This document shows, piece by piece, positions 1 through 44,965 of a stretch of DNA of 44,965 bases; the first letter of the stretch is position 1, and every line of letters starts with the position of its first letter. The notes under the pieces are model-generated. The model did not search any database and was not told the DNA's origin. It was given only the letters and a program-made list of their open reading frames with translations. A program made the position numbers and the translations under genes. This DNA is from Deltaproteobacteria bacterium (lineage in GTDB: Bacteria; Desulfobacterota; Binatia; Binatales; Binataceae). Location: positions 1-44,965 of the forward strand of contig PLDK01000045.1 of NCBI GenBank assembly GCA_003135135.1. The letters run 5' to 3'.

Positions 1-705
1 CCGGTATTGCAGGCGCATATCGCCGCGGCGCCGGCACGTTTTCGTGGCATCCGGCACGCGGGGGGCTTCGACGCGAGTCCAGAGGTGAGGAATTCGCATA
101 CCAACCCGCCCGCGGATTTGTACGAATCGACGCGCTTCCGCGAAGGCTTCGCCAGGTTGCGGGGCTTGGGTCTCAGCTTCGAGGCATGGCAGTACCATCC
201 ACAGATGCCGGCGCTGATCGATCTCGCGAAAGCGTTTCCGGATACGACGATCGTGCTCGATCACTTCGGCGGCCCGCTCGGAATCGGTCCTTACGAAGGC
301 CGGCGCGCGGAAATATACGGCGAGTGGAAGAAGAACATCGCGGAACTCGCGCGATGTCCCAATGTCGTGGCCAAGCTCGGTGGAATCAACATGCCGGTGA
401 ATGGATTCGGATGGCATCGCAGGCCATCGCCGCCGAGCTCGGACGAACTCGTGGCGGCGACGCGGGACTACTATCTCCACACGATCGATCAGTTTGGACC
501 GCGACGATGCATGTTTGAGAGCAACTTCCCGGTGGACCGGATTTCATGCTCGTACGTCGTGCTCTGGAACGCATTCAAGAAGATCGCGGCGGGTTTCACG
601 AGGGACGAAAAAACTCAGCTCTTCCAGCGCACCGCGTCGGAGGTCTATCGCTTGACGCTCACGTCCTGGATGCCGAGCCAGGTGCATTGTGACAGACACG
701 TTTAG
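1..705 (+). CDS. Amidohydrolase-2 family metal-dependent hydrolase (5' truncated by window edge)
   Basis: The frame is open to base 1, so the true start lies outside the window; only about the last 235 codons are seen. The sequence looks like the C-terminal part of an amidohydrolase-2 (PF04909-type) TIM barrel. Visible marks are the VLDHFGGPLG segment (a conserved barrel-strand His) and the late FESNFPVDR segment with the Asp that usually binds or activates metal water in this family. Such enzymes hydrolyse or decarboxylate lactones and aromatic acids; the substrate here cannot be named. The gene ends 27 bases before the GST start on the same strand, so the two may be co-transcribed. The family call is fairly safe; the reaction is unknown. 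Confidence 0.75.
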   Translation, partial: PVLQAHIAAAPARFRGIRHAGGFDASPEVRNSHTNPPADLYESTRFREGFARLRGLGLSFEAWQYHPQMPALIDLAKAFPDTTIVLDHFGGPLGIGPYEGRRAEIYGEWKKNIAELARCPNVVAKLGGINMPVNGFGWHRRPSPPSSDELVAATRDYYLHTIDQFGPRRCMFESNFPVDRISCSYVVLWNAFKKIAAGFTRDEKTQLFQRTASEVYRLTLTSWMPSQVHCDRHV

Positions 706-732
706 TAAGATGAGATCATTGGAGGAAGCAAA

Positions 733-1338
733 GTGACAAAACTTTACGGAACTTCACGATCGCGCAGCGCCCGGTCCTTGTGGGCTCTCGAAGAGCTCGG
801 CGTCAAATACGAGCATCTTCCGATTGCGACGACCGAAGCCAAGTCGGCCGAGAATCTCAAACGCAATCCCAACGGGCACGTGCCGGTGCTTGAAGACGAC
901 GGCGTCGTGGTTTGGGAATCGATGGCGATCAATCTCTACCTGGCCGAAAAGTACGGCAAGAATTCGCTGTGGCCGCTGGAGCCCGCGGCGCACGCCGACA
1001 TCTACAAGTGGAGCTTCTGGGCGATGAGCGAGGTCGAGCCGCATCTCATCACCATTTTGCGCAATCGAGTAATGAATCCCCCCGAGCAGCGTGACGAAAA
1101 AGCCGCGCTGGCTGCCGTCGAAGCTTTGAAGGCGCCGCTGGGCGCGCTCGAGGAATCGCTCAAGGGCAAGGAATATCTGCTCGGCAAGAACTTTACGATC
1201 GCGGACTTGAACGTGGCCGCGGTCATGAGCTGGGCGCCGATGATGAGGCTCGACTTGTCATCGACTCCGAACGTGCAAGCGTGGTTGCAGAAATGCCTTG
1301 GGCGGGAAGCCAATAAGAAGGTTCGCGGGCTGAAGTAA
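733..1338 (+). CDS. Glutathione S-transferase
   Basis: A 201-residue protein of normal GST length. The N-terminal thioredoxin-like domain (about 1-80) has Ser-rich SRSRSARSLWALEELG at the glutathione-activating position, the cis-Pro loop NGHVPVLEDDG and the WESMAINLYLAEKYG segment whose Glu-Ser normally holds the glutathione gamma-glutamyl group. The all-helical C-terminal domain includes the N-capping motif region LLGKNFTIADLNVAAV. The start is GTG at 733, preceded by GGAGGA at 721-726, so it is well supported. It would be a cytosolic conjugating or isomerising enzyme; the electrophilic substrate is not deducible. It sits between an amidohydrolase and a racemase-like CoA enzyme on the same strand, which suggests a catabolic setting. 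Confidence 0.9.
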   Translation: MTKLYGTSRSRSARSLWALEELGVKYEHLPIATTEAKSAENLKRNPNGHVPVLEDDGVVVWESMAINLYLAEKYGKNSLWPLEPAAHADIYKWSFWAMSEVEPHLITILRNRVMNPPEQRDEKAALAAVEALKAPLGALEESLKGKEYLLGKNFTIADLNVAAVMSWAPMMRLDLSSTPNVQAWLQKCLGREANKKVRGLK

Positions 1339-1421
1339 TCGTAAGTCGCGAGCCGCCTTGAGAATCGAGTACCGATCAACGGGCCGGCGCGCGGCGTCTG
1401 TTAGGCTCGTGCGTCAAATCA

Positions 1422-1454
1422 CGCCGGCTTAATCGCGCCGGCTTAATCGCGCCG
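1422..1454 (+). repeat. 14-bp tandem repeat (2.4 copies)
   Basis: CGCCGGCTTAATCG occurs at 1422-1435 and again at 1436-1449, followed by a partial CGCCG at 1450-1454. It lies 9 bases before the GTG start of the racemase-like gene, where its promoter or leader would be. No other copy was noticed in the window. Confidence 0.85.
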
Positions 1455-1462
1455 ACTATGCG

Positions 1463-2623
1463 GTGAAAATCATGGGTGTGTTGTCAGGATATCGCGTCAT
1501 CGAACTGGCCGGGATTGGCCCCGGACCGATGTGTGCAATGTTGCTCTCGGACATGGGCGCCGACGTGCTACGCATCGATCGCGTGGCGGACGCGGGTTTG
1601 GGCGTCGCGATGGATGCGAAATACAGCCTGCTCAATCGCGGCCGGCGCTCGGTGGCGCTCGATCTCAAACGGCCCGAAGCGATTGAGGCCGTGTTGCGGC
1701 TGGTCGAGAAAGCCGACGCATTGATCGAAGGCTTCCGGCCCGGCGTAACCGAGCGGCTCGGCCTGGGCCCCGACCACTGTCTCGCGCGCAATCCCCGCCT
1801 GATTTACGGACGCATGACGGGATGGGGACAGGAAGGTCCGCTGGCGCACGCTTCCGGCCACGACATCAACTACATCGCGCTGTCCGGCGCGCTGCACAGC
1901 ATCGGGCGCAAGGGCGAGGCTCCGGTTCCGCCGCTGAACCTGGTTGGTGATTTCGGGGGCGGCGCGCTCTACCTGGCGCTGGGCGTGGTCGCGGGACTGC
2001 TCGAGGCGCAGAAGTCCGGCAAGGGCCAGGTGGTGGATGCCGCGATGGTGGATGGAGCGGCGTCGTTGATGACCCTGATTTACGGTATGCACGGCTCGGG
2101 TATATGGAACAACGAGCGTGGCGACAACATCCTCGATACGGGCGCGCATTATTACGATGTCTACGAAACCAGGGATGGCAAGTACGTCTCGATCGGAGCG
2201 ATCGAAGCAAAGTTCTACGAGGAATTGCTCCGGCTGTCGGGCCTCAAGGGCGAGCAGCTGCCGCATCAGCAGGATCGCAACTCGTGGCCCGCGATGAAGC
2301 AGCGGCTGAAGACCCTGTTCCGCACAAAGACCCGCGACGAATGGTGCAAGATCATGGAGGGCAGCGACGTTTGTTTCGCGCCGGTGCTCAGCATGGATGA
2401 AGCGCCGCGCCATCCGCACAATCTGCATCGCGGAACTTTCGTCGACCAAGGCGGAGTGACGCAGCCCGGCCCGGCGCCCCGATTCAGCCGCACGCCGAGC
2501 GCGATTCAGCGCCCGCCGGCAACGCCGGGCGAGCATACCGAAGAGGCGCTGCGCGATTGGGGCTTTGCCGACGCGGATTTGGAGCGACTGCGCAAATGCG
2601 GCGCGATCGGCAAGCCGGCGTGA
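1463..2623 (+). CDS. CaiB/BaiF family enzyme, alpha-methylacyl-CoA racemase-like
   Basis: A 386-residue family III CoA-transferase-fold protein. It matches the alpha-methylacyl-CoA racemase branch rather than true transferases. SGHDINYIALSG (His133) and NLVGDFGGGALYLALG (Asp163) are in the positions of the racemase catalytic His/Asp pair, followed by the usual KSGKGQVVDAAMVDGA. The predicted reaction is epimerisation of the alpha-methyl centre of 2-methyl-branched acyl-CoAs, needed before beta-oxidation of branched or steroid-like side chains. The start is taken as GTG 1463; an in-frame ATG at 1472 would put the pair at 130 and 160. No clear ribosome-binding site separates them. The family assignment is strong; the in vivo substrate is inference. 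Confidence 0.88.
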   Translation: MKIMGVLSGYRVIELAGIGPGPMCAMLLSDMGADVLRIDRVADAGLGVAMDAKYSLLNRGRRSVALDLKRPEAIEAVLRLVEKADALIEGFRPGVTERLGLGPDHCLARNPRLIYGRMTGWGQEGPLAHASGHDINYIALSGALHSIGRKGEAPVPPLNLVGDFGGGALYLALGVVAGLLEAQKSGKGQVVDAAMVDGAASLMTLIYGMHGSGIWNNERGDNILDTGAHYYDVYETRDGKYVSIGAIEAKFYEELLRLSGLKGEQLPHQQDRNSWPAMKQRLKTLFRTKTRDEWCKIMEGSDVCFAPVLSMDEAPRHPHNLHRGTFVDQGGVTQPGPAPRFSRTPSAIQRPPATPGEHTEEALRDWGFADADLERLRKCGAIGKPA

Positions 2624-2636
2624 CGCGGCGCGAGCC

Positions 2637-3545
2637 TTAAGCGCGACCCGTGAGGCGAGCGCGCTCCAGCACGCCTTCGAAGATTCGCACCGCGACTGCG
2701 TCAATGAGCATCCCGCCCGCGCCCGACGCGCCCGCGCCTTCGCGCGTGGCAGCCTCGTAGGCCTCGGACATTGCGCGCGCGGTTTCGATTTCGTGCGGCG
2801 TCGGTGCGAACACGTCGTTGGCGATTTCGATCTGACTTGGGTGAATCGCCCACTTGCCGACGGCGCCGAGTGTCGCCGCCCAGGTCGCCTCGCGCCGATA
2901 ACCCTCCGGATCCCTGAAGTTGGCGAACGGTCCATCGATTGCGTCGATGCCGTTGGCGCGGCACGCGGTGATCATCCGCACGCGCGCATGATGCCACATA
3001 TCGCCGGGATATCGATTTGCCGGATCGGTCGCGACGCCAAAGCGCATGCCCTGGCTCGCCGAAAGATCGCCGAAGCCGAGTATCAGAGCCTCGAGCCGCG
3101 GCGACGATGCGGCAATTTCCTCGACCCGCGCCAGCGCCGCACTTTCTTCGATCAGCGCCTCGAGGCCGATCTTGTTCTTTAGATGCAGTTTCGTTTCGAG
3201 CTGCGTCAGCAGCGTGTCGAAGAACCAGATGTCGCGCGGCGCCTTCGGCTTCGGCACGATTATGACATCGAGCTTGTCGCCCGCGCCCTCGACAACTTCG
3301 ATCACATCGTCATGCGCCCAGTGCGTGTCGGCGCCGTTGACGCGCACGGCGCGAATCTTTTTGCCCCAATCGAGATTGCGCAGCGCCTCGATGGCATTCT
3401 TGCGCGCCGCTTCTTTCTGCGACGGCGCGACTGCGTCTTCAAGATCGAGGAAAACCATGTCGGCTGCGGTCCCCATCGCCTTCTCGATCATTTTCGGACT
3501 CGAAGCCGGCGTCGAAAGTTCGGAACGTCTTAGTCGAAGCGTCAT
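2637..3545 (-). CDS. HpcH/HpaI aldolase family CoA-ester lyase (CitE-like)
   Basis: Starting at ATG 3545 (AAGGAG lies just upstream, and the ATG overlaps the preceding stop as ATGA), this is a 302-residue CitE-type TIM-barrel lyase. Family marks are VFLDLEDAVAPSQK near the N-terminus, VRVNGADTHW, GLEALIEE (metal-binding Glu), LGFGDLSAS (metal-binding Asp) and KWAIHPSQ. Members cleave malyl-, citramalyl- or 3-hydroxy-3-methylglutaryl-CoA to acetyl-CoA plus an oxo-acid. As last gene of a MaoC-dehydrogenase-MaoC-CaiB-CitE operon it most likely cleaves the hydrated branched acyl-CoA made by its neighbours; (S)-citramalyl-CoA is one candidate. A longer open frame extends upstream to 3665, but it overlaps the CaiB gene and is not needed. 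Confidence 0.85.
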   Translation of the reverse strand: MTLRLRRSELSTPASSPKMIEKAMGTAADMVFLDLEDAVAPSQKEAARKNAIEALRNLDWGKKIRAVRVNGADTHWAHDDVIEVVEGAGDKLDVIIVPKPKAPRDIWFFDTLLTQLETKLHLKNKIGLEALIEESAALARVEEIAASSPRLEALILGFGDLSASQGMRFGVATDPANRYPGDMWHHARVRMITACRANGIDAIDGPFANFRDPEGYRREATWAATLGAVGKWAIHPSQIEIANDVFAPTPHEIETARAMSEAYEAATREGAGASGAGGMLIDAVAVRIFEGVLERARLTGRA

Positions 3546-4741
3546 GATTGCTCCTTGTGCGCGATTGATATTCCCGCCTCGGCGAGTATCTGCTCGGTAT
3601 TTTCGCCCAGGCGCGGCGCGCGCGCGTAAATCCCCGACGGCGTGCCCGTCAGCTTGATCGGACATCCCGCAAGCACCAGTGGAGGATTGTCGCCCGGCTG
3701 CTCGACCTCGACCAGCATGCCGCGCGCCCTGGGATGCGGATCCTCGAAAATATCTTTGGCGGTGTTGACCGGACCAACCGGCACCTTGCCGCCAATCGCA
3801 GCTACGATTTCGCGCGTGCTATGCGCGCTCGTCCAGTCCGAGACAAGCCCGCGCACGAAATCGGCATTCGCGACTCGCTGCTTGCCGTTGCGGGTGCGGT
3901 GGTCGGTCGCGAGCTCGGGCCGGCCGATCGCGTCGCACAGATTCTTCCAATGATTTTCGCCCGGCGCTGCGATCGCGATGGCGCCGTCGCGCGTGAGAAA
4001 AATATCGAATGGACACAGCACCGGGGTCCCGTTGCCGGCCGGTTCCCTGGTGATGCCGCCGCCCGAGTAGCTGTAAACGACCATTTCGCACAGGGCGAGA
4101 ATCGCGTCGTACATCGCAACGTCGAGAAATTGTCCCTGCCCGGTCCGCCGCGCTGCATGAATCGCCGACACCACTCCAAGCGCGGCCAGGGTGCCGGGGT
4201 AAATGTCGCCGACCGCCGGACCAACCTTGTAGCCGGCGCTGCCTTCCGGACCCGTCACGGCGACCAACCCGCCCATGCTCTGCGCAACGATGTCGAACGC
4301 GGGCCAATCCGCATACGGGCTCAGGCCGGTGCGCGGATCTCCGAAGCCGCGAATCGCCGCATAGACGACGGCCGGATTAATTTCGCGCAGCCGCTCGTAA
4401 CCGATTCCCGCGCGATCCATCACTCCGGTCTTCGCATTCTCGACGACCGCGTCCGCCGTCTTCACCAGCTGGAAAAGCGCATCGCGGCCGGCGTCGGTCT
4501 TGATGTCGAGCACGATGCTGCGCTTGTTGCGATTGACGCTGGCGAAGTATCCGCCGTAGTCGCAGCCTTTTCGATCGGCGGGATGCGGCCCGATGCTTCT
4601 GCTCATGTCGCCGCCGGGCGGCTCGACCTTGATAACGTCCGCGCCAAGGTCGGCCAGCAGCATCGTGCAGTACGGACCGGCCAGCGCCTGCGTCAGATCG
4701 AGGATGCGAACATCCGAGAGCGGTCCCGTGCGTGCGTTCAA
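3542..4741 (-). CDS. Family III CoA-transferase (CaiB/BaiF)
   Basis: 399 residues. The N-terminus VRILDLTQALAGPYCTMLLADLGADVIKVEPPGGD is classic for the family. Asp179 in VGPAVGDIYPG is the expected catalytic aspartate that forms the aspartyl-CoA thioester, which favours a true transferase over the racemase branch seen at 1.5 kb. The start is TTG 4741, overlapping the upstream MaoC stop as TTGA; the next gene's ATG overlaps this stop as ATGA. Both overlaps imply translational coupling. It probably moves CoA from a donor thioester (for example succinyl-CoA) to a dicarboxylic acid that the operon then hydrates and cleaves. Donor and acceptor cannot be read from sequence. Confidence 0.88.
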   Translation of the reverse strand: MNARTGPLSDVRILDLTQALAGPYCTMLLADLGADVIKVEPPGGDMSRSIGPHPADRKGCDYGGYFASVNRNKRSIVLDIKTDAGRDALFQLVKTADAVVENAKTGVMDRAGIGYERLREINPAVVYAAIRGFGDPRTGLSPYADWPAFDIVAQSMGGLVAVTGPEGSAGYKVGPAVGDIYPGTLAALGVVSAIHAARRTGQGQFLDVAMYDAILALCEMVVYSYSGGGITREPAGNGTPVLCPFDIFLTRDGAIAIAAPGENHWKNLCDAIGRPELATDHRTRNGKQRVANADFVRGLVSDWTSAHSTREIVAAIGGKVPVGPVNTAKDIFEDPHPRARGMLVEVEQPGDNPPLVLAGCPIKLTGTPSGIYARAPRLGENTEQILAEAGISIAHKEQS

Positions 4742-5223
4742 CGATTGCCCCAGTGCGAGCGGCGCTTGATCAGGACCGTGCGCTCGCCTTCGAAGACGAT
4801 CGTCCCGTCATGCTTGGTTCCCCAATGCTTGAAGCGGACGATGCCGGCGTCGTCTCGATCGGCGTCGCGTTTTTCCAGAACTTCGCTATAGGCGTACAGC
4901 GTGTCGCCGTGAAAGACCGGCGAGGTGAACCTGATCCCCGTCAGGCCGAGTTCGGCGAGTGCGTTTTCGCCCGTGTCCTGCGTCGCCAGCCCGATGCACA
5001 CCGAGCCGGTCACCAGCCCGAAGACCAGCCGTTGGCCCAATGGCGTCGCCTTCATGCGATGCTCGTTGTAGTGGCTGTCGGCGGTGTTCAGCACGAGCTT
5101 GGTGAGCATCTGATTTTCAATCTCGCCGACGGTGGTGCCGCGTGCGTGACGCAATTTCGCGCCGACTTCGAAGTCTTCGAAGTAATTGCCGACGCCGGTC
5201 AGCTTCGAGATCGATGCGCTCAC
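4738..5223 (-). CDS. MaoC-like hot-dog hydratase (subunit 1)
   Basis: 161 residues from GTG 5223, which overlaps the acyl-CoA dehydrogenase stop as GTGA; its own TGA overlaps the CaiB TTG start. Single hot-dog domain: NYFEDFEVG at the N-terminus, NTADSHYNE (Asp49, His51, Asn53) in the hydratase helix region, and IRFTSPVFHGDTLYAYSEV typical of MaoC dehydratases. The layout resembles the short hydratases encoded beside CitE-like lyases, such as the mycobacterial and itaconate-operon enzymes (from memory of the family). It probably adds water to a 2-enoyl-CoA. A longer reading frame to 5439 exists but only shadows the dehydrogenase gene. A second MaoC gene at the operon head may supply a partner subunit. 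Confidence 0.85.
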   Translation of the reverse strand: MSASISKLTGVGNYFEDFEVGAKLRHARGTTVGEIENQMLTKLVLNTADSHYNEHRMKATPLGQRLVFGLVTGSVCIGLATQDTGENALAELGLTGIRFTSPVFHGDTLYAYSEVLEKRDADRDDAGIVRFKHWGTKHDGTIVFEGERTVLIKRRSHWGNR

Positions 5224-6395
5224 TTCTTTACCCTCGGCAGCAGGCGGTCGGAGATGATCCGCAGCTGGATTTCGGAAGTACCCTCGAAAATTTTGGTCAG
5301 TCGCGCGTCGCGCCAGTAGCGCTCGAGCGGAAAGTCCTTGGTGTATCCGTAGCCGCCGTGAATCTGCAGCGCCTGGCTGGTGACGCGCTCGGACATTTCG
5401 GAGGCGAACAGCTTCGCCATCGACGCCTCCTTGTCGCATCGCCGCCTGCCGTCAATTTCGGTGGCGACAAAGTAGGTCAACTGGCGCGCGGCTTCGATCT
5501 CGGTCGCCATCTCGGCCAGCTTGAACCGAATCGCCTGGAATTCTCCGATCGGCTGCCCGAATTGGACGCGCCGCTGCGCGTACACCAATGAGTCTTCGAG
5601 CCCGCCGCGCGCAAGCCCGATCGCGCGCGCCGCGGTATGCACCCGGGCCACCTCGAGTCCGCTGACCGTGCCGTAGAATCCCTTGCCCTCGCCGCGGTCT
5701 TCGCGCTCGCGGCCGAGCAATGCGTCCGCCGGCAGCTTGAAGTCTTCGAAGTGCAGCTCCCACGTCTTCCAGCCGAAGTAACCGATCTTGCGAATCGGCG
5801 AGCCGGTCAGCCCCGGTGGAAACTTGCCGCGCTCCTTGAGCACCAGGAATTGACTGATGCCCTCGTGGCGGCGGTGTGGATCGGACGGTTGCTTGGTGCG
5901 CGCCAACACCGAGATGAAATCCGCGCCGTCGGCAAACGTACACCACATCTTGCTGCCGTTCAGCATCCAGCCATCGCCGTCGCGCGTCGCTTTGCACGAG
6001 ACGTTGGCAAGATCGGAGCCCGCGTCCGCCTCCGACAGCGCCGCCGCGCCGAGAAATTCTCCACGCGCCATCCGCGGCAGATATTCGCGCCGTTGCTCCG
6101 CCGTGAAACCGCCGCCGAGTCCGTTGCCGCGCGCGATGATGCTGGCCACGCTCATCCAGCCGCGCGCGAGTTCTTCGGTGATCAGCACGTACTCGAACAC
6201 CCCCAGGCCAAGCCCGCCGTACGCCTCCGGGATCACGATTCCGAAGTAGCCCATCTCGGCCAGCTTGTCGCGCAACGACATCGGGATGTCGCCCTGCTCG
6301 GGATCGAGCTTGTTCGCAAGCGGCAGAACTTCGTTCATCGCAAAGTCGCGCGCCGCCTGCTGAATCATTCGCCGCTCGTCGGTCATGTAACTCAC
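5220..6395 (-). CDS. Acyl-CoA dehydrogenase
   Basis: 391 residues from GTG 6395, which overlaps the preceding MaoC stop (GTGA) and has GAGGAG seven bases upstream; the in-frame ATG 6386 is too far from that site. FAD-dependent dehydrogenase with the usual order: N-terminal helices, the middle beta domain, and a C-terminal four-helix bundle with RRVQFGQPIGEFQAIRF, LQIHGGYGYTKDFPLERYWRDARL and IFEGTSEIQ. Glu371 of the last motif is in the usual place of the catalytic base. The enzyme makes a 2-enoyl-CoA, the substrate for the flanking MaoC proteins. Chain-length class cannot be fixed; an isovaleryl- or short branched-chain role would fit the CitE-type lyase downstream. Confidence 0.92.
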   Translation of the reverse strand: MSYMTDERRMIQQAARDFAMNEVLPLANKLDPEQGDIPMSLRDKLAEMGYFGIVIPEAYGGLGLGVFEYVLITEELARGWMSVASIIARGNGLGGGFTAEQRREYLPRMARGEFLGAAALSEADAGSDLANVSCKATRDGDGWMLNGSKMWCTFADGADFISVLARTKQPSDPHRRHEGISQFLVLKERGKFPPGLTGSPIRKIGYFGWKTWELHFEDFKLPADALLGREREDRGEGKGFYGTVSGLEVARVHTAARAIGLARGGLEDSLVYAQRRVQFGQPIGEFQAIRFKLAEMATEIEAARQLTYFVATEIDGRRRCDKEASMAKLFASEMSERVTSQALQIHGGYGYTKDFPLERYWRDARLTKIFEGTSEIQLRIISDRLLPRVKK

Positions 6396-6886
6396 GATGC
6401 AGCTCCTCTGCGTTTGGCGACCAGGTTGGTCCGCTCGTAGCTGATGACGAGTTCGTCGCGTTGATTGCGGGCTTCGGTGCGCCACGTGACGATTCCGAAG
6501 TTGCCGCGGCTTGCGGATTCGCGCGTGGAGACCACGGTGCTGCGCGCGGTCAGCGTATCGCCCGGATAGACCGGGCGGTGAAATTCCAAACCGTTGAGGC
6601 CGAGAAACGGTCCACCCGCTTCGCTCAAATCCTCCACCGAAATGCCGACCACCGTGCACACCACCAGCATCGGATTGACCACCACGTCGGGATGGCCGAG
6701 CGCGCGGGCATACTCGGCGTTGAAGTAGAGCGGGCAATGCGCGAGCGTCGCGGTGGTGAAGAGCGAATTGTCGCCGGCGTTTATCGTGCGCCCCCAATGA
6801 TGCTCGAAGACCTGGCCCTGGTGGAATTCCTCGAAGCAATGGCCTTTCGGCACGAGTTTGAACTGACTGAAATCGGGATCTGCCAT
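6392..6886 (-). CDS. MaoC-like hot-dog protein (subunit 2, operon head)
   Basis: 164 residues from ATG 6886, with TAGGAG nine bases upstream. A single hot-dog domain (CFEEFHQGQVFEHHWGRTI, LNGLEFHRPVYPGDTLTARSTV) clearly related to the other MaoC gene two cistrons downstream. In the hydratase-helix position it reads TLAHCPLYFNAEYA, with no Asp where the sister protein has Asp49. It may therefore be a catalytically reduced half that pairs with the sister subunit, as known for heteromeric MaoC enzymes. The pairing is inference. First gene of the five-gene operon; the 190 bases upstream, to the divergent small gene at 7077, must hold the promoter, but I see no clear -35/-10. Confidence 0.82.
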   Translation of the reverse strand: MADPDFSQFKLVPKGHCFEEFHQGQVFEHHWGRTINAGDNSLFTTATLAHCPLYFNAEYARALGHPDVVVNPMLVVCTVVGISVEDLSEAGGPFLGLNGLEFHRPVYPGDTLTARSTVVSTRESASRGNFGIVTWRTEARNQRDELVISYERTNLVAKRRGAAS

Positions 6887-7076
6887 GGACCCAGCTCCTA
6901 GCAAAACTCTGGTCGCTCCGCGACCTCGGCGCGGGAGTTTCCAGTCGCCGCGCGACAACGACACCGTTAATTTGCGACTATTGCACGGACCGGCGGCTGC
7001 CGGGTAATGGCCCAATCGCGCAAGACAGCGCTGAGTCAAAAACAGCGTGTTGTTATTTGATTAAGCCCTTGAGCGG

Positions 7077-7271
7077 ATGCAGCGTCGGTATGAACAAGAC
7101 CCGGCGCTCGTCATGCTCACCGAGCACTACGCGAAGGCGCTCATCGCGGTTCTCCCGATGATACTGCCCGATATGAAAACCTCGACCGCCCAGAGCGTCA
7201 TTGTGCAGGTGATTCAGGACTGGGAGGATGTGCGCGGAGAGTTTGAGCAGCAGCCCGGCTTGTACAAATAA
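7077..7271 (+). CDS. Small hypothetical protein (64 aa)
   Basis: Codon use is GC-rich at third positions like the neighbours, which supports real coding. The protein is acidic at its end and probably helical, with a hydrophobic middle (ALIAVLPMILPDM) followed by STAQSVIVQVIQDWEDVRGEFEQQ. There is no recognisable domain, signal peptide or metal motif. It diverges from the acyl-CoA operon at 6886 and converges on the small lipoprotein gene. No strong ribosome-binding site lies before ATG 7077, so the start is uncertain. Function unknown. Confidence 0.5.
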   Translation: MQRRYEQDPALVMLTEHYAKALIAVLPMILPDMKTSTAQSVIVQVIQDWEDVRGEFEQQPGLYK

Positions 7272-7286
7272 AAACGGCGCATAGGG

Positions 7287-7589
7287 TCATTTTGTTGGGC
7301 ATGTTCTTAAGCAGCCGTCGCGCTCGTCGTCTACTTTATCAACGCATGCCTGGACTTCCCGCTCGACCTCGCGCCCGTTGTACTGCGTATATGATTCAGC
7401 GCAATTGTGGCGAGAAATTTCATGAGTCTGCTGGCACATTCGTCCGCATGCCTGAGCATCTGGAGTGTCCGCGATAGCCACTGATGCGGGCCTCGATACT
7501 GATGGTTTCGGTCTGTAATAAAAATCGGAACATCCGATGAACACCCAGCCGCTCGCGAGCACGGCTGCTGTAAAAGCTTTTACACTCAT
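7287..7589 (-). CDS. Small Cys-rich putative lipoprotein (100 aa)
   Basis: N-terminal hydrophobic signal (VKAFTAAVLASGWVFIGCS) with a lipobox-like FIGC, giving a mature N-terminus at Cys20. The mature part carries four further Cys (CGRMC, NCAESY, CVDK, CLRTC, counting pairs in order) arranged as CxxxC-like clusters suited to disulfides outside the cytoplasm. Base composition is visibly less GC-rich than the surrounding metabolic genes. It is read right after the EVE-like gene at 7979 with a 15-base gap, so the two may share a transcript. No family recognised. Confidence 0.65.
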   Translation of the reverse strand: MSVKAFTAAVLASGWVFIGCSDFYYRPKPSVSRPASVAIADTPDAQACGRMCQQTHEISRHNCAESYTQYNGREVEREVQACVDKVDDERDGCLRTCPTK

Positions 7590-7604
7590 CTGGTCTCAAA
7601 TTCT

Positions 7605-7979
7605 CTACAGCATGAAAATCTCTTGCACCTTCGATTCTGCTTTTGAGTACGGCCCGTGAATCGTCCCGCCGAATCCGCCGAACGGGACTTTTCGGTCCTC
7701 TGGCAAATGAATCCACCGGACGTAGATCATTTTGATTGGTAAGGCTTTGTGCCTTTCAACTTCCTCGACCACTCCGATTGCGTGGATCGCGACTTCTTTG
7801 GCTCCCCGTCCAATCATGCGTTTGATGGCCATGCGATCGCCAGGCGCAATCTTCTCTATCGTGTCCTGGGCCTCGGGCTTGTCTCCAAACCAGAAACCGT
7901 GATTGACGAAATACTCAATCATATCTTGGCCCTGTGTGTTCGCCCCGACAACCCAATACTGCGGCTCTTGGTTCGCCAT
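7605..7979 (-). CDS. EVE/PUA-like domain protein
   Basis: 124 residues, start ATG 7979 with a strong GGAGGGGAGAA just upstream. YWVVGANTQGQDMIEYFVNHGFW, GDRMAIKRMIGRGAKEVAIHAIGVVEEV and the final GPYSKAESKVQEIF recall the PUA-superfold EVE-type module often found at the N-terminus of McrB-like or other nucleic-acid sensing proteins. EVE domains bind modified bases; whether this stand-alone copy does so is inference. No nuclease or AAA+ partner is nearby. Lower GC than its neighbours hints at recent arrival. Resemblance moderate. Confidence 0.55.
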   Translation of the reverse strand: MANQEPQYWVVGANTQGQDMIEYFVNHGFWFGDKPEAQDTIEKIAPGDRMAIKRMIGRGAKEVAIHAIGVVEEVERHKALPIKMIYVRWIHLPEDRKVPFGGFGGTIHGPYSKAESKVQEIFML

Positions 7980-8056
7980 TTCTCCCCTCCAGCCAGTGGA
8001 TAACTCTGTGTTGCCAGACCCTATCAGTGTTTTACAATTTAGTTAATCCCCCTCAA

Positions 8057-8290
8057 ATGAACCGTATTCTCGCTCGGCTGTTCCCCAGATATTTCCGCCG
8101 GACCATCAGGCTCGATATGAGCGTTCGCGACTGGCGCGACTTCGAGCGAATGGTGCTCAAATCGAAGGGGAAAATAAAGGTCGGCGACACCCTGAATCTG
8201 GTCGATGAAAATACCGCTGCCGGCTTTGTCGATGTTCAGGTCGATACGAACCCATACGCCTTTCGATTCCGTGGCCGTAAGCCTTCTTGA
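8057..8290 (+). CDS. Small hypothetical protein (78 aa)
   Basis: Start chosen at ATG 8057, where the sequence MNRILARLFPRYFRRTIRLDMSV begins; the open frame runs further upstream but without coding character. Basic N-terminus followed by a predicted beta-rich part (GKIKVGDTLNLVDENTAAGFVDVQVDTNPYAFRF). No transmembrane segment and no known motif. It converges on the giant membrane protein gene, ending 12 bases from that gene's stop. Function unknown. Confidence 0.5.
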   Translation: MNRILARLFPRYFRRTIRLDMSVRDWRDFERMVLKSKGKIKVGDTLNLVDENTAAGFVDVQVDTNPYAFRFRGRKPS

Positions 8291-8302
8291 TTACCCCGCG
8301 GC

Positions 8303-11300
8303 CTAGCGGCGAGATCTATTCGCGGAACGAGCCTTGGCGGCGTTCTCGGGTCTGGCCTTATCGTCAGGCTCAGCGCGCTTCCGGGCGGTGACCAGCGCGA
8401 ACATCACGATCGAGATCATCAAGACCGCCGTGGCAATGGACGCATAGAACGACCAGCGGCGGACGGGAGTCGGACGCAGCTCGACTTGTACATTATGTAT
8501 CCCGGCCGGAACGGTGAAGGTGATCTCTCCGCTGACTGACGCCGGCGAAGCCGCAACTTCCCGATCGTCAACCAGCACCGTCCATCCCGGATAGTCGAAG
8601 ACCGAATCCTGCATCAGCGCGGGCTCACTCGCATCGACCTCGAACGACTGGCTATTCGAGCTGACGGCGAGCTGATGTACGACGGGCGCGGAGCGGACTC
8701 CTTTGAGCAGGACACTGTCGAAGTTCGGACGGTACTGCACTGTCCGCGGCTCGTACTCTTCACGAGTCGTCGTGTTTATCCCCAGGCGAGCGATCATGTC
8801 CGCACTGAAGTAGGCTTCATCATAAGTCTGAATTCCCTTGGGTTCGGTGTGCGCGATATTGAGCAGTACCAGCACTACAATCGCGACCGATGCCAGCCGG
8901 GCGCCCATGCGCTCGAAGGCAAAGAGCGCCAGCAGCGGCATGAACAGCGCCGGAACGCACAGCGTGCGCCACGGATAAGCGAGGTATTGAAGCGTGGCGA
9001 CGTGCGCCCAGATCGTCCATGACAAATCCGTGGCCAACAGCGCGGCTATAATCGACGCGCCGGCAAAGACAATCGCGTCAAGGCGGCGGGTACGGTTCGC
9101 CGCGCGCATCGCGATGAAGAGTCCCGCGATCGCCAAGGCTATGTGAACCGGCCCGAGCGAGTACGAGATGCCGTTGCCCGGACCGCGCATCGCGTAGCCG
9201 TACCCCCATGGCGACCAAAGCAACTGGAACGGCGAGATTATGTAATTGGTCCAATTGAGAAAGCCGGTCCGCAGCAGGTCGGTCTTGACGAAGCCGCGTT
9301 CAAGCAGCGCCGGAAGCCAGAAAAACGCACTGAGTCCCAGCCCGCCGACCAGCACGCAAGCGCCGGCCGCGGCGGTCTTCAGCCGATGATCCGAGACGGC
9401 CGATCGAACCGCGATGATCGCCGCGAAGGCCGGAAACATCAGCAGCGCGATCGCATTATGCGCCAGCGGCAGCATCGCCACTGCAAGCGCGCCGAGCGCC
9501 ACACTGATTGCGCTCGGGCGCTGAACAGCCGCGATCAGCCCGAGCAGCGCCACGGGCGCCACTGCAAGCGCGGCCGACTCGGCAAATCGCGCACACACGT
9601 AGATATCCAGAGCCTGGTAGGGAGCGAACAGCCATGCGGCCGCGGCGCCGATCGAGGCGACCCGAGAAAACGCGAGCTTTCGCCCGATCAGAAAGACTGC
9701 GGTCGCGCCGAGAGCGAACAGCATCGCCAGCCCAAATTGCAGCGAATCCGCCAGCCGCATGCCGCCTTTGAAGAAGGGCAATGCCGCCGCGTAGATCAGC
9801 GGCGGTGCGAATTCGAACAGCGGCTGTCCATGCCCACTGCTGAGATCCGGCGCCCATACCGGAGGGAATTGATGGTCGCCCAATATTTTGGCGAATTCAG
9901 TCAGCCGGGGCGGGTATTCCAGCGTGTCATGGCCGTCGAGCAGGGAGCCGCGGAACAGCGTGCGCGTGAAGAGCAGGATCAGGACCGCAAGCGCCAGCGC
10001 CGTCCGCATCCGCACCGTCGCCCAGGGAGTCGCAAGCTCCGCCAGCCGCGCGGCAATCCTGCGTTCCATCGCGGCGTAGCCCGGCCTGCGCATCGCTTGA
10101 GCGATCAATCCCACCGCAATGATTCCGGCGAGCAGCAATATCGGCTTGAGCGGCCCCGGACGGTATCGCACTTCGATCCGATGCTCCCCCGGCCCGACCG
10201 GAATCGCGCAGTAATCGGGATACACGCGAAAGATCGGCGCCGGCTTTCCGTCGACGGTGGCCTGCTGGCCCGGGAAATATGTGATCTTGAGCAACGCGTA
10301 GCACGGGCGTAGCACCGCCAGCCGCGCGCTATAGGTCTCGCCCTGTTTACTTTCAGAAATTACTTCCCCGCGCGGAGTCGAGAATCGCGGATCGAGCGCG
10401 GGCGGCGGCTGAAACATCTTCCATTGCGGCACTGCGCTGATATCGCCTCCCAGCGCGACCACCGCGCCTGCTCGCACCGCGGGATCCTGCATCCATCCCC
10501 AGTCGCGGTTGAGCACAGTCGACAGCGGGCCATCGTAACGGGCGCCAATGTCCACCAGGCCGAAGTAGCCTTCGCTGGAGGCCTCGTAAACCGCCAGGCC
10601 ACCGTGAACTGCGCGAAGCTTGAAGTAGGAGGGCATCGGCTGAGTCACGGGCGCCAGCGCCGCGCGCATCGCAAACAGCTTGGCCTGGTAGGGATCGCGC
10701 TCGTCGAGTTCGGCCGTCACGTCCGAGTTCCACGACAAGCTATGATAGAGAAAGCTGAGCTCATCCAACCCCGCCAGCGAGAGAAACGAGTACGGCTGCG
10801 ACTTGGCGATCTTGAACTTGGCGCCCCACATTCCCGACGGACCGGCCCAGACGCGGCCCGGACGCTCGCGCAGGATCGTGCGGATGTCGCCGAGCGCGGC
10901 GTCGAGGTCGCCACCCTCGCGCGCAATCCCCGCGAGACTTTCGTCCCCCCACTGGTCGTTCTGCTTCAGGTAACTCGCACGCTCGGCGAAAATCACGATC
11001 GCAATGGCGCCCAGCGAGATCACCGTCGCAACCTTGCCCGAGTATCCGAACCGCCATGCGGCCGCGACTATCTTGGCCATCCCCCAGGCGGTCAACAGCA
11101 CGGCAAACAGTTCGAAAACCGATTCGAAACGGCTGACGTGAAACGTCCCGGGCAGCCCCAGCGCGAGCATGAAATATCCCCAGGTCGTGCGGCCGAAAAA
11201 AATCAGGAGCCACACCGCGGTGAGAACCAGCAGGCGGCGCGGCATCGGCCTTTTCCAGCGATACAGCGCAAGCAACGACGCCGCCAGCAGCGCCAACGTC

Positions 11301-12277
11301 ATTACCGGCAACCGGCCCCAGTCGAGAAAGCGCCCCGAGAACAGTTCGTTAAGCGCGTTGCCCGCACCCCACGAATCGAACTTCCAAACGTCATCCCATC
11401 GGCACCGGTTGATCTCGCCGCTGGCCAGCAGCATGGGAACGACGAACCACGCGAGCAGGATGACGGCGGGAATCAGGATCGATGCGGCGCGGACGACTCG
11501 GCGCGAGCGATCGCCCCTGGGTCCGACCAGCGCCATGATTGCTATCGAAAGAATCGCCGCGTAGCCGAACACGACGTGCGAGAGTGCGGTGGCCGCAACC
11601 AGGCAGGCTGCCGGAATCCGCCGCCTGCCCGTGTTTAGAGAGTGGGCGGCGAGTCCTAGCGCCGGCATCAGCAGATCGAACGACATCAGTTGCGTGTAGA
11701 GGCCCGAGCCGCGCCGAACATACGCGCCGTAAGACAGCCCGTAGCGGCTGAAGTCGCCCACCTCGCTCACTGCGACGATCAGAATCGACGCGAATCCCGC
11801 GGCGATCGGCTCCAGGCCCAGTAGCCGCGCGCCGATGTAGGTGCAGGCCGGCACCGCTGCCAGCAACAGATAGTAAAGCACTGCGAATGACGCCGGCGCC
11901 GAAGCGAAATGACTCGTGATCGCCAGCCACAGCCCAGCCACCATGTGCGGGATCGGCTGATAGAAGTGCCACAGCGGAAACCCCAGTGCCCATTGCGACA
12001 CCCATGGATCGAGTAATGAATCACCCGTGATGAGGCTACGGGCGAGGCGCTGCGACGCTGCGATATGGAAGCTCAGGTCGTTGACCGGAACCCGCTCGAT
12101 GCGAATCTCCGGCGCGAGCAAGATTGCATTTACGATCAGCGCAAGCCCCAGCAGCATCAGCCCGCCGGCTTCCGCGCTGAGCCTCGGCGAAACAGACATC
12201 CCCCACCGCGCTGAGGCCGGACGCGGCGCCGGCGATGGCGCTTCGCTGCGAGGTTTTGCTTTCGTTGCCGCCGGCAT
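8303..12277 (-). CDS. Giant polytopic membrane protein, two fused YfhO/GT-C-like modules
   Basis: 1324 residues. After a Pro/Ala-rich cytosolic N-terminus (about 1-35) come many transmembrane helices in two blocks. Each block opens with an extracytoplasmic acidic loop (NDLSFHIAASQRL near 67; LDGHDTLEYPPRL near 781), as in GT-C fold glycosyltransferases and the YfhO / 6-pyruvoyl-tetrahydropterin-synthase-related membrane families. Each block also closes with a beta domain of the YfhO C-terminal kind (ATVDGKPAPIFRVYPDY near 672; WTVLVDDREV near the end) and a last helix. The order module-beta-module-beta points to an internal duplication or fusion. It probably transfers or flips a lipid-linked sugar or similar group at the inner membrane; the substrate is unknown. 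It is read 33 bases after the oxidoreductase gene. Confidence 0.75.
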   Translation of the reverse strand: MPAATKAKPRSEAPSPAPRPASARWGMSVSPRLSAEAGGLMLLGLALIVNAILLAPEIRIERVPVNDLSFHIAASQRLARSLITGDSLLDPWVSQWALGFPLWHFYQPIPHMVAGLWLAITSHFASAPASFAVLYYLLLAAVPACTYIGARLLGLEPIAAGFASILIVAVSEVGDFSRYGLSYGAYVRRGSGLYTQLMSFDLLMPALGLAAHSLNTGRRRIPAACLVAATALSHVVFGYAAILSIAIMALVGPRGDRSRRVVRAASILIPAVILLAWFVVPMLLASGEINRCRWDDVWKFDSWGAGNALNELFSGRFLDWGRLPVMTLALLAASLLALYRWKRPMPRRLLVLTAVWLLIFFGRTTWGYFMLALGLPGTFHVSRFESVFELFAVLLTAWGMAKIVAAAWRFGYSGKVATVISLGAIAIVIFAERASYLKQNDQWGDESLAGIAREGGDLDAALGDIRTILRERPGRVWAGPSGMWGAKFKIAKSQPYSFLSLAGLDELSFLYHSLSWNSDVTAELDERDPYQAKLFAMRAALAPVTQPMPSYFKLRAVHGGLAVYEASSEGYFGLVDIGARYDGPLSTVLNRDWGWMQDPAVRAGAVVALGGDISAVPQWKMFQPPPALDPRFSTPRGEVISESKQGETYSARLAVLRPCYALLKITYFPGQQATVDGKPAPIFRVYPDYCAIPVGPGEHRIEVRYRPGPLKPILLLAGIIAVGLIAQAMRRPGYAAMERRIAARLAELATPWATVRMRTALALAVLILLFTRTLFRGSLLDGHDTLEYPPRLTEFAKILGDHQFPPVWAPDLSSGHGQPLFEFAPPLIYAAALPFFKGGMRLADSLQFGLAMLFALGATAVFLIGRKLAFSRVASIGAAAAWLFAPYQALDIYVCARFAESAALAVAPVALLGLIAAVQRPSAISVALGALAVAMLPLAHNAIALLMFPAFAAIIAVRSAVSDHRLKTAAAGACVLVGGLGLSAFFWLPALLERGFVKTDLLRTGFLNWTNYIISPFQLLWSPWGYGYAMRGPGNGISYSLGPVHIALAIAGLFIAMRAANRTRRLDAIVFAGASIIAALLATDLSWTIWAHVATLQYLAYPWRTLCVPALFMPLLALFAFERMGARLASVAIVVLVLLNIAHTEPKGIQTYDEAYFSADMIARLGINTTTREEYEPRTVQYRPNFDSVLLKGVRSAPVVHQLAVSSNSQSFEVDASEPALMQDSVFDYPGWTVLVDDREVAASPASVSGEITFTVPAGIHNVQVELRPTPVRRWSFYASIATAVLMISIVMFALVTARKRAEPDDKARPENAAKARSANRSRR

Positions 12278-12310
12278 TCTTCGCTAGCTGGGTCCGCGAA
12301 GATTCTAACC

Positions 12311-13273
12311 CTATGGGATCAGAAGAACCCTGCCGACTGCCTGTCGGCTCTCGATGTAAGCGTGGGCGGCGCCCGCCTCCGATAGCGGGAAGGTTCGATC
12401 GATCACGACCGTGTATTCGCCGCGGGCGATCTCCTCGATCAGGCGCTGGATCATATTATGCGCGCGCTCGGTGCCTATTTCCGCGCCCAGGAAAACTCCG
12501 GTCAAAGAGCGGTTGCCTGCCATCAGCGGGGAGACGTCCACCGTCATCGGTTCGCGTCCCGCCGCGCCGACCATCGAGACGCGGCCGCGATAGGCCAGCG
12601 ATAGCAGGCTGCCCTGCAGAGTCGCGCCGCCGACAGGGTCAACCACGAGATCGACGCCCCTGTTGTTGGTAATTTTCATGACCGACTTTACGACGTCATC
12701 GGTCCGGTAGTTGATCCCATGATCGAGACCGAGCGGCTTCAGCCGTTCCAGCCGCGCGTCGCTCGACGCGGTCGCAAGCACTGTCGCGCCTGCCCGCTTG
12801 GCAAGCTGAATTGCGGCAACGCCGACACCGCTCGCGCCCGCCTGCACCAGCACCGTCTCTCCCTCCTTGAGCCTGCCGTACTCGAACAGACAATCGTCGG
12901 CGGTGCCGAACGGCACGGGGATAGCTGCCGCAAGCTTGATGTCGAGTCCTTTTGGGACCGGCCACGCGTTGCGGGCCGGCACCGCTCGCAGCGCGGCGTG
13001 AGAGCCGAAGTTGTAAACAGTAGTTACTTTCTGGCCGACCCGAAGGTTGGTTACCTCCGAACCAACCTCGACAATCTCGCCGGCGGCCTGGTAGCCAACC
13101 ACGTGCGGCTTGGTGAGCAATGCTCCATGCCAACGATTGAGCGTGTCACCGCCCTCGATGCTCACGGCCTCGACGCGGATCACAACGCCTTTCGGATGGC
13201 ATACGGGATCGGGAACGTCCTCGTACTTGAGAACTTCCGGACCACCGTTTTGATAATAGACAGCAGCTTTCAT
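12311..13273 (-). CDS. Zinc-free medium-chain quinone/enone oxidoreductase (QOR-like)
   Basis: 320 residues, start ATG 13273 with GGAGGAG seven bases upstream. GroES-like N-terminal domain (MKAAVYYQNGGPEVLKYEDVPDP) and Rossmann domain with the NADPH-binding loop AGASGVGVAAIQLAK (residues 145-159). The zinc-ligand Cys cluster of alcohol dehydrogenases is absent, which puts it in the quinone oxidoreductase / enoyl reductase branch. It probably reduces quinones or alpha,beta-unsaturated carbonyls with NADPH in the cytosol. It diverges from the ThuA-like gene at 13401, and the membrane-protein gene follows it on the same strand. Confidence 0.9.
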   Translation of the reverse strand: MKAAVYYQNGGPEVLKYEDVPDPVCHPKGVVIRVEAVSIEGGDTLNRWHGALLTKPHVVGYQAAGEIVEVGSEVTNLRVGQKVTTVYNFGSHAALRAVPARNAWPVPKGLDIKLAAAIPVPFGTADDCLFEYGRLKEGETVLVQAGASGVGVAAIQLAKRAGATVLATASSDARLERLKPLGLDHGINYRTDDVVKSVMKITNNRGVDLVVDPVGGATLQGSLLSLAYRGRVSMVGAAGREPMTVDVSPLMAGNRSLTGVFLGAEIGTERAHNMIQRLIEEIARGEYTVVIDRTFPLSEAGAAHAYIESRQAVGRVLLIP

Positions 13274-13400
13274 CGCGCATCTCCTCCAATCACTTTGCCA
13301 TCAGCGGCGTCAAGCTGATGTTCTAGTACGAATTCGCGCGATTGTCGCGCATCGATAGAGGTGCCGCGACCGGCATTTCTCCGCTAGACTTGAACGCACT

Positions 13401-14228
13401 ATGACACCCCCGATTCGAGTCCATCTTATCACCGGAGGATTTCCTCCTGGTTCCTTCGCCGGCCATGACATGGATTTCGTGCGGCTGCGCCTGCTCGGCC
13501 TTCTGCAACAGAACTCGCAGGTGCTTACAACCAGCGGCAATGACTTCGCCGATGTCGCCAAGTGGCTGCCCGGCAGCCGGTTACTGATCACCTACGTCGC
13601 CGGGCCGTATCCCAATGACGAACAGAATCAGTTCATTCGCAACTGGCTCGAAGCGGGCGGACGATGGCTCGCGCTTCACGGCACCAGCGGTGGAAAGGCT
13701 GCGCCAGTGAGCGGGAAGCGTTACGTCCGAAAAATGGTGAAGGGCGGCTATCACGACACGCTTGGCTGCTTCTTTCTCAATCATCCCCCAGTGCGCAAGT
13801 TTCGCGTTGACGTAGCCGATCGCGAGCATGCGCTCACGCAGGACCTGCCGGCGTCCTTCGAGGTCATGGACGAACTCTATCTCATCGAGCTTCAGGACCC
13901 GGCCAACAGCCACGTGCTGCTCACGACCGTGCTCGAAAGAGACCCATCGCCGCCCGGATTCGGTTTCGTTTACGACGCCGATACCTCGCTGCTGCCCGAC
14001 GGCAAAACCCGCGTGCTCGGATACACGCGCAAGACCGGGATGGGCGCAGTGACCTACATCGCGCTCGGCCACTGTCACTCGCCGATAAGCAACGTGCAGC
14101 CGTTTGTCGATTCGAGCGTCGAGCCTTCAGGAGCTACGCCGATGGTTTTTCGCGGCTCGTGGGAAACGCCGGAATACCAGACGCTGATTCGTAACGCTCT
14201 GCACTGGGGCATTGGCGCCACTTCCTAG
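13401..14228 (+). CDS. ThuA-like domain protein
   Basis: 275 residues. IRVHLITGGFPPGSFAGHDM at the N-terminus, LLITYVAGPYPNDEQ, NWLEAGGRWLALHGTSGG, the NHPPVRKFRV segment and the late TGMGAVTYIALGHCHSP match the ThuA-like fold, a class-I glutamine-amidotransferase-like Rossmann protein. ThuA homologues are linked to trehalose or other carbohydrate use, but their biochemical role is poorly defined. No sugar transport or dehydrogenase gene is adjacent, so a trehalose role is not supported by context. It converges on the P-II-like gene with 30 bases between the stops. Confidence 0.75.
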   Translation: MTPPIRVHLITGGFPPGSFAGHDMDFVRLRLLGLLQQNSQVLTTSGNDFADVAKWLPGSRLLITYVAGPYPNDEQNQFIRNWLEAGGRWLALHGTSGGKAAPVSGKRYVRKMVKGGYHDTLGCFFLNHPPVRKFRVDVADREHALTQDLPASFEVMDELYLIELQDPANSHVLLTTVLERDPSPPGFGFVYDADTSLLPDGKTRVLGYTRKTGMGAVTYIALGHCHSPISNVQPFVDSSVEPSGATPMVFRGSWETPEYQTLIRNALHWGIGATS

Positions 14229-14258
14229 CGCGCGCGCCCGATCGACCGCACCAGCCTG

Positions 14259-14594
14259 CTAAGGCAAACTGCCAAACTTTAGGGGTGAGTTGCGCCGTGT
14301 AGATGTTTCCGGCAGCGCATCCTGATCAAATTTGAAGATTCCGATGCTTTCGGGATGGACGGATTCGAGAACGGCGTGAATGGTGGGCTTAGTCTCTTCA
14401 TCGAGGACCGCGAAATCTATTTTGAACCTCGATGGGGTGTCGGGAGCGCACTCGATGGCGGTGGCGAGTCGTTGGTGATACGGGAGCTTGGGATGCTCCT
14501 CAGATAAGTCGAATCCGAAGATTCCGAGCCGTCTGGCGCATCGGTGGAAGTCGTCCAGGGCCGAGCGCATGACTACTGCTTCTATTCTCTTCAT
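14259..14594 (-). CDS. Degenerate P-II (GlnB)-like protein
   Basis: 111 residues. The start KRIEAVVMRSALDDFHRCARRLGIFGFDLSE follows the first beta-alpha-beta of P-II signal proteins, and FKIDFAVLDEETKPTIHAVLESVHPESIGIFKFD follows the second half. The T-loop is replaced by unrelated sequence with no counterpart of the uridylylated Tyr51, and the TGKIGDGK-type B-loop that holds ATP in GlnB is missing. It is therefore likely a P-II-fold relative that does not do standard nitrogen signalling. No amtB, glnA or glnD is in the window. No strong ribosome-binding site; start moderately sure. It could be a decaying gene, since a repeat cluster lies just upstream. Confidence 0.5.
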   Translation of the reverse strand: MKRIEAVVMRSALDDFHRCARRLGIFGFDLSEEHPKLPYHQRLATAIECAPDTPSRFKIDFAVLDEETKPTIHAVLESVHPESIGIFKFDQDALPETSTRRNSPLKFGSLP

Positions 14595-14744
14595 ACGGGC
14601 TTGTTTGGTTTGGTAGCCTCCACCCGGTTAGAGAGCAGGAACTATGCCCGTGGAAAGCTGTGGGCGGATCAAGGTGTTTTGCCAGTCGGACTTTCCAAAC
14701 GTTGAGGCTTGAAACGTCGCTCACTTCATTTTGCATTCCGCCGC

Positions 14745-14930
14745 TCCCCCCTAACCCGCTCTAACCGGGACGAAGTTCCGCATCTCCTTTTTTCACTTTT
14801 CACCGGGTGCAGGGGTCACCCCTGACCCCGTTGGCACGGGAGGCCAGTATTAAGAGACCGCGCGACAACGGAGCGCGGCCTTAACGGTGGGTGCAGGGCT
14901 CAGCCCTGCGGTGCAGGGGTCACCCCCTGC
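14745..14930 (+). repeat. Dispersed palindromic intergenic repeat, copy 1
   Basis: This fills most of the 335-base gap between the P-II-like gene and the methyltransferase. It has a C-rich lead (about 14745-14790), then CAGGGGTCACCCCTG (14810-14824, 7-bp arms), an AGTATTAAG segment, CCGCGCGACAACGGAGCGCGG, TTAACGGTGGGTG, CAGGGCTCAGCCCTG (14894-14908) and a final palindrome to 14930. The same blocks recur at 17.3, 29.4 and 44.9 kb. The last base falls in the methyltransferase stop codon. Confidence 0.8.
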
Positions 14931-15751
14931 TATTTGATGCCGATCCTGAGGCGGTAGCTCCAGAACCACGGCACGATAGCGTCGCCGAGCGCGTTGCGCG
15001 CCGCCTCACGCAACGCCGTGATCCCGATCTCATCCTCGCCGATGCCGTGCTTGAGCAGCGTAGCGATCTCGCCCTGGCTGAGTGCGAGCCCAACCAGCCG
15101 CTGGGCGCCTCCGCTCTCGACGTGATGAAGCACGACCTCCTTGACGTAACGGAACCGCCCGCTCTGCCTGATCCTTTCCAGATGCCCGCCCTTGTTCCAC
15201 TTGAGCACGTCGGGCGCGAGGCGCCGCGAGCGCTCGATCGCCTCCGCCTTTGTCCGGCATGCGTCGTAGGCCTGCTCGGCTTCGGCATTGAGCGTCGGAG
15301 GCCAGTCGCAGTCGTAAGCGGCAAACACCCCGCCATCGCGCAAAATGCGCGCGACCTCGGCCAACGTGCCGATCGGCTCCATCCAGTGCAGCGATTGCGA
15401 GCAGGTCACGATGTCGGCGTAACGGTCGGGCAGGCCGGTCGCGGTCGAGAGCCCCTCGATGAACCTGACCGTGCCCGCACTGGAGTCTGCCCCGCGGCGT
15501 TCATCAGCCTGCGCGCGCATGTCGGCATTCGGCTCGACGCCGACGACCTCGGCTGCGCATCGCGTCCAGATGAAGCTCGAAAGGCCGCTGCCGCTGCCGA
15601 GATCGACGACCACGGGCCGATTCTTTGCGGCCAGCTGCATCAGGAGATCTACGATGACTTCAGGCGGTCGCGGCCGGTACTTGTCGTAGAGTTCGGCGAA
15701 GCCCGAGAAGCGATCGGTATTGGCGGCAACGTGGGCGCGATCGGTGCTCAT
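14930..15751 (-). CDS. Class I SAM-dependent methyltransferase
   Basis: 273 residues from ATG 15751; the longer frame to 16114 only shadows the peptidase gene. Methyltransferase-11-type fold: the glycine-rich SAM loop VVVDLGSGSGLSS (47-59), the acidic VVGVEPNADM, then CSQSLHWMEPIGTLAEVARIL typical of small-molecule methyltransferases. The C-terminal half contains several Trp/Tyr but no domain that names a substrate. It follows the M28-like gene on the same strand with a 59-base gap. Its stop codon abuts a dispersed repeat. Confidence 0.85.
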   Translation of the reverse strand: MSTDRAHVAANTDRFSGFAELYDKYRPRPPEVIVDLLMQLAAKNRPVVVDLGSGSGLSSFIWTRCAAEVVGVEPNADMRAQADERRGADSSAGTVRFIEGLSTATGLPDRYADIVTCSQSLHWMEPIGTLAEVARILRDGGVFAAYDCDWPPTLNAEAEQAYDACRTKAEAIERSRRLAPDVLKWNKGGHLERIRQSGRFRYVKEVVLHHVESGGAQRLVGLALSQGEIATLLKHGIGEDEIGITALREAARNALGDAIVPWFWSYRLRIGIK

Positions 15752-15810
15752 GACGTGAACGCCAGCATGCGCCAAGTCTAGTTGCGCCGCGTTATCGACG
15801 CGAGCAGGGG

Positions 15811-17196
15811 TCACGCCTGCCTGCCCGCGTTCATCCCATGCGTCGCCCCTATGATACGGATTGCGGCACGGGTCACGGGCACCAGGCTCGGGCGGTGAAT
15901 CTTGTCGAGCGTGTCCATGGCGTCGAACAGGTAAAAGGGCGCGGTGAGGAAATTGACCAGCGGCACGCCGGCAAGATGAAAGGGGCCGCCGTCGGTGGTT
16001 GGTGATGGGCCGAAGACCTCGGGCGGCAGGATCATCGAGCGCTCGAGATGCTCGGCGACGATCGCCTCGCGCACGATTGCCTCGACCGGCGCGAGCCTGC
16101 TCGTGAACCACCATCGCGGCTCGGGATGCCCGGAGGGTACCAGGCCGCCGTCACGCTCGACCATCTCGGTCGCGGCGTGCTCGAGATGGACTTCGAGCAC
16201 CACGCGAGCCAGTTCCGCCTTGTGCCGCTCGATGAACGCGTGCACACCGGCGCCGCCGGCCATGTGTCCCGCGTTGAGGAGGAAGACCAGGCGATGCGGG
16301 CGATCGGCGGGCGCGATGCGCGACCAGTAACTGACCTGCGCCAGGACCATCGCTACGCCTGACGCGTCCTCGACGGCAGACGCCCACGGGCCGTCATGAT
16401 GGGAGCCGACGATCACGCTGTCGTCGTCGGCGCCCGGAAGTTCGCCAACGACATTATAGCTGGTGATGTCGTGGCGGATTGCGCGGCTGACCAGCGTGAC
16501 CTGCACGCTGCCCGCGGCGCACAGCCGGCGCAGCCGTGCGCCGTCGCTGCCGCTGATCCAGACTCCGGGGATCGCGCGCGCCACGCCATCATAGGGCACG
16601 TAGTACCGGTGCGAGTCGCCGGGGTAATCGCTCAACACCCCGACGAATCCGATCGCCCCTGCCGCCAGCGGTGCATCCATCACTGCCATGATGTGACGGC
16701 TGAAAGGCAGCACCTGGATCGCTCCGGCAAGCGTGCCGCCCGGATCGTAGCGGCGCCAGTTGGTATCGGCTTCTCCGGTCACTGCGCCGGCGAGTATGAG
16801 GGCAAAATCCGCCGGCGAATGAATGAGCGGCACATCGACCAGCGCGAGCGCGCCCTTGACGGCGGCTGGCGTTTCGTCACGCCACTGGACGAGCACTGCG
16901 TCGAGACCGTCACCATCGGTGGTCGCCGAATGCGGCAGGGAGAAACAGGGGATGCGCGACTCGCGGCCATCCGCACGCACGATCAACGCCGACTCCAGCG
17001 GCTCCCAGTAAGGCAGCCGCACGGGCTCGAGCCGGACGTTCTCCAGTCCGAGTTGGCGGAACCGCTCAAGGCAGAAATCCTCGGTCCATCGATCGGCCGC
17101 ATAGCCGGGTCGCCGCACGCCGCGGGCAAAGACCGTCTCGATCCAGCCAAAGATGGTGCGCTCGTCCGGGACGAACGCCTCTTGCAAAATACTCAT
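15811..17196 (-). CDS. M28-family Zn-peptidase-like protein with altered active site
   Basis: 461 residues from ATG 17196 (MSILQEAF); upstream codons fall in repeat DNA. The architecture is an M28 peptidase: an N-terminal part, an inserted PA-like domain (about 100-230), then the metal core. VIVGSHHDGPWASAVEDASGV (His266/His267/Asp268 and the bridging Asp soon after) is canonical. Where M28 enzymes have the Glu-Glu pair (catalytic base and ligand) this protein reads LNAGHMAGGAG, and a later HLEH replaces the usual Asp segment. The final His may be in DTLDKIH. It may use a different metal set or be inactive. No signal peptide is visible. Confidence 0.7.
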   Translation of the reverse strand: MSILQEAFVPDERTIFGWIETVFARGVRRPGYAADRWTEDFCLERFRQLGLENVRLEPVRLPYWEPLESALIVRADGRESRIPCFSLPHSATTDGDGLDAVLVQWRDETPAAVKGALALVDVPLIHSPADFALILAGAVTGEADTNWRRYDPGGTLAGAIQVLPFSRHIMAVMDAPLAAGAIGFVGVLSDYPGDSHRYYVPYDGVARAIPGVWISGSDGARLRRLCAAGSVQVTLVSRAIRHDITSYNVVGELPGADDDSVIVGSHHDGPWASAVEDASGVAMVLAQVSYWSRIAPADRPHRLVFLLNAGHMAGGAGVHAFIERHKAELARVVLEVHLEHAATEMVERDGGLVPSGHPEPRWWFTSRLAPVEAIVREAIVAEHLERSMILPPEVFGPSPTTDGGPFHLAGVPLVNFLTAPFYLFDAMDTLDKIHRPSLVPVTRAAIRIIGATHGMNAGRQA

Positions 17197-17249
17197 GTCA
17201 CTGCCTCGCGGAGATGCGCGCAGAATAGCAAAAGGGGGAACGTGATTGT

Positions 17250-17484
17250 ATGTGAAACCCGCCGTGGGTTGCAGGGGTGACCCCTGCACCCAATGTTAAG
17301 GCCGCGCTCCGTTGTCGCGCGCGGCCCCTGCCAAGGGCTTAATACTGCGCTGCCGTCGCCGCGGCCAGGGGCTGCGGCGCCTGCACCCACCGTTAAGGCC
17401 GCGCTCCATTGTCGCGCGCGGCCCCTGCCAAGGGCTTAATACTGCGCTGCCGTCGCCACGGCCAGGGCTCAGCCCTGCCTCAGT
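17250..17484 (-). repeat. Dispersed palindromic intergenic repeat, copy 2, with a 97-bp tandem duplication
   Basis: This occupies the gap between the M28-like and ceramidase-like genes. TGTGAAACCCGCCGTGGGTT (17251-17270) is followed by CAGGGGTGACCCCTG (17272-17286). Then two nearly identical units start with CTGCACCCA at 17284 and 17381, giving a 97-base period. Each holds the GCCGCGC...GCGCGGC hairpin and the GGCTTAATACTGCGCTGCCGTC block. It ends with CAGGGCTCAGCCCTG (17463-17477). It is the reverse complement of copies 1 and 4. Open frames across it are shadows. Confidence 0.85.
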
Positions 17485-18994
17485 GGAAGCGGTCGTATCC
17501 TAGCCATAGCGTTAGGAGGATTAGGCGCCTGACTAGCGGTTCCTCCGCGCTGCCGACCGTCCCCTTCACTGAATCGGCCAGGCCGCGTGCTTCTCGGCCC
17601 TCATCACCGGTGTAGTTTTTATCGGAAACGGGGAAGCCGAGTTCGCGCGCTTGGGCAAGCAGCGTGCGTGTCACGTCGGTGCCGAAGTTAGGATTGATGA
17701 TGAACAGTCCCTCGTCGAGTGGGCTTACGTACTCGACCATGCCCACCTCGTAAGGCGGCGGATCGTAGCCGAGCTGATCCTCGGCAAGCGAGAAGAGGTA
17801 ATGCCCTTGCGCGGTCACGCGCGCTTCCATCGCGAGCTGCGTTTCGGGAAAAGACTCGCCCGGCACCGCGGCGAAGAAGAGCGTGCCGATTCGCACCGCG
17901 CCCACAATCGTGCGTATTTTGCTTTTGTCGGCCGCCATAAAGGGTTCACGGTTCGAGCGCATCACCCGGTCGACACCGGCCCTTCCGTTGGTCATCAGAC
18001 TCGTCAGCACAGGATTGTCGGCCGGCTCTTCGAGGATGGTTTCGGCGGTCGCGATCGGACCGTCGATTTTCACCGCGAGTGCCTCGGCTACGAAGGCGAG
18101 CTTGGCAACAGTTGCACCGAAGCTTTCGGCTGCCGACGGCCCGCGCGCTCCGATCGCCTTCAGGTCGGGCTGGGTGCGGCCGACCGAGGCGACCATCACG
18201 AGCGCCGTCGAATCGGGATGGCCCTTCTCGACAGCTTCCACAGCCGTAGTGGGCCAATCGGGCGAGATCAGCGTATTGTCCTTGCCGAGCGCGGTGACAT
18301 GCGCGCTGAAGTTGATCAGTGTCGCGAACGGCGCGCCGTCGGAACCCCTGGCAAACAGCACGCGCAGCTTCGTGTCGAGCGGATAGCCGGGGAGGATGCT
18401 TTTCAGGAGATGGGACGGCGCGGTATCGATATGCCCGGAGTACAGCGATGCCGGCCGTTCGTCGCGCAGCGCCGATTCGATTGCGGCGACTGTCTGATCG
18501 GCGACGAACTTCAAGTATTCCGGTGGCACGCCGCCCCATACTCCAATGTCGTCGGGTCCGGAATGATCGTGCGTGCTGGCAACGATTATGGCGCGCTCGG
18601 GAATGCCTGCGTCTTTCGACACGCGCCGGCGGATGTCTGCAGCACCATACGGCGCGTCGTTCCCCTGGTAGGCGAGGAAATGCCCTTGCGTGTCGATCGC
18701 GCAGAAGACCACGGTCCGTTCACCGCGCGAGATCGCGATTGCACGCGCGTAGATGGGGCTCCCGACTCCGGTCGATCGCCTGACAGGACCGAAACCGTAA
18801 CCCCCGAGATAGACCGGCGAGGCCGGCGTGATTTCGCGCCTGGATGCGCCTACGCAATATTCGCCGCTCGATTCGGAGGCGGAACAGGCGGCCGGCATCG
18901 TCGCCGCCGCAGCCGGCATGGACGCGCCGAACAAAAGCACGGATGCGGCGGCGGCGAGAATCGCTCGATGAATCTTTCGCGATGCGCGCACCAT
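17480..18994 (-). CDS. Secreted neutral-ceramidase-like protein
   Basis: About 504 residues from ATG 18994, where a clean signal peptide begins (KIHRAILAAAASVLLFGASMPAAAA); an upstream ATG at 19066 adds 24 residues that do not look like part of a signal. The fold resembles the neutral/alkaline ceramidase N-terminal domain: SRREITPASPVYLGGYGFG, IVASTHDHSGPDDIG (zinc His region), INFSAHVTALG and AVPGESFPETQLAM. At the position of the ceramidase catalytic GDVSPN motif this protein has VGRTQPDL, so the nucleophile Ser appears lost. It likely acts in the periplasm or outside the cell as a hydrolase relative of unknown substrate. The gene ends in repeat DNA. Confidence 0.7.
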   Translation of the reverse strand: MVRASRKIHRAILAAAASVLLFGASMPAAAATMPAACSASESSGEYCVGASRREITPASPVYLGGYGFGPVRRSTGVGSPIYARAIAISRGERTVVFCAIDTQGHFLAYQGNDAPYGAADIRRRVSKDAGIPERAIIVASTHDHSGPDDIGVWGGVPPEYLKFVADQTVAAIESALRDERPASLYSGHIDTAPSHLLKSILPGYPLDTKLRVLFARGSDGAPFATLINFSAHVTALGKDNTLISPDWPTTAVEAVEKGHPDSTALVMVASVGRTQPDLKAIGARGPSAAESFGATVAKLAFVAEALAVKIDGPIATAETILEEPADNPVLTSLMTNGRAGVDRVMRSNREPFMAADKSKIRTIVGAVRIGTLFFAAVPGESFPETQLAMEARVTAQGHYLFSLAEDQLGYDPPPYEVGMVEYVSPLDEGLFIINPNFGTDVTRTLLAQARELGFPVSDKNYTGDEGREARGLADSVKGTVGSAEEPLVRRLILLTLWLGYDRFH

Positions 18995-19084
18995 CTCGGC
19001 GGGAAGCTCCCTGCTGGTTCCGAGTTCGGATCGTAAATTCAACGCGTCAGATGTTTGCGACCGCATCAGACTGGACGTCCGGAG

Positions 19085-19534
19085 TCAGGCCACGCGATAC
19101 ACCTTGTACTCGACGTGGCCGGGTCCCACCCGCCCTTCCGCGACGAAGATGCTCTGGTTGAGCCACGCGTAACGCGGGTCGCCGGTCTCGAACCGAGGCG
19201 TAGTGCGGAAATACTGGTCGCCGTAATCGGTGCTCGCGCCTTTCGCGAGCGCGTCAGAGACCTTCTGGTTCATCTCGAGCAGTCCGGTGTAATACACATA
19301 CAGAGAGGCGCCGTCGTCGGTGAGGAACTGGGCGCGCACGTCGAGGCGCGCGTATCCATCCGGTCCGATCAGCAGCCAATCGCCGCCACCGGTTATAATT
19401 TTACCTTTCAGCCGTTTCCCTTCGACCGTCCCGCCGGTGACTTCGAAAAAGTTCCGCGTTCCGAACGGGCCCGCGCCGATTTGCACCGGCGGCTTGAGTG
19501 TCGCGACGTAAGTGAATTCGTGTTCCAGCTTCAT
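19085..19534 (-). CDS. DUF3237 family protein
   Basis: 149 residues with GGAGG eight bases before ATG 19534. MKLEHEFTYVATLKPPVQIGAGPFGTRNFFEVTGGTVEGKRLKGKIITGGGDWLLIGPDGYARLDVRAQFLTDDGASLYVYYTG is characteristic of DUF3237 (UPF0311), a small beta-barrel family without a firm function, often near hydrolases and catabolic genes. No signal peptide. It lies between the amidase (55-base gap) and the ceramidase-like gene, so all three may be one transcript. Family sure, function unknown. Confidence 0.88.
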   Translation of the reverse strand: MKLEHEFTYVATLKPPVQIGAGPFGTRNFFEVTGGTVEGKRLKGKIITGGGDWLLIGPDGYARLDVRAQFLTDDGASLYVYYTGLLEMNQKVSDALAKGASTDYGDQYFRTTPRFETGDPRYAWLNQSIFVAEGRVGPGHVEYKVYRVA

Positions 19535-19589
19535 CGTTAGTCCTCCGAGAGCCGCCGCCGTGTTCCCCGGCCTCGCGCGTAGCTGAACA

Positions 19590-21023
19590 TCAATCCCAAA
19601 CCGGCGGCTTGCGACCGATCCACGGCTGCGCCTGTTCGAGCTGGCCCGCGATCTGGATCAGCGTCGCTTCGTCGCCGTAACGCCCACCGAACATCGTTCC
19701 GATTGGCAAGCCCTCGCGATTCCAATGGAGCGGGACCGAGATCGCCGGTTGCCCGGTGATGTTGTACACGGGGCAGGGAATCGCAAAGCTCGCAATCTTT
19801 TCGTCGAGCAGCGTCGTGGCCGGACTCATGAAATCGATAGTGCCGATCCGCAGCGGCGGCTGGCCCAGAGTGGGCGTCAGGAACAGATCGTGTGATTCGA
19901 AGAACGCCGCAAACTGACGCGCGGCCTGTTGGAGCAGCGCCTGCGCAATCAGATATTGCGGCGCCGTTATCTGCCTTCCGCGCTCGTACAGGTTCCACGT
20001 GAAGGTCTCGAACTTGTCGGGCGCCGGCTCGGCGCCGGTCAGCATGCGCGCCGCCTCGATGGAGAGCGCCACTCCCGCCAAATAGACGGTTTCGAAGAGC
20101 TGCGCGAGCATCTGGTAATTGATTTGCGGCGCCGCTTCTTCGACCTCGTGTCCGAGTTCCGCGCACAGCTTCGCCGCTCGCTGGGTCGCCTCGATGCAGT
20201 CCGGATGAATGGCGCCGCCTAGAGGACTCACGGTCGAGAATCCGATTCGGAGCCGCTTGGGCGGCGTCGACGCTTCCTGCAGATAGGGCCGGATAGGCGG
20301 CGGTGGAAAGTATGGATCGCCAGGCATCGGACCCGCGGTCGCGTCGAGTGCGGCCGCGCTGTCGCGGACGGTTCTGCTCAACACATGCTCGTTCACGAGG
20401 CCGCCGAGAATGTCGCCGAGAGTCGGCGCGAGCGAGATACGTCCACGCGTCGGCTTGAGCCCGACCAATCCGCAGCACGCCGCCGGGATTCGAATCGAGC
20501 CGCCACCGTCGTTGCCGTGAGCGACCGGCACGATCCCTGCCGCGACCGCCGCGGCTGAGCCGCCGCTGGATCCGCCCGGCGTGCGCTCGAGGTTCCACGG
20601 GTTGTGCGCCGGCCCGTAAAGACGCGACTCGGTCACAGGGGGGATTCCCAATTCGGGCGCGTTGGTCTTGGCGAACGGGATGAAGCCCGCGCGCTTGTAG
20701 CGGGCCACCAACTCCGAGTCCGCCGGCATCGGCGTGGCCGGAAAGAACGCGCACGCCGAGCGCGTCGGCATCCCGGCGCAGTCGCCCAGGATGTCCTTGA
20801 GCAGCAGCGGCACGCCCGCGAACGGCGCATCACCGGCCACGTGCGCACGCGCCACGGCGCGCGCGCGATCGTAATCCTTGAAAACGATCGCATTGAGCTT
20901 CGAGTTGTGTTTTTCCGCGCGCGCAATCGCCGCGTCCATCAGTTCAGCCGGGGTGATCTTGCGCTCTCGCACCATGCGGCCCAGGGTCAGGCCGTCGAAG
21001 GAGGCATATTCGTTGAATGACAT
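19590..21023 (-). CDS. Amidase-signature hydrolase
   Basis: 477 residues. The amidase-signature triad is complete: Lys76 in [10 protein letters not shown], cis-Ser152 in [11 protein letters not shown] and nucleophile Ser176 in [11 protein letters not shown], with spacing close to that of characterised amidases. It hydrolyses carboxylic amides (or related bonds) in the cytosol; the C-terminal half contains IARPVYN-type segments common in acylamidases but no substrate signature. It is not GatA-like in context, since no gatB or gatC is present. First of a run with DUF3237 and the ceramidase-like gene. Confidence 0.92.
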
Positions 21024-21183
21024 ATTGACGCGCCAGGCTCCTTTTCCTCTCTCGCTGCTGACAATTCCCGGTACGCGGGAAACCCTAACATCTTGCGATT
21101 GACGGCCATAGTGCCGCCCGCTCGTGGCTGCCCGTCCATGTCAGACGCCCGCATCGCGCACACGTTTGTACGACTGGCATACC

Positions 21184-22110
21184 TCAGCCGGGGTCGGCGA
21201 CGGAGGTGGCGGCGGCGATTTGGGCCGCATCGCGAATCTGCCCGAAGTGGATTTTGCCCAGATCGAATTCCTCGAGCGCCTTGATCAGATTTGCCAGCGC
21301 CGCCTTGCAGGTCGGAAGATTTTTTCGCGCACGCGTGAGCGGATTGGATCGCGCGACGATAAAGTTCTTCAGATAAGGATGCATCAGGCCGCGCTGCTTG
21401 CCCGCGGCCACCAGTTCAACCGCCAATTCGTCGGCGCGCTCGACCTGGGCCGCGCGCTCCTCGCGATCGTCAATCGCATCCTTGAGCGGTTTGGTCAGGA
21501 ATCCGTCCACGCGGCTGAGCAAGGACGCGTAAACGCCGCCCGAAAACCTGGGTTTCTTTTCGTAAAGCAGGCCCAGCGTGATGTAATGCGCACGCTCGAA
21601 CTCGAAGGCGAAGTCCTTCTCGGCGGATTTGGGTCGCTCCTCGAGACGCGCGCGATACATCCGAATTACCTCGAGCGCCTTGTCGCGCAGGTTGTGCGCT
21701 TTCTCGGTGTTGAGCGCGAGGATCTGAAAGGCGACCTCGGGGTCCGGTATCACGATCGCAGGAATCATTTTGGCGCCGGATTTCACCGCGGCAGCGCGGC
21801 GATGGTTGCCATTGGGAGTCCAGTAAGTGCCGGCGGAGTGAACGGCGACGATCGGCTCGGTAAAACGATCGAGCTTCTTCATCACTTCGATCATTCGCTT
21901 GAGATGCGCCGGCGAGAGGTCACGCTGATACGGCGTCGCCTCCACTTTCGCAATCGGAAGCATCGCGAACAGATGCCAGTGATCGCCAATCGGCTCTTGA
22001 TAGGCGGCGAGCGCCGCACCGCCGTCGGCTTCGATCGCCGATGCCAACTCAGTTACCGCGGCCGGGAGTTTTGCGCCGCGCGGAGCAATCGCTAATTCCA
22101 CCATGCTCAA
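21184..22110 (-). CDS. ParB/Srx-fold (ParB N-terminal domain) protein
   Basis: 308 residues. TPYQRDLSPAHLKRMIEVMKKLDRFTEPIVAV resembles ParB box I, and WTPNGNHRRAAAVKSGAKMIPAIVI (GNHRR at 101-105) resembles the CTP/phosphate-binding box II of ParB/sulfiredoxin-fold proteins. No ParA, no parS-like context and no clear ParB helix-turn-helix segment in the middle, so this is not a chromosome-partition ParB. The helical C-terminus (LDRVEEFDL-like segments) is unassigned. It follows YceI on the same strand with a 38-base gap. Function unknown; nucleotide-dependent DNA or protein modification is possible. Confidence 0.7.
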   Translation of the reverse strand: MSMVELAIAPRGAKLPAAVTELASAIEADGGAALAAYQEPIGDHWHLFAMLPIAKVEATPYQRDLSPAHLKRMIEVMKKLDRFTEPIVAVHSAGTYWTPNGNHRRAAAVKSGAKMIPAIVIPDPEVAFQILALNTEKAHNLRDKALEVIRMYRARLEERPKSAEKDFAFEFERAHYITLGLLYEKKPRFSGGVYASLLSRVDGFLTKPLKDAIDDREERAAQVERADELAVELVAAGKQRGLMHPYLKNFIVARSNPLTRARKNLPTCKAALANLIKALEEFDLGKIHFGQIRDAAQIAAATSVADPG

Positions 22111-22148
22111 GCTTGTAGTTGATGGATAGCCGCGCGGACAAACGGAGA

Positions 22149-22838
22149 TTACTGCGAAGGCGTAGTCGCAGCGGCGGGCGAGGCGTCCCGAGCCGGCGTT
22201 GCGGCATTGACCGCGACGATGTGAAAGCGAACCGTCGCCTCATCGCCGGCCAGAATCGCGCCAAACAAAACGCCGGGGACCTTGACGCCTAAATCTTCGT
22301 AATTGAACTTCACTTCGCCGTCGCCGCTGAAGACGCCGTTCGCGTCGAGCGCCGCGTGGACAGACATGGTCATGGCATGCGCTTCGCCGTGAAGGGTAAG
22401 GAAGCCGGTCACTATCGCGGTGCCTTCGTTGTGACCGCCCATCACGACGCCGACGACGCTGTTGCTCTCGAATCCGATGGTGGGAAATTTGTCCGCCTCG
22501 AGCGATCGTTCGGTGACAGCTCGATCGCGCGACACATGGTCGCTGCGATAGCTGGATGCGTCAATCAGTATCCGCACCTTCGCGGTGCCCGGGATGTTGG
22601 CGGGATCGCCGCTCACCGCGCCGTCGATTATGCGAAACGTCCCGGTCGAGCTGCCGCGGATGAAGGCGGCCGGCTCCGCGACCGACACGCTTACCGTGCT
22701 GCGGTCAACGTCGATCTTGAATCGCATCGCGGCTGCGCTGGCGGCGCACGGTTCGAAAATAATCAGCGCGAGTGCGCCGGCTATCGCAATCAGCGTGTGC
22801 GTCAGGAAGGCGCGAGATTCATTTGCGAATTTTTTCAA
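22149..22838 (-). CDS. YceI family periplasmic lipid-binding protein
   Basis: 229 residues, start taken as TTG 22838. From this codon the protein begins MKKFANESRAFLTHTL and continues as a clean signal peptide ending near AASAAA, and TGGAG lies upstream. No ATG fits as well, and the much longer frame upstream merely shadows the ABC permease. The mature part is a YceI lipocalin-like barrel: FKIDVDRSTVSVSV, GTFRIIDGAVSGD, RDRAVTERSLEADKFPTIGFES, GFLTLHGEAHAMTMSVHA and VKVPGVLFGAILAGDEATVRFHI. YceI proteins bind polyisoprenoid or other lipids in the periplasm. Its start lies 27 bases after the ABC permease stop, consistent with one operon. Confidence 0.85.
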   Translation of the reverse strand: MKKFANESRAFLTHTLIAIAGALALIIFEPCAASAAAMRFKIDVDRSTVSVSVAEPAAFIRGSSTGTFRIIDGAVSGDPANIPGTAKVRILIDASSYRSDHVSRDRAVTERSLEADKFPTIGFESNSVVGVVMGGHNEGTAIVTGFLTLHGEAHAMTMSVHAALDANGVFSGDGEVKFNYEDLGVKVPGVLFGAILAGDEATVRFHIVAVNAATPARDASPAAATTPSQ

Positions 22839-22864
22839 TTGGCAAGTGCTCCATTGTTGCGCGA

Positions 22865-24589
22865 TCAGCCGAAACGCCGGCGCGCGATTGCGACGCCTGC
22901 AACAGTGTAGATGATCCCGAATCCGAAGTTGACAGCGGCCGGAACCAGCGCGCTCGACGCGGCGAGGTTGCGGATCATCAGATCGTTGAAGGCGCGCATC
23001 GCCCACGTGGTCGGCAGCGCCAGCGCGAACTGCTGCATCCAGACGGGTTCCAAATCGATCGGCCACCAGCATCCGCCGATCGCCGCCATCGTCATGATCA
23101 CAATTGCACCCACGGGCAGAATGGCGTCGCGCGTCCGCCCCACTCCGGCAACGACCAATCCGAACGCCGCGCCCGCGAAAGCGATCGCCGCGGCGGGTAT
23201 CATCAGCGCGGCCGGCGTGCGGCCGAGCGAAATTCCGAACAGCGCGTATCCGGCGGCGAACAGCACCGCCATCTGGATGAAGCCGACTACGAAGCGGGCG
23301 AGCAGCTTTCCGGTGAGCGTAGTCCACAGCGGCGCCGACGCCGAGCGCAGGCGTTCGAGCGTGCCCCAATCATGCTCGTCGATCAGCGCCAACGACACGC
23401 CCATCAACATACCGATCAAAAGAAAGGTCACGGCGAAACCCGGCACCTGGAGATCGAACGCGTTGAATCCCGCGACCGCGCCGATTTCCCTGCCGGTCAA
23501 ATCGACTTCCGTGTATCCGAGCGTGCCGGGAATCGCGAGGCTCGAATCTATTCGAGGCAGGACGGGAATGTTGACCGCCGGGATTTTTGGCATCGCCGGC
23601 AGCTCGGGCAGGTTAAGATCGATCGGCGTAATCGTGAGCGCGCTTTCAAGCTTGGCCCGGGCGTCCTTGAAATCCGCGCCGGGTTCGAGCTTGATTGCCC
23701 CAAGATCCAGATCGGCCGGCAGAGTCGGGATTGCCGGCGGCGGCGGGATGTCGGCGGCGTGGCTGCCGGCGAGTTGCTGGAGTTGGCCGAACCATGTCTC
23801 GAACTGGCCGTGCGCGATCTCGAGGCGCTTCAAATAATCCTTGAGCTCATCGAGTTTCGCCTGCTGCGCGGCGGCATCGGCGTCGATCTTGCGCTGGATC
23901 CGATTCAACTCGGCGTCGAGCGCGGCTTTGGTTTGATCGCGCGTGTTGGTCAAAGCAGTCTCGAGCTGCGCGCGAATCCGCGCCGCGAGCGCGGCGCGCG
24001 ATGCGGCGGCCGAGGCGCCGAGGCGAGCGGCTTCGGCGCGGGCTTGCTCGGCGGACTCGCGCGCTTGCTCGAGCTGACGGGTCAAGTTGCGAGCTTGCTC
24101 GGCGGCTTGCATCCGCGCCTCGGCGGCGGCGCCGGCGCTGATTTTCCGGCACAACTCCGAAAGCGTCAGCTCGATCTTTGTGGTCTGCAGATACTTGACC
24201 GGATCGGTATAAAGAATGAGCCGCGCGCCGTGGCCGTGTTCGATCGCATCGCTTGTTCCGGGAGGAATGACTATTGCGACCACCGCCAATTCCTGCTCGC
24301 GGACAGTCCGCTGAGCGTCGCGGCGGCTTGACGAATGAATGACGGAGAGCTCGGGCCGATGCGCGATTGCGTCGAGGATCGCGCGCGCGACAGCGCCGTG
24401 GTCTTCGTCGAGAATGGCCACCGAATACTCGCCGGGCGGAGCGGTTCGACCGCCGTAAAGTTTCGCCAGCGAAAAACCGGCGGCAGCGATGACGGCGATT
24501 GGCGCCGCCAGCAGCATGAACAAGCCGACGCGATCGCGCCGGATGAGCAGGAATTCCTTGCCGATCGTCAGCCATACCGCGCGCAGCAT
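22865..24589 (-). CDS. ABC-2 type exporter permease with long extracytoplasmic coiled coil
   Basis: About 574 residues from ATG 24589 (GAGG five bases upstream; ATG 24592 is also possible). One N-terminal helix (GLFMLLAAPIAVIAAAGF) is followed by a roughly 340-residue extracytoplasmic region. Within it is a long Ala/Arg/Glu-rich coiled coil (about residues 145-270) and then a Pro-rich stretch (IPPPPAIPTLPADL; LPELPAMPKIPAVNIPVLP). Then come five C-terminal helices of the ABC-2 fold (DEHDWGTLERLRSASAPLWTTLTGKLLAR). A coiled-coil insert of this kind recalls exporters that contact periplasmic partners. Partner of the ATPase whose stop lies 45 bases before this start. The cargo is unknown. Confidence 0.85.
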   Translation of the reverse strand: MLRAVWLTIGKEFLLIRRDRVGLFMLLAAPIAVIAAAGFSLAKLYGGRTAPPGEYSVAILDEDHGAVARAILDAIAHRPELSVIHSSSRRDAQRTVREQELAVVAIVIPPGTSDAIEHGHGARLILYTDPVKYLQTTKIELTLSELCRKISAGAAAEARMQAAEQARNLTRQLEQARESAEQARAEAARLGASAAASRAALAARIRAQLETALTNTRDQTKAALDAELNRIQRKIDADAAAQQAKLDELKDYLKRLEIAHGQFETWFGQLQQLAGSHAADIPPPPAIPTLPADLDLGAIKLEPGADFKDARAKLESALTITPIDLNLPELPAMPKIPAVNIPVLPRIDSSLAIPGTLGYTEVDLTGREIGAVAGFNAFDLQVPGFAVTFLLIGMLMGVSLALIDEHDWGTLERLRSASAPLWTTLTGKLLARFVVGFIQMAVLFAAGYALFGISLGRTPAALMIPAAAIAFAGAAFGLVVAGVGRTRDAILPVGAIVIMTMAAIGGCWWPIDLEPVWMQQFALALPTTWAMRAFNDLMIRNLAASSALVPAAVNFGFGIIYTVAGVAIARRRFG

Positions 24590-24634
24590 CATCGCCTCAA
24601 GCAACCCGTCCGGTGGTGGTGGCACGCATCATGT

Positions 24635-25630
24635 TCATGGCGTATCGCGAAGCGCGCGGCCGGTGAGTTTCAGGAAAGCGTCCTGGAGATTGGGGCGATG
24701 GACGCGGAACTCGACGACCTCGCCGCCAATCTCGCCGGCGCGGCGAATCACGTCGGGCACCTGGTCGAGCGTGCGCAGCGTGGCCGCAGCCGCGAAGCCG
24801 CCGATTGCATCCCACGGCAGTTCGCCGACGCCCGCGATCCCGTTGGACCATCCGGGCGGCAGCGCTTTTTTGGTCATGATTTCGATCCGCGGTTCGGTTC
24901 CCGCCAATGCGATCAGTTCCCGGTCGGTGCCCTGCGCAACTATTTTCCCGTGATCGATCAGCACGATTCGGTTGCATAGCCGTTCCGCTTCTTCCATGTA
25001 GTGCGTGCTGTAGAGGATCGCGCCGCCAGCTTGCGCGGCCGCCTCGACGACCGCGAAGATCCGCCCGCGCGATTGCGGATCGACGCCGACGGTTGGCTCG
25101 TCGAGCATGATTGCCGCCGGAAAGTGCACCATTCCGCACGCGATGTTCAGCCGGCGCATCATGCCGCCGGAAAATTCGTTTACCACGTTGTCAGCGCGGT
25201 CGCCCAGCCCGACTTGCTCGAGCAAAGTGCGGGCGTGCCTCAAAGCGGCGCGCGCGGCCATCCCCTGCATCCGTCCAAAGAACACGAGGTTTTCAAGCGC
25301 GGTGAGCGTCGGGTAAAGAGCCAGCGATTGCGGCACCAGGCCCAGGCTTTGGCGCGCCAGGCGCGGCGCGGTGGCCAGATCGTAAGAGGCGATCGAGGCG
25401 CGGCCCGAGTCCGGAGCGATCACGCCCGACAGAATCGAGAGCGTGGTGGTCTTGCCGGCGCCGTTGGGACCGAGCAGGCCGACGATCTCGCCGGCGTTGA
25501 CGGTAAACGACACGCCGTCGAGCGCAACTCGATGGCCGTAGCGCTTGCGGAGATCTTCGGCGCGGATCATGGGGCCCGAGTTCGGCCTCGCGGCCGCCGG
25601 AGTCGAGACCGCCGCGCGCTCGACCTTCAT
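24635..25630 (-). CDS. ABC transporter ATP-binding protein (NatA/CcmA type)
   Basis: 331 residues. Walker A GLLGPNGAGKTTT (Lys60), signature FSGGMMRR (Phe in place of the usual Leu), Walker B IMLDEPTVGVD and the switch ILYSTHYMEEAERL. A C-terminal extension (250-331) with ACT-like beta segments is typical of the exporter ATPases that pair with ABC-2 permeases. It drives the coiled-coil permease encoded next. Start ATG 25630 has no strong ribosome-binding site; Met21 is an alternative. It follows the RND gene by 38 bases, so YCF48-RND-ATPase-permease-YceI may be a single operon. Confidence 0.93.
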   Translation of the reverse strand: MKVERAAVSTPAAARPNSGPMIRAEDLRKRYGHRVALDGVSFTVNAGEIVGLLGPNGAGKTTTLSILSGVIAPDSGRASIASYDLATAPRLARQSLGLVPQSLALYPTLTALENLVFFGRMQGMAARAALRHARTLLEQVGLGDRADNVVNEFSGGMMRRLNIACGMVHFPAAIMLDEPTVGVDPQSRGRIFAVVEAAAQAGGAILYSTHYMEEAERLCNRIVLIDHGKIVAQGTDRELIALAGTEPRIEIMTKKALPPGWSNGIAGVGELPWDAIGGFAAAATLRTLDQVPDVIRRAGEIGGEVVEFRVHRPNLQDAFLKLTGRALRDTP

Positions 25631-25668
25631 CGCAAGTACCGGATCAGATTATCCACGGGCGTCAATGG

Positions 25669-28059
25669 TTAGGAAAATGCGGCCAGCGTGTGGCTTTCCA
25701 GGTCGGGGCGCCTCGATGCGACTGCGCGTTCCTTCTCGCGGCGGATGAAGGCGGGATCGAAAGTCACGATCAAGACGGGCAGAATGGTCATGGCGCCAAG
25801 CATCGAAACGAACATCCAGACCGCCAGCAGCAGCCCCATCTCGGCGTCGAAGCGGATGCTCGACCAGTACCAGAACAGAACCGACGCGACCAGCGTCAGC
25901 GCGGTGAATGCGACGGCCTTCCCCGAGGTGATCAAGGCAGTATAGGTACTGCCCTTGAGATCGCCGCCCAGCGCCAGTCCTTCGATAATCCGGCTTACTA
26001 TGTAGATGGAATAGTCAATCCCAAACCCGACGCCGACAGTGACTACCGGCAGAGTATTAATGTTGATACCGATGTTATGTGCGCCCATGAAGGCATTGAT
26101 CGCAGCGTTGGCGAGCGCCAGAGGGAATAGCAAATAGAGTCCCGCCATGAACGAGCGATAGGTTATGAGTATTATTATGTAGATAGTGGCGAACGCGAGT
26201 ACGTTGAGCAGAAGATCATTGTCGATGATTTCCTGGTTGGCGGCGGCGAGTTCGCCGATTATTCCGGCGGCGAGAGAAAACGTCACGCCGGGCACGTGAT
26301 GCCTGGGGTCGTCGAAGAATCGCTGGGTGCGCAACACGATTCGTTGGACGTTTTCGCCCTCGCGATCCTTGGAATACACCGTCATCTGGGTGGCGTCGCG
26401 CCGTGGCGTGATGATGTAGGCGGTCGACAGCGGAGACGCGCCGGCCAGCAATCCGCCGAGCAGCTGTCCGGTGCCGCGCGTGGTGGTCGGCAGCACATTC
26501 CACTTGGGCTGGAATTCCCTGAGCGCGGAGCCGCCGTTCGACAGCAGATCGGCAACCGAGAATGTGCGCCCAACCGCCGGATCGCGCTCCATGTAGCGCT
26601 CATACTCGTCCATGACGTGGTACAGCTTGGGATCGTTGAGCGAATCGCGCCGGCCAAGCTCCGCGACAACGACAAACTGCTCGATCGCGCCAAACTCGCT
26701 CTGGATGGCGGCCATCGAACGGTTGTACGGCGAGTTGGGCCACAGAATCGGCGATTCCGACGACGGGTCGCCGACTTTGAGTCCGGTCCAGAAAAACGCG
26801 CACAGCGCAATCACCACGATCGTGGCGGCGAAGGTGGCGATGCGGCCCGACCTTTCCAGCATCGGTTTGGCGATCGACTGCAGCAATCGTTTGAACCAGC
26901 CGTGCTCGCGGCGCTCGATCACGTCGATGCGCGGCGGGTCGAGGTAGTAGTACACGATCGGATTGAGTATCAGCTCGCTCACGATGATCGCGGCGATCCA
27001 GAAGCTCGCGGTGATCGCGAGTCTCTGCAGAAACAGAACCGGCACGAGCAGGATGATGAGCACGCCGAACGCATCGGCCAAAATACCCGACAGCGACGGA
27101 ACGAACAGCTCGGAAAACGACGACAGGATAGCCCTTTCCTTGTCGCGCAGGCGGTAAAACTCTTCGTAGTACCGATCGTGCATTTGCACTGAATGGCTGA
27201 CGGCGCGCGCGGTTATCAGGAACGGAATGACGAGCACCAGCGGATCGAGTCCGAAACCGAGCAGCCGGATGAAGCCGAGCCCCCAGATGGCGCAAATTAC
27301 GCCGGAAATCGTCGGCCGCAGCGCACCGCGCCAATCACTGAAATAAAGATAGAGCAGCATCCAGACCGCGAGCACCGTGGCGACGAAGATCCAGAGAAAT
27401 TCCGGCGTGTAGTGATACACCCATCCGTAAAGGATCGGCTGTCCGCCGTAGTAAATATGCACCGACGCGTCGCGCTCCGGCTCCACCACGATCCGCCGAA
27501 TCTCGTCGAAGATGCGCGTGTAGTCGAGTCGCGTTTCGAGGAAGCTGCCTTCGATCACCGCCGCCTTGTCGTCGAGCGAAACGAAACGGCCGAAGATCAC
27601 GCCGGGATTTTTGTGGACGTTGCTCTCGAGTTCTTCCAGCTCACCGGCGGTCTTGGGAATGTCGCCGTTGGGCAGCACCGGGGTGTTGAGAATCACGCCG
27701 CCGGCCAGCGGGCGGAAATAGCTGGAAGTCGCCACCGAGCGCACCGAGCCGTGCTGGATGCCGTAAACCAGATCCATGTCGCGCGTCATCTGGACTATTT
27801 TGCCGATGATCGCGGGGGTGTAGATCGTCCCCTCTTTCACCTCGATCATGATCGTGACGTTGTTGACGCTGCCGAAGTACTGGTCGTACTTGTGCGCGAC
27901 CTTGATGAACGGATGGTTCTGCGGGAGCAGTTCGCCGAAGCTGGTGACCAGCTGGGTTTGCGCCGCGAAGTAGCCGAAGAATGCGGTGAGCACTCCGACC
28001 ACGGCCAGCACGATGAAGCGCCAGCGCAGAATCCATTCGCCAAACCGATACCAGGTCAT
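25669..28059 (-). CDS. RND superfamily (MMPL/HpnN-like) inner-membrane transporter
   Basis: 796 residues. It has the two-fold RND layout: TM1 (RFIVLAVVGVLTAFFGYFA), a periplasmic loop (about 40-225), TM2-6 as a sterol-sensing-like bundle (LGFGLDPLVLVIPFLITARAVSHSVQMHDRY), then TM7, a second loop and TM8-12 with VTVGVGFGIDYSIYIVSRIIEGLA, the acidic proton-relay segment. Short compared with AcrB, so it belongs with MMPL/HpnN-type lipid transporters rather than drug pumps. No membrane-fusion or outer-membrane partner is encoded nearby; instead the YCF48 lipoprotein lies 37 bases upstream. It probably moves a lipid or hydrophobic compound out of the inner membrane (inference). Confidence 0.92.
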   Translation of the reverse strand: MTWYRFGEWILRWRFIVLAVVGVLTAFFGYFAAQTQLVTSFGELLPQNHPFIKVAHKYDQYFGSVNNVTIMIEVKEGTIYTPAIIGKIVQMTRDMDLVYGIQHGSVRSVATSSYFRPLAGGVILNTPVLPNGDIPKTAGELEELESNVHKNPGVIFGRFVSLDDKAAVIEGSFLETRLDYTRIFDEIRRIVVEPERDASVHIYYGGQPILYGWVYHYTPEFLWIFVATVLAVWMLLYLYFSDWRGALRPTISGVICAIWGLGFIRLLGFGLDPLVLVIPFLITARAVSHSVQMHDRYYEEFYRLRDKERAILSSFSELFVPSLSGILADAFGVLIILLVPVLFLQRLAITASFWIAAIIVSELILNPIVYYYLDPPRIDVIERREHGWFKRLLQSIAKPMLERSGRIATFAATIVVIALCAFFWTGLKVGDPSSESPILWPNSPYNRSMAAIQSEFGAIEQFVVVAELGRRDSLNDPKLYHVMDEYERYMERDPAVGRTFSVADLLSNGGSALREFQPKWNVLPTTTRGTGQLLGGLLAGASPLSTAYIITPRRDATQMTVYSKDREGENVQRIVLRTQRFFDDPRHHVPGVTFSLAAGIIGELAAANQEIIDNDLLLNVLAFATIYIIILITYRSFMAGLYLLFPLALANAAINAFMGAHNIGININTLPVVTVGVGFGIDYSIYIVSRIIEGLALGGDLKGSTYTALITSGKAVAFTALTLVASVLFWYWSSIRFDAEMGLLLAVWMFVSMLGAMTILPVLIVTFDPAFIRREKERAVASRRPDLESHTLAAFS

Positions 28060-28096
28060 TGCGTTCTCCGGATTCCCCGCACTCGCGCGTTCGCGT

Positions 28097-29233
28097 TCAA
28101 CCCTGGCACTGGCGCCAGGTCTTGCCGCCGTCCTCGGTGTAAAGGATGGTGCCGTAGCCGACGATCCATCCGTGCTGCGCGTCGAAGAACCGCACCTGGC
28201 TCAACGGGAACGGTATCGCGGGCACGCTCGGATCGTGCGCCCATGCGCCGTTGGGCTGAAGGCGAAGCACGGTGCCCGTCAGTCCGGTAGTGATTCCCTG
28301 GTCGCCGGCAAACAGATCGATCGAGAACAGCGGATCGCGCGCCGGAATCTGCGCCGCTCCCGGAACCAGCGTGTCAGGCGCCGCGCCCGGCTTGTCCGAC
28401 TGATGGGCAAACTGCCAGGTCTTGCCGCCGTCGTCGGTCTGCACCACCCATCCCTCGAGTCCGCACGCCGCGCCATGCTTTTGATCGCGGAACGAGACGC
28501 TGAACAAAGTCGGCAGGATAAAATCTGCGAAGCGTGCATCGTCGCCGGGTCCGAGCGGACGCTTCCATTGCGCCACCAGCGGTTGCTGCTGCTCCTGCCA
28601 GCTCTTGCCGCCATTTTCGGTCGCCCAGATCCGCCCCAACTCGCCCACCACCCATCCGTGATCGACGTCGAGGAAACTCGCACTGTAAAGCACCGGCTCC
28701 TCGTACGGCAGCGCGTAGTCGGACAGCTCCTGCGGAAAGAGCCGCTGCAACTGGCGCTTGGTAAAACTCTCGCCGCCGTTGGTCGTGCTCAACACCAGCG
28801 CGCGGTCGCCAACAAAGAAGCCATGCAGCGCGTCGGGAAACGACAGGCCGAAAATGAACAGGTTGGTTCGCGAGTTCAGACGCTCCCAGCTCTTGCCGCC
28901 GTCGCGCGTGCGCATCACCAGGCCGTCCTGCCCGCACAGGTAACCGTTCTGATCGTCGGCCATCTGGATTGCGAAGACACCGAGCTGGGTGCCGATGTCG
29001 ATCCGCTTGAAATGACGGCCGCCGTCCTCGGTCAACAGCACCTTGCCCCGATCGCCGACGACAAACGCGCGCGTCGGGCTGGTCGGCCATACATCGAAAA
29101 ACTTGTCCGTCAGCGTGATATTGCTAAGCGGCAACGGCGGCAACGCAACTTCGCGATGACACGCGGCGGTCGCGAGCGCGATTAGAATAAATAGCGTCTT
29201 GATTAAGCTGTATGCGTGGAGGTTTCGCTCCAT
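28097..29233 (-). CDS. YCF48-type seven-blade propeller lipoprotein
   Basis: 378 residues from ATG 29233, chosen because it starts a lipoprotein signal (SLIKTLFILIALATAAC, mature Cys25); the longer frame to 29275 spoils it. Seven repeats are visible with the pattern G-[WFY]-x-x-G-x-x-G-x-[VIL]-x-x-T-x-[DN]-G-G-x-x-[WF]: AFVVGDRG, GYLCGQDG, GFFVGDRA, GWVVGELG, GAACGLEG, GITTGLTG (degenerate) and GWIVGYG. YCF48/HCF136-like propellers act as assembly or binding scaffolds. Directly upstream of the RND gene, it is probably its periplasmic partner, anchored by lipid. The partnership is inference from adjacency. Confidence 0.88.
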   Translation of the reverse strand: MERNLHAYSLIKTLFILIALATAACHREVALPPLPLSNITLTDKFFDVWPTSPTRAFVVGDRGKVLLTEDGGRHFKRIDIGTQLGVFAIQMADDQNGYLCGQDGLVMRTRDGGKSWERLNSRTNLFIFGLSFPDALHGFFVGDRALVLSTTNGGESFTKRQLQRLFPQELSDYALPYEEPVLYSASFLDVDHGWVVGELGRIWATENGGKSWQEQQQPLVAQWKRPLGPGDDARFADFILPTLFSVSFRDQKHGAACGLEGWVVQTDDGGKTWQFAHQSDKPGAAPDTLVPGAAQIPARDPLFSIDLFAGDQGITTGLTGTVLRLQPNGAWAHDPSVPAIPFPLSQVRFFDAQHGWIVGYGTILYTEDGGKTWRQCQG

Positions 29234-29376
29234 TCGGCCGATCCCATGGGGAAAATTTGCTCTATACTCAAGCAAACCTGACCGCTTAGCAAGTCACATT
29301 GTGCGCGCGAAAAATCGGCCCGGTGCGGTTCCGACTCGCGCCCACGCCGCCGTCAAAAGCGCGTTCGCTTGATTAA

Positions 29377-29484
29377 ATGTGAAACCCGCCGTGGGTTTCA
29401 CGCTTCCTTGGGCGGAGGTGACCCCTGCACCTGGTGATAGGAAAAGATGCGGGCTTCGCTCTGTTAGAAGGGGTCAGTGGGGAA
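29377..29484 (-). repeat. Dispersed palindromic intergenic repeat, partial copy 3
   Basis: It begins with the same ATGTGAAACCCGCCGTGGGTT as copy 2. Here it forms a full hairpin, GTGAAACCC (29379-29387) with GGGTTTCAC (29393-29401). GGTGACCCCTGCACC follows, then the reverse complement of the GCATCTTTT and CCCCTTCTAAC blocks found in copies 1 and 4. The central AGTATTAAG/GCGCGG part is missing. Confidence 0.7.
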
Positions 29485-29596
29485 AGGCGGTTGTTCCCTT
29501 CGTTCTGCAGGGTTCTGCGGCTGCGATCGCCCTTTTTTTGTGTCACCCCGACCGAAGCCGTCCCTTACCTCGTCCGTTATTTCACGGGAGAGGAGG

Positions 29597-29615
29597 CCGG
29601 CCGCCTGGCGGCCGG
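29597..29615. repeat. Perfect hairpin in intergenic DNA
   Basis: CCGGCCGCC and GGCGGCCGG flank a single T, giving a very stable GC stem-loop. No U-tract follows on either strand, so it is not a standard intrinsic terminator. Confidence 0.6.
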
Positions 29616-29944
29616 TAGGTGAGAGTTCTGCGGCGCATCGGCTCTTTCTGTCATCCCGACCGAAGTGGAGGGACCCCCAGATCTTTTTATTCGCCGTGCG
29701 CAGCTCACCGGCAAAGCGCGTATCGCTTCAGCACCAACTTCCGGTTATGCAAAAGGTCTCCAAAGACGGAGACAAAGAAAGGAGGAGGCGTTGAAAATTA
29801 CTTTTTCAACAGCCTGCGAAAGATCGCGCCGGACCGGTTCCGAATCGCCCCCGCGACGCCTGAGCAAACTTCGCATTTGCAAAACGCCCGGTGCCGGCGT
29901 AATCCGATTCAGGATTAAAAGTGAAATCCCACCTAAGAACGTCC

Positions 29945-30955
29945 ATGAATAGTCTACGACTATTGAGAATAGTTCTCGGCTTGCTGGTTCTCCTGATCTC
30001 AGTCGGCACCGAGGCCATGGCGGAAACGAAGGACGAACCGCGAGCAGTAGCAGCACTGTTCAGCCAGTACGAAACCGTTTTCTATACCAATACGGATCTG
30101 TCCTCGGCGTTCAGCTCTTTCAAAGGATTGTCCAGGCAGACCGCCGGAGCGTTCAGCATCCCCTTCGGAGATCTGATCTATGGGCTCGATTTGCTGGATC
30201 CACACGCCTCAGCCGATATGCTTGCGAAGAGCGAAGCCGTTCTGATGGGGGGCAAGGGCTTTATCCCGGCCGAGGGCGAGGGGGCGGCGCAAGTATCGCA
30301 CTTCTGTTACATCGTTAACTTCGGAACAAAAGGCCGGCCCAATTTTCGAAAATATGCCGCTAAGGCGCACGAGGCATCGATGACGGGAGAGCCGGTGTGG
30401 AGTTGGCAGGTACACTCGCCTGACCCTCGTGGGCAGAACGTCACCTATTATGCGGCTCAGATCGGCGATTCCTATCTCCTGGTTTCGAATGACCTCGGTG
30501 AACTGCAAGCAATCGCGAAAAAATTAACCTCTTCGGATGACGCTTCCACAACGCTGAGCGGTATTCGCGACTGGGAAATCCTGAGTCAGCATGAATATTG
30601 GGGCTATCGGCGCGTCCGGCATGACGGAGTGGTCGAAAAGGACGCGACGAGGCTGGAGTTCTCGATGCTGGGCGCTGAGACCGCGATCATGTTTGCCGAC
30701 ATCAAAGGGAAGACCGCGACAGTCCGGGTGCTTGGTGTTTACGCAAACGAAGTTGTCGAGATGATGAAGCAAAGGGACCAGCAACAACGGGAGGCGATGA
30801 AGCGGTTGGGCATGCGGCCATTCGCTCCGCCGTACAAATTCAAAGCGACCGACGCCCGGACTTTGGAAGAAACATTCAGCCTCTCCAGCGGCGAACAGAG
30901 CGAAGGCGAAATTATCAATTCAATGGGGCTGTTCGGCTTCGAGATGCTGATTTGA
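29945..30955 (+). CDS. Secreted protein of unknown function
   Basis: 336 residues from ATG 29945, which starts a signal peptide (SLRLLRIVLGLLVLLISVGTEAMAE); ATG 29921 would add eight residues. The mature protein is about 310 residues with no recognised domain and no Cys pattern suggesting disulfides. Features seen: an FSQYETVFYTNTDLSSAFSSFKGLSRQ segment after the signal, GDSYLLVSNDLGELQAIAKKL in the middle and a charged MMKQRDQQQREAMKRLG near the C-terminus. Codon use is less GC-biased than the metabolic genes. The propeller gene follows 14 bases later, so the two are probably co-expressed and both act outside the cytoplasm. Confidence 0.7.
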   Translation: MNSLRLLRIVLGLLVLLISVGTEAMAETKDEPRAVAALFSQYETVFYTNTDLSSAFSSFKGLSRQTAGAFSIPFGDLIYGLDLLDPHASADMLAKSEAVLMGGKGFIPAEGEGAAQVSHFCYIVNFGTKGRPNFRKYAAKAHEASMTGEPVWSWQVHSPDPRGQNVTYYAAQIGDSYLLVSNDLGELQAIAKKLTSSDDASTTLSGIRDWEILSQHEYWGYRRVRHDGVVEKDATRLEFSMLGAETAIMFADIKGKTATVRVLGVYANEVVEMMKQRDQQQREAMKRLGMRPFAPPYKFKATDARTLEETFSLSSGEQSEGEIINSMGLFGFEMLI

Positions 30956-30969
30956 GAGGCCATCGTCCA

Positions 30970-32010
30970 ATGACCGTTGGAAGACGCATAGCTGTGGCCG
31001 CAGCATTGGTGAGCGCCATCGGCGTCGCTGTCGCGGCTGACTCGAGCGCGACTTCGCCCGCCGCAATTTTCGTTGCTAACCTTCGCGGCTATGTGACTGT
31101 GTATCCTCTTGGCAGCAACAGCGACGTAGCTCCGATCTCCACCATCGACGGCGCCGCCACTCGGTTGGGCAGTCCCGAAGCCATCGCGCTTGATTCAAAA
31201 GGCAATATCTATGTGACCAGCGAGGTGTGGAACGCGGGCGCCTACGCGGGGGGTAGCGTCGTCGTGTTTTCAGCCAGCAGCAAAGGTAACGCCAGCCCGA
31301 TCGCTACTATCGCCGGTCCGCACACCGGCCTGCATGGCGTCAATTCTGTCACGGTGGATTCAAGCGGAAATATCTATGTCGGGGCGCAAATCGGGAACGA
31401 CGGGCCTGCTGGTGTCGAGGTTTTTGCTGCAGGCAGCAATGGCGACGTAAAACCGCAAGTGACGATAGTCGGACCCGACACCGGAGTTCAAAACGCTAAC
31501 GGCATTGCTATTGATCCGAGGGGGGCGCTCTTTGTAGCAAATGTATCCGGAGTGTCTAGAAATACTGGGGTCCTCGTCTTTCCGGCTGCCAGCAATGGTA
31601 ACGCGACACCTAGCGTTACCATCAGCGGTGACAAGACCGGTGTCGACTGGCCCGTCGGCGTTGTCCTGGATCCACGTGGCAATATTTATATGGCGAATGC
31701 AGGCCGCAACGGTGTAGCCGCCAGCATCAGACTCTATTCAGTCGGCAGCAACGGCAATGTGCCACCGATAGCCACGATAAGCGGCTCCAACACGGGTCTC
31801 AATGGACGTACCGTGCGCGGTATCGCGCTGGACTCCAAGGAAAATTTATACGTCACGAGTGATGGACACGACTCGACAGAAAGTAGCATCACAGTCTTCA
31901 AGGCTGGCAGCAACGGCAACGTCAAACCCATCGCAGTGATCAGCGGAGATAACACTGGATTGTCCGCTGCTGTCGGAATCGCAATCGGGCCGTACCAGAG
32001 CACTCGTTGA
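30970..32010 (+). CDS. Secreted six-blade beta-propeller (NHL/SMP-30-like repeats)
   Basis: 346 residues from ATG 30970, which begins a signal peptide (RRIAVAAALVSAIGVAVAADS) with GAGAGG about 11 bases upstream; a TTG at 30952 overlapping the previous stop is an alternative. Six repeats of about 50-60 residues share the pattern V-x-V-F-x-A-G-S-N-G-N-x-x-P-x-x-T-I-x-G-x-x-T-G-L followed by G-I-A-L-D-x-x-G-N-I-Y-V. This is an NHL-like propeller probably exported and used for ligand or protein binding. No catalytic residues are evident. Repeats are alike enough to suggest recent internal amplification. Confidence 0.8.
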   Translation: MTVGRRIAVAAALVSAIGVAVAADSSATSPAAIFVANLRGYVTVYPLGSNSDVAPISTIDGAATRLGSPEAIALDSKGNIYVTSEVWNAGAYAGGSVVVFSASSKGNASPIATIAGPHTGLHGVNSVTVDSSGNIYVGAQIGNDGPAGVEVFAAGSNGDVKPQVTIVGPDTGVQNANGIAIDPRGALFVANVSGVSRNTGVLVFPAASNGNATPSVTISGDKTGVDWPVGVVLDPRGNIYMANAGRNGVAASIRLYSVGSNGNVPPIATISGSNTGLNGRTVRGIALDSKENLYVTSDGHDSTESSITVFKAGSNGNVKPIAVISGDNTGLSAAVGIAIGPYQSTR

Positions 32011-32074
32011 TCCAGCCGAATTCGGCGCGACGCCCAGCTCAATCCCACGCGTTTGAGAGTCGGAATTCTCTAAA

Positions 32075-33271
32075 TTACAGGTCCGACAGCAACAGGCCTG
32101 TCAGGTACTCGCCCTCGCCGTGACCGAGCAGCACAGGATGGTCGGGGCCGGGCCCCAGATGCGCAATCAAGCGAAGATTCCGCCCCGCGTTGGACGCCGA
32201 AAATCGCACTGCGCGGACGAAATCCTCGGCGCGGAAATGCGTCGAGCACGAAAACGTCATCAGACGCCCGCCCGGCGCCAGCGCCCGCATCGCCACCGAG
32301 TTGAGTTCCACGTATAGCCGGCCCGCCCGGTCCGCATCGCCCCGGCTGCGCGCCAGCGGCGGCGGATCCAGCACGATCAGATCGAAGCGCTCCGCCGTCT
32401 CGGCCATGAACTTGCCCGCTTCGCCGTGAACGAACTCGACGGCGGTGGCGGGATACTCGTTCAGTTCCAGATTTTGCCGCGCGATTTCCAGCGCCCGCGC
32501 CGACGTATCGACGCCGACGATCCGCGCGGCGCCGCCCCCAATCGCCGCCAGCGAGAATCCGCCCTGGTAGCAGAACGCGTCGAGCACCCGCGCACCGGAC
32601 GCGATCCGGCCCGCCATCGCGCGGTTGTCGCGTTGATCCAGAAAATAACCGGTCTTCTGCCCGTGCTCGAAATCTATCTTGATTTTAATTCCGTTCTCGG
32701 CCGCGATCGTCCCGGTCACAGCTTCGCCGGCTAAAATCGCGGCGTGGTCGTCGAGGCCTTCCTGCTTTCTCACCGCGCCGTGGCTTCGTTCGATGATCGA
32801 GCGCGGATGAAGCAGATCGCTGAGCGCGGCGACAATCGTCGCCCGCATCCGGTCCGCGCCCGCGGTCAGGATTTGCACGACCAGAACCTCGCCGAATCGA
32901 TCGATGACCACGCCTGACAGCCCATCGCCGTCACCGTTGACGAGTCGGTACGAATTCGTATCGTCGCGGATGAACCGGCGGCGAAGTTCAAGCGCGCCGC
33001 TGAGCCGGCGCGCAACCAGTTCTTCGATTGCGGGCGCCTCTCCCCACGCAAGCATCCGGATTGCGATCGTCGTAGCGGGGTTGCAGTAACCCATGCCGAG
33101 CAGCACGCCCGATGCGTCGTGCACTGTGACGGGAGCGCCGGCTTCGATCGAAGCCGGTTCAATCCGATCGATCGCTTGCGAGAAGATCCACGGATTGCCG
33201 CCGCGGACCGGCCCTTCCCTGCCGCGCTTGAGGACTGCGCGCGCGATTGGCGCGCTCACCGCGCCGGCCAT
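32075..33271 (-). CDS. rlmI: 23S rRNA cytosine methyltransferase RlmI-like
   Basis: 398 residues. N-terminal PUA-like domain (AVLKRGREGPVRGGNPWIFSQAI), an EEHGD-like linker, the RlmI-family hallmark DFEHGQKTGYFLDQRDNR, the SAM loop VLDAFCYQGGFSLAAIGG and the DPPPLARS catalytic loop. It is expected to methylate C5 of a cytosine in 23S rRNA; the exact site is by family analogy only. Its ATG at 33271 lies inside the moaC coding end (16-base overlap), so it is translated with moaC. It converges on the propeller gene with no evident terminator between. Confidence 0.88.
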   Translation of the reverse strand: MAGAVSAPIARAVLKRGREGPVRGGNPWIFSQAIDRIEPASIEAGAPVTVHDASGVLLGMGYCNPATTIAIRMLAWGEAPAIEELVARRLSGALELRRRFIRDDTNSYRLVNGDGDGLSGVVIDRFGEVLVVQILTAGADRMRATIVAALSDLLHPRSIIERSHGAVRKQEGLDDHAAILAGEAVTGTIAAENGIKIKIDFEHGQKTGYFLDQRDNRAMAGRIASGARVLDAFCYQGGFSLAAIGGGAARIVGVDTSARALEIARQNLELNEYPATAVEFVHGEAGKFMAETAERFDLIVLDPPPLARSRGDADRAGRLYVELNSVAMRALAPGGRLMTFSCSTHFRAEDFVRAVRFSASNAGRNLRLIAHLGPGPDHPVLLGHGEGEYLTGLLLSDL

Positions 33272-33795
33272 GGCTGCTCGCCGGCGCGGGCGAAGTCGCC
33301 GCTGCGGCCGCCGCGTTTTGCGACCAGCCGGACTCCGCCGATTTCCATCGCGCGATCGATTGCCTTGGCCATGTCGTAAATCGTCAATGCCGCCGCACTT
33401 ACCGCGACCATCGCTTCCATCTCGACGCCGGTGCGCGCGTCGGTGACGGTGCGCGCCTGGATTTGGATCGAGGAGCCGGCGGGATCGGGGCTGAAATCGA
33501 TTTCGACGACTTCGAGCGGGATCTGATGGCAGAGCGGAATCATCTCATGGGTGCGTTTCGCCGCCATTATTCCCGCGATGCGTGCCGCTGCCAGCGCCTC
33601 GCCTTTTTTGAGTTTCCCGCCGACTATCGCTTGAAGGGTCGCCGGCGCCATCCGGATCTGGCCGCGTGCGATCGCCTCGCGCCGCGTTACCGGTTTTTGG
33701 CCGACATCGACCATCCGGATTCGCCCGCGGGCATCAAGATGCGTCAGGCGCGTGGAGACGGCGCTCGGCTTTTGGGATTGTTTCTTGCCCGCCAT
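33256..33795 (-). CDS. moaC: Cyclic pyranopterin monophosphate synthase MoaC
   Basis: 179 residues. Molybdenum-cofactor biosynthesis enzyme that converts the MoaA product to cyclic pyranopterin monophosphate. Diagnostic segments: IRMVDVGQKPVTRREAIARG, RTHEMIPLCHQIPL (Cys89-His90), RTGVEMEAMVAVSAAALTIYDMAKAID (Asp141, Lys144 in the active site) and VRLVAKRGGRSGDF. Somewhat long at both ends compared with typical MoaC (about 160). No other moa gene is in the window. It overlaps rlmI by 16 bases and diverges from trxB. Confidence 0.95.
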   Translation of the reverse strand: MAGKKQSQKPSAVSTRLTHLDARGRIRMVDVGQKPVTRREAIARGQIRMAPATLQAIVGGKLKKGEALAAARIAGIMAAKRTHEMIPLCHQIPLEVVEIDFSPDPAGSSIQIQARTVTDARTGVEMEAMVAVSAAALTIYDMAKAIDRAMEIGGVRLVAKRGGRSGDFARAGEQPWPAR

Positions 33796-33898
33796 TGAAG
33801 GAAGTGGTTAGAGCTTATGTTGACCGCCCGCGAATATACAATAAACTCATGATTCAAGTTCAACAAAACATCTCAAACCATTGCTCAGGACAGATTAA

Positions 33899-34846
33899 AT
33901 GGCTGACGAAATCAACAAGGTCGTAATCCTCGGTTCCGGTCCCGCCGGACTAACTGCGGCGCTCTATGCCGCGCGCGCCAATCTCAGTCCGCTGCTGATC
34001 GAAGGAAATGAACCCGGCGGCCAGCTCACCATCACCACCGAGGTCGAGAACTATCCCGGCTTCGAGCATGGCATCCAGGGCCCCGAGATGATGGACGTGT
34101 TCCGGCGCCAAGTGACTCGCTTCGGCACGCGTTTCATGACCGGCGCAGTGACCGAGGCGCGCCTGGGCAAGCGGCCCTTCGAGCTCGTCGTGGACGGCAA
34201 GCTGGTCAAGGCCGAGGCCGTGATCATTTCGACCGGCGCGTCGGCAAAGCTGCTCGGAATCGAATCGGAAAAACGCTTGATGGGTTACGGGGTGAGCGCA
34301 TGCGCCACCTGCGACGGCGCATTCTTCAAAGGCAAGGAAGCAATCGTGATTGGCGGCGGAGACACCGCGCTGGAGGAAGCGAACTTCCTGACCAGGTTCG
34401 TCACCAAAGCCACGATCGTGCATCGCCGCGACGCGCTGCGTGCGTCGAAGATCATGCAGGATCGCGTGCGCCGCAATCCGAAGATCGCGTTCATCTGGGA
34501 TTCGGTAATCGACGAGATTTTTGGCGATCCGAAAGACGGAGTGAGCGGCGTCAGGTTGAAAAATACCAAGACCGGCGCGACCGCCGACCACAAGACCGAC
34601 GCCGTCTTCGTCGCGATCGGCCATCAGCCGAACACCGCGCTCTTCAAGGGCCAACTCACGATGGACGAGGTCGGCTATCTGAAAGTGAAACCGGGATCGA
34701 CCTACAGCAACATCGAGGGCGTGTTCGCCGCCGGCGACGTCGCCGACAGCGTGTATCGGCAGGCGGTCACGGCCGCGGGCACGGGATGCATGGCGGCGAT
34801 CGACGCGGAGCGCTGGCTCGAAGCGCAAGAAGCCGTCCGGCGATGA
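33899..34846 (+). CDS. trxB: Thioredoxin reductase
   Basis: 315 residues. FAD-binding GSGPAGLTAALYAARA, the redox-active CATC (Cys135, Cys138) in GVSACATCDGAFF, the NADPH loop VIGGGDTALEEANFL and the C-terminal FAD motif GVFAAGDVADSVYRQAVTAAGTG. It reduces thioredoxin with NADPH in the cytosol. A possible -10 TACAAT is at 33837-33842 with AGGACAG upstream of the ATG; no strong -35. The membrane protein gene follows after 66 bases. Confidence 0.96.
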   Translation: MADEINKVVILGSGPAGLTAALYAARANLSPLLIEGNEPGGQLTITTEVENYPGFEHGIQGPEMMDVFRRQVTRFGTRFMTGAVTEARLGKRPFELVVDGKLVKAEAVIISTGASAKLLGIESEKRLMGYGVSACATCDGAFFKGKEAIVIGGGDTALEEANFLTRFVTKATIVHRRDALRASKIMQDRVRRNPKIAFIWDSVIDEIFGDPKDGVSGVRLKNTKTGATADHKTDAVFVAIGHQPNTALFKGQLTMDEVGYLKVKPGSTYSNIEGVFAAGDVADSVYRQAVTAAGTGCMAAIDAERWLEAQEAVRR

Positions 34847-34912
34847 CTTCACGCATACGCCGAGCTTGGTCCTGCGCCGACTCGATGAAGGTCCGCGGAA
34901 AATAGCCTGGCG

Positions 34913-35551
34913 ATGATCGGCGCCCAATTCCTGACCTGGTTGCATCTGTGCGCGATGGCGGCATACGTCGGCGCGCAGTTCGCGGTCATCTATATGCTCA
35001 TTCCGGCCGCGCAGACCGCGCCCAACGAGGCGGCCCGGCGCTCGAGCCTGATCGCCGGGTTCAAGTTCTACAACCCGTTCACGATCGCGGTGCTGGGAAT
35101 TATTGTGATTAGCGGCGCGACGCGCCTGACGGACTTGAAAGCGTCGATGAAGTTCGACTACTTCGCGCGGATTGGTTCGGTGCTCGAGCTGAAGCTGGCG
35201 CTCGCCTTCGTTCTCATCTTCATCCAGACCTACATCACGTTCGGACTGGCATTCAGAATCGGCCGGCAGGAAGAGGTGGCCGCACACGGCGACGGCGAGG
35301 CGTTTACCGTCGAACAGCTGAACTCGATGCTGCGGCGAATTCGCGCGATGGCGTGGTTCACGATCGTGCTGGCGGCCGCTATCATCTGGGTGGCGCTCAC
35401 GATGGTATCGCGGACGCTGGATGAGCCCGCCACCGCATCGCGCATTTCCGCGCGCGCCGAATCCGGCCGCGCAACCCGGGCATCTGGGCGCCCGGTCACG
35501 TTTGCGACGCTGGCCAGGCGCGACACTGAAAAAACGGAAAACATGATTTAG
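34913..35551 (+). CDS. CopD/DUF2269-like four-helix membrane protein
   Basis: 212 residues. Four predicted transmembrane helices: LTWLHLCAMAAYVGAQFAVIYML, NPFTIAVLGIIVISGATRL, LKLALAFVLIFIQTYITFGLAF and AWFTIVLAAAIIWVALTMV. The His in the first helix (WLHL) and the YNPFT loop recall CopD/HemJ-like integral proteins, some of which bind haem or copper. The last 45 residues are charged and low in complexity. The stop overlaps the stop of the convergent small gene by four bases (35548-35551). Function unknown. Confidence 0.7.
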   Translation: MIGAQFLTWLHLCAMAAYVGAQFAVIYMLIPAAQTAPNEAARRSSLIAGFKFYNPFTIAVLGIIVISGATRLTDLKASMKFDYFARIGSVLELKLALAFVLIFIQTYITFGLAFRIGRQEEVAAHGDGEAFTVEQLNSMLRRIRAMAWFTIVLAAAIIWVALTMVSRTLDEPATASRISARAESGRATRASGRPVTFATLARRDTEKTENMI

Positions 35552-35727
35552 TGCGCCAGTGCGAGCAGCGAACCCACGAGGTACACGACGGTGATGATGC
35601 CGAAAATCGCGCCCGGGATTTCGTTCAGCATGTTGTACTGTGCGAGCCGAGTCACATCGCTGACTGCTGCCGCCTGGTTGATCGATGCGATCCCCGTGAG
35701 CCTTGGTTCAGTGGTGGTTGCGTTCAT
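35548..35727 (-). CDS. Small single-pass membrane protein, paralogue B (59 aa)
   Basis: Start ATG 35727 with CGGGAGGA seven bases upstream, stop TAA at 35548-35550. The protein starts MNATTTEPRLTGIASINQAA, then has a polar linker RLAQYNMLNEIPG and a C-terminal hydrophobic helix AIFGIITVVYLVGSLLALAH. It is 31 of 58 positions identical, without gaps, to the neighbouring gene 34 bases upstream, so the two arose by tandem duplication. Identical ribosome-binding site and spacing argue that both are translated. No family recognised. No cleavable signal; the helix is C-terminal. Too short for common ORF cut-offs. Confidence 0.75.
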   Translation of the reverse strand: MNATTTEPRLTGIASINQAAAVSDVTRLAQYNMLNEIPGAIFGIITVVYLVGSLLALAH

Positions 35728-35761
35728 TTCAAATTCCTCCCGTAAATTCTGTCGGACGATT

Positions 35762-35938
35762 TCAGGCCAATCCCAGCAGCGAGCTGACGACGTATCCGAG
35801 CGTGATCAAACCGAACACCACGCCGGGCAGTTCGCTGAGCAGACTGTTCTGCGCGAACCGGATTCCGGTGGTGGATTCCGCCGCTTCGTTGGCATTGGCG
35901 ATTCCCGCGATTCTCGCTTCGTTGGTCGTTGCGTTCAT
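35762..35938 (-). CDS. Small single-pass membrane protein, paralogue A (58 aa)
   Basis: Start ATG 35938 with GGGAGGA seven bases upstream, stop TGA at 35762-35764. N-terminus MNATTNEARIAGIANANEAA, linker RFAQNSLLSELPG, C-terminal helix VVFGLITLGYVVSSLLGLA. Residues shared with paralogue B include the start MNATT, GIA, AA, R-x-AQ, E-x-PG, FG-x-IT, Y-x-V and SLL-x-LA. The predicted start point of a near-consensus sigma-54 promoter lies 28 bases upstream. Plausible roles are a membrane stress peptide, a hydrophobic toxin or a bacteriocin-like precursor; none is proven. Confidence 0.8.
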   Translation of the reverse strand: MNATTNEARIAGIANANEAAESTTGIRFAQNSLLSELPGVVFGLITLGYVVSSLLGLA

Positions 35939-35976
35939 GTTCAGGTCCTCCCGTATTCAGTGACTGACGTGGGTAA

Positions 35977-35992
35977 AGCAACCTATGTGCCA
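35977..35992 (-). promoter_or_regulatory. Sigma-54 (-24/-12) promoter
   Basis: Read on the minus strand: TGGCAC, five bases (ATAGG), then TTGCT. This matches the RpoN consensus with exact GG-to-GC spacing. It places the start of transcription near 35966, 28 bases before ATG 35938. It drives the small-protein pair and would need an AAA+ enhancer-binding protein, not encoded in this window. Confidence 0.8.
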
Positions 35993-36027
35993 TCAGAAAA
36001 ACTCTCGATTTAGCAACAACTGTTCAA

Positions 36028-36160
36028 ACCGACCGTCTGCCGCCAGCGGTCGGTAGGGCCTAAAAACTCATTAAACTCAATGGTTTATTGAAAATCGCAA
36101 AATGCGAGTACGAATTGATAGATTTTCGAGATTCGCGGTAAATTTCCTTTTTCGCGAATC
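36028..36160. promoter_or_regulatory. Three inverted repeats upstream of the sigma-54 promoter (possible enhancer sites)
   Basis: ACCGACCG (36028-36035) with CGGTCGGT (36047-36054); TCGCA (36095-36099) with TGCGA (36103-36107); GATTCGCG (36130-36137) with CGCGAATC (36153-36160). They lie about 60 to 195 bases upstream of the predicted start, the usual range for sigma-54 activators. Otherwise the 315-base gap (35939-36253) is A/T-rich with no gene. Confidence 0.45.
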
Positions 36161-36253
36161 AGCGCATTCGGCTAGCTGCACCTATCTCGCTGCGGATCGG
36201 CTTGCGCGTGGCCCCTCTTTGATCATTCTCAGTGCATCTGCAAAAGTGGCGTG

Positions 36254-37027
36254 ATGGCGAGTGAAATGGATCAGGACGCGCCCCAGTCCAACGGCAAGGC
36301 AACCGGAGGATTGAAGCCGCCTACCGCGTTGCTCGCCGCCGCCGACGCCGCCACGCCCGGCGCACATCCGCATTTCATCCGCAGCCTGGCGCTGCGCTTC
36401 GCGGAGGAGGCGATCTTACTGATAGCCGTCGTCGGCGCGATCGCGATGGGACTCGGGATCACCTCTTACTTCACCGAGCATCGCTATGTGCTCGCATACC
36501 TGGCGGCATACGCGGGCTTTCGCTTTGCCGATTTGATTGTGCGCGAAGACGCCGAGGACAGTTCCGCACACGAAGAACTCAGCCAGCGGATCGCCGTGCA
36601 GCTTCCAATCCTCGTGACGTTTGCGGCGGCGCCGTTCGAGCGCACTTACATTTACGGCGGCTCAGCGCCCGCATGGGTCAGCGCGCTGGGACTGCTGATT
36701 GCATTGTGGGGGATGTGGCTGGCGCTTGGCGCGCGCGTTCAGCTCGGATTTTTTACTTCGGGCAGGACGGCCGAGCATCCGGTGCTCGTCAAGAGTGGCT
36801 TTTATCGTTACGTCAGGCATCCGATCTACGCGGGTAGATATTTGGTAACGTTCGGATGGCCGCTCATCTACGGAGCGCCGATCACCGCGGTCCTGACGCT
36901 GATCGTCGGGGGCGTTTTCGCGCATCGACGAATGAAGTCCGAAGAGGCCGGGATGCGCGCGCAATTCGGCGAAGAGTACGACGCCTACATACGCGGGACG
37001 GACGCGTTGGTTCCATCGATCTGGTAA
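36254..37027 (+). CDS. Isoprenylcysteine carboxyl methyltransferase (ICMT/PEMT)-family membrane protein
   Basis: 257 residues from ATG 36254 (a GTG directly before it is an alternative). Several helices (ILLIAVVGAIAMGLGITSYF, LPILVTFAAAPFERTYIYGG, ALGLLIALWGMWLALGARVQLGFF) then the ICMT C-terminal signature: HPVLVKSGFYRYVRHPIYAGRYLVTFGWPL and EEAGMRAQFGEEYDAYI, which bind SAM and the lipid substrate. Such bacterial proteins methylate small lipophilic or isoprenoid acceptors, or are of unknown role. It diverges from the small-protein pair across the sigma-54 region. Confidence 0.82.
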   Translation: MASEMDQDAPQSNGKATGGLKPPTALLAAADAATPGAHPHFIRSLALRFAEEAILLIAVVGAIAMGLGITSYFTEHRYVLAYLAAYAGFRFADLIVREDAEDSSAHEELSQRIAVQLPILVTFAAAPFERTYIYGGSAPAWVSALGLLIALWGMWLALGARVQLGFFTSGRTAEHPVLVKSGFYRYVRHPIYAGRYLVTFGWPLIYGAPITAVLTLIVGGVFAHRRMKSEEAGMRAQFGEEYDAYIRGTDALVPSIW

Positions 37028-37056
37028 CGCCATTCAGCAGAACGAGAACGACCGCT

Positions 37057-37689
37057 TCAGCGGCCGCGCGCTTCAAGCTGGCAGCGGGCGTGCGAGCAGA
37101 AGTCGTTTTCGCTGCCGCCGCCGGGGCTTACAAACTTCGCGCCGCATGCCGCGCATTCGCGAATCGATTCGCCGGGCTTGAGCCGCCCCATGAGCTCGGC
37201 CTCCGCGGCTGAGTCGTCGGTCTTCGATCCTCGCGCCGTAGCTCGCGTCTTTTTCTTCTCCGGCAACGCTCCATCGGCAACCAGCCGGCCATTCGCACCC
37301 ATCACGGCGAGTTCATCGGCGCGGTTATTGATCGGATCGGTGTCGTGTCCGCGAACCCATTCGAATCGAACGTGTCGCGCCGCCGCTTCGGCGTCGAGCA
37401 GTTTCCACAAATCGTGATTCTTGTTGCGCTTGTAATGAAGCGTCATCGAATTGACGACGTACCTGCTGTCACTGCGGACAACAACGTGGGCGCCGCGTTC
37501 GGTCGCGCGCAAGCCCTCGATCGCGCCCATCAATTCCATCCGGTTGTTGGTGGTTGAAGGATCGTGGCCGTTGAGTTCGGTCTCAACGCCATCGGGATCG
37601 CGGATCACTACGCCCCATCCGCCCGGCCCCGGGTTACCCAGACAGGAGCCGTCGGCGTAAACGAGATATTCGCGAAGCGCGGTTGCCAC
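37057..37689 (-). CDS. rnhA: Ribonuclease HI with C-terminal zinc-ribbon-like tail
   Basis: 210 residues from GTG 37689. The first 135 residues are RNase HI with the full DEDD set (Asp13, Glu52, Asp74, Asp125) and His115 in VRGHDTDPINNRAD. It degrades the RNA strand of RNA-DNA hybrids. Beyond it is a Lys/Arg-rich linker and a tail with Cys179, Cys182, Cys198 and Cys203 (CxxC then CxxxxC), likely a small zinc-binding module. Typical RNase HI stops near 155 residues, so the tail is unusual. It follows glgA by nine bases. Confidence 0.92.
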   Translation of the reverse strand: MATALREYLVYADGSCLGNPGPGGWGVVIRDPDGVETELNGHDPSTTNNRMELMGAIEGLRATERGAHVVVRSDSRYVVNSMTLHYKRNKNHDLWKLLDAEAAARHVRFEWVRGHDTDPINNRADELAVMGANGRLVADGALPEKKKTRATARGSKTDDSAAEAELMGRLKPGESIRECAACGAKFVSPGGGSENDFCSHARCQLEARGR

Positions 37690-37698
37690 GGCCGGATT

Positions 37699-39156
37699 CT
37701 AGCTGAGGCCGCGATCTTTTCGCAGCCGCGTGAACCACGCGAGGTATTGCCCAGCCGCCCGTTCCCACGAGAAGTCCGACGCAAAGCAATTTTGCATCAG
37801 CCGCCGCCAGGTCGTGCGCTCCCTGAACGTCGCCACCATCCTGCCCATCGCCGCGACCATTTCAGCCGCGTCGAACTTGTCGAAGACGAAGCCGTTGCCG
37901 GTCGCGCGCCGGGGATCGAACTCGCTTACCGTGTCGCGCAGTCCTCCGGTGGCTCGCGCCACGGGCACCGTGCCGTAGCGCAGCGCGTACATCTGGGTGA
38001 GTCCGCACGGTTCGAATCGCGACGGCATCAGGAAGGCGTCGCTGCCGGCCTGGATTTGATGCGCGATCGTGTCGTTGAACTCGATGATCGCTCGGAGTTT
38101 TTCAGGGTAGCGTGCCTGCGCCTGTTTGAAGAATTTCTCGAGCACTGGATCGCCGCTCGCGAGCATGACGAGTTGCAAATCCAGGCGCATCACGGCGTCG
38201 AGCGCGTCCTTGAGCAGGTCGACGCCTTTTTGCCCGGTCATGCGGGTGACCATCCCGACCATCGGCCAATCCTTGCGGTGCGGCAGACCCAGTGAATCGC
38301 GCAACGCGCGCGCGCAGGCACGCTTGCCGTCGGGTTTCGCGGGCGTGTAAGTCGCGGCGATTGCGCGGTCGGTGGCGGGATTCCACTCGTCGTAGTCGGC
38401 GCCGTTGAGGATTCCGACGAAATTTTCGCCCTTGTCGCGAAGCACTCCCTCCAGTCCAAAGCCGAGTTCCGGGTCGGTAGTGATTTCGCGCGCGTAGGCG
38501 GGGCTCACAGTGGACGCGCCGTCGCACAGAACGATAGCGCCCTTCATCAGATTCAAGTGGCCGTAAAATTCCAGGCAATCGACCGAAAAATATCGCGCGC
38601 CAAGATTGAGCAGCGCGAAGTCCTCGCGTTTGCCGATGCCCTGGAATGCAAGATTGTGAATCGTGAAAATCGAAAGCGCCTTCTCGAACCGGGGATGCAG
38701 CGCGTTGTCGGCGCGCATCGCGATCGGCAGGGCCGCCGAATGCCAATCGTGAGCATGTACTACGTCCGGCGCGACTATCTCCGCGGCTGCGACGGCGGCG
38801 GCGCGGCCAAAGAAGACAAAGCGCCGCATATTGTCGGGATAGTCGATCCCGTTCTCGCCATAGATTCCGCGCCGGGCAAAAAATCCGGGATGATCGATCA
38901 GATACATCGGCACGCCATGCGGATCGGCCGCGCGCAACACCGAAAAACGTTCGACGCCGGCGCCGAATCGCATCGGGATGTCGCGCACGACTGGCGCAGC
39001 TTCGACGCTGTCCACAATCGAAGCGTAGCCGGGCACGATCAGCGACGGTTCCTCGCCGGCCGCCTTCAATGCCCCCGGCAGCGCGCCGATCACGTCGGCG
39101 AGACCGCCGGCTTTTGCGTGAGGGGCGGCTTCCGCCGCAACGATCGCTATCTTCAC
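37699..39156 (-). CDS. glgA: Glycogen (starch) synthase
   Basis: 485 residues, GT5 family. The ADP-glucose loop [16 protein letters not shown] has Lys15; the N-terminal catalytic domain includes [16 protein letters not shown]; the C-terminal GT-B domain has [35 protein letters not shown] with the conserved E-x-CG-L region. It adds glucose from ADP-glucose to alpha-1,4-glucan. No other glg gene is present here. Read between lon (131-base gap) and rnhA. Confidence 0.95.
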   Translation of the reverse strand: [485 protein letters not shown]

Positions 39157-39287
39157 GAGATCAGTTTTCCGCGGGCCCGATGGCCGTCAAAAACATACGC
39201 GCCGCGGCTGGACCGTTCCAGCATCGCAGCGCGCATCATTTTCCAGATTATGCCGGGCCGATTGGCGAGCTTCTCGCGATATCCTGA

Positions 39288-41780
39288 TTAGTTCAGGACC
39301 GTCCGCTCGGTTCGCCGCGCCGCCGCCGGCGTGGGCGCCGCCGCGGGAGCGGGCGCGGGCGCCGGCTCCGCCGCGGGAGCGGGCACGGGCTCGGCCGCAG
39401 CCTGCACGAGGTCGCCGTCGCGCAGTGCGTGCCGAATGACCTCATCGACGGTATCGACGAAAATCATTTCGAGCTCCTTGCGCACTTCGGGCTGGATATC
39501 CTCGAGGTCGCGCTCGTTGCGGCGCGGCAGAATGATCGTCTTGATCCCGGCGCGCCTTGCCGCGAGCACCTTCTCCTTGATTCCGCCCACCGGCAGCACC
39601 TTGCCGCGCAGCGTTATCTCGCCGGTCATCGCGACGTCGGATCGCACCGGCCGGCCGCTGAGCAACGACGCCAGCGACGCCGCAATTGTCACGCCGCCCG
39701 ACGGCCCATCTTTGGGAATCGCTCCGGCGGGAACGTGAACGTGGATGTCGGATTTTTCGAAAAAGTCCGGCGCGATTCCCAGCTCCGCCGCGTGGGTGCG
39801 CACGTAAGAGAGCGCGGCCTGCGCCGATTCCTTCATCACGTCGCCGAGCGAGCCGGTAAGGTTGAGGCCTTTCTGCCCTGACATCCGGGTGCTCTCGATG
39901 AACATTATCTCGCCGCCGTTGGGCGTCCACGCCAGCCCGGTGGCAACCCCCGGCTCGTTCGTGCGTTCAGCGACCTCGGAAAAGAAGCGCGGCGCGCCGA
40001 GGTAGCGTTGCACGTCGGCTCCGGAAACGATCGCGGGCGCGGTTTCGCCCTCGGTTATCGAACGCGCGATCTTGCGGCAGACCCGCGCGATCTCGCGCTC
40101 GAGATTTCTGAGCCCGGCCTCGCGCGTGTAGCTGTGGATAATCTCTTGCAGCGCCTCCTGGGAAAATTCGATCTTCTGATCGCCGAGTCCGTTCTCGTTG
40201 AGTTGCTTGGGGACCAGGTGCCGCTGCACGATTTGCAGCTTCTCTTCCTCGGTGTATCCCGGCAGCTCGAGCACTTCCATCCGGTCGCGCAGCGCGTGCG
40301 GAACCGTGTCGAGCATGTTGGCGGTGGTCAGGAACAATACTTTCGAAAGATCGAACGGCACGTCCAGGTAATGATCCGAGAACGTGTTGTTCTGTTCCGG
40401 ATCGAGCACCTCGAGCAGCGCCGACGCCGGGTCGCCGCGGAAGTCCATGCCGAGCTTGTCCACCTCGTCGAGGATGAACAACGGATTGTTCGAGCCCGCG
40501 TTGCGAAGCCCCTGGATGATTCGGCCCGGCAACGATCCGATGTAAGTGCGGCGATGGCCGCGAATCTCGGCCTCGTCGCGGATGCCGCCGAGAGACAGCC
40601 GCACGAATTTGCGGCCGAGCGCGCGCGCGATCGACTTGCCCAGCGAGGTCTTGCCCGTGCCCGGAGGCCCGACGAAGCACAGGATGGGTCCCTTGGTGTC
40701 GTGCTTGAGCTTGCGCACCGCGAGAAACTCGAGGATGCGTTCCTTGATTTTTTCGAGGTCATAGTGGTCCTCGTCGAGCACCTGGCGCGCGTGGCGAATG
40801 TCGAGATTGTCCTCGGTCGAGACGCCCCACGGCAGGCTGACCAGCCAGTCGAGATAGGTGCGCACGACGGTGTGCTCCGCCGACTCGGGCGGGATCATCT
40901 TGAGGCGCTCGAGTTCCTTGTCCGCGACTTTGCGCGCCTCGGGCGACATTTTCGCCTCTTCGATCTTCTTTTCGATCTCCTCGACTTCGGAAGTGCGCGC
41001 GTCGCCCTCGCCCAGTTCCTTCTGGATCGCCTTGAGCTGCTGGCGCAGGTAATACTCGCGCTGATTTTTGTTGAGCTCGGTCTGAACCTGGGACTGAATC
41101 TTATGGCCGAGTTCGAGCATCTCGATCTCGCGGCCCAGAACCGCGATCAGCTTTTCCAGCCGCGCGCGAACGTCGAGCGTCGCGAGGAGATCCTGCCCCT
41201 CTTCGATCGGAATCTTCAGGTAAGAGGCGACCATGTCGGCAAGCCGGCTGGCCTCCTTCACCTGCATCGCCATCACCTGCAATTCGTCGGGCAGGTACGG
41301 CACCAGCGAGACGAACTTGGAAAACTGGCTCACCAGATGCGCGTGCAGCGCGTCGATTTCCCGATCGGAGGAAAGCGGCTCATTGAGCCGCTTCACGTGC
41401 GCCAGGAAGTACGGCTCGCGCTGAGTGAACTCGCCGAGTTCGACTCGCGCCAATCCCTGCACCAGCACCCGCACGCTCTGATCCGGATAGCGCAACATCT
41501 TCAGGATGCGCACCGCGGTGCCGAGCTGGAACAATCCCTCGGGCGCGGGCTGCTCGTCTTCAGGGTTCTTTTGCGCCGCCAGCGCGATAACCTTCGAGGT
41601 CTGTCCGCAGTCCTCGATCAACTTGAGCGACGACGGCCGCGAAACCAGGAACGGATGAATCTGACTCGGGAAGATCACGATGCCGCGCAACGGCAGCACC
41701 GGCAGGACCTCCGGAATCTCGGCCTTGCTCAGATCCTCTTCAATCTCGAAGCGTTTTTCCCCTTTCGGTTTATCTGCCAT
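39288..41780 (-). CDS. lon: ATP-dependent Lon protease
   Basis: 830 residues. N-terminal substrate-binding LON domain (LPVLPLRGIVIFPSQIHPFLVSR), coiled-coil linker, AAA+ domain with Walker A FVGPPGTGKTSLG and Walker B LFILDEVDKLG, and the Ser-Lys protease domain with Ser694 in PKDGPSGG and Lys737 in GGIKEK. Cytosolic quality-control protease. The last 40 residues are an Ala/Pro/Glu-rich tail not found in model Lon and encoded by simple-sequence GC repeats. Divergent from DUF2203; a palindrome lies in the shared promoter region. Confidence 0.97.
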   Translation of the reverse strand: MADKPKGEKRFEIEEDLSKAEIPEVLPVLPLRGIVIFPSQIHPFLVSRPSSLKLIEDCGQTSKVIALAAQKNPEDEQPAPEGLFQLGTAVRILKMLRYPDQSVRVLVQGLARVELGEFTQREPYFLAHVKRLNEPLSSDREIDALHAHLVSQFSKFVSLVPYLPDELQVMAMQVKEASRLADMVASYLKIPIEEGQDLLATLDVRARLEKLIAVLGREIEMLELGHKIQSQVQTELNKNQREYYLRQQLKAIQKELGEGDARTSEVEEIEKKIEEAKMSPEARKVADKELERLKMIPPESAEHTVVRTYLDWLVSLPWGVSTEDNLDIRHARQVLDEDHYDLEKIKERILEFLAVRKLKHDTKGPILCFVGPPGTGKTSLGKSIARALGRKFVRLSLGGIRDEAEIRGHRRTYIGSLPGRIIQGLRNAGSNNPLFILDEVDKLGMDFRGDPASALLEVLDPEQNNTFSDHYLDVPFDLSKVLFLTTANMLDTVPHALRDRMEVLELPGYTEEEKLQIVQRHLVPKQLNENGLGDQKIEFSQEALQEIIHSYTREAGLRNLEREIARVCRKIARSITEGETAPAIVSGADVQRYLGAPRFFSEVAERTNEPGVATGLAWTPNGGEIMFIESTRMSGQKGLNLTGSLGDVMKESAQAALSYVRTHAAELGIAPDFFEKSDIHVHVPAGAIPKDGPSGGVTIAASLASLLSGRPVRSDVAMTGEITLRGKVLPVGGIKEKVLAARRAGIKTIILPRRNERDLEDIQPEVRKELEMIFVDTVDEVIRHALRDGDLVQAAAEPVPAPAAEPAPAPAPAAAPTPAAARRTERTVLN

Positions 41781-41838
41781 AGATCAATCGAACCTCGTAG
41801 GGGCAAACCCCGCCACACCTTCCACGCAACCCAAATTT

Positions 41839-41855
41839 CACCGTAATATACGGTG
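41839..41855. promoter_or_regulatory. Palindrome in the lon / DUF2203 divergent promoter
   Basis: CACCGTA, ATA, TACGGTG: seven-base perfect arms around three bases, in the middle of the 149-base divergent region. It could be an operator for either gene. It is not a CIRCE element. No clear -35/-10 pair was found. Confidence 0.45.
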
Positions 41856-41929
41856 GTGGGGCGGACAAGGTCACCTCTTGTACAACAAGCTAATCACGGT
41901 GACCGGCTTGCGCTACTGATGAGGAAACA

Positions 41930-42355
41930 TTGCCTAATATCGGATTCGATAAGCTATTTAGTGAGGAAGAAGCCAACGAGCTGATTCCACGTATGGAAAT
42001 TCTGATGCGCCAACTGCAGATGCAGGCGACGTCGTTGCGCGCGCGGATCGACGAATTGTCGGTGACCGATCCCTCAATCTTGCATTGCACGATGAGCGAA
42101 ATCGTCGGGCGTTACCCCGAGCTGCGATCGTTCGCGACCAACATGGCCGACGCCGCCGCCCAGATCGAATCGTTCGGATGCATCCTCAAGGATATCGACC
42201 TGGGGCTGATCGATTTTCCCTATGACGCGGACGACGAAGTTGTTTTCCTGTGCTGGCAGTTCGGCGAGCCGCGCGTCGTCGCATGGCACAGCGTGAACAG
42301 TGGATTTTCCGAGCGCCAGCCGCTGCCCGGCGCGCCCAACCGCTGGCTCAACTGA
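41930..42355 (+). CDS. DUF2203 family protein
   Basis: 141 residues from TTG 41930 (GAGG lies five bases upstream; no ATG is available before the conserved part). FDKLFSEEEANELIPRMEILMRQ at the N-terminus, helical middle, then GCILKDIDLGLIDFPYDADDEVVFLCWQFGEPRVVAWHSVNSGFSERQPL, the DUF2203 signature. A cytosolic family of unknown role. First gene of the five-gene plus-strand run that continues to 44795. Confidence 0.88.
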   Translation: MPNIGFDKLFSEEEANELIPRMEILMRQLQMQATSLRARIDELSVTDPSILHCTMSEIVGRYPELRSFATNMADAAAQIESFGCILKDIDLGLIDFPYDADDEVVFLCWQFGEPRVVAWHSVNSGFSERQPLPGAPNRWLN

Positions 42356-42385
42356 CCAGCGAACAACAGGAAATCTGACAGCCAA

Positions 42386-42856
42386 ATGATTTTAATTTTG
42401 TCGATTTACCTGGCCGCACTTGGATGCTGGCTTGGTGGAATTGTTTTCTTCTCGTTCTTCACCGCGCCGGCCATTTTCACGCATCTGCCGGCCGCCGAAG
42501 CCGGCCAGGTGATCAGCGCAATCTTCCCGCGCTACTACATGCTCGGCTACGTCGCGGGAACGGCCAGCCTCATCCCCGCGGTGTATTTCACCGCCGTGCG
42601 CGGACCGCGGATATGGTGGGGCGCCACCACGGTCGTGCTGGCAATCGCGCTCGGAATTACTTTTTATGCGGGCACGGTCATTCTGCCGCGAGCCGACGCC
42701 ATCCGCACCGTCTACGAAGATCCAAATCCCGACGCTGCCCGCAAGGCGGAGTTCGACCGGCTGCACCGGATGTCGGTGTTTCTCAATGGCGCCGTGCTGC
42801 TGTTGAATCTCGCCGCAATCGTGGGCACTTCGGGAGCGTTGACCGCGCGTGGCTGA
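42386..42856 (+). CDS. DUF4149-type four-helix membrane protein
   Basis: 156 residues. Helices ILSIYLAALGCWLGGIVFFSFFTAPAIF, YYMLGYVAGTASLIPAVYFTAV, WGATTVVLAIALGITFYAGTVILP and VFLNGAVLLLNLAAIVG. The GGIVFFSFFTAP and AEFDRLHRMSVFLN segments match DUF4149, a small integral family of unknown function. Its 3' end overlaps the HAD gene start by eight bases (42849-42856). Confidence 0.85.
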   Translation: MILILSIYLAALGCWLGGIVFFSFFTAPAIFTHLPAAEAGQVISAIFPRYYMLGYVAGTASLIPAVYFTAVRGPRIWWGATTVVLAIALGITFYAGTVILPRADAIRTVYEDPNPDAARKAEFDRLHRMSVFLNGAVLLLNLAAIVGTSGALTARG

Positions 42857-43613
42857 GCATCGTTACAAGGCGGTCGTGATCGATTTGTTCGACACGCTCG
42901 TCAACTGGAATGTCGAAGCGCTGCCGGTCATGCAATGGCGCGGGCGCGAAATTCGAAGCACGACTCCCCTGCTCTTCTCCGCGCTGGAAACGGCGCTCGG
43001 CGGGCGCTTCGACCGTGACGCCTTCGCGGAGGCGCACGCGTCGGTTTACAGCGAGATATTCACCGAGCGAGCGAAGACGGACGCCATCGAGATTACCTGC
43101 CTCGAGCGCTTCTCGCGCACGCTCAAACTGCTCGGCGTCGACGAAGACCTGGCAGCGCCGCTGGCCGAAAGTCTGCGCCAAATCCACATGGGACGGGTGC
43201 GCGAGGTCACCTGGGCGCCGGCGCCGCGAATCGACGCGATGAAAAGAATCGCCAGGCACCTGCGCGTCGGCTTGATCTCGAACTTCGACGATTCCGAGAC
43301 CGGCCATCTCATCATGCTTGACACCGGCATCCGCGAGCTCTTCGACGCCGTGATTATCTCGGCCGACACCGGCTATCGAAAACCCAACCCGCTCATCTTC
43401 AAAAAAATTCTCGACCTGATGGCGCTCGAGCCCGCCGATATCCTGTTCGTCGGCGACACTCCGCTCGACGACGTGCTGGGCAGCAAGGGCGTCGGGATGC
43501 ATTCGGCGTGGATTCGCACGCGCGATCGCCAGCTGCCCGAGGGAATTCCCGCGCCGGACATCGTCATCTCGGACCTCGCGGAACTGCCCGACGCGCTTGG
43601 TTTGCAAAAATAA
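42849..43613 (+). CDS. HAD-superfamily hydrolase (dehalogenase-like class)
   Basis: 254 residues from GTG 42849. Motif I VIDLFDTL has nucleophile Asp12, but position +2 is Phe rather than Asp, as in haloacid dehalogenases and unlike most HAD phosphatases. Motif II LISNFDD, motif III GYRKPNPLIF and motif IV FVGDTPLDDVLG are complete. The cap (about 20-110) is helical. Substrate unknown; a phosphatase role is still possible. The TAA stop overlaps the next ATG as TAATG, implying coupled translation with the thioesterase. Confidence 0.88.
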   Translation: MAEHRYKAVVIDLFDTLVNWNVEALPVMQWRGREIRSTTPLLFSALETALGGRFDRDAFAEAHASVYSEIFTERAKTDAIEITCLERFSRTLKLLGVDEDLAAPLAESLRQIHMGRVREVTWAPAPRIDAMKRIARHLRVGLISNFDDSETGHLIMLDTGIRELFDAVIISADTGYRKPNPLIFKKILDLMALEPADILFVGDTPLDDVLGSKGVGMHSAWIRTRDRQLPEGIPAPDIVISDLAELPDALGLQK

Positions 43614-44023
43614 TGGCCGACCACGATCGAAGCCGCTTTGTCCGCGTGCTTGAAGGCGCACCGTTTGCCGCGATGCTCGGGCTGAAGATCGAATCCGCCG
43701 CCAACGGCGCGGCGCTGGTGCGGATGCCGTTCGACTTGCGCCTGCTCAACGAGGGCGGCCGCGCCGCTCCCGTTCACGGCGGCGCGATCGCCTCGCTGGC
43801 CGACGTTGCTGCATGCGCCGCGGTATGGTCTCTGCCCGAGACCATGCGCACCGCGACCATCTCGATCACGGTGAACTACACGGGCTTCGCCGTGAATTCT
43901 GACCTGATCGCCCGCGCCCGGGTGAAGCGGATGGGCAAGCGCATCGCCAGCCTGAGCGTCGAAATCGCAGACGCGTCCGACGCCCTCATCGCCGACGCGC
44001 TCGTCACCTACAAGATCGCCTAG
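43613..44023 (+). CDS. PaaI-like hot-dog thioesterase
   Basis: 136 residues from ATG 43613, coupled to the HAD gene by TAATG; the longer frame from 43508 is not needed. Single hot-dog domain with VHGGAIASLADVA (His55-Gly-Gly and Asp64), the PaaI-type active site, and TISITVNYTGFAVNSDLIARARVKRMGKR. It hydrolyses acyl-CoA thioesters, with medium, phenylacetyl-type or unknown acyl groups. Followed seven bases later by the QueG-like gene. Confidence 0.88.
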   Translation: MADHDRSRFVRVLEGAPFAAMLGLKIESAANGAALVRMPFDLRLLNEGGRAAPVHGGAIASLADVAACAAVWSLPETMRTATISITVNYTGFAVNSDLIARARVKRMGKRIASLSVEIADASDALIADALVTYKIA

Positions 44024-44030
44024 CAGGATC

Positions 44031-44795
44031 GTGTCATTGACTCTCGATAAAATCCGCCACGCCGCCGCGCCGCATGGACTCAATCTGGTCGCGGCGATTC
44101 CCGTGGCGCGCTACGACAACGAAACCGCGGTCAAGGAAATTTCGCGCGCCTCGGCGATCGATCCCCACGCACGCTCGATCGTCGTCATCGGCAACGGCGG
44201 CGGCGCGCTCTGGGACGCGCTCAAATCCCACGCGGCGCGCCATCCCCGATGGTGGGAGCGCGCAAATCCGCTCGACGATTTCACTCGCGAAGTTGTCGAG
44301 CGCGACGTGGCCGGCCCGCTTCGCGCATCGGGCGCGCGATGCACCACGGTTTACCCGTTCATGGACAGCCGCCCAACGCTCAACTTCATCGAGCTGGGCA
44401 AAGTCGCGGGAGTCGCCGGGCCGAGCATCCTCGGCGTCACCGTGCATCCTCTATATGGACCGTGGATCGCATTTCGCGCCGCGCTCCTGCTCGACGAGGA
44501 GCTCGATTCACCGGGCGACGCGCTCGGCTTCGACCCGTGCCCGCGATGCACCGCGCGGACTTGTATTCCCGCGTGTCCTGCCCGTGCCATAAGCACCGAT
44601 TCGGGATGGGACATCCCAAAATGCGTGACGCATCGCGTCGAAGTCGAGGCGGATTGCGCGCCGCGATGCCACGCGCGGGCCGGATGCGTGCTCGGCCCCG
44701 AGCATCGCTACCCCGACGACGAACTCGCCTATCATCAGATGCGCGCGCTGCGCTCGATGCGCCCGTACTACGACTCGCACCTCAAACCCCGCTGA
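44031..44795 (+). CDS. Short QueG-like iron-sulfur protein
   Basis: 254 residues from GTG 44031. The first half (LNLVAAIPVARYDNE, SIVVIGNGGGALWDAL) and the Cys-rich C-terminus (CPRCTARTCIPACPARAI: Cys170, 173, 178, 182; then Cys198, 209, 213, 219) resemble epoxyqueuosine reductase QueG and related corrinoid iron-sulfur enzymes. It is about 100 residues shorter than QueG, and the second Cys set is not a plain ferredoxin motif. It may bind one or two clusters but probably is not true QueG. Last gene of the DUF2203-HAD run. Confidence 0.65.
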   Translation: MSLTLDKIRHAAAPHGLNLVAAIPVARYDNETAVKEISRASAIDPHARSIVVIGNGGGALWDALKSHAARHPRWWERANPLDDFTREVVERDVAGPLRASGARCTTVYPFMDSRPTLNFIELGKVAGVAGPSILGVTVHPLYGPWIAFRAALLLDEELDSPGDALGFDPCPRCTARTCIPACPARAISTDSGWDIPKCVTHRVEVEADCAPRCHARAGCVLGPEHRYPDDELAYHQMRALRSMRPYYDSHLKPR

Positions 44796-44855
44796 GAAAA
44801 GCAGCGCGCATTGCACCAGGGCCAACGCGCCCCCGCGCCAGTGGCCGTGCGCCTC

Positions 44856-44965
44856 TCCCCCCTTACCCCTTCTAACAGGCCGTCAGGCCGCATCTTTATT
44901 TTAACATTGGGTGGAGGGCTCAGCCCTGGCCGTGGCGACGGCGGCGCAGTATTAAGCCGTTGGCA
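44856..44965 (+). repeat. Dispersed palindromic intergenic repeat, copy 4 (runs off the window)
   Basis: Block order: C-rich lead CCCCCTTACCCCTTCTAAC, GCATCTTTATTTTAACATTGGG, AGGGCTCAGCCCT (44915-44927), GGCCGTGGCGACGGCGGCG, CAGTATTAAG and TTGGCA at the edge. Same orientation as copy 1 and reverse complement of copy 2. It follows the QueG-like stop by 60 bases. Confidence 0.75.

Follow-up and report, generated by a model that had tools for sequence, protein, structure and literature searches.

Why would a bacterium keep two tiny paralogous membrane peptides behind a sigma-54 promoter, and which activator might call on them? The question is raised by a locus in a genome from the genus of Candidatus Binatus (Binataceae); the whole stretch of DNA that was analysed, here called the window, is 44,965 nt long. 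Two adjacent minus-strand genes encode peptides of 58 (gene 1, 35762-35938) and 59 amino acids (gene 2, 35548-35727). They are separated by 34 bp, and the 3' end of gene 2 overlaps a convergent open reading frame (34913-35551) by 4 bp. An initial sequence-only reading had described the two as paralogues, and pairwise alignment confirms this (31 of 58 positions identical, 53%; E 6.8e-14). As that reading also stated, the same ribosome binding site, GGGAGGA, can be read from the sequence at the same distance from each ATG (35946-35952 for gene 1 and 35735-35741 for gene 2, both on the minus strand). The N-terminal part of the gene 1 peptide is polar and gives way at about residue 38 to a hydrophobic helix. 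Kyte-Doolittle maxima over 19 residues are 2.11 and 2.42 for the two peptides, both starting at residue 40, in agreement with the C-terminal hydrophobic helix proposed for each. AlphaFold predicts a single helix with pLDDT block means of 92, 98 and 94 across residues 31-58 and of 59-78 N-terminal of it; with an overall mean pLDDT of 80 and a pTM of 0.43, the helix is well supported over the C-terminal half only.

The pair belongs to a small and narrowly distributed family. The same genome carries four copies: the two of the window and single ones at C38 and C3. In a profile search 15 of 41 Binataceae genomes yielded members, 50 in all, and a single-sequence search matched 15 of 58 relatives, with no match in the 22 relatives outside Binataceae. 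A phylum-wide draw of 395 genomes yielded three matches, all from the window's genus and none outside Binataceae. The peptide family has so far been seen only in one family of uncultured bacteria. Gene 1 is under purifying selection: its dN/dS is 0.12 and 0.12 against the two closest orthologues, and the value near 1 that had been named as counting against the peptides was not found for it. Over 14 comparisons the ratio ranges from 0.11 to 0.99, the highest values, from C38-type copies, being based on few changes. In an alignment of 21 of the 50 members, M1, A29, L34, E36, P38, T46, Y49, S53 and L57 are invariant and G39 and F42 come close; conservation falls on the half that forms the membrane helix, and the N-terminal half varies. 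GxxxG is a helix-packing motif, and the small residues 39 and 43, together with the polar residues 46, 49 and 53, suggest packing of the predicted helix. The MNATT start, put forward as a shared mark, is usual among members but not invariant (MAATT, MNTTT and others occur). The statement that no family could be recognised was upheld. Pfam returned no family at E ≤ 1 for either window peptide, and for the 21 members just four weak families, none of them a Psp family; nothing significant came from NCBIfam (best E 0.023) or PHROGs, and there was no match in the PDB. An LH1/LH2-like antenna or a Flp pilin was ruled out by the alignment, which has no conserved His and places the helix at the C-terminus, judged against the generally known features of those families.

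On the minus strand at 35977-35992 lies a perfect sigma-54 (-24/-12) element, TGGCAC-N5-TTGCT (TGGCACATAGGTTGCT; 11/11), which starts 54 nt upstream of the gene 1 ATG. Sigma-54 transcripts usually start 11-12 nt from the GC of the -12 element (this rule, like the consensus, is general knowledge), and transcription would begin near 35966, 28 nt before the gene 1 ATG. In the 3.73-Mb genome the exact pattern TGGCAY-N5-TTGCT occurs at four sites, compared with three for the reversed control pattern, and two of the four stand upstream of peptide-family members, which goes beyond a chance occurrence; a relaxed pattern is mildly enriched (29 sites against 18 for its reverse). Comparison across genomes bears out the promoter first read from the window alone. 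An element scoring at least 9/11, with GG and GC required and within 130 nt upstream, precedes 26 of the 50 members as against 52 of 4070 control windows, in which the real sites are included. It precedes first genes in five genera, lying at -51 to -60 in 25 cases and at -126 in the remaining one (G004:C69). All 26 fall among the 38 members that are not tandem second genes, and none among the 12 that are. Gene 2 of the window likewise has no element of its own, and we read the pair as sharing one promoter. The other 12 members without an element are mostly divergent, some with other N-termini, and include the C3 copy of the same genome (G000:C3:1224-1403).

Which activator would work at this promoter? 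Upstream of the peptide promoters, candidate activator sites recur at about -115, -165 and -200. In the window all three are on the minus strand. The first, TCGCATTTTGCGA (36095-36107, at -115), is of the TCGCA-N3-TGCGA type; with at most one mismatch it is found at -112 to -115 in 13 of 20 first-gene promoters, which makes it the most regular site, and four C38-type loci have TTTGCGANTCGCAAA at -69 in its place. Its exact form occurs at two places only in the genome, the window and the inside of a ribonucleotide reductase gene. The second consists of inverted half-sites, TTCGC...GCGAA (36132-36158, -166 to -140). The third is a TGCA array with a 14-bp period (CGCAGCGAGATAGG TGCAGCTAGCCGAA TGCG; 36160-36197). 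Between these sites and the promoter there is also an inverted repeat, ACCGACCG...CGGTCGGT (36028-36054), whose form is absent in aligned relatives. The genome has 17 matches to PF00158, taken as the mark of enhancer-binding proteins, 14 of them across the whole domain. A regulator adjoining the peptides was sought and rejected, as none of these 14 genes lies beside a copy; the nearest is about 13 kb from the C38 copy, and the C3 copy has a contig end 1.2 kb away. An autoregulated activator with TCGCA sites was rejected as well, since no exact pattern tried was present in the fetched loci of the 14 genes.

The TGCA array has a counterpart elsewhere in the genome. A sigma-54 response regulator, L057 (G000:C11:87517-88968), unlinked to the peptide genes, is encoded in an operon with the order histidine kinase with a 2TM domain, L057, in some genomes a PEMT/ICMT-like methyltransferase (four of eight genomes read), and PspA. 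Pfam was run on this operon and on PspA from three other genomes; the PspA of the own-genome operon matches PF04012 at E 8.6e-21. A sigma-54 element of the operon's own, with a score of 9 or more, is present in seven of the eight genomes, and TGCA repeats with a 14-bp period can be seen by eye upstream in all eight. A position weight matrix trained on these eight arrays, aligned by hand, gives the window array 12.7, a score reached by about 1 in 300 shuffles (p 0.003); the promoter of the C38 paralogue scores just 2.1 (p 0.22). Among 20 peptide promoters, 13 score at least 8, nine at least 10 and six at least 12, whereas 55, 22 and 14 of 3496 same-size control windows, still containing peptide promoters and real sites, reach these levels; seven peptide promoters stay below 8. 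The 13 hits are located at -191 to -217 (ten) or -173 to -176 (three). The share at 8 or above is eight of 13 once close relatives are dropped and 16 of 26 over all element-bearing promoters. Independently of the matrix, the spacing from YGCA to TGCR peaks at 14 bp (12 of 20 peptide promoters and seven of seven operon promoters), a second peak at 7 bp being due to the TCGCA palindrome. The resemblance of the putative array to that of the PspA operon is far above background. An array score of 8 or more is reached at four of the 29 relaxed sigma-54 sites in the genome: that of the PspA operon itself (36.4, a training member), that of the window (12.7), one at C41 that precedes a small RNA (8.9) and one at C11 (8.2). 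The last (L033/L208, G000:C11:152081-152096, minus strand) combines an exact match to the sigma-54 pattern with a TGCA array at -80 and lies about 105 nt upstream of a 288-aa open reading frame that has a HELGH motif by eye and no Pfam family; it is a possible further member of the regulon.

The distribution of L057 is consistent with a link to the peptides. Of the 15 peptide-bearing genomes, 14 encode it with at least 78% identity, G003 only in the form of a fragment at the edge of a contig, and the one without it is G030, which is 87% complete; it also occurs in seven of 21 peptide-less Binataceae, at 73-81% identity. These counts are confounded by ancestry, which may account for part of the co-occurrence. 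When part of the matching activator regions was compared between three peptide-bearing and three peptide-less genomes, L057 was the one among those compared with orthologues at 77% or more in the first and at 44% or less in the second. PspC (PF04024) was found in none of six genomes by a search that was positive in seven of 14 control genomes, so the usual membrane partner of the operon's PspA seems to be missing. The peptides themselves have no Psp family match and their genes are unlinked to pspA. Divergent from the pair, and with an upstream region in common with it, is a gene for a PEMT/ICMT-like membrane methyltransferase (36251-37027, plus strand); the convergent frame on the same strand encodes a 212-aa protein with no Pfam family above the cut-off. 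Both are syntenic in related loci. A PEMT/ICMT-like gene is thus seen beside the window pair and also in the kinase/regulator/PspA operon (L195:10000-10482). A 450-aa neighbour in other genera, considered as a regulator, proved to be a GH1 glycosidase.

The shared promoter features also lead to a small RNA. After the C41 sigma-54 site a transcript of about 115 nt is predicted (L255, G000:C41, ~4818-4932, plus strand), with a strong terminator hairpin, C-rich loops and no recognisable open reading frame, beside a tRNA cluster on the opposite strand. Conservation of this DNA extends to 23 of 40 Binataceae (homologues L256-L277). A sigma-54 pattern, looser for part of the loci, directly precedes it in 22 of the 23, and the remaining one, L268, has a weaker element by eye. 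RNAalifold over 22 loci predicts helices that appear to be conserved, including a few changes on both sides of a pair, and Rfam searches with two and three loci returned no match. Qrr (LuxO), CrcZ (CbrB) and GlmY are sigma-54-dependent small RNAs in which, as we would expect here, a sigma-54 promoter and an enhancer-binding activator drive a structured trans-acting RNA; the Binataceae RNA differs in lacking an Rfam match and in its C-rich loops. Literature searches, most of them narrow, brought up nothing that we recognised as the L057 operon, the peptide family or this RNA, which is no proof of absence. All 13 small-RNA copies from peptide-bearing genomes contain UCCUCCC, which is perfectly complementary to the GGGAGGA of the peptide genes, as against none of ten from peptide-less genomes, a split that a single ancestral change could also explain. 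GGGAGG stands before a possible start in one of 65 other genes compared with three of the four own peptide copies. Energy-based pairing with the peptide leaders was set aside as not discriminating: the window leaders give -14.0 and -16.4, and at their best start 15 of the 65 other genes reach -14 and nine reach -16. An array score of at least 8 is seen before the small RNA in four of 13 peptide-bearing genomes and in none of the nine peptide-less genomes scored. Among the six of these nine that were checked for L057, it is missing from G007, G019, G026 and G035 and present in G011 and G031; as the array is absent before the RNA in G011 and G031, the presence of L057 does not bring the array along.

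This last pattern speaks for an alternative in which the pair belongs to a sigma-54 regulon that answers to a different signal (nitrogen, carbon or redox would be examples), with one of the 13 remaining enhancer-binding proteins acting through the TCGCA/TTCGC sites; the TGCA array would then be auxiliary or convergent, and the peptides would serve a membrane enzyme or transporter as small subunits or as modulators. TCGCA-type half-sites precede the small RNA in peptide-bearing and peptide-less genomes alike, their palindrome is the most regular site of the peptide promoters, and it is common for small membrane proteins to tune enzymes. Against it, the array is like that of the PspA operon to a degree well beyond background, and the steady neighbours of the pair, a PEMT-like gene and an uncharacterised protein, offer no obvious partner enzyme complex. 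We regard this alternative as possible but doubtful. A hydrophobic toxin, of type I or another toxin-antitoxin system, or a lysis peptide is a distinctly unlikely identity. The small size and hydrophobicity of the peptides would suit it, as would the complementarity of the C-rich loop to the ribosome binding sites, which is reminiscent of antisense control, and single members out of 21 match the RebB 'killing trait' (E 0.11) and SPP1 holin (E 0.18) families very weakly. However, a family search of the direct and next window neighbours and of ten related-locus proteins returned none with a role as antitoxin, in immunity or in export, the small RNA is encoded away from the pair and binds the window leaders with an unremarkable duplex energy, and the best PHROGs match is from one member to a family whose function is unknown (E 0.0048). 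A secreted bacteriocin-like or signalling precursor, which tandem short paralogues with a variable N-terminal half and the best weak Pfam match (Colicin_V production protein, a family of membrane proteins and not of bacteriocins; two of 21 members, E 0.0058) might recall, is barely credible, as the conserved half is a membrane helix and not a mature core behind a cleavage site, and no export or processing gene is among the searched neighbours. The original proposal of an inducible small membrane-peptide system therefore survives in part: conservation of the sigma-54 promoter speaks for it and the PspA-operon-like array for its membrane stress option, while partial searches found nothing in favour of its toxin and bacteriocin options.

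Based on these observations, we propose that the pair are unlinked members of a phage-shock-like regulon that act at the inner membrane, with L057 as the likeliest activator, a tentative reading in which our confidence falls a little short of even. Two single-pass membrane micropeptides would be made once an enhancer-binding protein activates sigma-54 RNA polymerase at their common promoter. That protein would most likely be L057, the response regulator of the phage-shock-like operon elsewhere in the genome; we infer that it binds the array and that membrane stress is the signal. The operon promoters contain no TCGCA-N3-TGCGA within one mismatch, stray half-sites aside, and so one more regulator is needed; we would take L057 to act through the TGCA array and a different protein through the TCGCA sites, the latter probably also binding the TTCGC half-sites. 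Inserted through their C-terminal helix, the peptides would work at the inner membrane under stress, most plausibly by recruiting PspA or tuning it, much as LiaI does with LiaH or as PspB and PspG do in enterobacteria. As this PspA appears to be without a PspC partner, micropeptides made on induction and carrying a membrane helix suggest themselves for docking it, although the role of PspA partner is a guess from analogy. The pair is probably part of the lineage's membrane-protection response. The fullest version is an undescribed regulon for envelope stress in Binataceae, where the PspA-linked two-component system with its sigma-54 regulator, together with a second activator, would induce both the C-rich small RNA and micropeptides standing in for PspB, PspC and PspG, and where the RNA, carrying the complement of the ribosome binding site, may restrain the peptides in a feed-forward loop; this version is unlikely.

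This model recalls known systems without coinciding with any of them. The enterobacterial phage-shock proteins PspG and PspB are likewise short proteins of the membrane that depend on sigma-54 and on an activator of the NtrC type, and pspG, described in the cited account as an orphan target of PspF (PMC9239133), is as unlinked as the peptide genes are to the L057 operon. In contrast, the peptides have no Psp family match, PspC is absent in the six genomes, and the activator here would be a response regulator with its own histidine kinase and not PspF. In Bacillus subtilis, LiaRS places a PspA homologue and a membrane protein under two-component control, and LiaI is reported to anchor LiaH at the membrane (PMC9239133). 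LiaR, however, is presented as a receiver-HTH protein and no sigma-54 activator (PMC11237479), and LiaI is encoded with LiaH in one operon. The passages of PMC11237479 cited here portray a kinase, a regulator and PspA together as a recurring theme across diverse phyla, with regulators of the receiver-HTH kind; the regulator of the Binataceae operon, L057, has a sigma-54 AAA+ domain instead and may reach unlinked micropeptides and a small RNA.

What does this mean for the biology of Binataceae? An uncultured family gains a candidate membrane-protection regulon, and a new micropeptide family is defined together with a promoter code that can be traced from genome to genome. The shared promoter code also pointed to a conserved small RNA without an Rfam match. 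The arrangement suggests that, where PspC is absent, small membrane proteins encoded away from the operon may be wired to PspA.
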